Source of the DNA: Bolinopsis microptera
Taxonomy: Eukaryota; Ctenophora; Tentaculata; Lobata; Bolinopsidae
DNA: 64,000 bases
Assembly (NCBI RefSeq): GCF_026151205.1
Contig: NC_087072.1
Location: 21,046,103 to 21,110,102 of the forward strand
Direction: 5' to 3'
The notes below the pieces were generated by a model. That model did no database searches and had not been told where the DNA came from. It saw only the letters and a program-made list of their open reading frames with translations. Below are positions 1-64,000 of the stretch, piece after piece; position 1 is the stretch's first letter; the number at the start of each line of letters is the position of its first letter. The translations under genes and the position numbers were made by a program.

Positions 1-50
1 CTGTTTCCACACAACATCCAGATTATCACATCTGGGATACTGTTCTGGGG
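1..50 (-). CDS. Ferlin FerB start (partial exon, cut by window edge)
   Basis: After acceptor TTTCAG the exon reads PQNSIPDVIIWMLCGN in phase 0, matching the conserved ferlin PQNSLPDIVIWML that opens FerB. The exon and the gene continue beyond position 1. Confidence 0.93.
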
Positions 51-523
51 CTGAAAGGGAGGGGGGTTAGGTATCATATCATCATACTACTCTAACATTC
101 TAGCAGAGATCTTAAACACAGTACGTGATAAAAAGGTGCTCTTTCCTCATAACGAACACTCATAATCGACCCATAACAAAGATGATTAATGATTATAAGG
201 TCACATGATTGCAGTTAGCACGCTGTTATAAATTTACAGTTGGACCTTTTTCCTGGGTTATTCTGGAAATTTTCCGTTCACCGTCTAATTTTAAGCATCA
301 AAATTGTTTGTAAACCAGTTAAACAGGATTAGTTGATGCGCAGTTTTATCTTCCATATCGTTTAAAAATTCTTAAATCTAGTGGTGAACACATCTATATC
401 GTGAACAGACATCCACACGTACACGCGTGACTGAACACGTGCACGCATGTTAACTACACGTGCGTCGTGCACATGCCAACATGTTACATAACCCACGTGC
501 AGTTGGAAAACAGGTCAACTAAC

Positions 524-634
524 CTCAGTTGCGATCTGTTGGAGTCTGTAAATATAACTGTCGATCTCAATAATGGCTTGCTCAATGTCTCTGGCATTCT
601 CTCGCAAGTTCACTGCCTCGATCAGGATTCGTTT
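524..634 (-). CDS. Ferlin FerA-region exon (last helix)
   Basis: The 37-codon exon (phase 0 to 0; acceptor TTTCAG, donor GAG|GTTAGT) encodes KRILIEAVNLRENARDIEQA and then IIEIDSYIYRLQQIATE. It is an amphipathic helix in the position of the end of FerA, just before FerB. Confidence 0.9.
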
Positions 635-1007
635 CTGAAACACAAGTTAATATTATAAAAGGTCTGTTAGTGGTGTGTACGTGTAGGAAAGACGGTAGAT
701 GTATGGTATGTTAGGCCGAGTGTAAACCAGGAAGGAATGCTTCTACTTTTGGAGAGCTTGTTATCTAGAGGTAATTATCCGACCATCCCACGAGCCGACC
801 AGCTTTGTGCTAACCACTTGCACGAAACATATTACGTGAGCTGTACTACCAGCTGGAAACGTAGCGAAACATTCCCTACCATAGCCAGGATGAATATATG
901 ATCGACAAATTTAAAAGAAAACCGGTGCGTTTTAATGACGAGCCCATAGAAAAGTAGAGTACGAAACTATGAATTAGTAATAAGAGAAGAAAGTTGAGAA
1001 CACTGAC

Positions 1008-1193
1008 CATCTCGTCGTCTCTGAGAGCGTACAACTTCTTGTCCAGTTCCGTGATATTTTTCTGAGGGAGCTCGAGGAGAGGCTGGTTGAGATCAATGAT
1101 CAGCTCATCCAGCAATTTTATCAGCTTACCTGCACTCTCTGCTAGAGGTGCTTTAGCTCTCATCAGGTACTTCACGTCCTTCAGATGTCCTTC
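1008..1193 (-). CDS. Ferlin FerA-region exon
   Basis: The 62-codon exon (phase 0 to 0; acceptor TTCTCAG, donor ATG|GTCAGT) encodes a helical segment starting EGHLKDVKYLMRAKAPLAES and including KLIKLLDELIIDLNQPLLEL. Length, position and heptad-like hydrophobicity fit the four-helix FerA domain. Confidence 0.9.
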
Positions 1194-1338
1194 CTGAGAA
1201 AGAGGAGGGGGAGGATTAGAGGTAGGGTAGGTAAAATCAGGGGTGTTGGGAATAAGCTGAAAAAACTCAAAAATATGCGGGATCCGAACCAAGCATTTCA
1301 AGAAATACCAGTATAAAAATATCAAAGATTGCTTGTAC

Positions 1339-1541
1339 CAGTCTGTCAATAGTCCTACAGATGAGGTTAAGACTCTCAATCCTAAACATGACATCCTCCC
1401 ACTGAGAGTTGAGCATGACACAAGGTTTGGTCTGGCCCCATGGCAGGTAGTAGTAGTGGGAACCATCGTACACAGGGTTAGTTGGCTGGGTGGTAGAGGG
1501 AGCTGGCAGGGTCGTGCTGGCAAACTTGTTACCGTACTCTC
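1339..1541 (-). CDS. Ferlin post-C2C exon (YDGSHYYYLPWG)
   Basis: The 203-bp exon (phase 1 to 0; acceptor AATCAG, donor CTG|GTACAA) encodes EYGNKFASTTLPAPSTTQPT, then DGSHYYYLPWGQTKPCVML and SQWEDVMFRIESLNLI. Dysferlin and myoferlin carry the same GNYGNKF and GCHYYYLPWGxxKPVVxL strings, whereas otoferlin diverges here. Confidence 0.96.
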
Positions 1542-1997
1542 CTGATTGGAGAAAGTCGTGTCACGTCTCATATCCTCCTTTTTATTATAAAATCTTTATT
1601 TGGAATTCAAGTTGTTTTTAGAGCAGAGTATTTTGGGATGAATAATTCTAATTTTATTTGTAGAGGAAGAAGCATGACGTGGGTTCGACGCATGTAATTC
1701 TTGGGCAATTTGTGGCTCTATTTACGATTTTCCCATCAGAGGAAATAAAATTAGTAGACGGGATTAATTGGGTGCGTCACTAGACGATGACTATGAAGCA
1801 ATCACATCAAATCACCATACTCAGAGGGCTGAGATGAAATGAGTATCATGACCGGATATCATTACCGTGGATGGGTGTTCAGTTGACGTGGCAAATGGTA
1901 TTGGGGTCGAATATATGATAGAGTTGTGATGAAGTGAGTCTGAAGTGGATGGTATTGATGGAAGTCGTCCTGCTAATAGTGTTAAGTATCAACTCAC

Positions 1998-2217
1998 CAA
2001 TACTAATCTCAAACTCGACGGGAGCATCTACTGGGTGGATCATGGTTCCCTCTAGGAACCCAACAAATAGTCTGTATCTCCTTCGTCGCTGGAAAGGCTG
2101 TACTCTTAGCCAGTCTTCTCCGTCTATATCTCTTAACATCTCATCCTTGCTTGGTTCTTGTCCAATGTTCACTGTCAGCTCTACAAGAGCTCTTCCTCTA
2201 AACGAACAACCCTCACC
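1998..2217 (-). CDS. Ferlin post-C2C exon (GEGCSFRGR, FEISIG)
   Basis: The 220-bp exon (phase 0 to 1; acceptor TTATAG, donor G|GTGAGT) begins GEGCSFRGRALVELTVNI and ends RRRRYRLFVGFLEGTMIHPV with DAPVEFEISI. It matches the dysferlin block GEGxxYRGRLLxxL followed by the basic RRRKYxLFxxF and QFEVSIG. Confidence 0.96.
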
Positions 2218-2382
2218 CTATAAAAACACACTAATTTAGAAAAAACATTGCGTAAGATCACTTTTAACAGAGACCATCGTCTAGAAACATATAATGACTA
2301 TGGCGCATTTCATCCTAAAAAGGGTTTCGCACCCGTGACCCGCCTCCCTAGCCCCACTCCCAAATAATCCTCTCTCACTTAC

Positions 2383-2563
2383 ACAGCCGCGGTTAAGAGG
2401 TTCCAGCTCGTCGTCCACAATACTCTCTCTGGGACTTCCGTAGAAGTTAACATAAGCGGGCCCGAAGGTGGGGAGGAAGCCCTCATCATCAGGATCAGCA
2501 GATGATAGCCTTGTCAGCTGCAGAAAGTGCGTCGCTATGATGTCGTCCCGGTTAAAGTGGTCC
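2383..2563 (-). CDS. Ferlin C2C end and GFLPTFGP motif
   Basis: The 181-bp exon (phase 2 to 0; acceptor TTGCAG, donor TGT|GTAAGT) encodes DHFNRDDIIATHFLQLTRLS, then GFLPTFGPAYVNFYGSPRES and DDELEPLNRGC. The GFLPTFGPxYxNxYGSPRE string is diagnostic of ferlins. Confidence 0.97.
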
Positions 2564-3503
2564 CTGCAACAATGGAGTCATTAGTCAACTTATCGATAAT
2601 TAGTTAATTACTTAATTGGATAACAACATCTATCATGATTATCATCAAATGGTCTCAATATCTGGGAATGTATTAACAGGAAGACTAATGTTATTAATTT
2701 GGCAATCCAGTAATTGGTCAGGTCAGAAGGAGTTTGTGGCCGTGTTTACTCAGCGCGAGTAGCGGTGAAGGATGTGATTATGTTTAGCTTGCTCGAGTCT
2801 GAGAGGAATCCCAGGTGACACCTGCCAGCAGCCTCATTATCCCTCTAATTAGTGTGATTAGAAGAGTTTGCTAATCGTTGTGGGCGTGCTGCGGCTGATC
2901 ACGTGGGCTAATTAGCTAATGAGTGTGACGTGTGTTACCGGGTGTGGTCTGTGTTGTGGGCGAGCAACTATCATGGAGGAGGGCGTGGTCTGACCGACCA
3001 GCAGCGAGGGAGAAAGAGAGCACGTGTTGCATCTAGAGAAGACATCTACCCTACCAATACCCGCCTCATCACAGATGTAGAGGCGGCTAACACGTGCACA
3101 CACCGCGCACACAGACAACCTTGATCCCAGGTCACGTGACATGCACGTATACAGCTAATGATGATTCAGTGGTGTAGGTACTGGCATTGTAAGGGTCTGC
3201 CAATGTGTGAATGTGTCGCTGCTTGTGACAACTCCTAGTATTCTCAGGGCGGGTTCGTTAAACTATATTATAAGATTATAGTAGTCACTATTATTATAGT
3301 AGCTCGAGAAGGGTAGCCACTATAATGGTATAGTGTACAGGACGCCACTAATTTACTGTACACAGTCACCAGACATGGCATTAGGATATTAAATATCGAT
3401 TACTGAGCCCAACCCTCTTACAACATCATGTGTTACTCCATCCTGACCAGGTTGCATCATCTTGGTTAAGTAGCGCATCATCAGGGTTAAGTAGAGCTGT
3501 ATT

Positions 3504-3836
3504 TTATAATACCTTCCGGGAATTATATCCACTAAAAGTCTCCGACACTGAGAGCTGATAATTTGCCGATATATCCCGCAAGGGAAGCCAAGGTATTATC
3601 AGCATAGACCTCAGACTGGCTGGCGGCAAGTTGTAAAACAAATAACACTGGCGTTCTATATATTAGACACTATATTGTATCATGCGCACGTATCGGATTA
3701 CACCCCTTCCAATTCGGAACCGGAAAATATTATAATACATAATACCTCCGGTTCTTCGGGCCGCAAATTCCCTCCAGCAAGCTGTCGGGAATTATCAAGC
3801 GGAGCCCGAAGAGCCGAAGGCATTATTATATTATAA
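3504..3836. mobile_element. 333-bp MITE, copy 1 (TTATAATACCTTCCGG ends)
   Basis: Shares its whole length with 54724-55057, including a nearly identical central block (ACACTGGCGTTCTATATATT). Ends are imperfect inverted repeats of TTATAATACCTCCGG, and a further copy of that end motif lies inside. In a ferlin intron between the two C2C exons. Confidence 0.75.
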
Positions 3837-4087
3837 TAAGCAGGCAAGTGCTGCACCAAGTGCTGCACCTGGTCACCATTTCAATACCCATTATAAGCAA
3901 ATACCGCTTGTTATTTACTGGTAGTTGTCATTATAACCCACAACCACTACCAGAATTGCAAACCGCAGTGTAAATCTTGACCAAGCAGAACAATTATAAA
4001 TCGGAGAATATCTTAAATTTGTAACCGCTATCTAAGCACACACGTACGAACAGACGAAAAGAAAGAACTTGAAATGTTAAAACTAAC

Positions 4088-4304
4088 TTGTCCATGAGTC
4101 TGAGCATGAGCTGTTCACACATGGAAGGCATCTGAACCCCTATGTTGAGCTCCTGAGCCCACTCTGGCGTGTAGGTCTTGTAGAGGACCTTTGTCTTGAG
4201 CTTCTTGCCCGCGAAACTGACGATCATGTAGGGGTCCACTAAATCGTGATCTCCGTGTTGCATCCGGAGTACTCTCTTCATTCCCTCAAAATAGTCAGTG
4301 TCCA
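4088..4304 (-). CDS. Ferlin C2C, first exon
   Basis: The 217-bp exon (phase 1 to 2; acceptor TTTCAG, donor AA|GTTAGT) encodes DTDYFEGMKRVL, then DLVDPYMIVSFAGKKLKTKV, YTPEWAQELNIGV and PSMCEQLMLRLMD. It carries the ferlin C2C hallmarks VDPxxxVSFAGKxxxTK and FPSMCExMxxRxxD. Confidence 0.97.
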
Positions 4305-4566
4305 CTGAAATTAGAGGGAGGTTATTTTTCACCGTCAGTATCATAGTTTTAGTCACTTACAATCGGTAACAAACTATCAGTAAGGTCCATAGTAGGTTGT
4401 CATTGATATCGAAAAGGTTAATATCAAGTCCATTACTATGAGTTGTAAAGGTTTAAATGTCGTGCAATCTAAAAGTTCACAGCCTGACCAATGTAGTTGG
4501 TTCTCTGTCAAATAGCATTTTTATCAGTTAAAAGTTTGTCAGTTTCTTAGATAGGAGGTAACTTAC

Positions 4567-4812
4567 TCTTGGGTACATCCTCAGCCTTATATATCTTAAC
4601 AGTGTAAGTAGCAGGCTGCAGCTGCACTCCAGCAGGTCTCAGCAGGTTGCTCTCAATATCAACCAGATCATCACTGGATGAGGACTTGGGAGGGATCTTC
4701 AGCTTGTCTCCGGGTCCCAGGATTGAGATGGAGATCTTGACATAACCCTTTGCCCCGGACTCCTTGTCCTCTGGGTCTGTTAACAGTACCCACTTGTGTA
4801 CGAACTGGTGAT
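4567..4812 (-). CDS. Ferlin FerI domain and start of C2C
   Basis: The 246-bp exon (phase 1 to 1; acceptor CCTCAG, donor A|GTAAGT) encodes HQFVHKWVLLTDPEDKESGA followed by KGYVKISISILGPGD. This is the core of FerI. It continues with DIESNLLRPAGVQLQPATYT and the first strand of C2C (VKIYKAEDVPKS). The match to ferlins is strong across the whole exon. Confidence 0.97.
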
Positions 4813-5025
4813 CTGAGGGAGCAGAGTTAGTCACTTAACTGGAGGGGTGACAGAGGAAAAGTTCCTAACTAGAGGGCAGGTGAGGACTGAGGGGTGACAG
4901 AGTTCATACAAGTTCCCCCTAATAATAACAGGTACTCAGCCCTCCTAACTAACGCATCACAAGGCGTGGAATCACGTCAGGAGCGCTATAATCTAACAAT
5001 AGTGTAATGTCCAGTTAGTACCCAC

Positions 5026-5170
5026 CTGCAGATTCGTAGACAAGTCCAAGGTCGAACTTAAATGCTCCTATAAGCGAGTCAGATCTGATCTTTCTGGAGT
5101 TGAGTACCTCTATCGTAACCGGCTCATCACACAGGTCAAGAGCGGAGCAGTTGAAATCAAAGAACAATAC
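5026..5170 (-). CDS. Ferlin C2B, second exon
   Basis: The 145-bp exon (phase 0 to 1; acceptor CTCCCAG, donor CAG|GTGGGT) encodes VLFFDFNCSALDLCDEPVTI, a VLNSRKIRSDSLIG strand-turn, then FKFDLGLVYESA. It aligns with the LFFxxxxxxxELxDEPIxI and LLGEFRMDVGxxY blocks of dysferlin C2B. Confidence 0.95.
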
Positions 5171-5320
5171 CTGGGAGTGATGTGATGTATGACTAACAAT
5201 GAAGAATTGGTGGCTACACCGAGTAAAATGCGTTTCACTGCCTTATTTACAGAATTTGTCTGGACATCAAGGAAGTGAAATGAATCTTGGTTTTAGTGAA
5301 ACATTTTAACATCTAACATG

Positions 5321-5553
5321 GAGATAAGAACTTCTTATCGAGGAACATATAATAAAGAGATAAGAACTTCTTATCATGGGAAATTTTTAAGAAATAGGTA
5401 ACAACTTCTTAGCAGGGAATTTATAAGAAAGGGATAACAATTTCTTAGCAGGGAATTTATAAGAAAGAGATAAAAACTTCTTATCAGGGAATTTATAAGA
5501 AAGAGATAACAAATTCTTATCCGGATATATATAAGAAAGAGATAAGAACTGAT
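5321..5553. repeat. ~37-bp tandem repeat (AAGAAAGAGATAACAACTTC)
   Basis: Six degenerate copies of GAGATAAGAACTTCTTATC plus GGGAATTTATAAGAAA. It fills most of the intron between the two C2B exons, ending 8 bp from the donor of exon 5562-5693. Confidence 0.85.
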
Positions 5554-5561
5554 AAACTGAC

Positions 5562-5693
5562 CTCGTCCCACAGAGGCTTGTTGGTAGATTTCTGGACTCT
5601 AGTGTGTTTAGATTGCTTCCCCACGTGGATATTACAAACTGGGTGGATGTTTCCTCCCAGCAGTTTCCTGCCCTCGTGTATATTAACTCTGAC
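5562..5693 (-). CDS. Ferlin C2B, first exon
   Basis: The 44-codon exon (phase 0 to 0; acceptor CGCAG, donor GAG|GTCAGT) encodes VRVNIHEGRKLLGGNIHPVC and then SKHTRVQKSTNKPLWDE. It matches the ferlin C2B pattern VxVxEGRxLxGxNIxPV. As is usual for this domain, the loop carries Asn-Ile-His-Pro instead of the Asp-Pro of a Ca2+ site. Confidence 0.95.
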
Positions 5694-6151
5694 CTGCGTA
5701 GATAGATGATCATAATTATGTTCCGATCATAATTAATTTGCTAAATGGTCTTCCAAGCCTAATTTATAGGGAGACCATTTAGCAAATTAATATTATAATT
5801 GTTTAACTTTATGTAACTAGATTTAAAGGATAAAGGCTACTAAGGAGAGAACAAGAGCTTACGACTCAGTTAGTTCATCAAAAAACGTTACGGCCCGCTC
5901 AGAAATAAATTCAATTTTTAAGGGTTGAATTTTGAATATAACTCATTATAAATTTGATCGCCAGTGTATAGCTATTTCTCTAATGACGATTTCCATTTAA
6001 CGGCCAGGAGATAATGATTATATATGACTGTGATAATTGAAGGTAATCTCAGCAGTGGGCTTATAAAATTACACGAAATATTACATTATTTGCTGAGAAA
6101 ATAGTTATTTGAGAGAAGGGTCGTCTGAGACAATTTGAAACTAGCTTTTAC

Positions 6152-6218
6152 CTGGAAGTCTTGCTTTTTGGTCGAGAGTTTAGAACGATCAATGCTAGAT
6201 CGTGGAGCTGCTATTACA
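6152..6218 (-). CDS. Ferlin shared exon before C2B
   Basis: The 67-bp exon enters in phase 2 and leaves in phase 0 (acceptor TTTCAG, donor CAG|GTAAAA). It encodes VIAAPRSSIDRSKLSTKKQD followed by FQ. The KxQDFQ end matches the KPQDFQ that precedes C2B in vertebrate dysferlin. Four upstream exons (15313, 11364, 7537, 6699) end in the phase this exon needs. Confidence 0.9.
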
Positions 6219-6698
6219 CTGAAATGGAATGAATGTGAATTTTCATCGAGATTTCAAGTCTAAAAATATTTTATATGATGTTTTATTAAACTAATTTAGT
6301 GCCTGAATATTAGATAAATAGTTAATTGATTAAGTGCTTTTAGCGGGTAAAACAATGCTAAACAAAGCGGTTTCCACTTTCCTGAACAGCGTTAGTGAGT
6401 CCTATTATAATCAAACAACATCACTCCCTAAACACTAAACCCACTTAATCCCACTCCCCGAGTATTATTTAAGCAAAGAATAACGGTTCTGATGAGAATA
6501 TATGGTAGGTTCGCAAGGATCCTGAACCGACTGCATTGCCGTTTTTATTACTGGATCCGACCTGTCAGACCGGACAGGATTCCTGGCAAAACAGGCCGAA
6601 CACTGAACTGATCCAGACCCGATCGGTGCAAAATTATATCGGAGCGGACCGGATTTCCGGTCGATTATTGGACTCCAAAAGAATAAAAGATCGCGTAC

Positions 6699-6799
6699 TC
6701 GTCATATTGAGCAGTTTTGACTTTCTCGCGGATTTCTTCTTTAGGCTGTCCTGAAACCTCGACTATCTCCTCATCTTCCTCAAGTTCATCAGGGTCCAT
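6699..6799 (-). CDS. Ferlin alternative first exon (short acidic, C2A-less start)
   Basis: The exon encodes 33 residues starting MDPDELEEDEEIVEVSGQPK, followed by a lysine-rich end (EEIREKVKTAQYDE). A TAA lies in frame upstream. The donor GA|GTACGC leaves phase 2, as does the 7.5-kb exon, and matches the acceptor at 6218. It is the most downstream candidate start and would give the shortest ferlin, beginning just before C2B. Confidence 0.58.
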
Positions 6800-7536
6800 G
6801 ATACAATAAAATTCTCCGTCTTACTAAATAACGGTCAGTTGCACAACAAATCTCAACACCACAAGTGGGAAATGATCGTCCTGTAGTCAATCCGGCTACG
6901 TCCTATTTAATTCTGTATATGGAGATAACCAGCCCTAAGATTGGCAATTAAAATCTAGGCAGGGTAAGAAAGGTGCGATCGGATTGGCGGATTGACCGGA
7001 CACGTGCCCAGGTTAGATTGTCATGTGTGAACTGGTCAAGGTTTGACTGGTCGACATCCTGTGACTAATCCACCCTCATAATTGATAGGCTGGAAAAGTG
7101 CGCTGACGATTTTAGTATAACTGTGATAATTACAAAATTTCAGCACCTACCACCGGATAATTTCTAATTTTAAGGATAAGATCTTGCGATCGGGATCAGG
7201 ATAATTCGGGAAAGAAAGACGCAGCACTGAATGATTTGTCAGCCGGGGTGCAATATCATTAATCAGCGCTGATAGGTGCTGCCAATGGTATCGCATCACA
7301 GTGACTTCTCTCACAACAGTTAACTGATTAGTCAGCTATTACCGGACGGGAGACCGATCTGACCTGGTACAGAGTTGACAAATCTGAACAATTTCACAAC
7401 ATTCTACGTAACGAGACTTGCCCATCCCTCGTTCGAGACACTGATACTTTCGCCGCTAACCGACCACAATTAACAATAAACTCAGCTGAGTAATCTAAAT
7501 GGGAGGGAAAGTGAGAGGTGGGGTGTGAACACGTAC

Positions 7537-7877
7537 TTGCCGTAGTAGCGGTGGTCATTCTTGAAGATCTTCTTGATCTTGTGCTTCAGGGGCAGGTTTT
7601 CAGGGTTCATGGGTAGATTTCTCTTCTGGTTCTTCATTGACTCCATGTACTCCTTATAAGCCCTCTTTCCTCCCAGCCTTTTCTCCTTAGCTGGCACCAC
7701 AACAGTTTTCCCATCTTTATCCTTCCCTTTCTTATCTTTGGGGTCTAAGAGCTCGTCCTCGTAGAGGTACTCATCATCATCATCATAGTCGTCATCATCC
7801 ATGATGTCCCCCGGGTCATCCACCTCCAGGGTGTAGTCATCAAACGTCACCTCACTCCGACTTATCTTATCACTCAT
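7537..7877 (-). CDS. Ferlin alternative first exon (acidic, C2A-less start)
   Basis: The exon encodes 113 residues starting MSDKISRSEVTFDDYTLEVD, then a run of Asp, a KDKKGKDKDGK segment and a basic end (LKHKIKKIFKNDHRYYG). A TAG lies in frame immediately before the ATG, although that TAG could also be an acceptor. The donor AA|GTACGT leaves phase 2, matching the acceptor at 6218. A shorter 5' UTR intron is possible at the TTTAACAG just upstream. The product would be a ferlin starting directly at the C2B linker. Confidence 0.65.
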
Positions 7878-8654
7878 CTATATCTGTTAAACAAACATTC
7901 GCCTAATGTAAACAAACGTTAAAGAAATTGACGGCAATGATTGTGTTTGTTTGTGTAGCAGCAGCTCTACTAAACCTGCCCACAGTTGCTTGTGGTAAAC
8001 TCGAATACAGGCCTCGGTCGACCCGCCCGCAACCCACTTAATTTCCATGGAAGTTGCCGGCCTTAATAGAACTACTTGAATTGTGATTGGCGGACTGAAA
8101 TTAGAGCGCAACCAACTAATTGGCTAAACGGTCAGACTTAAAGTACGCCTGAGGATTACGGAGAACGTTTGTAGGATACACAGTAGGAGGATAAAGCAGA
8201 TACTGCAGATATACTGTACTCAACAAGGCGGAAACTGGCAGGAAGTCAGGTTACTACAGACAGAGGTGATTCTAACTCTAACTAAACTCTAACTATACTA
8301 AAGGTCGGGCTAGGGCGTGTGAAGCGGTTAGCATGGCAACGCCCGCTTAAGTAAGATAAGTAACATTAACTCTGCGCTCTAGCAACATACATGGTTTATA
8401 ACTACATAACTGCTTTCAGCAATGGACCGCAGACGAAACCATCCTATGCAGACAGCTATTTATAAACATCCTACAGTCTATTGAAAATGCAAGCTACCAC
8501 TGTAGCTGTGGCAACCGTTAAGATTGCTCGGAAATGACCTATGTAAATAACAAGTCATCCTACAAAGTTCATCCCACAAAGTTCATCCCACCTACGTCAT
8601 GATTCATGAGCACAACCGGGTTCTTGAGGTTTACTAACTCACTAATCACTATAT

Positions 8655-9200
8655 ACTTAATTAGATAAGAGGATAATACTAGTAATGAGAGGCCTCACAG
8701 AAAAAAGTAAGGAGACCACATACAAGATAACGTCAGAGAAGATAAGGGCCCCATAGATAAGATAATCATTCCCAAGCAAGATAATGGGCCCACAGGTTTT
8801 TACATTTATAGACAGGATAAGGTCCACATTATATGATATAGACAAGATAAGGTCCTCACTGACAAGATAAGTGTTGCACACTAAAGTAAAAGGCCTTCAC
8901 AGTCAAAATAAGGGGCCAGCAGATCTTCACAGATACCCATAGACAAGAAAGGATCTCCACAGTCAAAATAAGGTACAATATGATATGGTCCTCACAGACA
9001 GGAAAAGGTGTCCGTAGATCAGATAAGGTCCCCATAGACAAGACAAGTTTCACACCAAAAGAGAAAGCTCCTGATGACAAGAAGAACGCTACCTTCAAGA
9101 TAAGGTCCACGCAGACAAGAAAACCATTTCCGAAGAAAAAAAAGGTCCTCGAAGAGAGAATGTCACAAATACAAGTAGAGATATAGACGGATAAGATAAG
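8655..9200. repeat. Degenerate GATAAG-rich tandem repeat
   Basis: About 18-30-bp units of the type GACAAGATAAGGTCCTCACA, around twenty copies with heavy divergence. It lies 0.8-1.3 kb upstream of the 7.9-kb ferlin first exon. The open frames on either strand have no protein signal. Confidence 0.75.
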
Positions 9201-9867
9201 GCTTGTGCAGAACAAAAGAAGCCGGCCCATTAGAATAGAAACAATAGGAGCACAGTGGGGAGTACTTAACATTTTGAATGCAATCTTCTAAAACCATGGT
9301 CGTTTAAAATATTCGAAAGAATACATATTGCGGGTGGGATTTTTCAAGAACTAGATTATGTTGAAGTGAAGGTATCTAAAAGCTTGGAGAAGCGCTCCTT
9401 ATATAATCACTAGACTTATGTCTAAATCATGTATTTTCCAGACAGATTGCCGAACAAGGACTTCGCTAAACTTTACTTGGTTCAAGTCTGTGACAGTTCG
9501 ACCGTTACAGAACCATTTTCTGTCCTGTCATGTGATTACTATAACTACACCATTTTCTATCCTGTCATGTGACGCTACGATCACCGTAACTCCCATAACT
9601 GAACCGTTTTCTGGCCAATCACGGGCTGCCACGCCCTTTGGCCTCTGTTACAAGCATATATAATGCAGCCAGATTTATAACCTGTCACAGCATTAGTGTA
9701 CTCGCCCAACTAATTAATTCAAGGTCAGAGAGATTAATGGACAGTACCCAAAAAAGGAAGACAATCTCAAAAAGAAGCACTAGGCTCTGAGTACAATAGA
9801 TAAGAAGCAGACAAAGGTATCGATAAAAAATTTCCGAAACCCTGCACAATGTCAAACTGTCTAGATA

Positions 9868-9975
9868 CACAAGGCCACAATGTGTACCACAATGTGTACC
9901 ACAATGTGTACCATAATGTTCACCACAAAATGTACCACAATATGTACCACAATGTGCACCACAATATGTACCGTA
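9868..9975. repeat. 12-bp repeat ACCACAATGTGT
   Basis: About nine copies with small variants (ACCATAATGTTC, ACCACAATATGT). Confidence 0.9.
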
Positions 9976-9979
9976 TGAA

Positions 9980-11360
9980 CCTTTACATTAACCAGTCCCA
10001 GCAAAACATACTCAAATCATTACATTCACACGGGGTACTATGTGTGTACGAGGTGAGAGACTTGTTGTTGCCAGGCAGTTAAGTTAGGCTGCCGATAACT
10101 TGCAGAGGTCATCAGCCAAAACAAAACTAACCCCAGTATTGCAAGCCAGTAACTCTTGTTATATTATAGAATAGAGGCCCGCGGAGGGGGAGGGAGCGTT
10201 GTCATACCATGGTAGCAGAGTGGTGACTTGGATTGACAAAGGGGCTGTATAGGGGCGTGGTTCTTCCATTGTGCGGTCTTGATAAGAGAAGTATTTGCTC
10301 CATTAGTCTACTTGAGATGAACTCCTCCAAAAGATACGTGCTGTATAGATACTGTATGTATTGTACCGTGTTGGTCACACTGACACATCAGATCTAAACT
10401 CAGAGCACTGAGTAGATATCTCTAATATTCCATCTGAATCTCAGAGAGAGCAACCAAATTACTGGACACTAGGGCAGACTGGAGCGGACAGAGCGGTTAC
10501 CAGCTTTATTTGTCTGTCAGGTTAGCTGACCAGTTAAAAGTTCAAAGAGTAGACATCTAAGAAGAGAGAAAGGTTGGTGTCTCTCTAACTCAGGTTAATA
10601 TAAGTAGTTTATATGCTGTCTTCATGATGCCTGGTGACTGGCCCTCACTCAATCTCAACAGTTTTGTTGTACGACATGTCTTGATTATGCAAATAAATGA
10701 CAGTAATCTTGGCTGCAAGATTTTAAATTGTATTTGAGTGGATTGAATGCTTTTAGCTGAATGGTTCTTTTAAATAATCCATCGCTGAGAGAAAACATCG
10801 TGAGATTGAGCAAGTTAAGAAATGCTGGCTATGTAACAAAATTTGTCAGACGGAAGAAACCCCCCAATTCCTGGTATTGCACCATAGGGGGAATTATCAA
10901 CAGCTGGGAACTGTAAATTATGTATCTGATTTCTGAAATGCAGATCATGAATCATGATTCATGATAATGACTCATTTAAGCCTCGTTATCTTGTCACACC
11001 AAATCTCCATTGCGAAGTGAGACACTCTCACTATGCAAATCTCGTCTGCACATTCAACGGTCAAGCAGAGTCTGCTAGTGCTTCATTCCTGAACCCGCCA
11101 TTCTTATCATGGTTGATAACATCTTGTTGAGGACATCAAGCGCGGAAAATTAATCAATTATTAACAATTTAGTTAGTAGTTACTTCTTTCATATCATATT
11201 TGAGATTAATAAACACCCCCTCCCATCCAGCATCCCCTATCCAAAATAACGAATATCTTAACAGAATAACAACACATGTAGCAACATTTAGCACGCTCAC
11301 TAAACACACAGCACAAAACACACTGCACGATTAAGAAATGTATCAAACCGTTCGTCAGCT
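9980..11360. other. Ferlin linker intron, no feature seen
   Basis: AT-rich sequence between the 12-bp repeat and the 11.4-kb exon. No domain, RNA or repeat of note was seen. Confidence 0.5.
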
Positions 11361-11363
11361 GAC

Positions 11364-11727
11364 CTATCCACAGGCTTGGAGGGACGGTTAGGAGCCCCCG
11401 GCACAGCTATTTTCTCATCTGATATCCCTTCTTTAGACTTGGCGGGAGATTTCCCTGATTTACCTTCCTTTGCACGTGCAGGTGTGTCACGTGTCCCGGC
11501 ACGTTCAGTAGTATCACGAATATCTGGGTTTGTAGGTTGGTCGAACAAGTCCTCATCATCCATGATGTCTTGTCCGTATCTTGCCTTTCCCGTATGGATA
11601 TTGCCCATGGAGATGGAGCGTACCTTCTTCCCCTTCTTATTCATCTTACTGGGAGCCCCGGGGGACCGCTTACTACCGCGAGAAGACAGGTCCCCCAGCT
11701 CCAACAGTGATGACTCGTACCCCGCCA
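11364..11727 (-). CDS. Ferlin alternative linker exon (phase-equivalent to the 15.4-kb exon)
   Basis: This is an open block of about 121 codons, basic and probably disordered, containing RSISMGNIHTGKARYGQDIM and repeated AKEGKSGKS-type motifs. With acceptor GAGCAG at 11728 it enters in phase 1, and with donor TAG|GTCAGC it leaves in phase 2. Those are the same phases as exon 15313-15415, so the two could replace each other but could not be used in series. The acceptor has no good pyrimidine tract. The first in-frame ATG is internal (11644, MNKKGKKVRS), so a start there is the alternative reading. Confidence 0.5.
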
Positions 11728-12556
11728 CTGCTCCAGTTAATTAGCTAATTATTTAATTAGCTAATTATTCAGCCAAATATTCCAGATTCACCACAAATGC
11801 TTTGTTAGGAGTAGTGTCCACGGTCGAGTTCTTCTGGACAAACTAAACTAAGTGGGGGTGAACAGCTAGTTTAGAGCACTACAAATGGTTATATTCTATT
11901 ATCAATCTTCAATCCCGGATTTGTCACAGCAGGGGAATTAAACTGTTTCATGTCATCCAAAAGATCACCATGTTAACTAAAGAAAATCGCACAGTTATAG
12001 ATAAAAGAGACTGTTCCTGATTATATAAACACAATAGTCAGTCTATAACTCTAACATTATCACACGATTCGTCAGAAAGCTGTATAACACATTATCCATG
12101 TGACCCGAGCAAGGACGATAAGCCGCCTATCCAAGCAATAACTATTAATAATCACCATAATTTCGGTATATGATCCCAGCAATTTACCGATGAAGCAACT
12201 CAATAGAGTCTGTCTAACTGCTAATACCTGATCATCATCCCAGGTAATGAGTGATCACATTGGTTGTAAATTAGAACTTGAAACTATAATAACGTGTCGA
12301 GGCGGATATTAACTGCGGCCGATCAAAATATTACGACTACCAATAGAGCTAAATCTCTAAATGTATAAAGTTGATTCCTAGCGAACAAAGACGTTGTTCT
12401 TCAACAAGTTATTTATATCATTTAAACGACATTTATGAAGTTCAAGACTGTTTCTGGCACCAAACGCTCCAAAGTCAGGACAATTTAACTTATCGACAAC
12501 TTCTTGAGTGATAATCCAATACTAACTTTTCTAGCCTATACCTAGTACCTACCTTA

Positions 12557-12717
12557 TCGGATATTATTTGAACGGACATTAATCGGACGCTGGAGACCCT
12601 ACAGATAATTTTAATGCCCGTTCAAATAAAGTCCGACAAGGCAGTTAAATCATATGAATGTCTTCGAGCGTTCATTTTAATACCCGTTCACGCTACGTCC
12701 GTTCAAATAACGTCCGA
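12557..12717. mobile_element. Short MITE with 21-bp inverted ends (ATTTGAACGGAC)
   Basis: TCGGATATTATTTGAACGGA at the left pairs with GTCCGTTCAAATAACGTCCG(A) at the right. An internal third copy (CCGTTCAAATAAAGTCCGAC) lies at about 12618. A relic of the same family (GAACGGACAT, GACGGACGTT) is at about 49850-49900. No clear duplication. Confidence 0.65.
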
Positions 12718-12719
12718 GA

Positions 12720-15300
12720 AGATATGTAATATGTCGTATAAATATATTAATACTTTTGAAGAATACGGACACTGCGATGAATATTAAATTGCCAATACCA
12801 AACAATCGGGTAATTTGAATAAATAGAAACTTGGGGATGCGTCAACTTTGAACGTGGATTATCATGTCAATTTAATAGTCAATTTGATCTCCTATTTATT
12901 TAATTCCTTGCCAGGCCAGTACTAATAGGACCATCTTCCTGGACACCATTAACAAGAAATACTGAGTCAGTCTATGACATGCTGCTCCTTGCCCAATCAG
13001 TGGTCAATGACTAGACATGGTCTCCATTTGATATCCTTAACTTCAAATCTTAAACAGACAAATAACGATTATAACCATACAGTGCATATCAAGTTATACC
13101 CACATCTAACAGATTTTCCTTTCATAACATTACATTTTAAAGCACAATACTTAAGAGAAATAAAAGTTTGAGATGGGACACCGGGACGGCCAAATTTACG
13201 AGGCGACCATTTTGATTTCAAAGGCTTTTAGTTGCCCTAATTTTATGTTTAGAGTATTAATATTCAAAATTTGGGTTAATTACCTAAGAATTTAAGTTAT
13301 TTAAAATTAAAGTCTTTTGGTGTGGAGATTTTGCATTTAAATTTCATGGTCCAAACTCCAATCTGGTTTGACCATCTTTTCAAAAACTGGTTTGAAAAGT
13401 ACAGTGGTGACGAATCCCCGGTTCCTCAAAACTAAACGGCTCTTTGGTATTGAGAATTCCATATTCACCGAATGACCATCTTTTTAAAAAGCGTCAAACA
13501 AAACCGTTTAGTGTTTACGTTAAAAAAAACCCTAAAGCAGTTTACGTAAAATTGTTGTCGCAACAAACCATGTCGAAGCAGAAAACAAGGCACGAGTAGG
13601 TTGAAGGTTCTGGAAACATAGAGTGCTACTCAAAACGATAAATAATGGGAATCTATAGCTCCAGGTACTCAGGTACTTAAATATCAGCAGACATTTGTAG
13701 CGTATCATTGGTTCAAAGGTAACCACAAGGGTACTATGAAGAAGCTTAATGCTAGCACCGCAACTCAAACTTGTCCTACTTAGTTGTAATGTACGGGTTG
13801 TAATGCACGGACCTTCAGCTCCTCTGCTATAGGATATAGGCTCAAAACACCAGGAAATTTAGGGCAGTAACCCAAATAGTATCCACTCTTCAGGACTAAG
13901 GTCGAATCTGAGCAGAGTACTTGACTAAAAGTAAAAGGACCCACCTGTGCGGCGTTCAACAAGCATTTCTTTCCAATTTACCATTTAGCCGCTGTGAGGA
14001 GAACTGTACGGAAATGAGGTCCGGTAACCACCATGTTCCAGGTCATAAAATACTCGGATAAATCGGGACCGTCTTGCATTAGAATAATCATCTGTGGGGG
14101 TTTAATTGGACTAAACCCTTCAACTTCGGACTAATTTGAAATACTTGGTTAAAATAGACGGACTTAGCCCCGCTTCATATGTACCAATATTTTAGGCAAG
14201 ATCTGTTCTATATTAATACTGTCACGTGATAATGATATCTTCCTCTGCACCATTTACCTCCTCTTTTCCCATCTTAGCCGATTAGTGCCATGGCGCCGGA
14301 TGCGCATGGTCTAAAAGTGTAAATAGAGAAATAGAGGCTAATGCACCATTTCACGGCGTATAGTAAGTGAAACAATATTGAACCACTGGTAATGACCTTG
14401 AACCACTGTGCACACTTATAAAATAAGTGAGTCAGCAGATTCGTCTATCAATAAGTTGTCGAAAGCATGAACTAGAGGTTAAAACTAAATGGAGTAAAAC
14501 ATGAAGCTGAACTGATACCATGAAGATGATACCAAGAAGACCAATCAAAAAATGAGATCCGCAAAAATCATTGAACCCGCAATTAATTTGCCATAGGCAT
14601 GACTAGAGAAGCTATAGAGTAACCAAACTCTACAATTACCAAACAAAATTTTGTTTATCTAACTTGAGCATATTTATCAGTCGTGATGATCTCATCCGAT
14701 TGATTGGCTCTGTCAGATGTTAAAAAGAGGGACGTACAAATATTACAGTATTTACATATTATATGGTCGAAGTGTAGAAGTCTTTTTGCAAGTAAGCATC
14801 TTCAATCCAGGAGGTTTAATCTGTTTCCCCTGTGATCTGTATTTTCCCCATTTTGCAGTCCAAGTTCCCGCAGCTTAAACAGACGGAGGAATGTGGAGGA
14901 TAAAATTGGGCTTTTAGCAACAAACAGCACATAAAATAGCTTCACAATGAGCATCATGCTACAAGTAAGCGTGAGGTTGGTCATCTATAATCGTCGAGCT
15001 GCTTATTTGAACCACCAATCTACAGGAGAAGGATCATGATCCCCTCTTCCTCTCATGGTAATTAATCATACGACTCATGCAACATTCTGGGGTTGTCTTA
15101 AACTTACGAACTATAGTTTTGAGGGTTGCGCTGTCTTTTGCTTTAAAGAGTATTCCGTTACCACACTAAAGTATACAAGCTTTCTCCTAATGCTTCACGA
15201 AGGAAAAAGAACACACAAAATAATGCTCATTACTGCACCACACTAATTAACCAATTTACACGAAGCATAAAAAGTCAATGAATTACAACGACAATTTTAA
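12720..15300. other. Ferlin linker intron, no feature seen
   Basis: AT-rich, with scattered short ORFs that lack any protein pattern. Nothing else could be supported. Confidence 0.5.
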
Positions 15301-15312
15301 GAAAGTACTCAC

Positions 15313-15415
15313 GATTTCTTCTTCTTGGCAGCACCAGGAGTCTCCCCCGGAGCCACTTCAATCTCCTGCTCAGTCTCGTCAGGGATCGGGTTTCCCGCTT
15401 CATCTGCTACCGTGC
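15313..15415 (-). CDS. Ferlin linker exon between C2A and C2B (acidic, then KKKK)
   Basis: The 103-bp exon goes from phase 1 to phase 2 (acceptor TTGCAG, donor TC|GTGAGT). It encodes TVADEAGNPIPDETEQEIEV, then a Pro/Gly stretch ending AAKKKKS. It can follow 18268 or 15618 (both phase 1) and feeds the exon at 6218 (phase 2). The sequence is low complexity, as expected for the ferlin linker. Confidence 0.85.
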
Positions 15416-15617
15416 CTGCAACACCTTTTAAACTACAGATGTATTAGGAGAAGGGGTGTCTCAGAAACTGTACTCTAAACTCTGTTTATCGGCGCGGGGT
15501 AGGGGAGGGCGATTGTCTTATTTTGTGGATGAAATGAATGTTCAATAAAATAGTAATCGTCACGTATGATCGTAAGTGTGAGTAAAATATGCAACTAGTA
15601 TTAAGGTTGTGACGTAC

Positions 15618-15846
15618 CGCCTGGACAGTAAGGCTGATACTCAGTGGTTGTACTGAGTCTAGGAGTCTTGGAGTGGAAGAGAGGGAGTATATCTGCGTTC
15701 TTTATGGGACTTATCTCAGGATGAGAGCAAGCAGTGGACCTCCTGGTGGGACCTCCTTTCTCAGAGGGCACCCACCCCCCTCCACTATCTGACGGTAGAG
15801 GAGAGGTGGGCCGGCCTGAAGAGGAGCCACCAAACTTGTTCTTCAT
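15618..15846 (-). CDS. Ferlin alternative first exon 5a (linker, C2A-less start)
   Basis: From the first ATG the exon encodes 76 residues starting MKNKFGGSSSGRPTSPLPSD, rich in Ser, Pro and Gly. The donor G|GTACGT leaves phase 1, matching the acceptor at 15415. The frame stays open upstream to an acceptor-like TATAG at about 15873, so an internal exon entered in phase 2 is possible; no partner exon was found for that. The start is therefore provisional and no domain is recognised. Confidence 0.5.
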
Positions 15847-16618
15847 TATTTTCACCCGGGGACAGTTGCAAGGGCTATACAATACAAAACTGTAAGTGCC
15901 AAAACCAAAATGAGGATTATTTATTATATTTTATCAAAACTATACGGCATACGCATTACGCATTTACGTAAGTACTGTAATTGAAACCAAACTGACTACT
16001 AAAATACTACAGTTTAGTATGAATAAATCATTAGAGTTCTTATTTATTACTTTTTGCCGAGATGGCTGGTTAAGATGAAAATGGTAGTTGAGCCATCTAA
16101 TTGATGTCCTAATTGAGCAGTAACTGAGGCCTTGAAAGTTGAAGCAGTTAAAATGTTATCATATATAGAATATGTTATATTATTATATGTACCCTTATAA
16201 TACACCAAAGAGAGAGATTACGAATAAAGTAACAGAATACAACTACTGGAGACAAAGTCAAGCAATGAATATACCGAACAGGGATTGAGACTATTTTTAA
16301 CAACGACATCCGCCTCTTTCATAGCTCAGTTGAAACACAAGAAACTGTCTGACAATGACACCAGTCTTTGGCAATAATCGGATTTAGATACTAATTATTA
16401 TATTCCATGATCAGCGATAATTGAAACTATCAGTGATAATTGGAAACTTTGTTTATCGTCACTGCGGTCGAATGATCGATGACTACGCTGCCAGTTTCAA
16501 CTATCACTAATTAATACAGCCTCCATTAATGTCATTGAATTTCCTGAAGCAATATAATTGTCGCAAGGTTTTCATGGAATTTCTGAGTTTCTACAGGAGT
16601 TCGTACTATGATGATTAA

Positions 16619-17239
16619 CCCATTAGGGACGATAGGGTCGTTTACGACCCACCTTTTCTAGAGGCTATAGAGGACAAACCAAAATACTAAACGCTCAATA
16701 ACTTTCGATTGGGTCGTTATTGGCCCAGTTCATCGATTTTAAAAGTTAAATCAACGTACAGGAGTAATGACCAAGATATAAAATGTTTTTATACTAATAT
16801 TTGTAAAAGTCTTTGACAAAAATGTATTTTATTAATCAATTTTGTTGTCCTAGTGGATCGCTAATGACCCATTTAACCGATTTTTCGCAGTTTATGATGA
16901 TAATCACTTGCTGAGTGAGCTGAGTGGGTCGTTAATGACCCAAATTCTTTATTTAAACTTTTAAAAAGTTAGAGTCACACAGTATTGGCCATATGCTTTT
17001 AACTTACGATACAATTTTTATTCTATCCTAGCGTCTTTGTTTCAGAGGTAATAGCCGAAATACCGTGATGGGTCGTTTGCGACCCGGACGAGTGGGTCGT
17101 TTTTGTCCGTCGCTGTATCTTTTATAGTAAACGAGATACAGATTAGCTTTTTTGGATATCTAATTGTTGCTGTAAAGTGACCTAGTGTGTTAAACGGCAT
17201 CAAAATCGGCAAACTTTAAAACTCGTCGTCCCTAATGGG
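16619..17239. mobile_element. piggyBac-type non-autonomous element (TTAA target)
   Basis: The 14-bp inverted ends CCCATTAGGGACGA / TCGTCCCTAATGGG are flanked on both sides by TTAA (16615-16618 and 17240-17243), the hallmark of piggyBac insertion. The 621-bp interior carries at least five scattered copies of a near-palindrome GGGTCGTTNNNGACCC. No transposase frame is present. Confidence 0.88.
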
Positions 17240-18267
17240 TTAAAGGAGCCCACAAATCAAGCATATGTTCAGTGGATAGTCCTGAAAGGAAATTATCGAG
17301 TAAAACAACTGATAAGCAATGAACAGATAATCCCGAAATGAATGGATCCAATAAGACAACTGATATGCAAGTATCATATTAAACTGAATGGGTCTACACC
17401 ATGAATGGCTGGCAAATTTGCAATAGATAAAACTCGGTCGTTGAGTAGAAGCGAGATGTAACTAAGTAGCTGATAACAATCCAACTTATTATATAGTTGA
17501 TAACAACTAGTTAACAAGTATCACCCACGTGGGCAGGGCAAATAGTTTCCTTCTTTATCTCTTAGTATTGAGTCTGATAAGACCACTGCTACAGCTATAA
17601 AGGGCACAAAGTGTAACTGCCCCAGTTGCTAAGACGATCCTAAGTATCATACTCAAGTAGGGACAATTATGATCAAAATGACGTGTGCTCATAAGTAAAG
17701 ATGAGAACTATAAAGTTAGTTCAGGAAATGTAGAGATTAGCGGGATAGACCAGCCTTCAGGATCAGGGACAGAATTACTTACGCGGGAAGATAATCACCA
17801 CGTGCAGGAGACGCGGTTTTGAGTGATTACGACTAATTATGACTAATTACGACTAATCACGGATAATATTGTTGTCATTAAGGGGATAAAATTTGTATCC
17901 CCGGCGTAAAATGCAGAGTAATATTTGTAATTTAGGCGTGGTAACTTTTAAGTTTGGAAAGTCTTTGGGTTTGTCTGTTCGGCTTGTCTGTTAGTTGTTA
18001 CCAAAGTCTGGTCTCGATATGAAGTCATCAAATGTATCCAGATAAATGTTGCGAAATAACTATGGCTGACTGAATGAGAAAAATGTAATGAAACGAATAT
18101 AAGATGAGTTGAAATGACTGGAAAATATTAAGAGGGAAGTAGATAGGAATTTCAAGTATTTGACACCATTAGACCTAAGGTTTGAGCTATATTGGGACCG
18201 TGCGGCTAAAAAAATCCGTGTTAAAATTACAGAAGGGTTAAAAGAATGATTCCCTAAACAAGCTTAC

Positions 18268-18334
18268 CTTCTTCCATCTCCTCATCAGGGTCAAGAGTTG
18301 GTTTAGTGTATTCCAAATAGAGGTTCAATCGACT
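18268..18334 (-). CDS. Ferlin shared exon (last strand of C2A and linker)
   Basis: The 67-bp exon goes from phase 0 to phase 1 (acceptor TTTCAG, donor AAG|GTAAGC). It encodes SRLNLYLEYTKP, which fits the final C2A strand, followed by an acidic tail (DPDEEMEE). It can be joined from the C2A exon ending at 21182 or from alternative first exon 4a, both in phase 0. Confidence 0.88.
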
Positions 18335-18441
18335 CTGAAAAGATGGAATGATAAGAAACTCATAACAGCATCAACATCACAAAATAACAATTCAAACTCT
18401 CCAAAAACACAAGGAAACGTTTTGAAGATCTCTCATCACAC

Positions 18442-18741
18442 CTGTTCGTCTAATGAAAGGTCAGGCTCCTTATGATGCAACCTCTTTGCCAGACTGAGCT
18501 TCCTTACAGAGGAGCCCCTCCTAGCTCCCTTATCTACTGCCTCATCCTCAGAACCCCGCTCCAGCTTATGTTTGGTCAGTCTCCTAGTAGCTCTCTTTAC
18601 CAAGCCCCCCTTACTGTCCCCCTCCTGCTCCTCCTGCTCCCTGATAAGATACAGCTCGTCCAGATAGGCCTGCTCGTTGGAGGGAGACGGGACGGGTGCC
18701 CCTGAGAAACGTTCCGCCAGAGATGCTTTACGCTTTGACAT
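18442..18741 (-). CDS. Ferlin alternative first exon 4a (C2A-less start, charged)
   Basis: The exon encodes exactly 100 codons starting MSKRKASLAERFSGAPVPSP. A TGA lies in frame five codons upstream, so this is a protein start. The product is highly charged and probably disordered, with repeats of the KASLAERF / KLSLAKRL type at its two ends. The donor CAG|GTGTGA is weak but leaves phase 0, which fits the acceptor at 18334 only 107 bp downstream. It would start a ferlin with no C2A apart from that domain's last strand. No homology is recognised for the leader itself. Confidence 0.65.
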
Positions 18742-18749
18742 TTCAGCGT

Positions 18750-21175
18750 CAAATCAGGTCCTCAACACTTCATGGACTTGAGTTCAGTCATGTTACCAAT
18801 GCAATAAAGAGTTCAAAACAATAAGAGGGAGATACTGATCGCTGTATACTCCAAAGTAAGCTAGATAATGATTTGGGCGCAGATTACAGAGCGAGACAAA
18901 AGGAGGGGGTATCTATGAGAAGTGGACAGATAAAAAATTATCACGAGTTAGGGAGTCGCCCTCCAAATGGTGGTAGCCATGACGACGTAGGACCTCGTGG
19001 ACAGTTGGTCCGACAAAGGAGCCAGTTAATTAGCTGAGAGAGGTCACCACAGTGCGTAAGAATCGGTTAGATTCCGCCAGTGTCTTATCTCTACCACTAC
19101 CATGTAGATTGTTAGTTCAGTAATGTAGCCTAAACCAGCCTGTATCCTGGCCAGGGTACTACTATAACCGCAGATGTCATACGGCTCTTTTAATTCCCAC
19201 AGTGCAGTGTGCAGCTAGTGGTACGTGACGTAACCCATGGTAACAAGCAGAGCTTCATTTCCGGGGAAAGCTTCCCAGGCTCGAGAGAGATAATTGTATA
19301 TACAGTATAGTATATCTAACGGCCCCGTGGGGTAATTAGGGGACCGATTATGAGTTATATTCAGCTGCTCAGTTCCAAGGGTGTGATCATCCAGTTGTTT
19401 CCATGGTGATAGAAGCACGGAGCTGTTACAGCTGCCTGTCATAATGCCTTCAGTTGGGCTTGCTAACATGATCAATTATTACAAGTCCTTTCGGCTCGAG
19501 TATCTACTATTGATTTCCACTTTTGGCTATCCGAGTTGCAATAATTTGTTAGAATTCTTACCAGAAATCTCTCCGGAAGCTTCATAACCCGGACTCACAG
19601 AGATCACACTAAATTCCTCGCTCTAAAAACAGCTCCTCCGCTAGCTACTGAACACTGGCAAGGACAAAATAAGGACAAGTCCGAAATGTAATCCCGTATA
19701 CACATCTGCCCAGTGGAGTCTGCCCTCTATCCCAATTTATTGTATTTCAGGGCGGCTGTGATTGAACAAGACTGATACCAGCGGCAGGAATTACTATTAC
19801 TCTTTAAGGAACAGCTTCCAAAGGATTGGACAGCTGGTCTTCTGCGGAATGCAGTTGTGATCTTCAGTCGATGGATCCAATTAACCCTACAACCGACCAA
19901 CCAATAAACTCATTTTTTCAGAACTTTTGAGATAGTACTGAAATGAGTTTAAAGGGTGGTTGAAAAGCACAAATAGAGCCTAAAGCACACAGGATCCTGT
20001 TGATGACCTGATAATGACTAGCTTTAACTCATCACGGAGTTATCAAGCAGATATCAATTAGTGACCCTTGTCAGTTGCTTGTGCTGCTTAGTGCAGCTTA
20101 AGTGCCTAATTCTATCGGTTAACTGCTTCACCATTGTATTTGGCGCCATCAAGACCAGCACAATGCATGTTATTTGATTCTCAAAATTTAAGCAGATATT
20201 TGGATTAACATCCATTTTATACTACTTCAAAGGATGAAACAAATGGAGCGATTTCGATCATTACACTTGGAAGTTGGAGACAATCTACCCCAATTCATAT
20301 TAAAAGCGCTGATACACCTAAGCTTATGATGACGTAAAAAAACAACTACAATATGCAGTTTTGACTGCGTAAACACACACAAGGACATATAATGACTTAA
20401 TATTAGTAAACACAAATAATAATACAAAAATAGACAAATTATGGATATTGATAATAATTAAACTGAGAACTGAGAAGACGCTAAGTTTCACATAATTGCT
20501 AGAGTTTAATTCAAGAAAGTTGTCAATTTGGTATAAGTGGACTTTCTGTCGTTCTCATTGTATCGATGACTGTTTAATCAGCAGTTTATCAATAAGATAA
20601 TGACCTTGCCGCTTTGAACTGTACGAAGTTTTAGTTGACGATCAAATGGAGGTCTTTGCGTTCCCAGTACAGAAAATGATACCAATAAATTGTTTTCTGC
20701 GAAATGTCGGCAAGAATGCAAGATTCCTAAAATCTTGGACAGGATTCGAATCAAACTTACCCAATTGTGCAAATCACGTGGATTCCAAAATAGCTTCGGT
20801 CAACTAATTCGGCACACAACACTTTCTAACTGTTTACTAATATGAAATGTCATATCAGACAGAGGCAGCATCATGTCAAGGCCAGAAAGATGAAAACAGT
20901 CGAGTGTTGTCCTTTATAATATATACTGTAGTGTTGTCTGATGAAATTGGTCCTAGGATCACTTGAAGAAAACCTGTCTTTTAAACTACAAAGTTAAACA
21001 CTATACACCCTCCCAACAGAGACATTAAGCTCCAGCGAGCAGAACGGGGACTTTAGGAAAGATAGAAGATGCGATACAAGAGATAGTGCATATATCTAGA
21101 ATATAGCGATAAAAAATAAAAGTAGAATATGGGATATTTGGAGAAAAAGTAAATATAAAATATTCTAAATATTAG
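18750..21175. other. Intron between C2A exon 21182 and the linker exon
   Basis: The stretch just right of 18741 should hold the promoter and 5' UTR of first exon 4a. No TATA box or other element could be assigned. The rest shows nothing. Confidence 0.4.
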
Positions 21176-21181
21176 GCTCAC

Positions 21182-21281
21182 CTCTCCAACTTTACCGTCT
21201 CTGTCTCTGAGTGGTACAGTAGCCTCTTGTGCTCCTAACCTAACCAAATCTTTCAGAGGGTAAACTGCTTCGCCCAGTAAC
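21182..21281 (-). CDS. Ferlin shared C2A exon (LLGEAVYPLKDL)
   Basis: The 100-bp exon enters in phase 2 and leaves in phase 0 (acceptor TTATAG, donor GAG|GTGAGC). It encodes LLGEAVYPLKDLVRLGAQEA and then RDRDGKVGE, matching the LGEAxVPLxxL strand of dysferlin C2A and the hairpin before its last strand. It lies 8.1 kb from the previous exon, across an intron full of repeats. Confidence 0.92.
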
Positions 21282-22756
21282 CTATAAGAAGTTAGAGAAT
21301 CAGTCACAAACAGAATCTCAGTTGTTAAGCAACGAATTACAATAAAGACTAGAAGAAGTTTGGCAGCGCGATGAGCCCTATAAAAGCCGCTAGTATTACA
21401 GAGCAGGATTCACAAAAGCCGCGAGTAAAGTGCGAGCATGTCCCGTGAACTCCCCCCGGAAACCTCCGGTTATTGGTGGGATCATTTTAATAACAGGGTG
21501 GGCTGTTCACGTGGACATACAGGGGAAGTACATCAAATCAGGTTGGAGAAGAGAAGGAGAGCAGGAGGCCCTACTCTACAAGCCTGCCGGATTTAATACA
21601 TTAATTTAAGGTAGGATTAAAGCGATAGGTTCATTCAATCTCTGACTCTAACGAGGCACATCCTAACGTCGGCAGTTTAGCAGGATCATAAGTCCACCAA
21701 GGGTAGCAGGACACATCCTCGCATTCAGACCAGAGCAATGTTTTGGGATTAAGTTAATTGAGCACATGATAGATCAGGGATAGTTTGAGGGTCTGACCGA
21801 GCCATTAATCGTGATGTTGTCTTGGTTTTAAAAACTTTTCAAACAGCTGCCGAGCCAGTGTTCTTCAGTAAAATGAGTAGAATTTGTATTTACATAAGAT
21901 GTTGAAGATATAATAAAGAAATTTGACTCTTATCTCTAATGAGAGAAGTAACTCAAACTTTCAATTTCTATTTTCTACTCTTAATCATCAAATTAATTTG
22001 TCAACAGTGAACCCGGATTCGGAAGTCTCAAGCATAAGTTATTCAAAGATTTCGATAAATTGTCAATCATGAATGGTTAATACTAATCAGCTTGCACATT
22101 TGCTGTATTAGTTAAATTAGTCGGTTCGGTCATCGGTGGTCTGTCCAGGACAATGAAAAGACGATATATCGCAATCAATGCTTAAGATAAAACTGTCGAT
22201 AAAATATTATAATCACGTAAATGACTCTTCTCTTTTCTTGGAATTGGGGTTACCACCTTGCTGCGACAAAACACCCATTTTTTAGCCTTTTCCGTAGGAA
22301 AAAAACAATTTCAAGATGATTTTCTACCTGATTGGTCCGAGTTTTCTCGCTCTGAAACATTTCGTTTATCCACATTCTAAAGAAAATGTCCATGCCAGGC
22401 CTCTAATTACTGAATGTCTAAACGGCTATGTAACGATCTTAATTAAGGATTTTCGGGCAAATTAGGCCCGAATAATGCCAGAAATTAAGATGTGATTGGC
22501 GGCAGTGGAAAGCTGGTCAGTTTAAACCTAGTTGCTTCAACCACTCCCTCCAATCTAACTTCATCACAGTATGACGTTGTCAAACATTGGTAACCAATGG
22601 AATGCATTTGTAACAAGGGCCACATGACCCACGAGCATATAGCAAAACACTTTTCGAGAACACATTCACATAAACGAAGCTGAAAAATGGACGTTAAGCA
22701 GAAGGGCAAAAAGGAAGGGAGTTTTAAGAAGATGAAGAAGAAATTCCGTTGAGGAA

Positions 22757-22850
22757 GGTCTGCTGTATTCTGCAGCTTGAGAACAGAATGAAGGCTGTTA
22801 TATTCTGCAGCTTGAGAACAGAATGAAGGCTGTATTCTGCAGTATGGGCC
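22757..22850. repeat. ~43-bp tandem repeat (TATTCTGCAGCTTGAGAACA)
   Basis: Two full copies and a partial third. Confidence 0.85.
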
Positions 22851-23819
22851 GCTCATTACATACTAATATTAAGACGTGTCGATTATAAGCTAGCTATGAT
22901 CTGTGATGAGCTAATCCTTTAACTGCTCAGGCTCGCTAATAGACCCTCACGTGTGGGCCCAGGATTACAGGGGTGGGTCCGGAAGGAGGCCTCCTAAACG
23001 CTCTAAAGATGGTTCATTGGCGGCATTAAGCGCTCCTCAATCTTATCAATAGGTGGTGACGTTCATTAAACAAGGGAAACGCAAGCAAATTTAGGAGAGT
23101 ATAATGGTGAACTTTCTGAATCTTATTACTCTATACTACTGTAGTCTCACGAAGACAGCCGATCAGAACATTTCCTGATCTTGAGAACACACAAAAATAC
23201 TGATAGGATAAAAAATAAGGAGAATAAGAAATGAATGATAATATTTATACTGAAATATGACGACTCCAGCTGACGGTATAATCGACGTTGTTGGTTACCC
23301 ACGTCCACAGGGTGATAGCCTAAAGTTAGCGAGCTGATCCAATTAGTACAGTTACAATTGAGTCAAAGTTTAACGAGCTCTAAATTAGCACACTAAATAG
23401 TCTGACCAGACCTAACTGATCCAGTCAGGGAGTTTGATAATCTGGGAGTGAGAGAAGAGCTGGTGGTTGCGTGACGAGGATTGTAATTTTTGCTGAGGAT
23501 TTGCTAGCCGTCGCGGCTAGGTCACGTGCCACGTGCCTGACCAATTCAGTAATTATAGATTAATGAAATTGAGATTAGAGGAGCACTGTAGGCCAATTTC
23601 TGGAGATCTCCGATGATGGAGATAGTACATGCCAATCGATTAAGATGGTAAAACGGGCATTAAGATCGGGTAAAATGTACAACTACCATGTCAGATGGAA
23701 GTCAGAGGAAACGAACTTCGGAGTATTCCAACAGCCACATTGTTACACAAGTGCAACCAGCCAATTACAGGAAGCCGAAGGATTTGTTTTAGCCAGTGAC
23801 GGTTAAGGTAGTGTGTACC

Positions 23820-24092
23820 ATACTTTCTTCGCCCGAGACTTTGCTGCAATGTGCAGCTCCTCATTTATACCTCACACCCGATTTCTCGAGTATTCGGCTG
23901 AGTAGACCGGGGGGCTGCATAGACCACTCAGGATCCTTAGCTGAACGTCAACGACGCTCACTCCACGACCACTCGACCAGACAGACAGAGGGATTCGAAC
24001 CCGCAACCTTACGATTGCAAAGCTGGCGTTCTAACCAACTGCGCGTTCTAACCAACTGCGCGTTCTAACCAACTGCGCTACCTGGTCATGAC
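23820..24092 (-). mobile_element. tRNA-headed SINE with tripled A-box segment
   Basis: On the minus strand it starts GACCAGGTAGCGCAGTTGGT, an A-box-like tRNA start, and has a B box GGTTCGAATCC at 23991-24001. The 17-bp segment CGCAGTTGGTTAGAACG is present three times in tandem (24027-24077). The anticodon arm does not pair, so it is not a working tRNA gene. About 170 bp of unique SINE body follow. The far boundary is approximate. Confidence 0.7.
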
Positions 24093-26090
24093 ATTTCAGA
24101 CTACAATCCGGGGAAATCGGCAAGTCTAACTCAGGAAGAACAAAGGATGTCAACTTAAACTCAGGCACTGGTAGAACGGGTTATGGAATACTACCGACAC
24201 AACGACTGAATTAATGCGACCTATTTACAAAGTATTATCGTTAAAGAGAGTATATTAAGAAAGTAGCAGGACCAATAATGATATGTGGGCTGGTGCGGTG
24301 GTTGGTTGGTTCCTGTCCGTAGATAGGCTGGAAGTGTTGGTTTATTGATAATATGATAACAGCAGTTTACTGTTAACTGGATAACTGGGCATTTAGATAA
24401 AGCAATAAATTGTTATTTACAGTTGCAGACTAATTTGCAGACTAATTTGCTTTATCTAGATGACAGAGTTTTAAAATTTTGTAATTAAGGCTCTCATGCT
24501 CACTTTTAATATACAAAATTTCCAAAACGATCCTTTTGGGGAGTCTTCTTAACTCCAGAATTTTCCAAAAAAATAACCTTTATTTAATAAATGTTGACAT
24601 TGGATTACAGGAGGATTCAGCAAAACAGTAGTAAGACTTATAAAGGTTACAGTTCAACATGATCAATACCAAAGTGAAGTACAGAGAAGGGAGTGCAGAG
24701 ATTGGAGTGCAGAGAGCCCACCACACACCTCTCACACTGTAGGCCCATTTAGGCAGCGAGCAAAGGGGCCCCCATTCCAATTACACTGATGAGCTCATAA
24801 ATATTAAAGAATACGTGTATGGTAAAGGTCTGATAAAGACGAGTACAATTTCTTAACGTATCCTGTAGTAGACCGGTAACCCATTTGCAGGTAATGATAT
24901 AAACGTACTGTATAGAACCTTGCAACTCCTAGAAGAGATAACACTGAGTTATGGTGATCAGATACTTGGGGGGTTGGGCTAAGATGCAGATCACAGACAA
25001 AGACTGCTTTATACTTATTAGTAAAATATGAATTTAGTTATAATTATATTATAGCAGACTAGATCGGGACTAAGTCAGATGTACGCCAGATATCAAAGGC
25101 TTGACCCGCATCCCGGTCAAAATGGGCCTATTTTTTGAATCCCCTTCCCGGTCCAAATTTGACCATTTGGCTACTGGAACCAAACCGGGATTTTTGCTAA
25201 ATTTTTGAAACAAAAATTTCGTAATAATCATTGAAAAACACATTTTTCTCCCAAAATCGTACTTCAATGTCAAATTCTTTATTTAATCGTCAAGAACATT
25301 TGTATATTCTTATCGAACAAATTTGACATTATCCTTGCCATCCGACTCCTCGATAAGTTCGATGCTACTAAAACTTGCTTGATCGATTCCGTGAACATTT
25401 TCCAATCCCCAGAGTCATGCTCCCATCATCAGAGTCATCATCTAAATTCCTGGAATCTCTGTTTAGAGTTTAGACTGGAAATCATCTGTCAGGGACTGGA
25501 GCTTATAGTGATCGGTTTCATAGTTAACTGCCCTCAGATTGTATTTCGCAGAAAAGGATTTATCTCAACGTTTTCTAGTACTCCAGTTTTTTTCCTCATA
25601 TTTAGTCACATCATCGCTCACTGCATTATTTGGTGATCTGGATCCGTCTTTGTTGTCAGGCTGTAGCTGATTCCATAATGCCTTATCATCGTCAGTTTCT
25701 TTTACTGAATCAGCAGTGTCACTTTTCCCGATCTGCACAACATCATTGCCGCCACTTATTCTTGTCAGAAACTCCCCTCGAGTTTGGAATCTGGAACTCC
25801 TTGGTGGACTGAGCTTTTGTTCCCACATTTTTTTTGTGATGGACTGCGACTTTCGGGTTCAAGCTTTCTCCAAAGTTTTCAAAAATGGATCGAACAACGT
25901 GATGTTTATAAAGCTAGAGGTCCCGGTCTTAATCCCGGTCCCTGGATTTTTTTAATACTCCAAAATTCAGGCCCCGGTCTTAATGCTGGTCCCGATTTTA
26001 GTCCCGGTCCCAGCTTAATCCTTTTCCCGGCATTTTTTCCCAGTCCCAGTCCCGGCCAAAAAAGGTGGTCCCGTTAGAGCCGTGCCATAT

Positions 26091-26390
26091 GGTACCGCGA
26101 CAATTGACCCCCTATGTAATTATACTTGGGTAAATTGTCGCGAAATCTAGGGCTTAGTACGACAATTGACCCCCGACAATTGTCCCCCCGACAATTGACC
26201 CCTATGTAATTACACTGGAGTCAATTGTCCCGAAATCTAGGGCTTAGTATGACAATTGACCACCCCCCGACAATTGTCTGGGGGTCAATTGTCGGGAGTC
26301 ATTTGTCGGGGGGTCAATTGTCGGGGGGGGGGGGGGGGGGGGGGGTCAATTGTCGGGGGTCATTTGTCGGGGGTCAATTGTCGCCCACCC
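26091..26390. mobile_element. Mutator-like MITE, copy 1 (9-bp duplication)
   Basis: It begins GGTACCGCGACAATTGACCC and ends GGTCAATTGTCGCCCACCC, flanked by GTGCCATAT and GTGCATAT (one base lost). The interior consists of many direct and inverted copies of CGACAATTGACCCC and the block TATGTAATTACACTGGAGTC. It has a run of about 24 G. There is no coding capacity. Duplication length suggests a Mutator-like origin; no transposase is present to confirm it. Confidence 0.7.
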
Positions 26391-26487
26391 GTGCATATAT
26401 CTCTGTCCCGCATCAGGGGTCGCGGAAGAAAACAACAACAAAAAGCTACTTGAGTGGGAACCTGGAGCAAGTAAACCAGAGATTTAT

Positions 26488-27416
26488 CGGTCATAGATCA
26501 GACAAGGCTGGTCGGTCGGAGGTCGATCGGAGGTCGGTCAGGCGCCGGTCGGCGGTAGGTGAACGCCGGTCGGAGGTCGATCGGGCGCCGGTCGAGCGCC
26601 GGTCGGAGGTCGGTCGGAGGTCGGTCGAGCGCCGGTCGGAGGTCGGTCGGAGGTCGGTCGGGCGCCGGTCGGAGGTCGGTCGGAGGTCGGTCGGAGGTCG
26701 GTCGGGCGCCGGTCGGAGGTCGGTCGGAGGTAGGTCGGGCGACCATTCTATGACACAATTTTGGACTCGAGGCTCCCCCTGGTAATGTGATCTCGGAAGG
26801 CAGGCCTCCCCTTTGCAACACGAGCTCGGAAGCGGGAGCTCTCGATACAGAAGGTACGTATCGAGAATGAGTCGGACCGAAAATTTCTAAGTCCAAATTT
26901 TTTTTCCGGAGGTCGGTCGGGCGCCGGTCAGAGGTTGGTCGGGTGCCGGTAGGGTGGTAAGCCGGGCGCTGGTCTGGCGACAAGGCTGGTGTTCCGGTCA
27001 TTCCATAGCCATGCTGCAACTGCGCTGGGTCGGTCGGACTGATACAGTCACGTTTTCATAAAGATACCTCGTGTTGCAAAGGGGAGGCCTGCCTTCCGAG
27101 ATCACATTTCCAGGGGGAGCCTCGAGTCCAAAATTGTGTCATAGAATGGTCGCCCGACCTACCTCCGACCGACCTCCGACCAACCTCCGACCGGCGCCCG
27201 ACCGACCTCCGACCGTCGCCCGACCGACCTCCGATCGACCTCCGACTGACCTCCGACCGACCTCCGACCGACCTCCGATCGACCTCCGACCGACCTCCGA
27301 CCGGCGCTCGACCGGCGCCCGACCGGCGCCCGATCGACCTCCGACCAACCTCCGACCAACCTCCGACCAACTTCCGACCAACTTCCGACCGACCAGCCTT
27401 GTCTGATCTATGACCG
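26488..27416. mobile_element. Foldback element with ~335-bp inverted repeats
   Basis: Left arm 26488-26823 and right arm 27071-27416 are inverted copies. Each runs CGGTCATAGATCAGACAAGG, then a tandem array of GGTCGGAGGTC-type units, then a unique 85-bp block with ATTCTATGACACAATTTTGG. A 247-bp spacer separates the arms and holds another GGTCGG stretch. ATTTAT flanks both ends (26482-26487 and 27417-27422). Predicted proteins here (poly GRRSVG or DRPPTD) are repeat artefacts. Confidence 0.85.
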
Positions 27417-29386
27417 ATTTATCAAATCTTAACTAACAGGCCATCGGAATCACAAAAGGCCCACATGCCACGGCAATCACAGAAACGAGGTCAAACTTAG
27501 TACAAGTTAATTGACGGAGAACGAATGGCACAGATTGCCCATTTAAACTGATTCGAACAAAAGCACAAATATCCCAGCAGAGCAGAAGTTATAATCGAAT
27601 GAGAATGAAGTTCGATACAAAACGGAGTTCTACTTAAAAGTTTAAGCTACATCAGGCCAGAAACCTTGTATTGTAAATAATCACACAAAGGATTCTAGAG
27701 GACCATTATATGAACTGTGTGGTCCCCTGGATTAAGAGCGCCTGAAGATGATCTCAGATTGGAGGAGAGGTTGTAGACGGAGGATATGTGGTTTTCAGCT
27801 GGTTATGGAGTTATAGAGGTGACGTATGTAGAGTAGGAGAGGGTTAGAAACACTGCTCTCTCTATATCCTACCCTGGATACAAGGCTGGTGGGCACCAAT
27901 GACAGTACACCACCCTGTATATAAAACTCCCCCTGGCCTATACCACCTTCGAACAGTACCGACACATACCCCCGGAAATCAGGGGTATATACAAGAGAGA
28001 AACCAATAAGCTAATATCAAGAGAGATACTAAGAGTAGGCAGTGCTGCGATCTTTACCAGAGTAACAACTGCCCTGTCAAAGTCGCTGATTTGTATCCTT
28101 GATGTGTAGCAATGTGACAGACTATCTGTCATATTGCAGTGCAGTCACGTGATCACGTGGTCGCATGATATCACGTGGTCGGGGATCAAGTGGCGTGAAG
28201 TTTGGTGAGAAGACAGGGCATTATAGAAAGTAGGATGTAACAGCCAGGTTGGTGTGAATAATCAATAAGGGGAGTGTGAGTACTACCCTGGGAGTCAATT
28301 GTGGGGTACAAAGTATGCCACAATACTGGTCATACTATTATAGTGTTCGAGTTCAGTGGTGTGATGGGCGGGGCACGGCATTGTCTATATTAACCCATTA
28401 TAAATCTTATGATAAATGCTCAGTCCTTACACCAAAATGCCGGGTTCATGACCATGAACAATAGTTGAACGCTGATAATTATTGACTCTTAAATCGGGTT
28501 AACGAACATTTACGACTTGCAACATAAGTCCAGGTTTTTTCCAGGGAATGTGTGTGGATGATAAAGAATATACTCGGTAATATATGTATGATTTAGTTTT
28601 TGGTTCATAACAAGGAATATTACTGACGAATTTGTAGAGACCTGGAATACTAAACTTGTGAGAGTGATTAACTGATTACCGATCATTAAGGTAATTCATA
28701 GTAGTTCTTTCAAACTTCCCTGACATGTTTGTAATTATTCCCTAATTATTACTTTTCCTCATATCTACAATGATGTTCTTAATCCTTCTTTTCATCTCTT
28801 CGATTTTCAATTCGAGGAGGAGGAGAAAACCAAACATAAAAAGGCGGTACATTTTTCAGTAATTGATGTTGCTCAATGTTGCTCCTCGGTATTCTGTTCA
28901 AAAACCACTCTTATCCGAATAGTTTATCCTTATTTTACACATGAAATTGCTCAGTAACTATGCAGCGTAATTCTGATATATAATCATCAGGAACAGGTTC
29001 AGTAACAAAAAGCAATTATGCTTTATTGACAGTGACGATAATTACCCTCATATTGAAGTAGTAATCGCTTCATCCAAATTTCAATGACTCGACGATTTAA
29101 GCTTTTGTCCGCATAAAATTGGAAATTATTCTCGTCCGTATTTTCATGATATCGTAGATTCCACGTTTTTCAATCAATCTCTAAATTTCAAGCACCCAAT
29201 CAGCGGAATATATCGAATTGGAATATGATAATGATTAGGGTTACAGTTATGATTAGGGTTCATGCGGAATTTAGCTGATCAGGTTTTTTACTGCCTTAAT
29301 CTCAGGTTCACATTGCCCTTTTCGAGATATCACCGATAATTTTACAATAAATAGCAAAGTAAAAAAAGAGATAGGAGAGAACTAAC

Positions 29387-29475
29387 TTGTTTTTGAGGAT
29401 CTTCTCATAATCATAGACCTTTATCAAGAGCATACTCTCTTCTGTCAGAGGCCTGTACCTCTTCCATGTAAACGT
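29387..29475 (-). CDS. Ferlin shared C2A exon (central strands)
   Basis: The 89-bp exon goes from phase 0 to phase 2 (acceptor CCACAG, donor AA|GTTAGT). It encodes TFTWKRYRPL, a short linker, then SMLLIKVYDYEKILKN. This matches the F-x-W strand and the central LxIxVYDY strand of ferlin C2A. Confidence 0.92.
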
Positions 29476-29586
29476 CTGTGGAGTAAAGAAGTGTAAATTA
29501 TAGCGAGACAATTTCAAATACGAAACTTTCTGGAAGTTATGTTTGTTTAATGTTTATCGTAACTTGCTAAAAAGAGTACCAACTGT

Positions 29587-29650
29587 TTCCCAATATTACC
29601 CATTATTACCCACTATTACCCATTATTACCCATTATTACCAATTATTACC
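29587..29650. repeat. 10-bp repeat CCCATTATTA
   Basis: Six copies in the short intron between the first two shared C2A exons. Confidence 0.85.
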
Positions 29651-29682
29651 GACATCAATTTGCTGAATATCGAAATTCTCAC

Positions 29683-29738
29683 CTCGTTCCATTCCGGGTT
29701 AAGCTCACTGTGTATAACACGTGTTGTTCTCTTGATTC
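29683..29738 (-). CDS. Ferlin shared C2A exon (strand after loop 1; RVIHSELNPEWNE)
   Basis: The 56-bp exon enters in phase 1 (acceptor TTTCAG) and leaves in phase 0 (donor GAG|GTGAGA). It encodes IKRTTRVIHSELNPEWNE, the C2 segment ending in the conserved N-P-x-W-N-E. I found no second exon of this kind anywhere in the window, so all five half-C2A first exons appear to need this one. Confidence 0.92.
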
Positions 29739-30030
29739 CTGAAAGATATGGTAGTTCAGCAAACTAGGTCTTAATTTGAGAGTTATTTATTATATATAAT
29801 TATACATAATAAATATTTGGTCGTCATGAGTTATGTAAAAATTGTACAAATTCTTAAATATGAAGGTTGAGAAGGTTTAAGAATTTAATAGAGACGTCAC
29901 ATGATCAACACAGTATCACATCCAACAAATCCGCACTGTAAATAATGGCCCACAATATTTCGAACATTCCGCGAGCTAACACGACCTACAGTCCAATCAG
30001 TGTAGTGATGATCCCTCCACCTAAACTTAC

Positions 30031-30217
30031 CTTCTAAATCTAGTAAGACATGAGGGTCGCTGTAACCAAAACGCTCTACGTTTTGGAGATTTTGAGCATT
30101 CCTGACCAGAACTTGGACTATCCCCTCTTTACTCATAACCTCATTATATTCCCGGTAACTGGAGATATGATCGTCATCTTCCGAGGATCCGTACCGTCCC
30201 AAAAACGGGCCGAACAT
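30031..30217 (-). CDS. Ferlin alternative first exon 1e (N-terminus and first half of C2A)
   Basis: The exon encodes 62 residues starting MFGPFLGRYGSSEDDDHISS, then a C2 first strand (GIVQVLVRNAQNLQ), loop 1 and SDPHVLLDLE. The donor AAG|GTAAGT is near-consensus and leaves phase 1. A TAA directly precedes the ATG in frame, so translation starts here. In loop 1 the first acidic position is Glu rather than Asp and the second is the SDP aspartate. This is the first exon nearest the shared C2A exons, about 290 bp upstream of them. A 14-bp minisatellite lies just 5' of it. Confidence 0.85.
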
Positions 30218-30471
30218 TTACAATATCACATACAAAACGGTGCACAACGGAGAAAATATTAAACTAATAAATAGGCGGGCTGAGAGTAAAGTATAAGTAA
30301 GCTGGAAGTTTCAAAACCACATTGTCTATTCATAAGTTAATAAAGCTACTCTGTAGCCACGGCTGCAGGAAATGCCAGGCCCGAAACTACTGAGGTGGAA
30401 GCTAAAAAAATGCACTATTATGTAATTAAGAGTAGTTTATTGGTTACAGTAAGCATGGAGGGTGCGTTCTT

Positions 30472-30985
30472 GGTGGGGCTACTGTGAAGGGGCTACTGTA
30501 AGGGGCTACTGTAAGGGGGCTACTGTAAGGGGGTTACTGTAAGGGGGCTACTGTAAGGGGGCTACTGTAAGGGGGCTTCTGTAAGGTGGCTACTGTAAGG
30601 GGGCTACTGTAAGGGGGCTACTGTAAGGGGGCTACTGTAAGGGGGATACTGTAAGGGGGCTACTGTAAGGGGGCTATTGTGGGGCTACTGTAAGGGCGCT
30701 ACTGTAAGGGGGCAATTGTAAGGGGGCTATTGTAAGGGGGCTATTGTGGGGCTACTGTAAGGGCGCTACTGTAAGGGGGCTACTGTAAGGGGGCTACTGT
30801 AAGGGGCTACTGTAAGGGGGCTACTGTAAGGTGGCTACTGTAAGGTGGCTACTGTAAGGGGGCTACTGTAAGGGGGATACTGTAAGGGGGCTACTGTAAG
30901 GGGGCTACTGCAAGGGGGCTATTGTAAGGGGGCTATTGTAAGGGGGCTATTGTGGGGCTACTGTAAGGGCGCTACTGTAAGGAAA
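30472..30985. repeat. 14-bp minisatellite GGGGGCTACTGTAA
   Basis: About thirty-six variable copies (GGGCTATTGT, GGGCGCTACTGT and others), with blocks that recur as larger duplications. The array begins about 255 bp upstream of the ATG of ferlin first exon 1e and so lies in its presumed promoter region. Confidence 0.95.
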
Positions 30986-31773
30986 TGGGGAGGGTAGATG
31001 GGGCTACTTGTTGGGAAGGCAGTGCACATTGCACACTAAGGTCATGGTCATCGGGAGACCTTGAACAATATAGAAACCTTCCTTAAATTATTGAATAAAA
31101 GTGAAAAACTGGAGATAGTAAAACCAAGTTTAATCCTCCCGGATCACTTCTACGAAAAATGAGGATGATAAAAAAGAAGCAGTAATGAAGATTGAAAGAG
31201 ACGGGAGGAAGGATTTTCACAATAGAAGATGGGAAGAGTCAGATGTCTACTGTAATCCCAGCAGCAGATCTCAGACTTAAATACGCAGATTACTAACTAA
31301 TTCCGCTGAATTAGAAACTTAGAATAATTTAGGACAATAGAATATTATAATTGCATTCGATGCCAAAATACGCTGAACCAACGTCGAAAATGAAACGGCT
31401 CTGAAGAAGAATAAACATTGACAGTCTACCACTTATTTCTATCTGACTGAGACGAAGTTTAATTCATTTTTGATTTGTAGACCATAGGTCTCAACAATCT
31501 GGTTCATATGAAGCAAGCTATTATAACTATAAATGAACGGCAGGAGAATAGGACGTGGAGAAGTAGCGCAATACTCCACTGATAAGGTTGGCACACAACA
31601 AAAGCGAGGCCACCAACAAGCTTCATTACACGGTGCTGACACACGTCTCTTACACTCACTGTCTACTGTCTAGGGTTCTGATTGTTAAATATATATATAA
31701 ACCTGCTGATGATCACCAATAATGGTGTGGTCGTGAGCTGAAAGCTAATTCCTAATCTAGTGATCAGTGTACA

Positions 31774-31808
31774 GCACACACACACCCACACACCCACACA
31801 CCCACACG
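31774..31808. repeat. CACACCCA simple repeat
   Basis: Short CA/CCCA microsatellite upstream of first exon 1e. Confidence 0.85.
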
Positions 31809-32715
31809 CTCAGATAATTATATGGGACGAAGTGCAGTGGGTCAATTTGGCACGTGCACTGTATTTCACTGCAGGTATTTGCACGTGGACAATGTCTCAA
31901 TGTAAGCATTTGCAGATGCATTTTCATACAATAAAATGAGGTACCACCTGCGTGAAGATTGCTGAAGAAGTACCTGTTTTTACTTATAAGTATAAATACG
32001 CTAATACTTCTGTACAATTGGCCAACGCGTTTATTTTAAGAAGACGTGAGTTACTGAGTGGAGCGTATTTATATTTTATTCTTCGTTCAAGTTCGTTCAA
32101 AGGGGCTTATGATAAGAGATATTGGCTGAGATTACAGCGAAGTTTTGACCTTAAGTTTTTTAGGGAAAGATTAGACATGGCAGTTGTTTTTACTATGCCT
32201 TGTTTAGAACTTTTAAAAGGTATTTAACTAAAGGGAGGTTACCTCGTTTATCAGGTCCTCGTTAAAAGGTATTCACTAACTTTACTCGTTATAACCGAAA
32301 AAGAATACTGTCTGTCAGCTTTACAATTTACATCAATACTTTTAAGACTTTAAAAAGCTGAAGTAACTAAAAAATGCAAATTTACTAATCGATGATCCCA
32401 AAGTGTGCCATTTCAGTTAATTACACAAGAACCAATACAACAACAATTTGAAAACGAGTTCCGTATGCAATGCTGGATTGCGAAATGTGGGTGAGGTCTT
32501 ACTGTCTAAAGCAAATGACAACCATTTAAATCATAATAACAATTAGGGGGCTAAGCATCACGTCAGATACTTTACATGAATATTGAATACTCATCTTACT
32601 TACTTATCTCGTTACAAAATACTCTTCTAAAGGCTCCTCACTGAACTCTCCTTAACACCAACAATCTAATTGTAATGCTGATCCTCATAAAACGCACAGG
32701 TTACACTCTTCTTAC

Positions 32716-32881
32716 ACTCTGAACTGAGCCAGTCCAGGTCCCCTTTAGTGTGGACAAAGCAACAATAAGCCAACTCAAAGAAAAGAGCCGAGCCTCTGGT
32801 GTCAGGGTCCAGGGACAAATAGGGGATAGGAGCGAAAAGGAGCGGGTGATAATAAAGAGGCACTGCTTGGGCATTCACCAT
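32716..32881 (-). CDS. Possible further first exon or small ORF, unrecognised
   Basis: The ORF starts MVNAQAVPLYYHPLLFAPIP and runs to a stop just left of 32666 (about 72 residues). If spliced at the GTAAGA donor after 32716 it would leave phase 1, the phase needed by the shared C2A exon at 29738. It lies between first exons 1d and 1e. It does not look like the start of a C2 domain, and phase agreement alone has a one-in-three chance. Function unknown. Confidence 0.2.
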
Positions 32882-33737
32882 TTTAGAAATACTCGGCCCT
32901 GGAAACAACTCCACGTGTCCGTCATGTGACCAACAAGAAGAAACTTCCAGACAGCAGATGCAGATGCAATTTCCAGACCCAATCAGAAGATGACATGGAG
33001 TTGTTGAAAGGAAAAATACCGGCCCAGAAACATGCCAACCAGAGAGGACCCTATCGTTTGTAGAGGTCTCTTCTTCGACGCTGGTACATCCGACTCAGAG
33101 TCTCCGAGCCGTCTTTCTTAACAACAGCAGCTTGGTTGACTAAACACCTAGTCTTTAATGTGCACTGTGCAGAATAGAATAAACCCTATTGCACGTCACA
33201 AGATTGTAAGATTGGCTCGCCGGGGAGGGTTCACACTAAATCCAGGGTCAATCAGGTAGGGTATCATTCAATACTTCAATAGTGTAGTCATTGGTCCGTA
33301 GGTGCTTACTCTGCTATGCATGAGCATTTTGTGAGTTATGCAGTTTATCTTGCAAAACTGTCTCTCAAAAAGTCGTTACCATGCAGGCTTCTAACGTGGC
33401 CGCCTCCCGCGTAGCGCGGGACGATTGTTCCAATGATGGCAAAACAAGACAAGAGTAGAATTAGGGTACGTGAAGTTAGCAACAGGAAAAACGAATGGCA
33501 CCTCCCCCGCGATTGTTAACCACCATTTAGTAGTTGTAGCCTAGCGGGCACTGTTTGTAACTAGTTGTCATTGTGATTAGAGCAGGGGGGAGAATAGCAA
33601 CACTGCGCTTACAGAGTCGCCCAATGACAGACATTGTTACCGAAGAATGGAGCAAAATCACAAATTACACAAACACGCACATAATCTCTAAGCTGCTTCT
33701 GTTGTGTGATTATATAACAGGTCACTAAAGTTATTTA

Positions 33738-34091
33738 GGAGGAGGAGGAGGAAGAGGAGGAGGAGGAGGAGGAGGAGGAGGAGGAGGAGGAGGAGGAGGA
33801 GGAGGAGGAGGAAGAGGGAGGAGGAGGAGAAGAGGGGAGGAGGGGGAGAAGAAGGGGGAGGAAGAGGGAGGAGGAGGAGGAGGAGGAAGAGAAAGAGGGA
33901 GGAGGAGGAAGAGAAAGAGGGAGGAGGAGGAGGAGGAGGAGGAGGAGGAGGAGGAGGAGGAGGAGGAGGAGGAGGAGGAGGAGGAGGAGGAGGAGGAGGA
34001 GGAGGAGGAGGAGGAGGAGGAGGAGGAGGAGGAGGAGGAGGAGGAGGAGGAGGAGGAGGAGGAGGAGGAGGAGGAGGAGGAGGAGGAGGAC
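33738..34091. repeat. (GGA)n microsatellite, 354 bp
   Basis: Nearly pure trinucleotide repeat with a less regular first third (GAAGAGGGAGGA). Poly-Ser, poly-Leu and poly-Pro frames across it are artefacts. Confidence 0.97.
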
Positions 34092-35315
34092 TGAGGAGGG
34101 GTGTGCACTGTACCTCACTTTAGTAGCAAACACGCTACTAATCACGAGCGATAAGATTGGGGTGCAGCTGAGACACACTATCATCTGATAAGGTGTAGCA
34201 ATAGTAGGTGCTAATACTGATCATAACTTCACTACTCTCACTACACATGCTTGGAATGCCATCACAATTATTATTATAGATGCAATGTTTCGAATCAGCT
34301 CCACATTGGAATGGTATTCCTATCATCTTATCGGAATCTAATCCACGTGGGTATTATAATTCCTGGCGGAAGGGACACCTTCTCGATGTCAGCTTCATTT
34401 CAGTACTGTCTTAGGAGAGCTTCTCAGCGAGCAGGATGGTTGGTCGGTGGAAATTAAACATATCATAGGAAACTCAGACCATCATAGATCTCATTAATAT
34501 AATATACAACCTGTTTACTTGTACAGGTTGAGATGGGACTAACAAATCAATCGGATGTAAGAAAAACTGTGACGTGTATTTTAAATAGGGCAGGGTATTT
34601 TAAAAGGGTGTGGCGCATGAGTAAGAGCAAATAATCAAACACGTACTTTGGGACTGATTCCGCTCTGTTGCGTTCTCTGAACTGATTTAAAACCATTAAA
34701 TAATTAACGAATTAACTAATTAGATGATTAGACCCTACTCGGGGGCTGATCTCAATATAATTAACAACAGTAGTAGGTGCTACCATCTACATACTGCACC
34801 TAGGCCTAGGGTAATATTTATTGTACTCCTCTTAATCTTCGTAGACTTACTGACTTTAAAACATTCTCGGCAAACAAGAGATAAAAGGAATTTTAGAGGT
34901 GGTCAGTATCATACAAATATTCTAAAACCTATAGTCAATAGTATAATTAACAATTTCAACCTTAGAACGTTGTGAATATGACCGATCTGGTAAAGTTTGC
35001 TTACACGTTCTGTCTAACCCAAAAACTAACGACTGAACGTCTAGTTCTGCCTGAACTAACGTATGATGATGGGGCCAGAGTAAGAGTCGAGAGCACATGA
35101 GTTCTAGCATGGATGTTACTGGTTTCCCCAATCATATAGTACTGTAAAATTCTGGTTACGTGTGCCTGCCCTAACTAGTCCGAATATTTACCCGGCCTGA
35201 ACAATTTTCTGTATAATTTTTGGAATTACAACTCCTTTGAACCACTATACTACCACTATACCACTACCTGCAACTTCATTTTGAATTTAAATGACTGGAG
35301 AATTGTAAAACTAAC

Positions 35316-35535
35316 CGTCAAGTTGAATAACGACGAAAGGGTCGGGCAGTCCGAATGTTTTAAGGATAGCCTCGCCAGGACCCATACAAGTAGCATTCCT
35401 CACATGAACTATCACATAATTCAGATCTTCTGGCATATTCTTCACAACCACCTCCTTCTCCTGGAACCCTTTATCCTCCACTTGGGCGCTGGACGGGTGA
35501 TCATGTGGCCCTGCACTTGACCTTCTGTCGCTCAT
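35316..35535 (-). CDS. Ferlin alternative first exon 1d (N-terminus and first half of C2A)
   Basis: The exon encodes 73 residues starting MSDRRSSAGPHDHPSSAQ, then a C2 first strand (LNYVIVHVRNATCM), an extended loop and PDPFVVIQLD. The donor G|GTTAGT leaves phase 1. A TAA sits in frame nine codons upstream with no AG between it and the ATG, so this cannot be an internal coding exon and must begin a protein. The DPFV aspartate is kept, but the loop before it is longer than usual and has no clear first aspartate. Confidence 0.85.
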
Positions 35536-35990
35536 AATCCGAACAAAACAACAACGATATTAAGAAAGTTAGGGGCTGGGGCACGCTATTTTGGGGCTAG
35601 GTTACAGTTACAGTTGCTTCATTTCCGAGTTGATAGCGGATTGTCCCACTTTATACAAGCTACCTAGCTCAGGAGTGGTTAGCCCAGTATGGAAACCACA
35701 TATATTACTTCTCCAGGAAGAGGTTAATCACCTATTAGTGACCACTAAAACTTTCTGGTGATCGGCTTAAAAATTACACGACATGGTAATTTTTAACAGA
35801 TAGCATTTATTAATTCAGTACAACAATAATTGCTCGCTGATTCATGATCACGTGACAGCAATTTATCAGTAGATCTTGGAGTTTTACTGATGATAACCTT
35901 TATAAGAGCATCTTAGGTCCAATTACTCACTTACCAGATTACAATGAACAGTTACAATCAGTTGGATCAGAAGGTTAACACCACACTTAC

Positions 35991-36198
35991 GTTCGTGTGA
36001 GATCCCAGAGAGCTGGATGAAGATAGTGCCTCCACACCGGTAAGCTCCACTTCTCCACAGCTCCGAGTTAGGATCTAAGTGCCAGTTTATAACTGTGACA
36101 TTAAGTCTGCCGTGATTAAGTCTGCCGTGTATCCCGGAGGCGTGTCGTCTCCGTCCAGCAGGACGGCTTACTCCTAACTTCTGCACGAACCTATCCAT
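35991..36198 (-). CDS. Ferlin alternative first exon 1c (divergent first half of C2A)
   Basis: The exon encodes 69 residues starting MDRFVQKLGVSRPAGRRRHA. It has a basic leader, then a first strand (RLNVTVINW), a long loop and a strand GGTIFIQLSG. The donor C|GTAAGT is strong and leaves phase 1. A 15-bp tandem duplication inside the exon gives the doubled HGRLN. The sequence is the most divergent of the five and lacks DPFV and the loop-1 aspartates. The call rests on the strand pattern, the shared phase and the position in the series. Confidence 0.65.
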
Positions 36199-36469
36199 TA
36201 TATCAGGACATGGGACAATTGTAAACTAAATTTCGAGTAGAAAGTAAGGACACTGCATACATTGTGCATTCTGCACGGGTATGCTGGAAACTTCTGAGAT
36301 ATCTTGTTACGGCTCGGTACCGGAGCAATGCTGATGGTGAGTAGCTTGGAATGGGTACAGAACGAGGGGCAAAGTCTTAGTTCCTGTATCCTGCCCATTG
36401 TACATCCGAAGTAATATAAGTCGATATCCTATCTAGAACTATCCTAGAACAAAGCTCACTTATAGGAGA

Positions 36470-36847
36470 AGCTCTGCCGTTTTCTGACAAAAATTTTAAG
36501 TAATATTTTTGAAATTTTTGATTTTTTGTCTAAAATTTGACCAATGGTTTCAACGGGTCATTTTCATCAGAAGATGGAATTTCTGCCGATGTGGCTGTAC
36601 TACTACTTAAGCACTTTTCTATCAAATTCAAATTCAAATTTGTAATTTTTAGGCACTTTCCCAGAAATTAGGATGAAACCTTTTCATAAGTCTCAAAAGT
36701 CAACAAAACACCTTTACTTAGAAACATAGTGGGTGCAGTTTAAATTTGACACCAGCTAGTCCAGAGCAGAATTGAAATCTTTAAAGTCAATTTGCACAAA
36801 GTGACCCTTAGTGTACTTAAGCACTTTTGTCAGAAAACGGCAGAGCT
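36470..36847. mobile_element. 378-bp MITE with 23-bp perfect inverted ends
   Basis: AGCTCTGCCGTTTTCTGACA(AAA) at 36470-36492 is inverted at 36825-36847. A subterminal TACTTAAGCACTTTT occurs at about 36604 and 36815. A 3-bp AGA on each side may be the target duplication. It lies about 270 bp upstream of ferlin first exon 1c. Confidence 0.75.
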
Positions 36848-36849
36848 AG

Positions 36850-39800
36850 AGTTTTGAGTATCGGGTAGGATATATCAAAGAAAGCTAGACTCCACCAATT
36901 CCAAGCAATATCTAGGTGGATTGACGCATGGATCCAACACTGAAGATTTGACTTTGAAGATCCAACTTCAATGAACCCTCTATTTTTGACCTTGATATGT
37001 CTGGGAATCTGACTCTAGAAGTTGATCCTGGTCACTTAACTTGAAACAGTTTATAACCAACTCCGTGTAAAAGTGTTAAAGTGTAAAAGTTTGTCCAAAA
37101 CTTCTCTTCAAAACCAGAACAGATGACTGAGTATTGTTTAGAGATCTGAATTTTAATTTCAATACATCTTAAATAGTGGTAAAATTTAACTTGAGTTGTA
37201 ATATAATGATTGGTGCCTCTTAAAAATACGTTATGAGTACATGATTTAGAATCTAATGGCTGAATAGTTAGTTAGTGGAATGTAATACGTGAAATTGGAA
37301 GCAGAGAAATTTTGCAACAACAATCACTCTCTCTCTCTCAACAATCACATCTGAGTACTTGCTTCTTTGTTAGGACTGTGCTAACAAGCTTACTTCCTTC
37401 AGGCATAAAATGTATTCAACAACACAAAAAACTGTCGCTAATGTGGCTTCTCAAGCTTTCTTGCGAACGTTTATTTATTAGATTGTATAAGTTTAGCAAC
37501 TGGTGCAATGATTGCTGCCACCAACGTAGACTTCTAATGCGGAATCAACAGACCGAGTCACCATGGTAACGTGGTAGACGTATTACTATTAGTCTTTCCC
37601 CAGATTCCTCAGACACTTAAACAGACAAAGTAAACGCTTTCAAAGAAGTATTTTCAAATTAGATCGCAAGTGTATAATAAAGCCTTGCGGACGAGGAATA
37701 TACCATTCCCCCCATATTCAACAACAAATAAAGCATTGAAAAGCAATCACGAGCAGTCACATGTACCCTCTCATCAATAAGAGCAGTAAAAGTTCAATCT
37801 CACTGCCCGGAAGTTGCTCGCAATTAAGAGCTCACAAGAGGGGAAGCTCCCATTTATGGGGGCCAACAACAAGTATAATACTGCTCTCTCTCTCTCCCCA
37901 CTCTTTCTCCCCTCTCAGTCTCTCCCCTCTAACAATTCCTTCACCTATTGGTATCTTAATTATTAACCACCGGCAACTCTTCATTATCTTAGTAGATCTT
38001 TATGTATTCGCTATTCATAAGCATTGAAAGGAGAGCCATTTACACTACATTTATATCGATTTTAGAAAGATTAGCAAACATGGTTTAAACTCTGCGAACC
38101 CTACCAAGGTAGGTAGCAGGGTGCTAATGTGTTGCCAAGTGCCATCTTGCCAGGAAATTAACCTTAAAATTATTTAAGACTGGTGAAGGAAGCGACCTTG
38201 CCAATTTGGAGCTAGGTGATTTTCTGAACACTATCGACCTTCCAGGAGAACGTATAAATTGTGACGATATATAATGATGAAAAGGCTATCTCCAAGACGA
38301 AGATGCTTCAAAGAATTGATTTTGGGAAAACAGCAAGTAAAACTAGGAAATTGCTCCTGTTACATAGGTCACTGAGTGAAGATGTGAGGTGGCCTCTCAA
38401 TGAAAGATGTTTGAATTCTGAAACAAAGTCGCCTCCTCACAACTCACAATGCACTAGACAACCACATAGCGACCTCACTTCCTCATTATCTTTACTTTGT
38501 TCTAGTAAGTAAAAAGATCCAGTTAGACCAACTTAATTCCTCTTAGTTAATGACGGCCGGCTAAAGGATCTGAAGATTAATGTCACTGGATGCAAGGTGT
38601 GGTCGCAAATAAACCACATTTCTTTTAAAAGAGAGCTTTCTGACATGTCAGAACATGGAATGATGGAATTGCCAGATTATTCATTTCTCTGGAAATGGAA
38701 GAGATTTGTAAGTTTACTGCTGACCCTCTTGGTAAAATAAACATGGTAGTCTGTATAAATCTGGAATAGCAGTGGAAACAACGGGTTAACAACTAAGAGT
38801 TTCATGCCAAAGCAATTGTCAGTGTTTAAGAACTGCTAAAACTACTAAAACTAAAAATTGAAGATATTCTTAGAATATTCCTAAAAGTTCTAGAATGGGC
38901 ATTTCTTCATAAATATGGAATTATATAGTACTGAATATTGCCTTGCAACATATAATGCTTTGTTCCTGTATGTTTACGGGGAAAAATGCCAAGGCAATCT
39001 TATTTGAAGATGATCCAGCCTGCTTAGGAAAGCAACTTGACAGTTGACATACATGTCAGCGATGTGGGCCCATTGCTGTCTTGAGCTTCACTAGAGGAGT
39101 TATAAGCAGACAACTCTCTGTTTGAATTGACGAATCTTAGAGAAAACCGTCCGAATTGGGGCCTTTAGGTGCATATTCAGGGGCTGGTAAAACAATGGTA
39201 TATAAAGGTGTCGGGCGTCTGCGAGAAAACAGATAGATCATGATACCAAATTACGGGAGACAAGGTTAGCCATGTTTGAAATTCTAGTTAAGATTGAAGA
39301 GCAGCCAACAACTACTCCTCAACCTGTAATAATATTAGTTATGACATGGGCAGCAGTATGTTTATTGGTTCATAACAATTCCATCCTAGGTTCTAATTAG
39401 TGATTTGATAAAAAAAGGTCAACATGACAAGAACAGTAGCTGAAGCCTGAATTACGAAAAGTAAATGTCAGCAACGTCAGCACAAGATAGATCACTATCA
39501 GGAAGTAGTGATAAAAACTTAATAAACCAAAATTTAGTCTTATATTTCCACTATACCACCGGTCTAACGTTGTATTGTCTAATAGCGAATACAACCGCTG
39601 GGGTGATATCCTTGATTGGTCCAAAATAACTCTGGCTTAATGTGAGCCACAATCACATACCAAGTTCAGCACAAAATATAGAAGAAAAAACAAAAAACAC
39701 ACGCAAAAGTGAGATCTGTGATACTTCTAGCACCCTTTCGCAGATCCCAGCAGGTGGTTGAGAAATAACGAAGACTAATGAATAAGATTTGCGGTAGTGT

Positions 39801-40670
39801 CCTTGCTTTAATCGCAATTAGCAGCTCCAAAATGCAGCTAAACACTGGACATGGGGGAGAGATCTGTCTATAGTGGGGATAATCAGGGGTAGGCTGAGAT
39901 AATGTAACCTAACAGGATCCGGAGTAGACATTTTTAATTAAACGATAAAGATCGAGGAAATGGAGCTGCTTTAACCAAGGATTAATAACAAACCTAATCT
40001 AGATTCATGCGATATATTTCAACATCCTGACCTTTAATTGGTACCTAAGGGTCAATATCATGGCCTAGGTTAAGTAAACCAAAGATTTTCAACTCACATA
40101 CGGGCTAACCATTTAGAAACCTCTGCAATGCCTAGATTTATGGATGCATGAGGATTTGAAAGTTTATGACAGAAAAAGAAGAATGATCGTAAAACGCGAT
40201 AAAAACATCAACGAAGTGTAATTAATACCTTCACTTCAAAAGTGATTTTAGGAGCTGTAATTGAGGAGCTGCATTTTCGGAGCTTCAAATATTATATTTT
40301 CCTTTTTCCCGTGAGAGGGAAAAATTGACTGGTAGTGCTTTCTTTGGTATCAGGTGTGCCAGAAAACTTTGAGAAGTGGCTCAAGGTAAGTACCTATTAC
40401 ACGAAATAGGGAGAGAAGACTGGAAGTGAAAGTATAAACACCAAAAAGACACCTTATTACCAGACATAGCACATTCCAAGGCAGCGTCTACAAATCAGAA
40501 ATATTTTCCATTGGCGAGACTCCCGTCTAGTAGCTGGGTTACGACCAGGATTATTAGAGTAAAATAAAAGCCGAGATTATTCCGCAATTAACTTGGCTAA
40601 GGTTCCACAAGACAAATCAAACGGTACAACAGGAAGCACTGATTTTAAGCTAGAGTGAAGTTACCTGGCT
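36850..40670. other. Region between first exons 1b and 1c, no feature seen
   Basis: Contains short TC runs at about 37324 and 37880 and AT-rich unique sequence. No C2-like half-exon was recognised on the minus strand. Confidence 0.45.
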
Positions 40671-40675
40671 CTCAC

Positions 40676-40928
40676 CTGAATACTCCACCTCCACGAAGCG
40701 ATGTGCGGGACCGGAAACAAGCGGAAGTGACACTGCCTTCCTCACCCTCACTGAAATTTGCCCAGGACGGCCACTAGGATTGAACTGCTGAAGATCAGGT
40801 TCCTGTGTTGGTGCTAGTGGGTTCCTCCTCTCCTTCTCCCTTTCTTCCGTCTTCCTGTCCTTCTTGGAGCTCATCTCCATTGCTGCATCCTCCGAGTTGG
40901 CGGACAGGAACCTAGACGCTATCGTCAT
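40676..40928 (-). CDS. Ferlin alternative first exon 1b (N-terminus and first half of C2A)
   Basis: The exon encodes 84 residues from an ATG that has an in-frame TAG upstream. The first 50 or so residues are a charged low-complexity leader (SSKKDRKTEEREKERR), followed by a C2 first strand (GQISVRVRKAVSLP) and the strand FVEVEYSG. The donor CAG|GTGAGA leaves phase 1, matching the acceptor at 29738. The usual DP(F/Y)V is replaced by HRFV and both loop-1 aspartate positions are missing, so Ca2+ binding by this face is unlikely. Confidence 0.78.
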
Positions 40929-42513
40929 GTGACGAGAACTCAGCAACACAAACCGGCAGAACTATGGTACGATTTGAAACAATCACCCTGCACCAGGTCC
41001 TTATATCAATATTTTTCCAATCAAAGCTAGCAGGGTAGTAACAGATGTCAAGACCTGACGTGCATTGGGCGGCCGATTGTTGGTTGCCAGCTCATTGGTC
41101 AGCTCCTGAGCACCTGACCCGACCACGTGCGTACTGTTATTATATTATACCTTCGTAATCGCTATTCACCAAAGCCACTACTTTATATATTTTGCTCTCA
41201 TAATCAACTGATAAACAGGTCCCTTATTGGTGCGGGCTATTTCGCCTAATCTTGGCAATAGTTCCACCCTTTTCTCCGTACACAGCGCGGAGATGACTCA
41301 CCATTAACAGGACCTAATGTGTGGTAGCTAGCAGTAATCACGTGACTCTGGTGGACAGGTGTGCGAGTATGTCAACTGTGAGGATGTTAAGCTACCCCGT
41401 TGCTTGTTTATCAGAGAGCTATCTGTCGATTAGAGCTAGCTGAGTAGCTGACACGCCCTTCAACAAGTACACTAATCCAATAATTATTCTGCTCCTTCAT
41501 CAACACATCTGCTCCTTCATCAACACAACCATTCGTCCCCAAGATCAGTGGCCCGGTATCATTTATAATCAGTTGCCAGGCCAGACGGGGAGTGATTAAT
41601 AATCAGGCCTATTTCCAATCCTGGCTGTACAATCGGTAATCTCATTCAGAGAACAATAGGGTCAGAGTAGCAGTATTGTCAGAGTCGTCCCGAGCTCATC
41701 AAACTGAGGAGGCAGTACACGGTGCGGTGTGGGAGAAAATTACTAAATCTTCTCCGTGACATGGTGAAAAGTGTGCCGTTGGACGAAGGAGTTACTGTAA
41801 CAGCTGTAACATTAAAGGGCTGGGTTTTGGTTACAGCGCTGTTAGGTGAAATTAACGGAGGGATCGCTTTGACAGTGGTTCAGCAAGAATTTGGAAACGA
41901 TATTTTATTCTAATAGTAATCCATTAATTAAATAAACTGTGGATTAATCCTCAGCTTCATTCAAAATGAGGTTATGGAACATGAATTGGAAGATTAAAAA
42001 AGTTACTAGGTAAAAATGCAAAGGACTGATGACTATTGACATCTCTAATGACCAAGTGACCGGTCTCATAGATAACAAGGGTATCTATAGATATAAATAT
42101 ATAATGAGGATGGGTTTTAAACCGTTTTTTGCCTTTACTTTAGGTAGAACGTGAAGGAAATGTCAAAATATCGCCGGATGATGAATATCCATGTAAGCAA
42201 GACATGATAATAAGCGAATAAAGTTACTAATGATCATGACAAAGCCCTTATATATTGCTTTCTATCATCAGCTAGGGAAGTGGAAAATACGTTATTCGAC
42301 ATGACGTGCTCATGTTCACAAATCAATCAGGATTGGCAAACAAACATCAGGATATCACGAGAAAAAACAAGAATAGTTCATGATCTCGCTATGTCTACCA
42401 CTTAAAAGCGATTAACGTTGTAGCTCTACAAGGTCTGTCCAAGAAAGTGTTACACCAGAAAATTGGTAAGAGCAAACACTTACAACTACAAGTGTTATAG
42501 GCAGTATGACATC

Positions 42514-42894
42514 AAGAAAGCAATACAATCATAGCAACGTGTTTACAGACGTTAAGTATTTGAAGTAAACTTTTCCATCAAAACAAGGCAGGGGTATTTT
42601 ACATCAGAACAACTTGATCCATAAAGTACTTCTACTGTTAACACTTAAACGTACTTTTAATGTTTTAGTCACACACTAAAGCTCTGAGATTAAACTAGGG
42701 AAAAGAAAGCAATACAATCATAGCAACGTGTTTACAGACGTTAAGTATTTGAAGTAAACTTTTCCATCAAAACAAGGCAGGGGTATTTTACATCAGAACA
42801 ACTTGATCCATAAAGTACCTCTACTGTTAACACTTAAACGTACTTTTAATGTTTTAGTCACACACTAAAGCTCTGAGATTAAACTAGGGAAAAG
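42514..42894. repeat. 189-bp tandem duplication
   Basis: Two copies (starting at 42514 and 42703) differ by a single base that I could see (TACTTCTACT against TACCTCTACT), so the duplication is recent. Non-coding. Confidence 0.93.
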
Positions 42895-43734
42895 ATGAAA
42901 GAAACATGTTTAAAATGAGCATGAAAGTAACATGTAAAAAGGCTGGATTTTGAGAGGAACCTTTCGAAATTGTTGGAACTCAGTTTCTAATTTCCTACCT
43001 TCCTAATAATAACGAAAGGTTGTCGCTATTTGACCTTTTATAACAGTCAAGAAATAGCGACAGACCACTGATGGGTTTGGTAGTTTCAGTTTACAATTAT
43101 ATTGAAAACAAGCCTGGCTCTCAGTGGTAAAAGTGATAAACATACTCGCATAATGTTGCGCAAAACTTAATAGTAAACTGTTCTGAAGAACAACCAACTG
43201 ACCTGATGGTTCATTGGAAAGCTATAAAGGGAGCAGTTTTTCATATTAATCTCCCATCCGAGATTAATAACAACACGAGGAGGCCGAGGGTAAGGCGAGT
43301 TATATAATATGAATTGGAATAATCATAGAATAACTGACGGATAAGGGCCAATGAAGGTCGGAGCCGTCAGTACCACGGGACCTAATTGGGCAAAGTGTCC
43401 GCTAATGTAACTAATACATCCTGGAGGAGCGAGCTGTTACACCAGCAAACAAGGAGCGTGCTGTTACACCAGCAAAAAAAACTGCAAAAAGTAACAGAAA
43501 CAATAGCCCTGATACTTGTCCGAGATTCTGGAAACTGCAAGGTAACAGAAATAAAAGATACTTCTCCGAGATTCCGGAGCCTTGGTATCACCCTTGCAGT
43601 TAACATATTGAATTAGTCACATTTCTGCTCATATAATAGTATAATGCAACGGATGAGACACACAAGAATCGAAGATAGGTTATTTTAATATAAAATAATG
43701 ACGTGATATCTAAAGAACAATATCTCAAAAGTTG

Positions 43735-43792
43735 TAAAATTGAAAGTTGTCAAATTGAAAGTTTTGTCAAATTAAAAGTTGTCAAATGAAGC
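43735..43792. repeat. Short repeat AAAGTTGTCAAATTG
   Basis: Four degenerate copies, just downstream of ferlin first exon 1a. Confidence 0.75.
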
Positions 43793-43974
43793 TCTAATAT
43801 TATAAAATCCTACTCAATGCCTGTTGCAATTTTAAATACCTGAAATCCAGCTGAAGGGAGTGATAATCAGTGATCACCAACTTCATCTGACAACACTTTG
43901 AGTATAATCGAGAGAATTTGTTACTCTCTCACGAGTAAATGAGATACGGCTAATTAAACTAATTTGTCACTGAC

Positions 43975-44122
43975 CGTCGAGCTCGAGATCCACAAATGGG
44001 TCGCTCTCTCCGAGAAGATCTCTGTTAGGAAGTTTTGCAGCAGTCTTAACTTGTATGATCAGACATCCCTCCTGACCCTTAAAGTCGACAGGAGCTCCAG
44101 CAGCTCCGCTTTTCTTACCCAT
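43975..44122 (-). CDS. Ferlin alternative first exon 1a (N-terminus and first half of C2A)
   Basis: The exon encodes 49 residues starting MGKKSGAAGAP, then a C2 start with hydrophobic first strand (GCLIIQVKTAAKLP), loop 1 and DPFVDLELD. The donor is G|GTCAGT in phase 1. Loop 1 keeps both positions that usually hold Ca2+-binding aspartates (the NRD and SDP aspartates), so this version looks Ca2+-competent. The frame stays open upstream of the chosen ATG, and an acceptor-like TGTGTAG lies at about 44151. It could therefore be an internal exon fed from further upstream, and the start is less certain than for the other first exons. Confidence 0.75.
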
Positions 44123-44169
44123 CAATCCTGAACAGCTCTCATCTGCACCACTTCCTACACACAATAAAG

Positions 44170-46050
44170 TTAAGTTAGAAGATGTTAAGGTGAGTTATTA
44201 CTTAAAGTTGATAGTTGAATAAAAAGGTGAGTTGAATAAAAAGGTGAGTCAATAGTTGCGAGTTGGCAAAAGTTTGTCGGGACACACGACAGTGAAATTT
44301 GATCGGCCGAAGCTAGAAGCTGTTTCCTGATCAGTAAATCGCTATCACGAGTCCAAACAAATCTTCTCGACCTCTTCACCATTACCCGTGTTAAAACTTT
44401 AAAAAGCTATCAGATGGTTAAAAAGGAGGAAACTAGCGATCGCAAACAAGATTGTTTTTAACTTTAGGACGAGCCTCCAACACTGGAATAGTTAGTTATC
44501 GATTCAACGAACAAGCGACCTAAATATGGACTAGCTTAGTATAGGCTTCCAAACTTTCTCTCTAGAATAAACAACGTTCTGGATTAAAGTACAGAATATT
44601 TTATACTCGAAAGTGATTCAAATACCAAGAAGTTGCCATGAAACAAGACGCACGTGAAGCACGTGTGGTTACAGATGAAGTTGCACAGAACCTCACAAAC
44701 TGGCAGCCAGACAGTAACCCTTAGTGGTAGCAGTCACATTAAGTTATTTAGTGCCATTACACTGGACAATCCTCTGCCAGATAAACGTCCCGCTATTCTT
44801 ATTACACAATTAGTGATATCTCATGTCAGTATTAGATATTATGATATCTTAATCTTGGTAGAGATAACAGGTAAACTTTAGTTATACAGCTCTGTCGATT
44901 CAATGGAACTTAACTTAAGGAAAATTAGCTGACAAGAATGTTCCATTGTGCAGTGTGCACAGAATAAGATCTCACTAAATCCCATATTGGATTTAAAATT
45001 TTTTTTCTTCTTTAGTTTTTAATGTAGCTTGTTGTTCAGCACATCACAATGTAACAATTCAGCTGGTTTCATATTAAAAAGTGCTGTGAAAAATATGCAC
45101 AACATATCGTGCATAAGTTTAAGGACCAGGATTTCTTGTTGTGGAGAAAAGCGAGCTAGTTTCAACTAGGTCACAATCCTTATGCGCTGAATTTTGCAGA
45201 CTCTCTGCTATTCTTCTTATCCTTACTTTTAATTGGGAAAAGCACCTGCTCCTAGCTGCAGGCCACGCCTTTGTTAGAGTTGCAAGAGAGTCATGAAAAT
45301 ACATAATGATAATGATTACATATATGATATAATAACCAGTTTAGCGAGTGAAAATCTATAAGCGCTTACGTATTTGATATTTAACTTGGCGCACATTCTT
45401 TTTTGCCGGGGTACTAACAGTTTTACGGTTTTACGAAAAGGATTGTTATATTACAAGTAACGCCAACGAGGACCATCTAACATAAAATATGTACGCGCCG
45501 TACAATGGACCAAGACTATAAATACAATATAAAATCCATGAAATTAAGTGGACGTTGATCTTATAGTTTAAGGAAAGCAGAAACTTCCCTCATGTTATTA
45601 TTATTATCATATAGGAGCTACACTACATTATAAGAGAAGAGTAATAACCAAGGGAAATATGAAATATCAGATAATTCTACCTAAGCCTCTCGGCACTGTA
45701 TTGTCAAGTGGCACTTATAATTTATAACTGCTATCTTTTAAAGAAGTGCTTCCATATGTGGTAACTGGTAGCATAACATTAAATACACTAATATTATGTA
45801 TTAAATCGCTCGCTCAAAGGTGAACGCGTTACATTTAACAATAACCTTATGACCAATTATATTTAGAACAGTCGCTCGTAGCGTTGAACTCAGGGGCCCT
45901 CTAAACTGAACGGGGCACTAAGTCTATTCATTACGTTTACTGAGGTTTGTTCAAACTAGGCTTGCATATTCAAGTTTTTATCACAATGGGCACAAAGTGG
46001 AGTCCCTTGTTTATATGATACACTTTAGGGATGCAGACTCAAAGCAAGTG
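44170..46050. other. Upstream flank of the ferlin gene, no feature seen
   Basis: AT-rich. A true upstream exon for 1a, if one exists, would be here or further right; none could be identified. Confidence 0.4.
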
Positions 46051-46134
46051 ATGGTCATTGGGGGGGGTGTCACGTCCGTCTATGTCCGCCTATGTCCTGT
46101 CCTTTTTGGATTCTATGAGACAACGGACGTGTTT

Positions 46135-46325
46135 TTTGGGACATTGGCGGACACGGACGGACATTGGCGGACTCAGACGGACATTGGCGGACACGGACGG
46201 ACATTGGCGGACTCGGACGGACATTGGCGGACTCGGACGGACATTAGCGGACCCGGACGGACATTGGCGGACTCGGACGGACATTGGTGGACATTAGCGG
46301 ACATTGGTGGACATTAGCGGACAAA
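46135..46325. repeat. Subterminal array, 18- to 20-bp unit ACATTGGCGGACTCGGACGG
   Basis: About nine copies alternate 'ACACGG', 'ACTCGG' and shorter variants. Read on the minus strand they are repeats of (T)GTCCGCCAATGTCCG. This is the same CCGxxxATGTCCG motif as in the array at the other end of the element, inverted. Confidence 0.85.
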
Positions 46326-46440
46326 CGTTTTGAGAATTTTTCGCAACTTCTATGTATTATAATTTTGTACAAAACAAACGACTTATTAATCACACTAAAG
46401 CTATTAATAGTTTTAACTTATTATATCAAATTATATAGGG

Positions 46441-48205
46441 ACCCAGGAAAAGGCCCCAGGAGGAGGAGGAGGAGGAGGACTGGGGAGGAGGAGGACTGTT
46501 GAGGACTGATGAGGAGGACTGAGGACGAGGAGGAGGAGTAGGAGGAGGACTGAGGAGGGGAGGAGGAAGAGGACTGGGGGGATCAGGAAGACCCAGGAGG
46601 AGGACCCAGGAGGAGGAGGAGGACTGAGGAGGATGACTCAGGAGGAGGAGAACTCAGGAGGACTGAGAAGGAGGAAGACTGAAGAGTACTGAAGAGTACT
46701 GAGGTCTGAGGAGGATGGCTGAGGAGGATGGCTGAGGAGGATGGCTGAGGAGGATGGCTGAGGAGGATGACTGAGGAGGATGACTGAGGAGGATGACTGA
46801 GAGGGATGACTGAGAGGGAGGAGGAGGATTAGGAAGACCCAGGAGGAGGATCAGGAGGAGGAGGAGGACCTAGAAGGAGGACCTAGGAGGAGGAGGAGGA
46901 GAACTGAGGAGGATGACTCCGGAGGAGGAGGAATCAGGAGGAGGACTGAGGAGGACTGAGAAGGAGGAGGACTGAGGAGGATGGCTGAGGAGGATGGCTG
47001 AGGAGGATGACTGAGAGGGAGGAGGAGGAGGAAGAAGAGGAGAAGGACTGAGGAGGAGAAGGAGGACCCAGGAGGAAGAGGACCCAGGAGGACCCAGGAG
47101 AAGGAGGACCCAGGAGGAGGACCCAGGAAAAGGCCCCAGGAGGAGGAGGAGGACTGGGGAGGAGGAGGACTGTTGAGGACTGATGAGGAGAACTGAGGAC
47201 GAGGAGGAGGAGTAGGAGGAGGACTGAGGAGGGGAGGAGGAAGAGGACTGGGGAGGATCAGGAAGACCCAGGAGGAGGAGGAGGAGGACCCCGGAGGAGG
47301 AGGAGGAGGAGGACCCAGGAGGAGGAGGAGGACTGAGGAGGACTGAGGAGGAGGACTGACGATGACTGAGAAGGAGGAGGACTGAGGAGTACTGAGGAGG
47401 ATGGCTGAGGAGGATGGCTGAGGAGGATGGCCGAGGAGGATGACTGAGGAGGATGACTGAGAGGGAGGAGGAGGAGGACTCAGGAGGAGGACTCAGGAGG
47501 AAGAGGAGGAGGAAGACTCAGGAGGAGGACTTAGGAGAAATGAGAAGGAGGACTGAGGAGAACTGAGGAGGAGGAGGAGGAGGAGGAGGACTGAATAGGA
47601 GGAGGAGAAGGAGGGGGACTGGGAGAGGACTGAGGAGGAGGAGGACTGATGAGAAGGATGAGGAGGAGGACTGAGGAGGAGGACTGAGGACCGAGGAGGA
47701 AGAGGAGGAGGATGAAGAGGAGGAGGAGGACCCAGGAGGAGGAGGACTGAGGAGGAGGACTGAGGAGGATGACTGAGGAGGACTGAGGAGGATGACTAAG
47801 AGGGAAGAGGAGGAGGAGGAGGACTCAGGAGGAGGAGGAGGAGGACTGAGGAAGACTGAGAAGGAGGAGGACTGAGGAGGAGGAGGAGGACTGAATATGA
47901 GGAGGAGGAGGGGGACTGGGGGAGGACTGAGGAGGACGGAGGACTGAGGAGGAGGACTGAGGAGGACTGAGGACTGAGGAGGAAGAGGAGGAGGATGAAG
48001 AGGAGGAGGAGGACCCAGGAGGAGGACCCAGGAGGAGGACTCAGGAGGAGGAGGAGGACTGGGGAGGAGGAGGACTGTTGAGGACTGATGAGGAGGACTG
48101 AGGACGAGGAGGAGGAGTAGGAGGAGGACTGAGGAGGGGAGGAGGAAGAGGACTGAGGAAGATCAGGAAGACCCAGGAGGAGGAGGAGGAAGAGTAGGAG
48201 GAGGA
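46441..48205. repeat. Degenerate GGA-rich satellite (AGGAGGACTGAGGAGGA family)
   Basis: About 1.76 kb of purine-rich repeats are built from GGA, GACTGA, GACCCA and GATGGCT modules. Longer blocks recur at about 46448, 47134 and 48040 (for example AGGACTGTTGAGGACTGATG). This indicates higher-order duplication of a unit of several hundred bp. Open frames here are repeat artefacts. Confidence 0.9.
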
Positions 48206-48347
48206 AGCATCTAAATGTTATTTCCATTTTTGTCCGTTTTGTCCGCTCTATTTTTTGTCCGTTTTGAAAATATAGGGTACCGGACAAAAAACATGATCCC
48301 CCATATAACAGCAAAAATTGAACAGTTTATTTAGCAATTTAGGTGTC

Positions 48348-48520
48348 CATTAATGTCCGCTAATGTCCGTATATGTCCGTCTATGTCCGCCTATGTCCGT
48401 CTATGTCCGCCTATGTCCGCCTATGTCCGCCTATGTCCGCCTATGTCCGCCTATGTCCGCCTATTTCCGCCTATGTCCGCCTATGTCCGCCTATGTCCTG
48501 TCCTTTTTGGATTCTATGAG
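48348..48520. repeat. Subterminal array, 10-bp unit CTATGTCCGC
   Basis: About fifteen near-perfect copies lead into the right end of the 2.5-kb element. Confidence 0.9.
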
Positions 48521-48564
48521 ACAAGCGGACATAGACGGACGTGACACCCCCCCCCGTCATTGTT

Positions 48565-51500
48565 TAAAGTACCTGTTTAGTTTTACCACTGCAAGTGTAC
48601 ATTCATTGTCTTCTTTTAGTGTCAAATAATAAAACAACTTTAATTTACCTTCAAAAATGAATACCGCGAACTTTGATTTCGGGGGAACAAAAAACTAAAA
48701 GTTACATTAACGCGAAGTTTTGTCCCTGAAGTGTGCTAACTCCTTACCAGTACCACCAACATTTCAATATAGAACGAGCAAAAACTAACTAACTAATCTA
48801 AAATAAATGATCCCTTAATAACAGACATGACGCCATCCTGACCTGCCCTCTAAATGCCCACATTTCTCGCCAAAAGTGTACACGTGCACATAATTGCTCA
48901 GCGCGTGCATTATGTTACGACACCTAATATGCACGTGCACTGTCTGACATCACCCTTTAAAGTTTAAGACACATGCTTCATCGACATCGAACAGCACCAA
49001 CAACCTTATACTACTTAAATAGCACTGTCGAAACTCTAACTTTTACAATCCTCTAGGTTTCAATAAATGTCATAAAAGTGGTAAAGATGATAATATAAAA
49101 ATGGCAACTAACCAAGCAAATCATAAATCATTAACAAACGTCAGTCTATATTAATTACTGATTAAAGCGTCCAGATACAAAGTACTCGGAATTCTGACCA
49201 AAAGTTCAAGAGAATTATTTATCACTACAAATTTAACTTTTCTACCCTCAAGTGTCAAGATTTAGCCAATGTCCAAGGATCAGCGCGGGTACGGAACAAG
49301 AGGTTACCAATTGGGTACTGAGTAAGCTTCTAGGTTTGATTAAGTGCAACGATCAGGCAAAATGTTCCCAATACAATAGTGGGGCGGTGCTGTGAAGAGG
49401 GACGAATATAAGGCTTAAGGTAGCAGCGCTGATCTTCAGTAACTGTAGTGTAATTATTAGAATCTCCCTATGTTGAACTATACTCGATACTGCTCAGCAC
49501 GTTACATACTACTTTTCTAAGGGCGGGCCAGGGCAGCTAGATCGTTAGCTTAAAACCTGCTACTTACAGCTGCAAGCTGTATCTCAGAGTAAGTGCGAGT
49601 GTGTTTATATATATCACTTAGGCCAGGGACAAGGTGGAGATAAGGTTAAAGAGCTGGTTGGGAGCATCATGACGCTTCACATCCTTCAAATTAGTTGTTA
49701 TATAGTAGCATTAAAAGTTTTGATAATAATACCGTCAATATTATTAAATATAACTAATAATTAGGGGGAGCCGTGATGGCTATTACACACTTACGTGCTG
49801 CAATATCACATTATTAGATAAACCCACTTCTGACTACCTTAGTTGACCGGACATTAAATGAACGGACATATTTATGGACGGACGTTAAAATGAACGCTTA
49901 AAGGCATTCAAAACCATCAAAAATCCAAATTTGTTCATCTTTTTTTTGCATTTTTAAGATTTTAGCAGATAATTTTTCATACAATGAGCAAGAAAGGCAG
50001 TCGTTCAGCAGTAAAAATATCTGTAGATCAGTGTCTATGATTATGAAAGTTGTGTAAAAACAACTGATACGAAATATGACCAGATTTGATGATCATATCA
50101 CAGGTCATCTACCTCAAATGAGTTATCGTGCATTAAATATTCAATGCTTAAAGCATCATACCAGTAATACCTGCTTTTTGAAGAAAAAAAATTTTATTTC
50201 ACCACCTCGGTCCTGCATTTCAGTGTAAACTTTTACAAGATGTGGAGATAAATAATAACTCCGAAGAAGTGAACGAGGAAGCCAGTCATCAAGAAATTAA
50301 TCATTGATCTTCATCTATGAGAATACATTATGTTTTGTAAATAATGTGAGAATAGAACTAGACGATCCAAAGATTACTGTCTAGTGTCCTGCCACGGGCT
50401 CTGGGAGTCTAGATATCAGGCCTTCATATTAAGCTGTCTAATAGACCGATATATCCTCAGATACCACCTAACTGGAGGGAAGGTGGCTGCTAGATAAGGG
50501 CTAGATAACTTCTGACAGACGACCCATGATCTGAGGTCTTATTGTCTAGATGGTGAGTAGTGTCAATGGTTAAAAACACACATTCTTAATTCTTATCTAA
50601 CTTTAACCAAGTATTTTACTGTTAACCTCTATGCTACCGAGTGAAGAATGGAAAAACATCAAACTCAAATTAATCTTTTTATTGGCAAAAACTTAAAATT
50701 GCAGTAAAATTAGACCGAAGGAACATGATGGGCGTATAAACAACAACATTTCATATCTAAAATAATGTCATTCGTTTCTCTTCCAGTCATTATTAGAACT
50801 AATTGCTGAAACATCTTTACAAACAGTCTACAAGGGTGCCGAGTGCTCTTTTGATGTTGCTCACTTAACAGTTAAAAAACTGTCAGTTACGTCAAGGGAA
50901 CCCATACCAAAGGATGAAACTTGTTGTCATAAAACTTAACCTTATTTCTATTATCGATTCGACAGAACTCAACCGTGTCAGAAACGTCGACTACAACAAA
51001 ACATCTATTAGAAGACCAGATAATCCCACATAACAAATAACATACTGGCCAGCTTTATCCTGATTGCTATCCCTGACGAGCGGAGACAATGTAACAACAC
51101 TTTTCATTAAATTCCGGACAGAGTTTTTAAGCTTTAAAGTAAAAAAAACAGAGTTTCCATACTGAAAAGATAACCGTGAAAGAAAAAGTTATGTCAAGAA
51201 ATGGGTCTAGAACACTAAGAAAGAACATGTCGAGTAATACGGGACTTGGTATACACTGAGCGCCAGGGTCCGGTTGGATTGCTAAGAGACCCCTGGGCCG
51301 GGACTGGACATACATCACGCGATAGGGGAACCAGGAATTCAATGGGACTTTACCCGGGCCCATTAGTTTCAATGGCACTGTCTTCATTTCCTCAACCCAA
51401 ATACCCTGAATCTTCCCACTTTACATTAAAGGTTACGGAACACTGAAAATGGAGGTGTAGCTTCCCTGACATTTGAGAAGTACTTACTAATGGCTTCAGA

Positions 51501-53395
51501 CTATCTCAAAAACGTGTTTGTACGAATAATAACGAGAGGTATTCTGAAAGGCGATTACTTTTCACGGCCCATTGAAAGTAAAAGGAGTCAATAGCAAGCT
51601 AGGGTAGTTAGACAAACCACTTAAAAGTGTAACAATCAGAGCCTCCTCAGACAGAAGACGAGGCAGGCTATAAATTAGGTAATGTGTAAGTGTTCTAAAG
51701 AGATGTAGATTAGAGGAACTGCACATATATAATATAGAGCTGAGCAAGCAGCCCCAGATTAGAGGTGTAGATAAGTGTGAGGAGGTGAGGGAGGCGAGGG
51801 ACAATGCTAAATGACCAGTAAGTGTACACCACCAACATCTTTTGCATAATTTGTAGAGCTCCCCCTTACTCCCTATTTTACAATGCAGATACACTGTTAG
51901 TTGCAGGACTAGAAACCAGTGCACAGTTTCTCTCCTTTCCAGGCTGCACACCTACGCACACACCACAGTGACACTGTGTGACACACTACGCAGTTCATAG
52001 TTCACACGATATAAGAGTGTAAATAAGGGAAAATACTGCATCTACAAGGTGCCACTGACTTTACACCACATACACAAAAACAGTTGATCCAGTGGTTAGA
52101 GTTTGCAGGTTGAGACCACATCTTTTTTCACTTAATGACTCAAACAACGATATAAAACTACTCTTCTAAGCTTCTAGTTGTTGTAATCGCCGTTTTTTAC
52201 AATAGAGCATGACTTGGTCTTTAGTCATCAGAAAATTAGTGAATGAGATTCAATAATGGGGGGCAGGTGTTTGCTGATTCTTTGCTGGCAGAAGAGCAAG
52301 ATATTGTGCAGACTCACTTCCAACAAAGATGATTTGCAATAACATCAAGGTGTATATTTAGTAAAATATGTATATTTAGTAAAAGGTGTATATTTAGTAA
52401 AAGTTTTAAAAATCAGGTTTCATTCAGCAAGCTGCTTGAGTAAAGTTACTGGATATTAAGTGAGTTGCGAACTGCAGAGTAAGTCACCAAACAATACCGA
52501 GAGGGATGCCCCGCGGAGTTCAAGATCCTTCGTTTGAACACGTGGACCAGAATCGTACAGCAAATAACCTGGAAACGCAAACTTAAAGTTAAACAATCAA
52601 TTAGACCCCGATAGTAATACACGGAGTACTCTTCCACCAAGGATGAAACAATTTCCAGCGGACCCAAATGATTTTAATCATAGCTTTTAAAAGATTCGAA
52701 TTGGTATTACACCAGACCGAGATAATATTAAGTGCTTCATCCTACTATTTACAATATCAAACAAGGAAATCACATGTCAGAGATAGGACATTTGGGAGCC
52801 TAGGCTCACGGGAGTTGTTTTCTAAGAATCCGGTAAATGTTATAATACGATAGTAGGGGTTAAGGGGTAGCCAGGAAACATCCAGAATGTTACAGGTATA
52901 TTAACACCTAGCTACTGGTAACAATCACTACAACTATTAGTGGATCCATAACAAGATGACGTCAGACCATCCTGTGAGACACAACTAGAAGTAACACTAA
53001 CTAAGAAACAGACCCATTACACTACAACTAATAATAAACCTAGAAAACCCAAACTACTGGTTCAGTGAACCGTAAACTAAAAACACCCTCATTGAGCCAG
53101 CAGTGCAACTAAAATAAACTTTGTTTATGTAATTGTAAATAGTCCAGCTCTACTTAAAACTCAACGTGGAAGCTTGGCTATTGTCTGTAACCTCTTTGTG
53201 ACCTCATCACAGTAACGTGCTAACTCCATTGTGTGGCCCGCCCTAGCTACCACTGTTAAAAAGGAGCCTAATTGAATATTAGGGGTGCATTTAACTGTTT
53301 TAACAGGAGCTCACGATCTGAACTGTAAACAGATGTACAGCTCTAGCTAACAACTTGTACGTGTTACCGTAGTTAACAAGACGTGGTGTTACCTG
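48565..53395. other. Intergenic or far-upstream sequence, no gene seen
   Basis: AT-rich unique sequence with a relic of the ATTTGAACGGAC MITE family near 49.87 kb and the short 52.3-kb repeat. Open frames show no recognisable domain. Confidence 0.45.
52340..52400. repeat. 16- to 18-bp repeat GTGTATATTTAGTAAAA
   Basis: Three copies in otherwise unremarkable sequence. Confidence 0.8.
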
Positions 53396-53398
53396 TAC

Positions 53399-53452
53399 AG
53401 TTAACAACACAGTTAACAACACAGTTAACAACACAGTTAACAACACAGAACT
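53399..53452. repeat. 12-bp satellite GTTAACAACACA, short left part
   Basis: About four and a half copies, separated from the main array by the LINE insertion. Confidence 0.9.
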
Positions 53453-53630
53453 TAATTTACTTTACTTTAGGTTACTTTAGGTAGGTTCGGCAGGGATCGC
53501 TTCTGGACAACAGTATCAAGTACGTCCTCCGATCACTCCTGGTTTAGATCTTTTTGTAAAGTCCATTCCAGAAGAGAATTATTTGTGATGGCGGTATACC
53601 CTTTTGTGGGCGGGGTATCCGGGAAGCCTT

Positions 53631-54074
53631 TCAGGAATTTAGCAAGGGAGGATTTGAAAGTTTCCAAGACTTGGATTGTGTTAACTTCCTTGGGGAGCAG
53701 GTTCCATTACATAGTTTGGCTGCTTTTACTCCAAAAGAGTTTTCATAATGGGTCGAGATTGAGCATTGTGCCTTTTTGTTAAATGCAGGCACAGTGGCCT
53801 TTACACCGTGCCGGGAGTTTTCCTTGAACTGCATTTTGATGTCGTTCGGAGCTAGTCCATTCATCATCTTCCATGTATGGATTATGATGTATCGTTCTCT
53901 GCGTCTCTGTAATGAGAGAAGATTCAGGTTCTGCAGGCGTTCCCAGTAATCAAGGTTCTGGCAGCCACTGATTCGACGAGTGTAGTGTCGTTGGATGCTT
54001 TCAATAGCTTCTATATCGCTGATCTTGTCAGGGTTCCACACCGGGCAGCAGTATTCGAGTTTGCTTCTCACCAT
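53631..54074 (-). pseudogene. LINE reverse-transcriptase C-terminal fragment (jockey/CR1-like)
   Basis: The reading frame of 147 residues starts MVRSKLEYCCPVWNPDKISD and contains IQRHYTRRISGCQNLDYWER, then LNLLSLQRRRERYIIIHTWK and MNGLAPNDI. This is the characteristic C-terminal tail of non-LTR retrotransposon ORF2 proteins. The catalytic reverse-transcriptase core is missing. Upstream the frame appears shifted near 54080, where the expected LYKT is in another frame. The surrounding element (about 53455-54187) ends on its 3' side with short repeats of the CCTAAAGTAA kind. It is a dead, 5'-truncated insertion. Confidence 0.85.
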
Positions 54075-54187
54075 GGCCTGGTTTTGTAGAGTGTGAGCAT
54101 GAGGAAGCGTGACCTATCTCTGAATACGCTAAGGACCCTGAATACGCTAAGGACGTCATCGTCCTTGCTGTTTTAGCCATCTGCTGT

Positions 54188-54491
54188 ATTAACAACACAG
54201 TTAACAACACAGTTAACAACACAGTTAACAACACAGCTAACAACACAGTTAACAACACAGTTAACAACACAGTTAACAACACAGTTAACAACACAGTTAA
54301 CAACACAGTTAACAACACAGCTAACAACACAGTTAACAACACAGTTAACAACACAGTTAACAACACAGTTAACAACACAGTTAACAACACAGTTAACAAC
54401 ACAGTTAACAACACAGTTAAAAACACAGTTAACAACACAGTTAACAACACAGTTAACAACACAGTTAACAACACAGTTAACAACACAGGTA
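54188..54491. repeat. 12-bp satellite GTTAACAACACA, main array
   Basis: About twenty-five copies with only a few single-base variants (GCTAAC, GTTAAA). The poly-LLTV open frame on the minus strand is a repeat artefact. Confidence 0.95.
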
Positions 54492-54723
54492 ACAACAATA
54501 AACAGTCATATAATTATAACCAGTATAATATGTGGTGTTTAATGGGCTCACATTTGTAATTAACGTTGTTTAGACTGAGAAGGGGGTCGGGAATGGTTTT
54601 GAAACACGAGGCAAGCAAAGTTAACTGGGTTAAAATGATCAAATGTTGGAGTAGTTCGTTGTCTATGTGTCTTATGATGAAATACTGATAATTGGAAAAT
54701 ACCCGGATGAAAGAGACAAAACG

Positions 54724-55057
54724 TTATAATACCTTCCGGGAATTATATCCACTAAAACTCGGGGACACCGAGGGCTGATAATTTGCTCATTTTTCCCGCA
54801 AGAGAAGCGAGGGTATTATCAGCCCAGACTCAGACTGGCTGGCGGCAAGTTTCAAAACAAATAACACTGGCGTTCTATATATTAGACACTATATTGTATG
54901 ATGCGCACGTATCGGATTACACCCCTTCTGCAATCGGAACCGGAACGTATTATAAAATATAATACCTCCGCAACTTCGTGCCCGCAAATTCCCTCCAGCA
55001 AGCTGTCGGGAATTATAGCGCGCAGCACTCAGTGGCGGAGGTATTATAGTATTATAA
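54724..55057. mobile_element. 333-bp MITE, copy 2
   Basis: Second copy of the 3.5-kb element in the same orientation. The central 90 bp differ by only a few bases. The right end reads GGCGGAGGTATTATAGTATT. No coding potential. Confidence 0.75.
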
Positions 55058-55097
55058 TACTTTCAACACCATTATATAACAAATAATTTGAGCCTGA

Positions 55098-55144
55098 AGA
55101 TGGCGTTGACGCCACTTGACGCCACTTGACGCCACTTGACGCCG
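55098..55144. repeat. 11-bp repeat GACGCCACTTG
   Basis: Four copies directly after MITE copy 2. Confidence 0.9.
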
Positions 55145-55324
55145 AACATTTGCCTACATTCCTGAAATCTATATTTGTTATCTCATGATAATCGGTACTA
55201 GTCCCAGGCCACTGATTAGTGACTAATGTGGACTTGTAACCCTTGACTTATCTCATCAGACAAATAACTTTTGTAATTAAGATTCAGTAACTAAGCACTA
55301 AGCAGTGACCCTGATAGTGGCTAA

Positions 55325-55750
55325 CTTAACCACGGTAACGGTGCGCAGCTCCCTTCACCATGGTAACGGTGCGTAGCTCACTTTACCAGTTACCACGGTA
55401 ACGGTGCGCAGCTCACTTCACCACGGTAACAGTGTGCAGCTCACTTCACCACGGTAACAGTGTGCAGCTCACTTCACCACGGTAACAGTGCGCAGCTCAC
55501 TTCACCACGGTAACAGTGCGCAACTCACTTAACCACGGTAACGGTGCGCAACTCACTTCACCACGGTAACAGTGCGTAGCTCACTTCACCACGGCAACAG
55601 TGCGCAGCTCACTTCATCACGGTAACAGTGCGCAGCTCACTTAACCACGGTAACAGTGTGCAGCTCACTTCACCACGGTAACGGTGCGCAGCTCACTTCA
55701 CCACGGTAACAGTGCGCAGCTCACTTCACCACGGTAACGGTGCGCAGTTT
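55325..55750. repeat. 28-bp minisatellite (CACGGTAACAGTGCGCAGCT core)
   Basis: About fifteen tandem copies of a 28-bp unit with scattered A/G and C/T variants. Starts about 270 bp right of MITE copy 2. Confidence 0.95.
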
Positions 55751-55754
55751 ACGT

Positions 55755-57783
<2,029 letters not shown>

Positions 57784-57965
57784 GGGTAAGGAGGGGTACT
57801 ACTGTGACGAGAATTGGGTCACTTGGCGTACCATGGTCATCTGATCACGACCAGGGTCATCTGATCACGACCAGGATCCTCACGGATATCCCATCTGAGG
57901 AAGCCAATGACCCTTCAACCTGGTTACAAAACGAAGACAAGATGTCCTGGAAGGGTGATCCAGTT

Positions 57966-58299
57966 GGTACCGCGACAATTGACCCCCTATGTAATTACAC
58001 TGGGGTCAATTGTTGCGAAATCTAAGACTTAGTACGACAATTGACCCCCCGACAATTGACCCCCGACAATTGACCCCCATGTAATTTCACTGGGGTCAAT
58101 TGATCGGGTCAGGGTCAGGGTCAGGGTCAGGGTCAGGGTCAGGGTCAGGGTCAGGGTCAGGGTCAGGGTCAGGGTCAGGGTCAGGGTCAGGGTCAGGGTC
58201 AGGGTCAGGGTCAGGGTCAGGGTCAGGGTCAGGGTCAGGGTCAGGGTCAGGGTCAGGGTCAGGGTCAGGGTCAGGGTCAGGGTCAGTTGTCGCCCACCC
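57966..58299. mobile_element. Mutator-like MITE, copy 2 (9-bp duplication)
   Basis: Same ends and same first 100 bp as the copy at 26.1 kb, flanked by GATCCAGTT (57957-57965) and GACCCAGTT (58300-58308). The right half has been replaced by about 30 copies of the hexamer GGGTCA. Confidence 0.75.
58107..58287. repeat. (GGGTCA)n hexamer array inside MITE copy 2
   Basis: About thirty perfect hexamers. The unit is contained in the element's own GGGGTCAATTG motif, so the array probably grew from it. Confidence 0.95.
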
Positions 58300-58309
58300 G
58301 ACCCAGTTA

Positions 58310-59060
58310 CCAGATGGGTGACCTATGTCCACAGAAGGATTGCTACCTTAAAGTAGTACATCTTATGGATCAGAAGTTAGAACGGTTCTGATAACAAGAC
58401 AGAGATAAAGGCAGTATGTATTTTGATATTTCCACTAGGCAATCAGCAAATCGGTCAACTATAAGTTTGACAAGGCTTTCAGACAGCCAGATAGGCAGGC
58501 AATCAACGAGATGAAGATTGGTGATGGCCGCCCACTTCCAAATTACTAAAATTAGAATTTAGAGTAACAGCCACTAATCATGAAATGATCATCACCGTCA
58601 TCATTACCGGCTCATTAGTCGATCTACAATATTATTTAGTACCAAAACTTAGTTAGTTTGTAAGTAAAGTTACTAAAACTACCATATTTTTATGGACAGA
58701 ATCAAAGAAAAATAATATAAGAAATGGATCAGTTAGCTGATCGTAATAATATTTGGCCCGGTGATCATGTGAATTCTTGTTGTGCTGGTTGGATCCTCTT
58801 AGTGGATTTCTCTTTATCTGGTTCAAATGTGTGGAAAACTTATTAATGGGGTTTTAAACACCAAAAGATGTATCAAATTTAAATATCTTAGGCTTCCCTC
58901 CAATTAAAATATATTGTTGGGGCGGCGAGGAGCACCTAAAGGAACGATACCCAGACGGCATCGTGTCCCGAAAACTATACTAACTGTGTAACTGTGTCTA
59001 TTTTAGAAGTTCTCCTTACCCTACCATGGCAGCAGGGCCCCAAAATGGCCCATCAGTCTT
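58310..59060. other. Intergenic, no feature seen
   Basis: Unique sequence between MITE copy 2 and the hAT-like element. Confidence 0.45.
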
Positions 59061-59062
59061 GA

Positions 59063-60320
59063 CTAGGGTTTGCAACCGATATTATCGGCGATAATTTGTG
59101 AAAAATTCATTATCGGTTATCGGCGATTATTTCTAACCGATAAACCAATAATATCAAACATTTTTCTTCACAAATTATTTCCAAAAGGTTCGAAATTCCG
59201 TAAAATCATCGATCAAATTTAGCGTTATTGGACCTCTACAGCTAACTAGCTAATTTTCACCGCCCACTTTCACTCTTGATATAGTGAGGGGCCATCTACT
59301 TAGGACGTCCGCCGCCAAAATCGCAGATTTTCAGACCACCTGCACCCCCTCCCCCTGTCCGGGTGTGTCCCAATTTTCAAAACCACCCCCGGCCCCCCCC
59401 CCCCACTCCCCCTGACGTCCGGATTTCCAGCTACTTTTAAGAGTACAAATAAAACCAACTCAAATTCATTGTTAATAAAAATGTGTAGTTACTTAAAATA
59501 GACAATAATATATTTAGTGTCGAACAAGTTTAGCACAGTTACATTTAAGTACATTTAAGTGCTCGTTCAAAATACAGGGTCCAGGGATCTAAACTTACAA
59601 AGTAATTAGTGTCAAAGAGTTGAAATAAATGGGACTTTTTCGTTAATTCTGCCTAAATTTCCGCATGTCCGGATTTTCAGAAACCACCCCTCCCCTTTCC
59701 GAATTTGTCCGAAATTCCAAAAACACCCCCCCCCCCCCCTCCTTATTTGCCAGACGTCCTAAGTAGATGGCCCCTAAACTGTTAGCATGGATATTTATTA
59801 TTTAACCGAATTTGCTACTTTAATCAGTGTCATCCTCTCATTGTTAAATCAAAATATGTAAAGTTATTTTAATTTCATTGTCATGTCTTAATCTTATTGC
59901 TTATTTGTCCAGCAATTGATGATTAATTATTTTAACAGCATAAGTTTCCCAATGGACAATTCCCATAGAGTAAAATTATATTTCGCCAATAAGACTTCTA
60001 TGTAAAGTTACTTGTTTTTCTTTGAACATCTGTAAATCGTAATTTTCACGCACTTGAATTGATATTATTAAATTGCTTTCTAAATAAATTTACGATGCCG
60101 TTGTGGAATTTCAAATTACGAGTTTAGAATTCGTGTAACAGTAACTCAGGACTTCCGTAATCCTCATTCACAAAGGTGACGAAGGTGTAATTGATTATGT
60201 CAGTCATGAAAATCAACAAAAACTTAGCTCATTGTTATGACAAAATTTTATCGCCGATAATTTAAAAATTGTTACCGGTTATCGGCGATCAAATTATTGG
60301 ACCGATAATGCAAACCCTAG
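59063..60320. mobile_element. hAT-like terminal-inverted-repeat element
   Basis: The ends are inverted: left CTAGGGTTTGCAACCGATAT followed by repeated TTATCGGCGATAA, right TTATCGGCGATC...TGCAAACCCTAG. The GATAATATCGG-rich ends and CAGGG-like start resemble hAT elements. A candidate 8- to 9-bp duplication (AGTCTTGAC) lies at 59055 and 60333, but the right copy is 12 bp beyond the terminus because a palindrome intervenes. There is no transposase. A second, partial end of the same family lies at about 61700-61745. The class is inferred from the ends only. Confidence 0.6.
59287..59775. mobile_element. Nested 489-bp element with 23-bp perfect inverted ends
   Basis: AGGGGCCATCTACTTAGGAC(GTC) at 59287-59309 is repeated inverted at 59753-59775. 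Inside are two related blocks of GTCCG...CCACCCCC sequence. It sits wholly within the hAT-like element, so it is the later insertion. No clear duplication was found and no coding sequence is present. Confidence 0.7.
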
Positions 60321-60347
60321 TATCATGTCAAGAGTCTTGACATGATA
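60321..60347. repeat. Perfect 13-bp palindrome at the edge of the hAT-like element
   Basis: TATCATGTCAAGA is followed after one base by its inverse, giving a strong hairpin adjoining CCCTAG. Confidence 0.8.
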
Positions 60348-60904
60348 CTGATCCAGGCTTCTTCAGGATATTAGACTCAGTGGCGAAAGTAACTGACCGT
60401 TGTAAAAGGCAATGCTGTTGTAAGAGAATACAGGAAATACCTCGTACTAGTAGAAACAAATAAAGCGTATTTGCTAGTGTGTACAGGAGGTTGGATCTAT
60501 TGGCGTGTACCAGGTACCAGGTACACAATTCAGCTAAATCCCTGCCATCTCTTAACACGTGTTAACCTCCTACAAGCATATTGTCAACTCATAATCATAC
60601 AATAATTGTAGAGCATATAATTTCATTTCTTAATTTTAATTCTAATATTTCATGTTTTATTCCCGGACGGCTTCAAATAAACTCATACTAATTTCACAAA
60701 GCATTGCTTACAATTTTCAACACTTCAAGTTCACACCTATTAGTAATACCTCCCTCGCGAATTCATTCTCAGAAACCTTAAGACTAAGTAACTACCTTCA
60801 CCTTTCACCGTCTGGCGTCCTAACACTATCTTAACATCAGCCAATCACAATTAAGAAACACGTCTCACATGACACATTGACACTACTTTCACCTCCATAG
60901 CCGT

Positions 60905-61651
60905 CCGTGGCTAAGATTGTAAGAAAAGTCTGGTAGTGATGTGACGACTGGAATGGCGGAATGCAGTATTTGCAGCAAATAAGTTATTGAACACAAAAAA
61001 GTTCAACAACCTCTCACCGTTTTCATTCCTCCCACCAACGCCGTACCTTCCTAAGTTCTTATGAAGGCCACTGTTGTAGTCTTGATCTGACCGTTTACCA
61101 AGTTTTGCATTAAAATCGCCTAGTATTCAGAGTTCATAACGTGCGGGTACATCCACTGCTACTTGAAGTTCACGGTAAAACTTGTCTGTAGCTGCTGGGT
61201 TTGAAAATGTTTTTGGATTGGTTGGGCTGTAACGGTTAACGATGCGCAATTTACAAGGGGGTTTGCAAGCAGATTTTGAAGGAACAAAAAAGTCCATGTA
61301 AACAACACGATCGCTAATCTGATGAAATGAACGGAAGTAATGATTAACACGAGTATTGATAAGAAACCCCAGTCCACCATGGTAACCATCCTTCTGGTCA
61401 AACAAAAGAAGGCGATGATTTCCCGGAAGTCTCAAATCTGAAAACTGACGTACTTTAGTCTCTTGTAATCCAATAACGTCTAAATCATATCTGTCACAGT
61501 CCTGTGCAAGCAGATGTTGCTTGTCTGTTTTTGTCAAACCTCGAACATTCCATGTAGCAAAGCCGAGTAGAGCAATGGTGACAAGGAGCGTAGTGACCTC
61601 TCCAACAGTGATCTTCCACGTAGCAGTATATTTTCTGGTTATAGTAACCAT
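60905..61651 (-). pseudogene. RTE-type LINE endonuclease fragment with in-frame stop
   Basis: The frame carries an endonuclease/exonuclease/phosphatase fold: FATWNVRGLTKTDKQHLL, then DVIGLQETKV, GGLGFLINTRVNHYFR and RIVNRYSPTNPK. A TGA at about 61125-61127 interrupts the frame, which then continues with ILGDFNAKLGKRSDQDYNSG and GGRNENGERLLNFF. It dissolves at about 60905 where the SPDG/NQID end is expected. GDFNAK and NENGERLL point to the RTE clade. The reverse transcriptase is absent. This is a truncated, inactive copy. Confidence 0.85.
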
Positions 61652-61759
61652 GTGTGTCCATCACGACATCACGCCATGCTAATCACATGATCTACTTAAA
61701 TTAAAATCGTTATCGTCGATAATTTCAAAATTGTTATCGGTTTTTTTAAGTATACCGTT

Positions 61760-64000
61760 TTTATTTATCTTATTTCGGCTATAATTTAATCAGTTAAATT
61801 AGTTAGTGGCTTAATAACAAAGTAAGGTTTGTTATAGGTATGGGCACAAACTGGTTCCTGGTAGTGGTAGGATCGAAATCAGATCGTAAGATATGACTTT
61901 ATGTAAAAATAAAATAGTTGTTCGGTAAAACTGTGTGCGCAACGGCCGTTTGTACCAACTTATAAGGAAAACTTCATGAATTCTTCTATATCCCACTTAA
62001 GTTTTGTTTTCGCAAATATCACTTTATTACCATGACACTGCTAATACTTTCAACACTACTATATGGACACGTTCATTTGAGTTTGAGGATATTGGTAAAT
62101 ATAAGTGACCCTATTAAAAGGCACAGTGTAGTTGACTTTGTCACACTATGAAATTACACAAACCCTTGATGGTTAGGATAATCGTCTCATCCTCTAGGCT
62201 AACTTTGTCACTTAACGATATCTTAATCAGCTGATAAGATATCGCTTAAATACGGCCGGCACGGAAATGGTTACATTGTCACACTATAAACATGTGACGG
62301 AGTAAATATGGACCCCTTACTGCCGTTTTTGACCAAATTTTTGAGTGTCCAGTTGATTGGATGGGTACAAATGACCATTACCTACATATTTGACGAGTTT
62401 TTTCGTTAGATGGTGCACTCAGGTTTACTCTGTCACACATTTAAGAAAACATGTGAAGAATGTTTAGGGCACCCTGATAAGCAATGCTGAGTAGTGTAGG
62501 TTTATTTGATGGCCTGGAAGTGCTACGAATTGTTATTATATCATATAGTCGTAAGGAATTAAAACACAGAAGGCACAAACAAGTTTACTTTGTCACATAA
62601 TCTTGATGATATCTGAACATGTGTGAAATTGAACAAATAATGATATACCAGCTTAAGGGGGCATACACCAAAACAGTGGTTTGTGCCGTCCAGACCAAAT
62701 GACCTCATAGGCAGTTCAGTGACCTTCTAGCGCACCGTTTCCACACCAAAAAAAATCATTTTGAGAATACCCATTTTTGTAATCGACCATTTCCTGGTTA
62801 AGAGTGCAATTTTCGGAAAAAATAATTTTTTGGTTGAGACGCTATAATTTAGCTAATTATTGAGATAGCGAGCTAAAATTTTTCAAAAAATATGTTTTTG
62901 TACTGTTCTACATGAGTGTAAAATTTCATCACCGTATCTAAAAAGGCTGATGTGTTATAACCATTTAAAGTCAAAAAAGCTGAAATCGTCCTTTCAGGCT
63001 CATTTTGATCATAAGTCAGTCAGGGAACAAGGTCGTTTTTTATGCTTGACATGAAATTGTTCTCTGAACTCTGGCGCAGTTTTTGATGACCTCAAAAATG
63101 TGTTTACTCATTTGTAATCAGATCTATTGGACCTCAAAGTTACAAGAAAAAAGTTATGATATTTTTATTTTTGTCAAAAAAATGATTCTGAAACCACAGA
63201 AACGAAGCTTGGACTCCAATTTTAGGTGAAAATGGTCCGCTTCAATGTGCTCTAAGACCTTGTATTGGTTAGGAAATCATTCTGGCGAACAAAAATCGTG
63301 CATTTTTTCCCCTGGGTGATTGTAAGATATTTGGTGTGTTTGCCTCAAACGTCCAAAGTTACTCGATTTGGGGCTAATATATTATGCCGGAGTTGGTAAC
63401 AGTAAACAGAAGGCTTTGAAACATGATTTGGCAACAAATACTTGTTGAAAAGAGATGTTATAACTTAAAGTATAAAAACCAATGCTAAATTGTTTTACAA
63501 ACAATAATAGTTAAACATGATACGATCACTTCTACATATTTACAACCCAAGCATAGCGTTCAACAGTTTTGTTTGTTTTGTTTGGACATATTTATAGATA
63601 CATGAACATATTAACTAACAATTACATAAGTTAACTCATTAACGTGTAATTGAAGTGTACCTCCACACTTTCAATACTAGTATTAGCAAGGCTGGTAGTG
63701 TAACTGAGTAAACAAACAGTTTCCGGTTTAGATAGAGGGTTCAGGAATGTGTGAGTTTATACCGTTATTTCCATCCAGACCTCAACTAAGACATGGTGGT
63801 TTTTGCATGTCTAGGTCATAAAAAAGGATGACCCGTAAACTGGACTGGGGACCCAGCATGGAAGTAGGGGGTGATCTCCCCTTGCGGGAGCGCTGCCCAA
63901 ATTATCAATTTGTGCAGTCTTGTAGGAATTTTTCTTAAAGAAATTTGAAGAAAAATGTAACAAAACTGATACTGGAATAATAATGGAAACCTATTAGTTT
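61760..64000. other. Right-end intergenic sequence, no gene seen
   Basis: Between 62.13 and 62.60 kb the motif TTTACTTTGTCACA recurs about five times in degenerate form. A GC-richer hairpin-prone patch lies at about 63840-63925. No coding signal was seen. Confidence 0.4.

What the first reader, a model, noticed from the sequence alone, without database searches (positions are those of the whole stretch)
30031..44122. Five alternative first exons, each encoding a different first half of the ferlin C2A domain
Exons at 44.1, 40.9, 36.2, 35.5 and 30.2 kb each start with a Met, add a unique 20-55-residue leader and encode C2 strands up to the same point (LELDG, VEYSG, IQLSG, IQLDG, LDLEG). All five end in phase 1. 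Only one exon with the next C2 segment (RVIHSELNPEWNE) is visible, at 29.7 kb, and it needs phase 1. At least three starts (35.5, 30.2 and 40.9 kb) have in-frame stops upstream. Human dysferlin is known to use two alternative first exons that change C2A. Five is a large expansion of that arrangement, closer to a clustered-first-exon locus, and the leaders ahead of C2A are unusual for ferlins.
Basis: partly seen in the sequence, partly recalled or inferred. Interest (0 to 1): 0.88.

Follow-up and report, generated by a model that had tools for sequence, protein, structure and literature searches.

The report
Comb-jelly ferlin with swappable start exons
A dysferlin-like gene in a comb jelly appears to have about four interchangeable starting exons, each supplying a different front half for its first calcium-sensing domain, plus two possible starts that skip that domain, whereas human dysferlin is known to use two.

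Summary
The exon anatomy is real. The genome (264.65 Mb, largest contig 26.2 Mb) matches the ctenophore Bolinopsis microptera. The gene is one dysferlin-type ferlin on the minus strand. All five candidate first exons sit where stated, end in phase 1 at a GT donor and fit a single exon 2 (29738-29683); searches found no second copy of the C2A second half. Joined to exons 2-4, four (44.1, 30.2, 35.5, 40.9 kb) raise the Pfam C2 score by 26.5, 21.5, 17.3 and 13.4 bits; 19 control frames changed it by -1.1 to +4.8. The 36.2 kb exon adds 1.1 bits and is not supported; 40.9 is the weakest of the four. The swap point is the residue at which two human dysferlin C2A forms diverge. Loop-1 ligand positions run from D/D through E/D and K/D to none, predicting graded Ca2+ dependence. 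Two further ATG exons (18.7 and 7.9 kb) end in the phase of the next ferlin exon and would give forms lacking most or all of C2A. No transcript data or related genomes were available, so promoters, splicing and conservation are inferred. A new variant of a known kind.

The parts
43975..44122 (-). E44.1: candidate first coding exon; MGKK leader plus C2A strands 1-3; loop-1 positions D/D; possibly ancestral, with a possible upstream 5' UTR exon (acceptor AG at 44156-44155)
   Evidence: Phase 1, donor GTCAGT; C2 81.1 bits with tail vs 54.6; MGKK shared with second ferlin; acceptor
40676..40928 (-). E40.9: alternative first exon; about 55-residue charged leader plus C2A strands; no loop-1 Asp; weakest of the four supported
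   Evidence: Phase 1, donor GTGAGA; C2 68.0 bits with tail; in-frame stop 33 nt upstream; 7 of 896 nulls equal or better on the local profile; no PDB hit alone
35991..36198 (-). E36.2: open ATG frame with phase-1 donor; C2 identity not supported
   Evidence: C2 55.7 bits, inside the control range; 120 of 949 nulls as good; ends IQLSG, then 15 nt more before GTAAGT
35316..35535 (-). E35.5: alternative first exon; C2A strands; loop-1 positions K/D, as in human dysferlin 4iqh
   Evidence: Phase 1, donor GTTAGT; C2 71.9 bits with tail; one match in the genome at E<=1; stop and no AG upstream of ATG
30031..30217 (-). E30.2: alternative first exon; C2A strands; loop-1 positions E/D
   Evidence: Phase 1, donor GTAAGT; C2 76.1 bits with tail; one match in the genome at E<=1; TAA abuts ATG
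29683..29738 (-). Exon 2, shared C2A segment IKRTTRVIHSELNPEWNE
   Evidence: Acceptor TATCTTTCAG, phase 1 in, phase 0 out; single copy found
29387..29475 (-). Exon 3, shared C2A
   Evidence: Phase 0 in, phase 2 out
21182..21281 (-). Exon 4, shared C2A
   Evidence: Phase 2 in, phase 0 out
18442..18741 (-). S18.7: candidate alternative first exon (100 aa, basic) ending phase 0, compatible with exon 5; would leave only the last C2A strand
   Evidence: Stop 12 nt upstream, no AG between; donor GTGTGA scores best in the exon; codon score of its first 43 codons 0.164, in the coding range
18268..18334 (-). Exon 5, last C2A strand and start of linker (SRLNLYLEYTKPTLDPDEEMEE)
   Evidence: Sole candidate returned by a splice-site and pattern scan of the intron; resembles second ferlin DNFLQFKLDYVKPNLDPDEA
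11364..11727 (-). Exon 6, linker
   Evidence: Phase 1 in, phase 2 out; weak donor GTCAGC, 1.72
7537..7877 (-). S7.9: candidate alternative first exon (113 aa, acidic then basic) ending phase 2, compatible with exon 7; would skip C2A and linker
   Evidence: TAG abuts ATG; donor GTACGT (2.46) chosen because its phase fits; one GT near the start of the frame scores higher (3.02)
6152..6218 (-). Exon 7, shared exon just before C2B
   Evidence: Phase 2 in, phase 0 out
5562..5693 (-). Exon 8, C2B
   Evidence: Match to recalled human dysferlin C2B; splice sites read
4625..4780 (-). FerI domain
   Evidence: Pfam FerI 76.3 bits
4087..4248 (-). C2C domain segment
   Evidence: Pfam C2 31.8 bits

Best explanation
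This is one dysferlin-type (DysF-containing) ferlin gene of a ctenophore with a cluster of alternative first coding exons. Four exons (44.1, 40.9, 35.5, 30.2 kb; 40.9 the least certain) each supply an ATG, a private leader and strands 1-3 of C2A including calcium-binding loop 1. Each is spliced from phase 1 to the same exon 2, which with exons 3-5 completes the domain. Because a first exon need have no acceptor of its own, an upstream transcript would skip those downstream, so choosing a promoter chooses the C2A half (inferred). The halves differ at the two loop-1 Asp positions (D/D, E/D, K/D, none), so the isoforms should range from Ca2+-competent to Ca2+-independent C2A, as human dysferlin does with C2A and C2Av1 (inferred by analogy). 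Two more start exons (18.7 and 7.9 kb) probably give C2A-less forms (inferred). Shown: reading frames, phases, splice-site sequences, C2 similarity of four exons in context, one shared tail. Inferred: promoters, transcripts, Ca2+ behaviour.
For: C2 gain for four exons against 19 controls. Among 14 ATG-to-donor phase-1 frames of at least 28 aa upstream on the gene's strand, five are these exons and two overlap them. One C2A second half found. Stops abut or lie close upstream of the ATGs. PDB sequences of two human dysferlin C2A forms, 4iqh and 4ihb, agree from VKKRT on and differ before it, the same residue boundary (that 4iqh is C2Av1 and 4ihb C2A is recalled). Phase-consistent exons 1-7 into C2B and the rest of a ferlin through a C-terminal membrane segment. 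Human C2Av1 reported not to bind via calcium (PMC3898210, passages; PMC9333456, passages).
Against: No RNA evidence. Alone, E35.5, E36.2 and E40.9 match no C2 in Pfam or the PDB. Codon scores of E30.2 (-0.009) and E36.2 (-0.025) lie inside the noncoding spread, and E40.9 (0.07) below its 95% point. E40.9 was equalled or beaten by 7 of 896 nulls on the local profile; the E44.1 margin there was small, 13.1 against 11.1. Donors of E44.1 and E35.5 score modestly, although shared exon 3 scores lower. E44.1 may be an internal exon behind an upstream exon. No related ctenophore genome could be searched, so conservation is untested.
Confidence: 0.75

Rival explanations
1. E44.1 is the only working first exon; the other C2A-like exons are decaying tandem duplicates that are not transcribed.
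For: E44.1 has the best C2 score and codon score and shares MGKK with the second ferlin; E36.2 looks degenerate or unrelated.
Against: The four exons share only 3 to 8 of 16 residues pairwise over the aligned block, yet E40.9, E35.5 and E30.2 keep open frames of 84, 73 and 62 codons, ATGs, donors and the same phase; dead exons so diverged would be expected to carry stops.
Confidence: 0.14
2. The exons are first exons of separate short genes that happen to sit upstream of the ferlin.
For: They lie up to 14 kb from exon 2 and lack transcript support.
Against: tblastn with six second-half queries (five best places each) on window 29.8 kb to 30 kb beyond the window end gave no hit on the gene's strand below E 0.9; the best hits (E 0.048, 0.060, 0.086) are on the other strand. 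A genome search found exons 2-4 only here, and Pfam listed no C2 at E<=0.001 in that stretch (capped candidates).
Confidence: 0.04
3. Mutually exclusive internal exons behind one far upstream promoter and 5' UTR exon, rather than separate promoters.
For: E44.1 has a plausible acceptor upstream and the second ferlin has similar anatomy; E40.9 has one AG. An acceptor upstream of the in-frame stop would still leave the ATG usable.
Against: For E35.5, E30.2 and E36.2 there is no AG between the in-frame stop and the ATG, so they cannot carry coding sequence in from upstream; this does not exclude a shared noncoding exon.
Confidence: 0.07

Closest known systems
Human dysferlin (DYSF) C2A / C2Av1 alternative exon 1
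   Same: Alternative first exon swaps the first half of C2A up to the same residue; the variant is reported not to bind via calcium (passages)
   Different: Two alternatives there; about four here, each with a leader, plus probable C2A-less starts
Drosophila misfire ferlin
   Same: Ferlin with tissue-specific promoters and several predicted isoforms (PMC1853072, abstract and other passages)
   Different: Its longest testis cDNA is described with C2B-C2F; no clustered C2A half-domain swap in the 12 of 32 places shown
UGT1A locus (recalled, from no call)
   Same: Tandem first exons, each with its own promoter and a variable N-terminal half, spliced to shared exons
   Different: Unrelated protein; more first exons
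Second ferlin of the same genome (C1:6229075 onwards, plus strand)
   Same: Ferlin with FerI and DysF-like segments and an MGKK-led N terminus
   Different: The C2A-equivalent front runs through in one exon without the phase-1 intron, so no swap at that point; its C2A scores only 13.9 bits, below the Pfam cut-off

Membership tests
Type-1 (DysF) ferlin | Tandem C2 domains with FerI between C2B and C2C | tested here: met
   FerI 76.3 bits; C2B and C2C exons flank it
Type-1 (DysF) ferlin | DysF region | tested here: met
   tblastn match to residues 937-1035 of recalled human dysferlin, E 1.6e-20; domain limits recalled
Type-1 (DysF) ferlin | C-terminal C2 domains and transmembrane helix | tested here: met
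   tblastn matches up to residue 2068 of recalled human dysferlin
Type-1 (DysF) ferlin | FerB and Ferlin_C Pfam domains | not tested
   Searches did not complete
Alternative-first-exon gene | Each exon has its own ATG and a donor in the phase of the shared acceptor | tested here: met
   5 of 5 in phase 1
Alternative-first-exon gene | Each exon encodes the homologous domain half | tested here: inconclusive
   4 of 5 by Pfam gain; 3 of 5 beat all nulls on the local profile
Alternative-first-exon gene | Own transcription start and observed junctions | not testable with these tools
   No RNA data
Dysferlin-type C2A/C2Av1 switch | Same swap residue | tested here: met
   4iqh and 4ihb differ before VKKRT and agree after it over the aligned stretch; aligned to G/IKRTT here
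Dysferlin-type C2A/C2Av1 switch | Alternatives differ in Ca2+ binding | not testable with these tools
   Only loop-1 residues compared

The most novel reading that the evidence does not exclude
The gene is a promoter-selected set of calcium sensors: six or seven starts give ferlins whose first C2 domain ranges from Ca2+-competent through weakened to Ca2+-independent to absent, and the swap point was already in use in the common ancestor of ctenophores and vertebrates.
Probability: 0.3. Interest if true: 0.75.

Novelty: new variant of a known kind. Interest (0 to 1): 0.6.

Why it matters
In what I saw, human dysferlin's alternate C2A exon is described from skeletal muscle and blood cells (PMC2923515, passage). 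The same half-domain swap at the same residue in a ctenophore, with about four versions, would make it either an ancient property of ferlins or a striking convergence. It also offers natural C2A variants with graded loop-1 ligands to test how C2A calcium dependence shapes membrane repair and exocytosis. The literature searches made listed no paper on ctenophore ferlin genes or on more than two C2A first exons: 5 of 5 papers listed; 20 of 103; 20 of 955; 15 of 3,135; 5 of 728; 1 of 1.

Tried and rejected
Extra C2A first exons: with the full local profile over 1300 phase-1 segments (both strands, window plus 30 kb) nothing outside the known exons scored above 10.0 bits. Separate second-half C2 exons: none convincing. 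Codon bias as a coding test: too weak to settle E30.2, E36.2 or E40.9. Pfam and PDB on the single exons: too short to decide; E36.2 alone gave only UHRF1 at E about 1. Against my rejection of E36.2: joined to the tail, 2 of 54 PDB rows (phospholipase C zeta, E 2.9e-6 and 5e-6 for the whole query) align from residue 28, inside the exon, and several synaptotagmin rows from 56-62; the ferlin rows begin at 65-81. A longer donor for E36.2 (35935, phase 0) fits exon 3, not exon 2, and gives no C2-like sequence by eye. The frame with MDPDELEEDEE near 6.8 kb was considered as another start and dropped for lack of a good donor (by eye). TATA-like words near some exons were seen but not scored. Rfam found nothing in the window at gathering scores. 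A glutamate receptor against the PDB did not name the species (60 of 488 rows shown); assembly figures in PMC11797021 (passages) served instead. A literature check of the UGT1A analogy returned nothing. On re-checking, confidence in the best explanation was lowered from 0.78 to 0.75, and two rivals were raised slightly.
Full report
Source. The window is C1:21046103-21110102 of a genome of 264,652,675 bases in 232 contigs, with C1 26,206,493 bases long. PMC11797021 (passages) lists Bolinopsis microptera with 265 Mb, 13 chromosomes and a largest chromosome of 26.2 Mb. I take the species as B. microptera. The listed scaffold number is 346, not 232, so the match rests on size and largest chromosome.

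The gene. Pfam FerI confirms a ferlin at window 4625-4780 with 76.3 bits and lists a single other match in the genome, on C1 near 6.23 Mb. I rebuilt the N-terminal exons: exon 2 29738-29683, exon 3 29475-29387, exon 4 21281-21182, exon 5 18334-18268, exon 6 11727-11364, exon 7 6218-6152 and exon 8 (C2B) 5693-5562. Phases agree throughout (one search placed exon 8 one base off, corrected).

The five first exons. All five are at the stated places, start with ATG and leave phase 1. A list of ATG frames of at least 28 aa ending in phase 1 at GTNAG or GTAA on the gene's strand upstream of exon 2, over 44 kb, has 14 entries: five are these exons and two overlap them.

Are they C2 halves? I joined each to exons 2-4 and scored Pfam C2. 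The tail alone has 54.6 bits; with E44.1 81.1, E30.2 76.1, E35.5 71.9, E40.9 68.0, E36.2 55.7. Nineteen control frames from the same region joined the same way gave 53.5 to 59.4: 7 of 7 other upstream frames and 12 of 24 others from the plus strand or downstream. Two of these controls later proved likely exons of this gene, and one overlaps a known ferlin exon, but none is a C2A first half. E36.2 cut at its IQLSG point gave 55.1. On a leave-one-out local profile E44.1, E35.5 and E30.2 beat all null segments (970, 914 and 924 scored; the E44.1 margin was small, 13.1 against 11.1); E40.9 was equalled or beaten by 7 of 896 and E36.2 by 120 of 949. In PDB searches with the tail, myoferlin matches begin inside E44.1 and E40.9 but at exon 2 for E36.2, where however two phospholipase C zeta rows reach into the exon. 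Alone, the exons are too short: Pfam gives 17.5 bits (E44.1) and 12.9 bits (E30.2), below the cut-off, and nothing for the rest; PDB searches of E36.2, E40.9 and E35.5 alone give no C2. So three exons are firm, E40.9 is probable, and E36.2 is unsupported. Codon bias supports E44.1 and E35.5, leans towards E40.9 and is undecided for E30.2 and E36.2.

Start status. In-frame stops precede every one of the five ATGs. No AG lies between stop and ATG for E36.2, E35.5 and E30.2, so these frames cannot be entered from upstream coding sequence; E40.9 has one AG in 33 nt; E44.1 has 72 open nt and a plausible acceptor. E44.1 therefore looks like the first coding exon behind a noncoding exon. The second ferlin has similar anatomy and the same four-residue MGKK start, and its C2A-equivalent front runs on in one exon without the phase-1 intron; its C2A scores only 13.9 bits. 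I infer, weakly, that E44.1 is the ancestral start.

One shared tail. Genome-wide, a C2A query finds exons 2, 3 and 4 once each at high identity (20 matches at E<=1), E35.5 and E30.2 each match only themselves, and tblastn with six second-half queries on 64 kb upstream gives no hit on the gene's strand below E 0.9 (five best places per query).

Same swap point as human dysferlin. PDB sequences 4iqh and 4ihb agree from VKKRT onward and differ before; that they are C2Av1 and C2A is recalled. That is the residue where these exons meet exon 2 (LDG, LEG or YSG, then IKRTT). PMC3898210 (passages) reports C2Av1 does not bind via calcium. PMC2923515 (passages) mentions the alternate exon 1. That the human junction is also phase 1 is recalled.

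Mechanism. Counting back from the shared Gly, the two loop-1 positions read D/D (E44.1), E/D (E30.2), K/D (E35.5, the same as 4iqh), L/H (E40.9) and S/G (E36.2). Human C2A (P/D) and myoferlin (T/D) by the same count show that the count ignores gaps, so it is a guide only. Loop 3 is in the shared exon 3. Choosing the first exon would therefore set loop 1 while leaving the rest of the protein fixed. Promoter choice is inferred from anatomy.

More starts. S18.7 (18741-18442, 100 aa, phase 0) lies 107 nt before exon 5, and S7.9 (7877-7537, 113 aa, phase 2) lies before exon 7. Each has a stop just upstream of ATG with no AG between, and each ends in the phase of the next ferlin exon. The S7.9 donor (GTACGT) was chosen because it fits. 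They would make ferlins lacking most or all of C2A. Pfam names no domain in either above cut-off.

Verdict. A dysferlin-type ferlin with about four alternative C2A first halves and probably two C2A-less starts: an expansion of an arrangement known from human dysferlin. Literature searches (capped lists) showed no description of it; most subscription papers are not in the library.

Noticed in passing
G000:C1:6229075-6243407 (L018-L020): The only other FerI match of this genome belongs to a ferlin that also has DysF-like segments, so no FerI ferlin without DysF was found.
   Followed up: partly
30475-30982: A 14-base minisatellite (37 copies, unit GGGGCTACTGTAAG) lies about 260 bases upstream of the E30.2 ATG, in its likely promoter region.
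   Followed up: no
33737-34099 and 46458-48205: Long AGG-type simple repeats; the second spans 1.7 kb and begins 2.3 kb upstream of E44.1.
   Followed up: no
42514-42895: A 189-base unit present twice at 99% identity between E40.9 and E44.1.
   Followed up: no
61450-61651: Minus-strand frame with a partial Exo_endo_phos match (24.2 bits, cut-off 24.5), perhaps a retrotransposon fragment.
   Followed up: no
places (L032-L037 and others): 32 matches to the ionotropic glutamate receptor ligand-binding family, 10 of 32 in single open frames of more than 900 codons, as if intronless.
   Followed up: no
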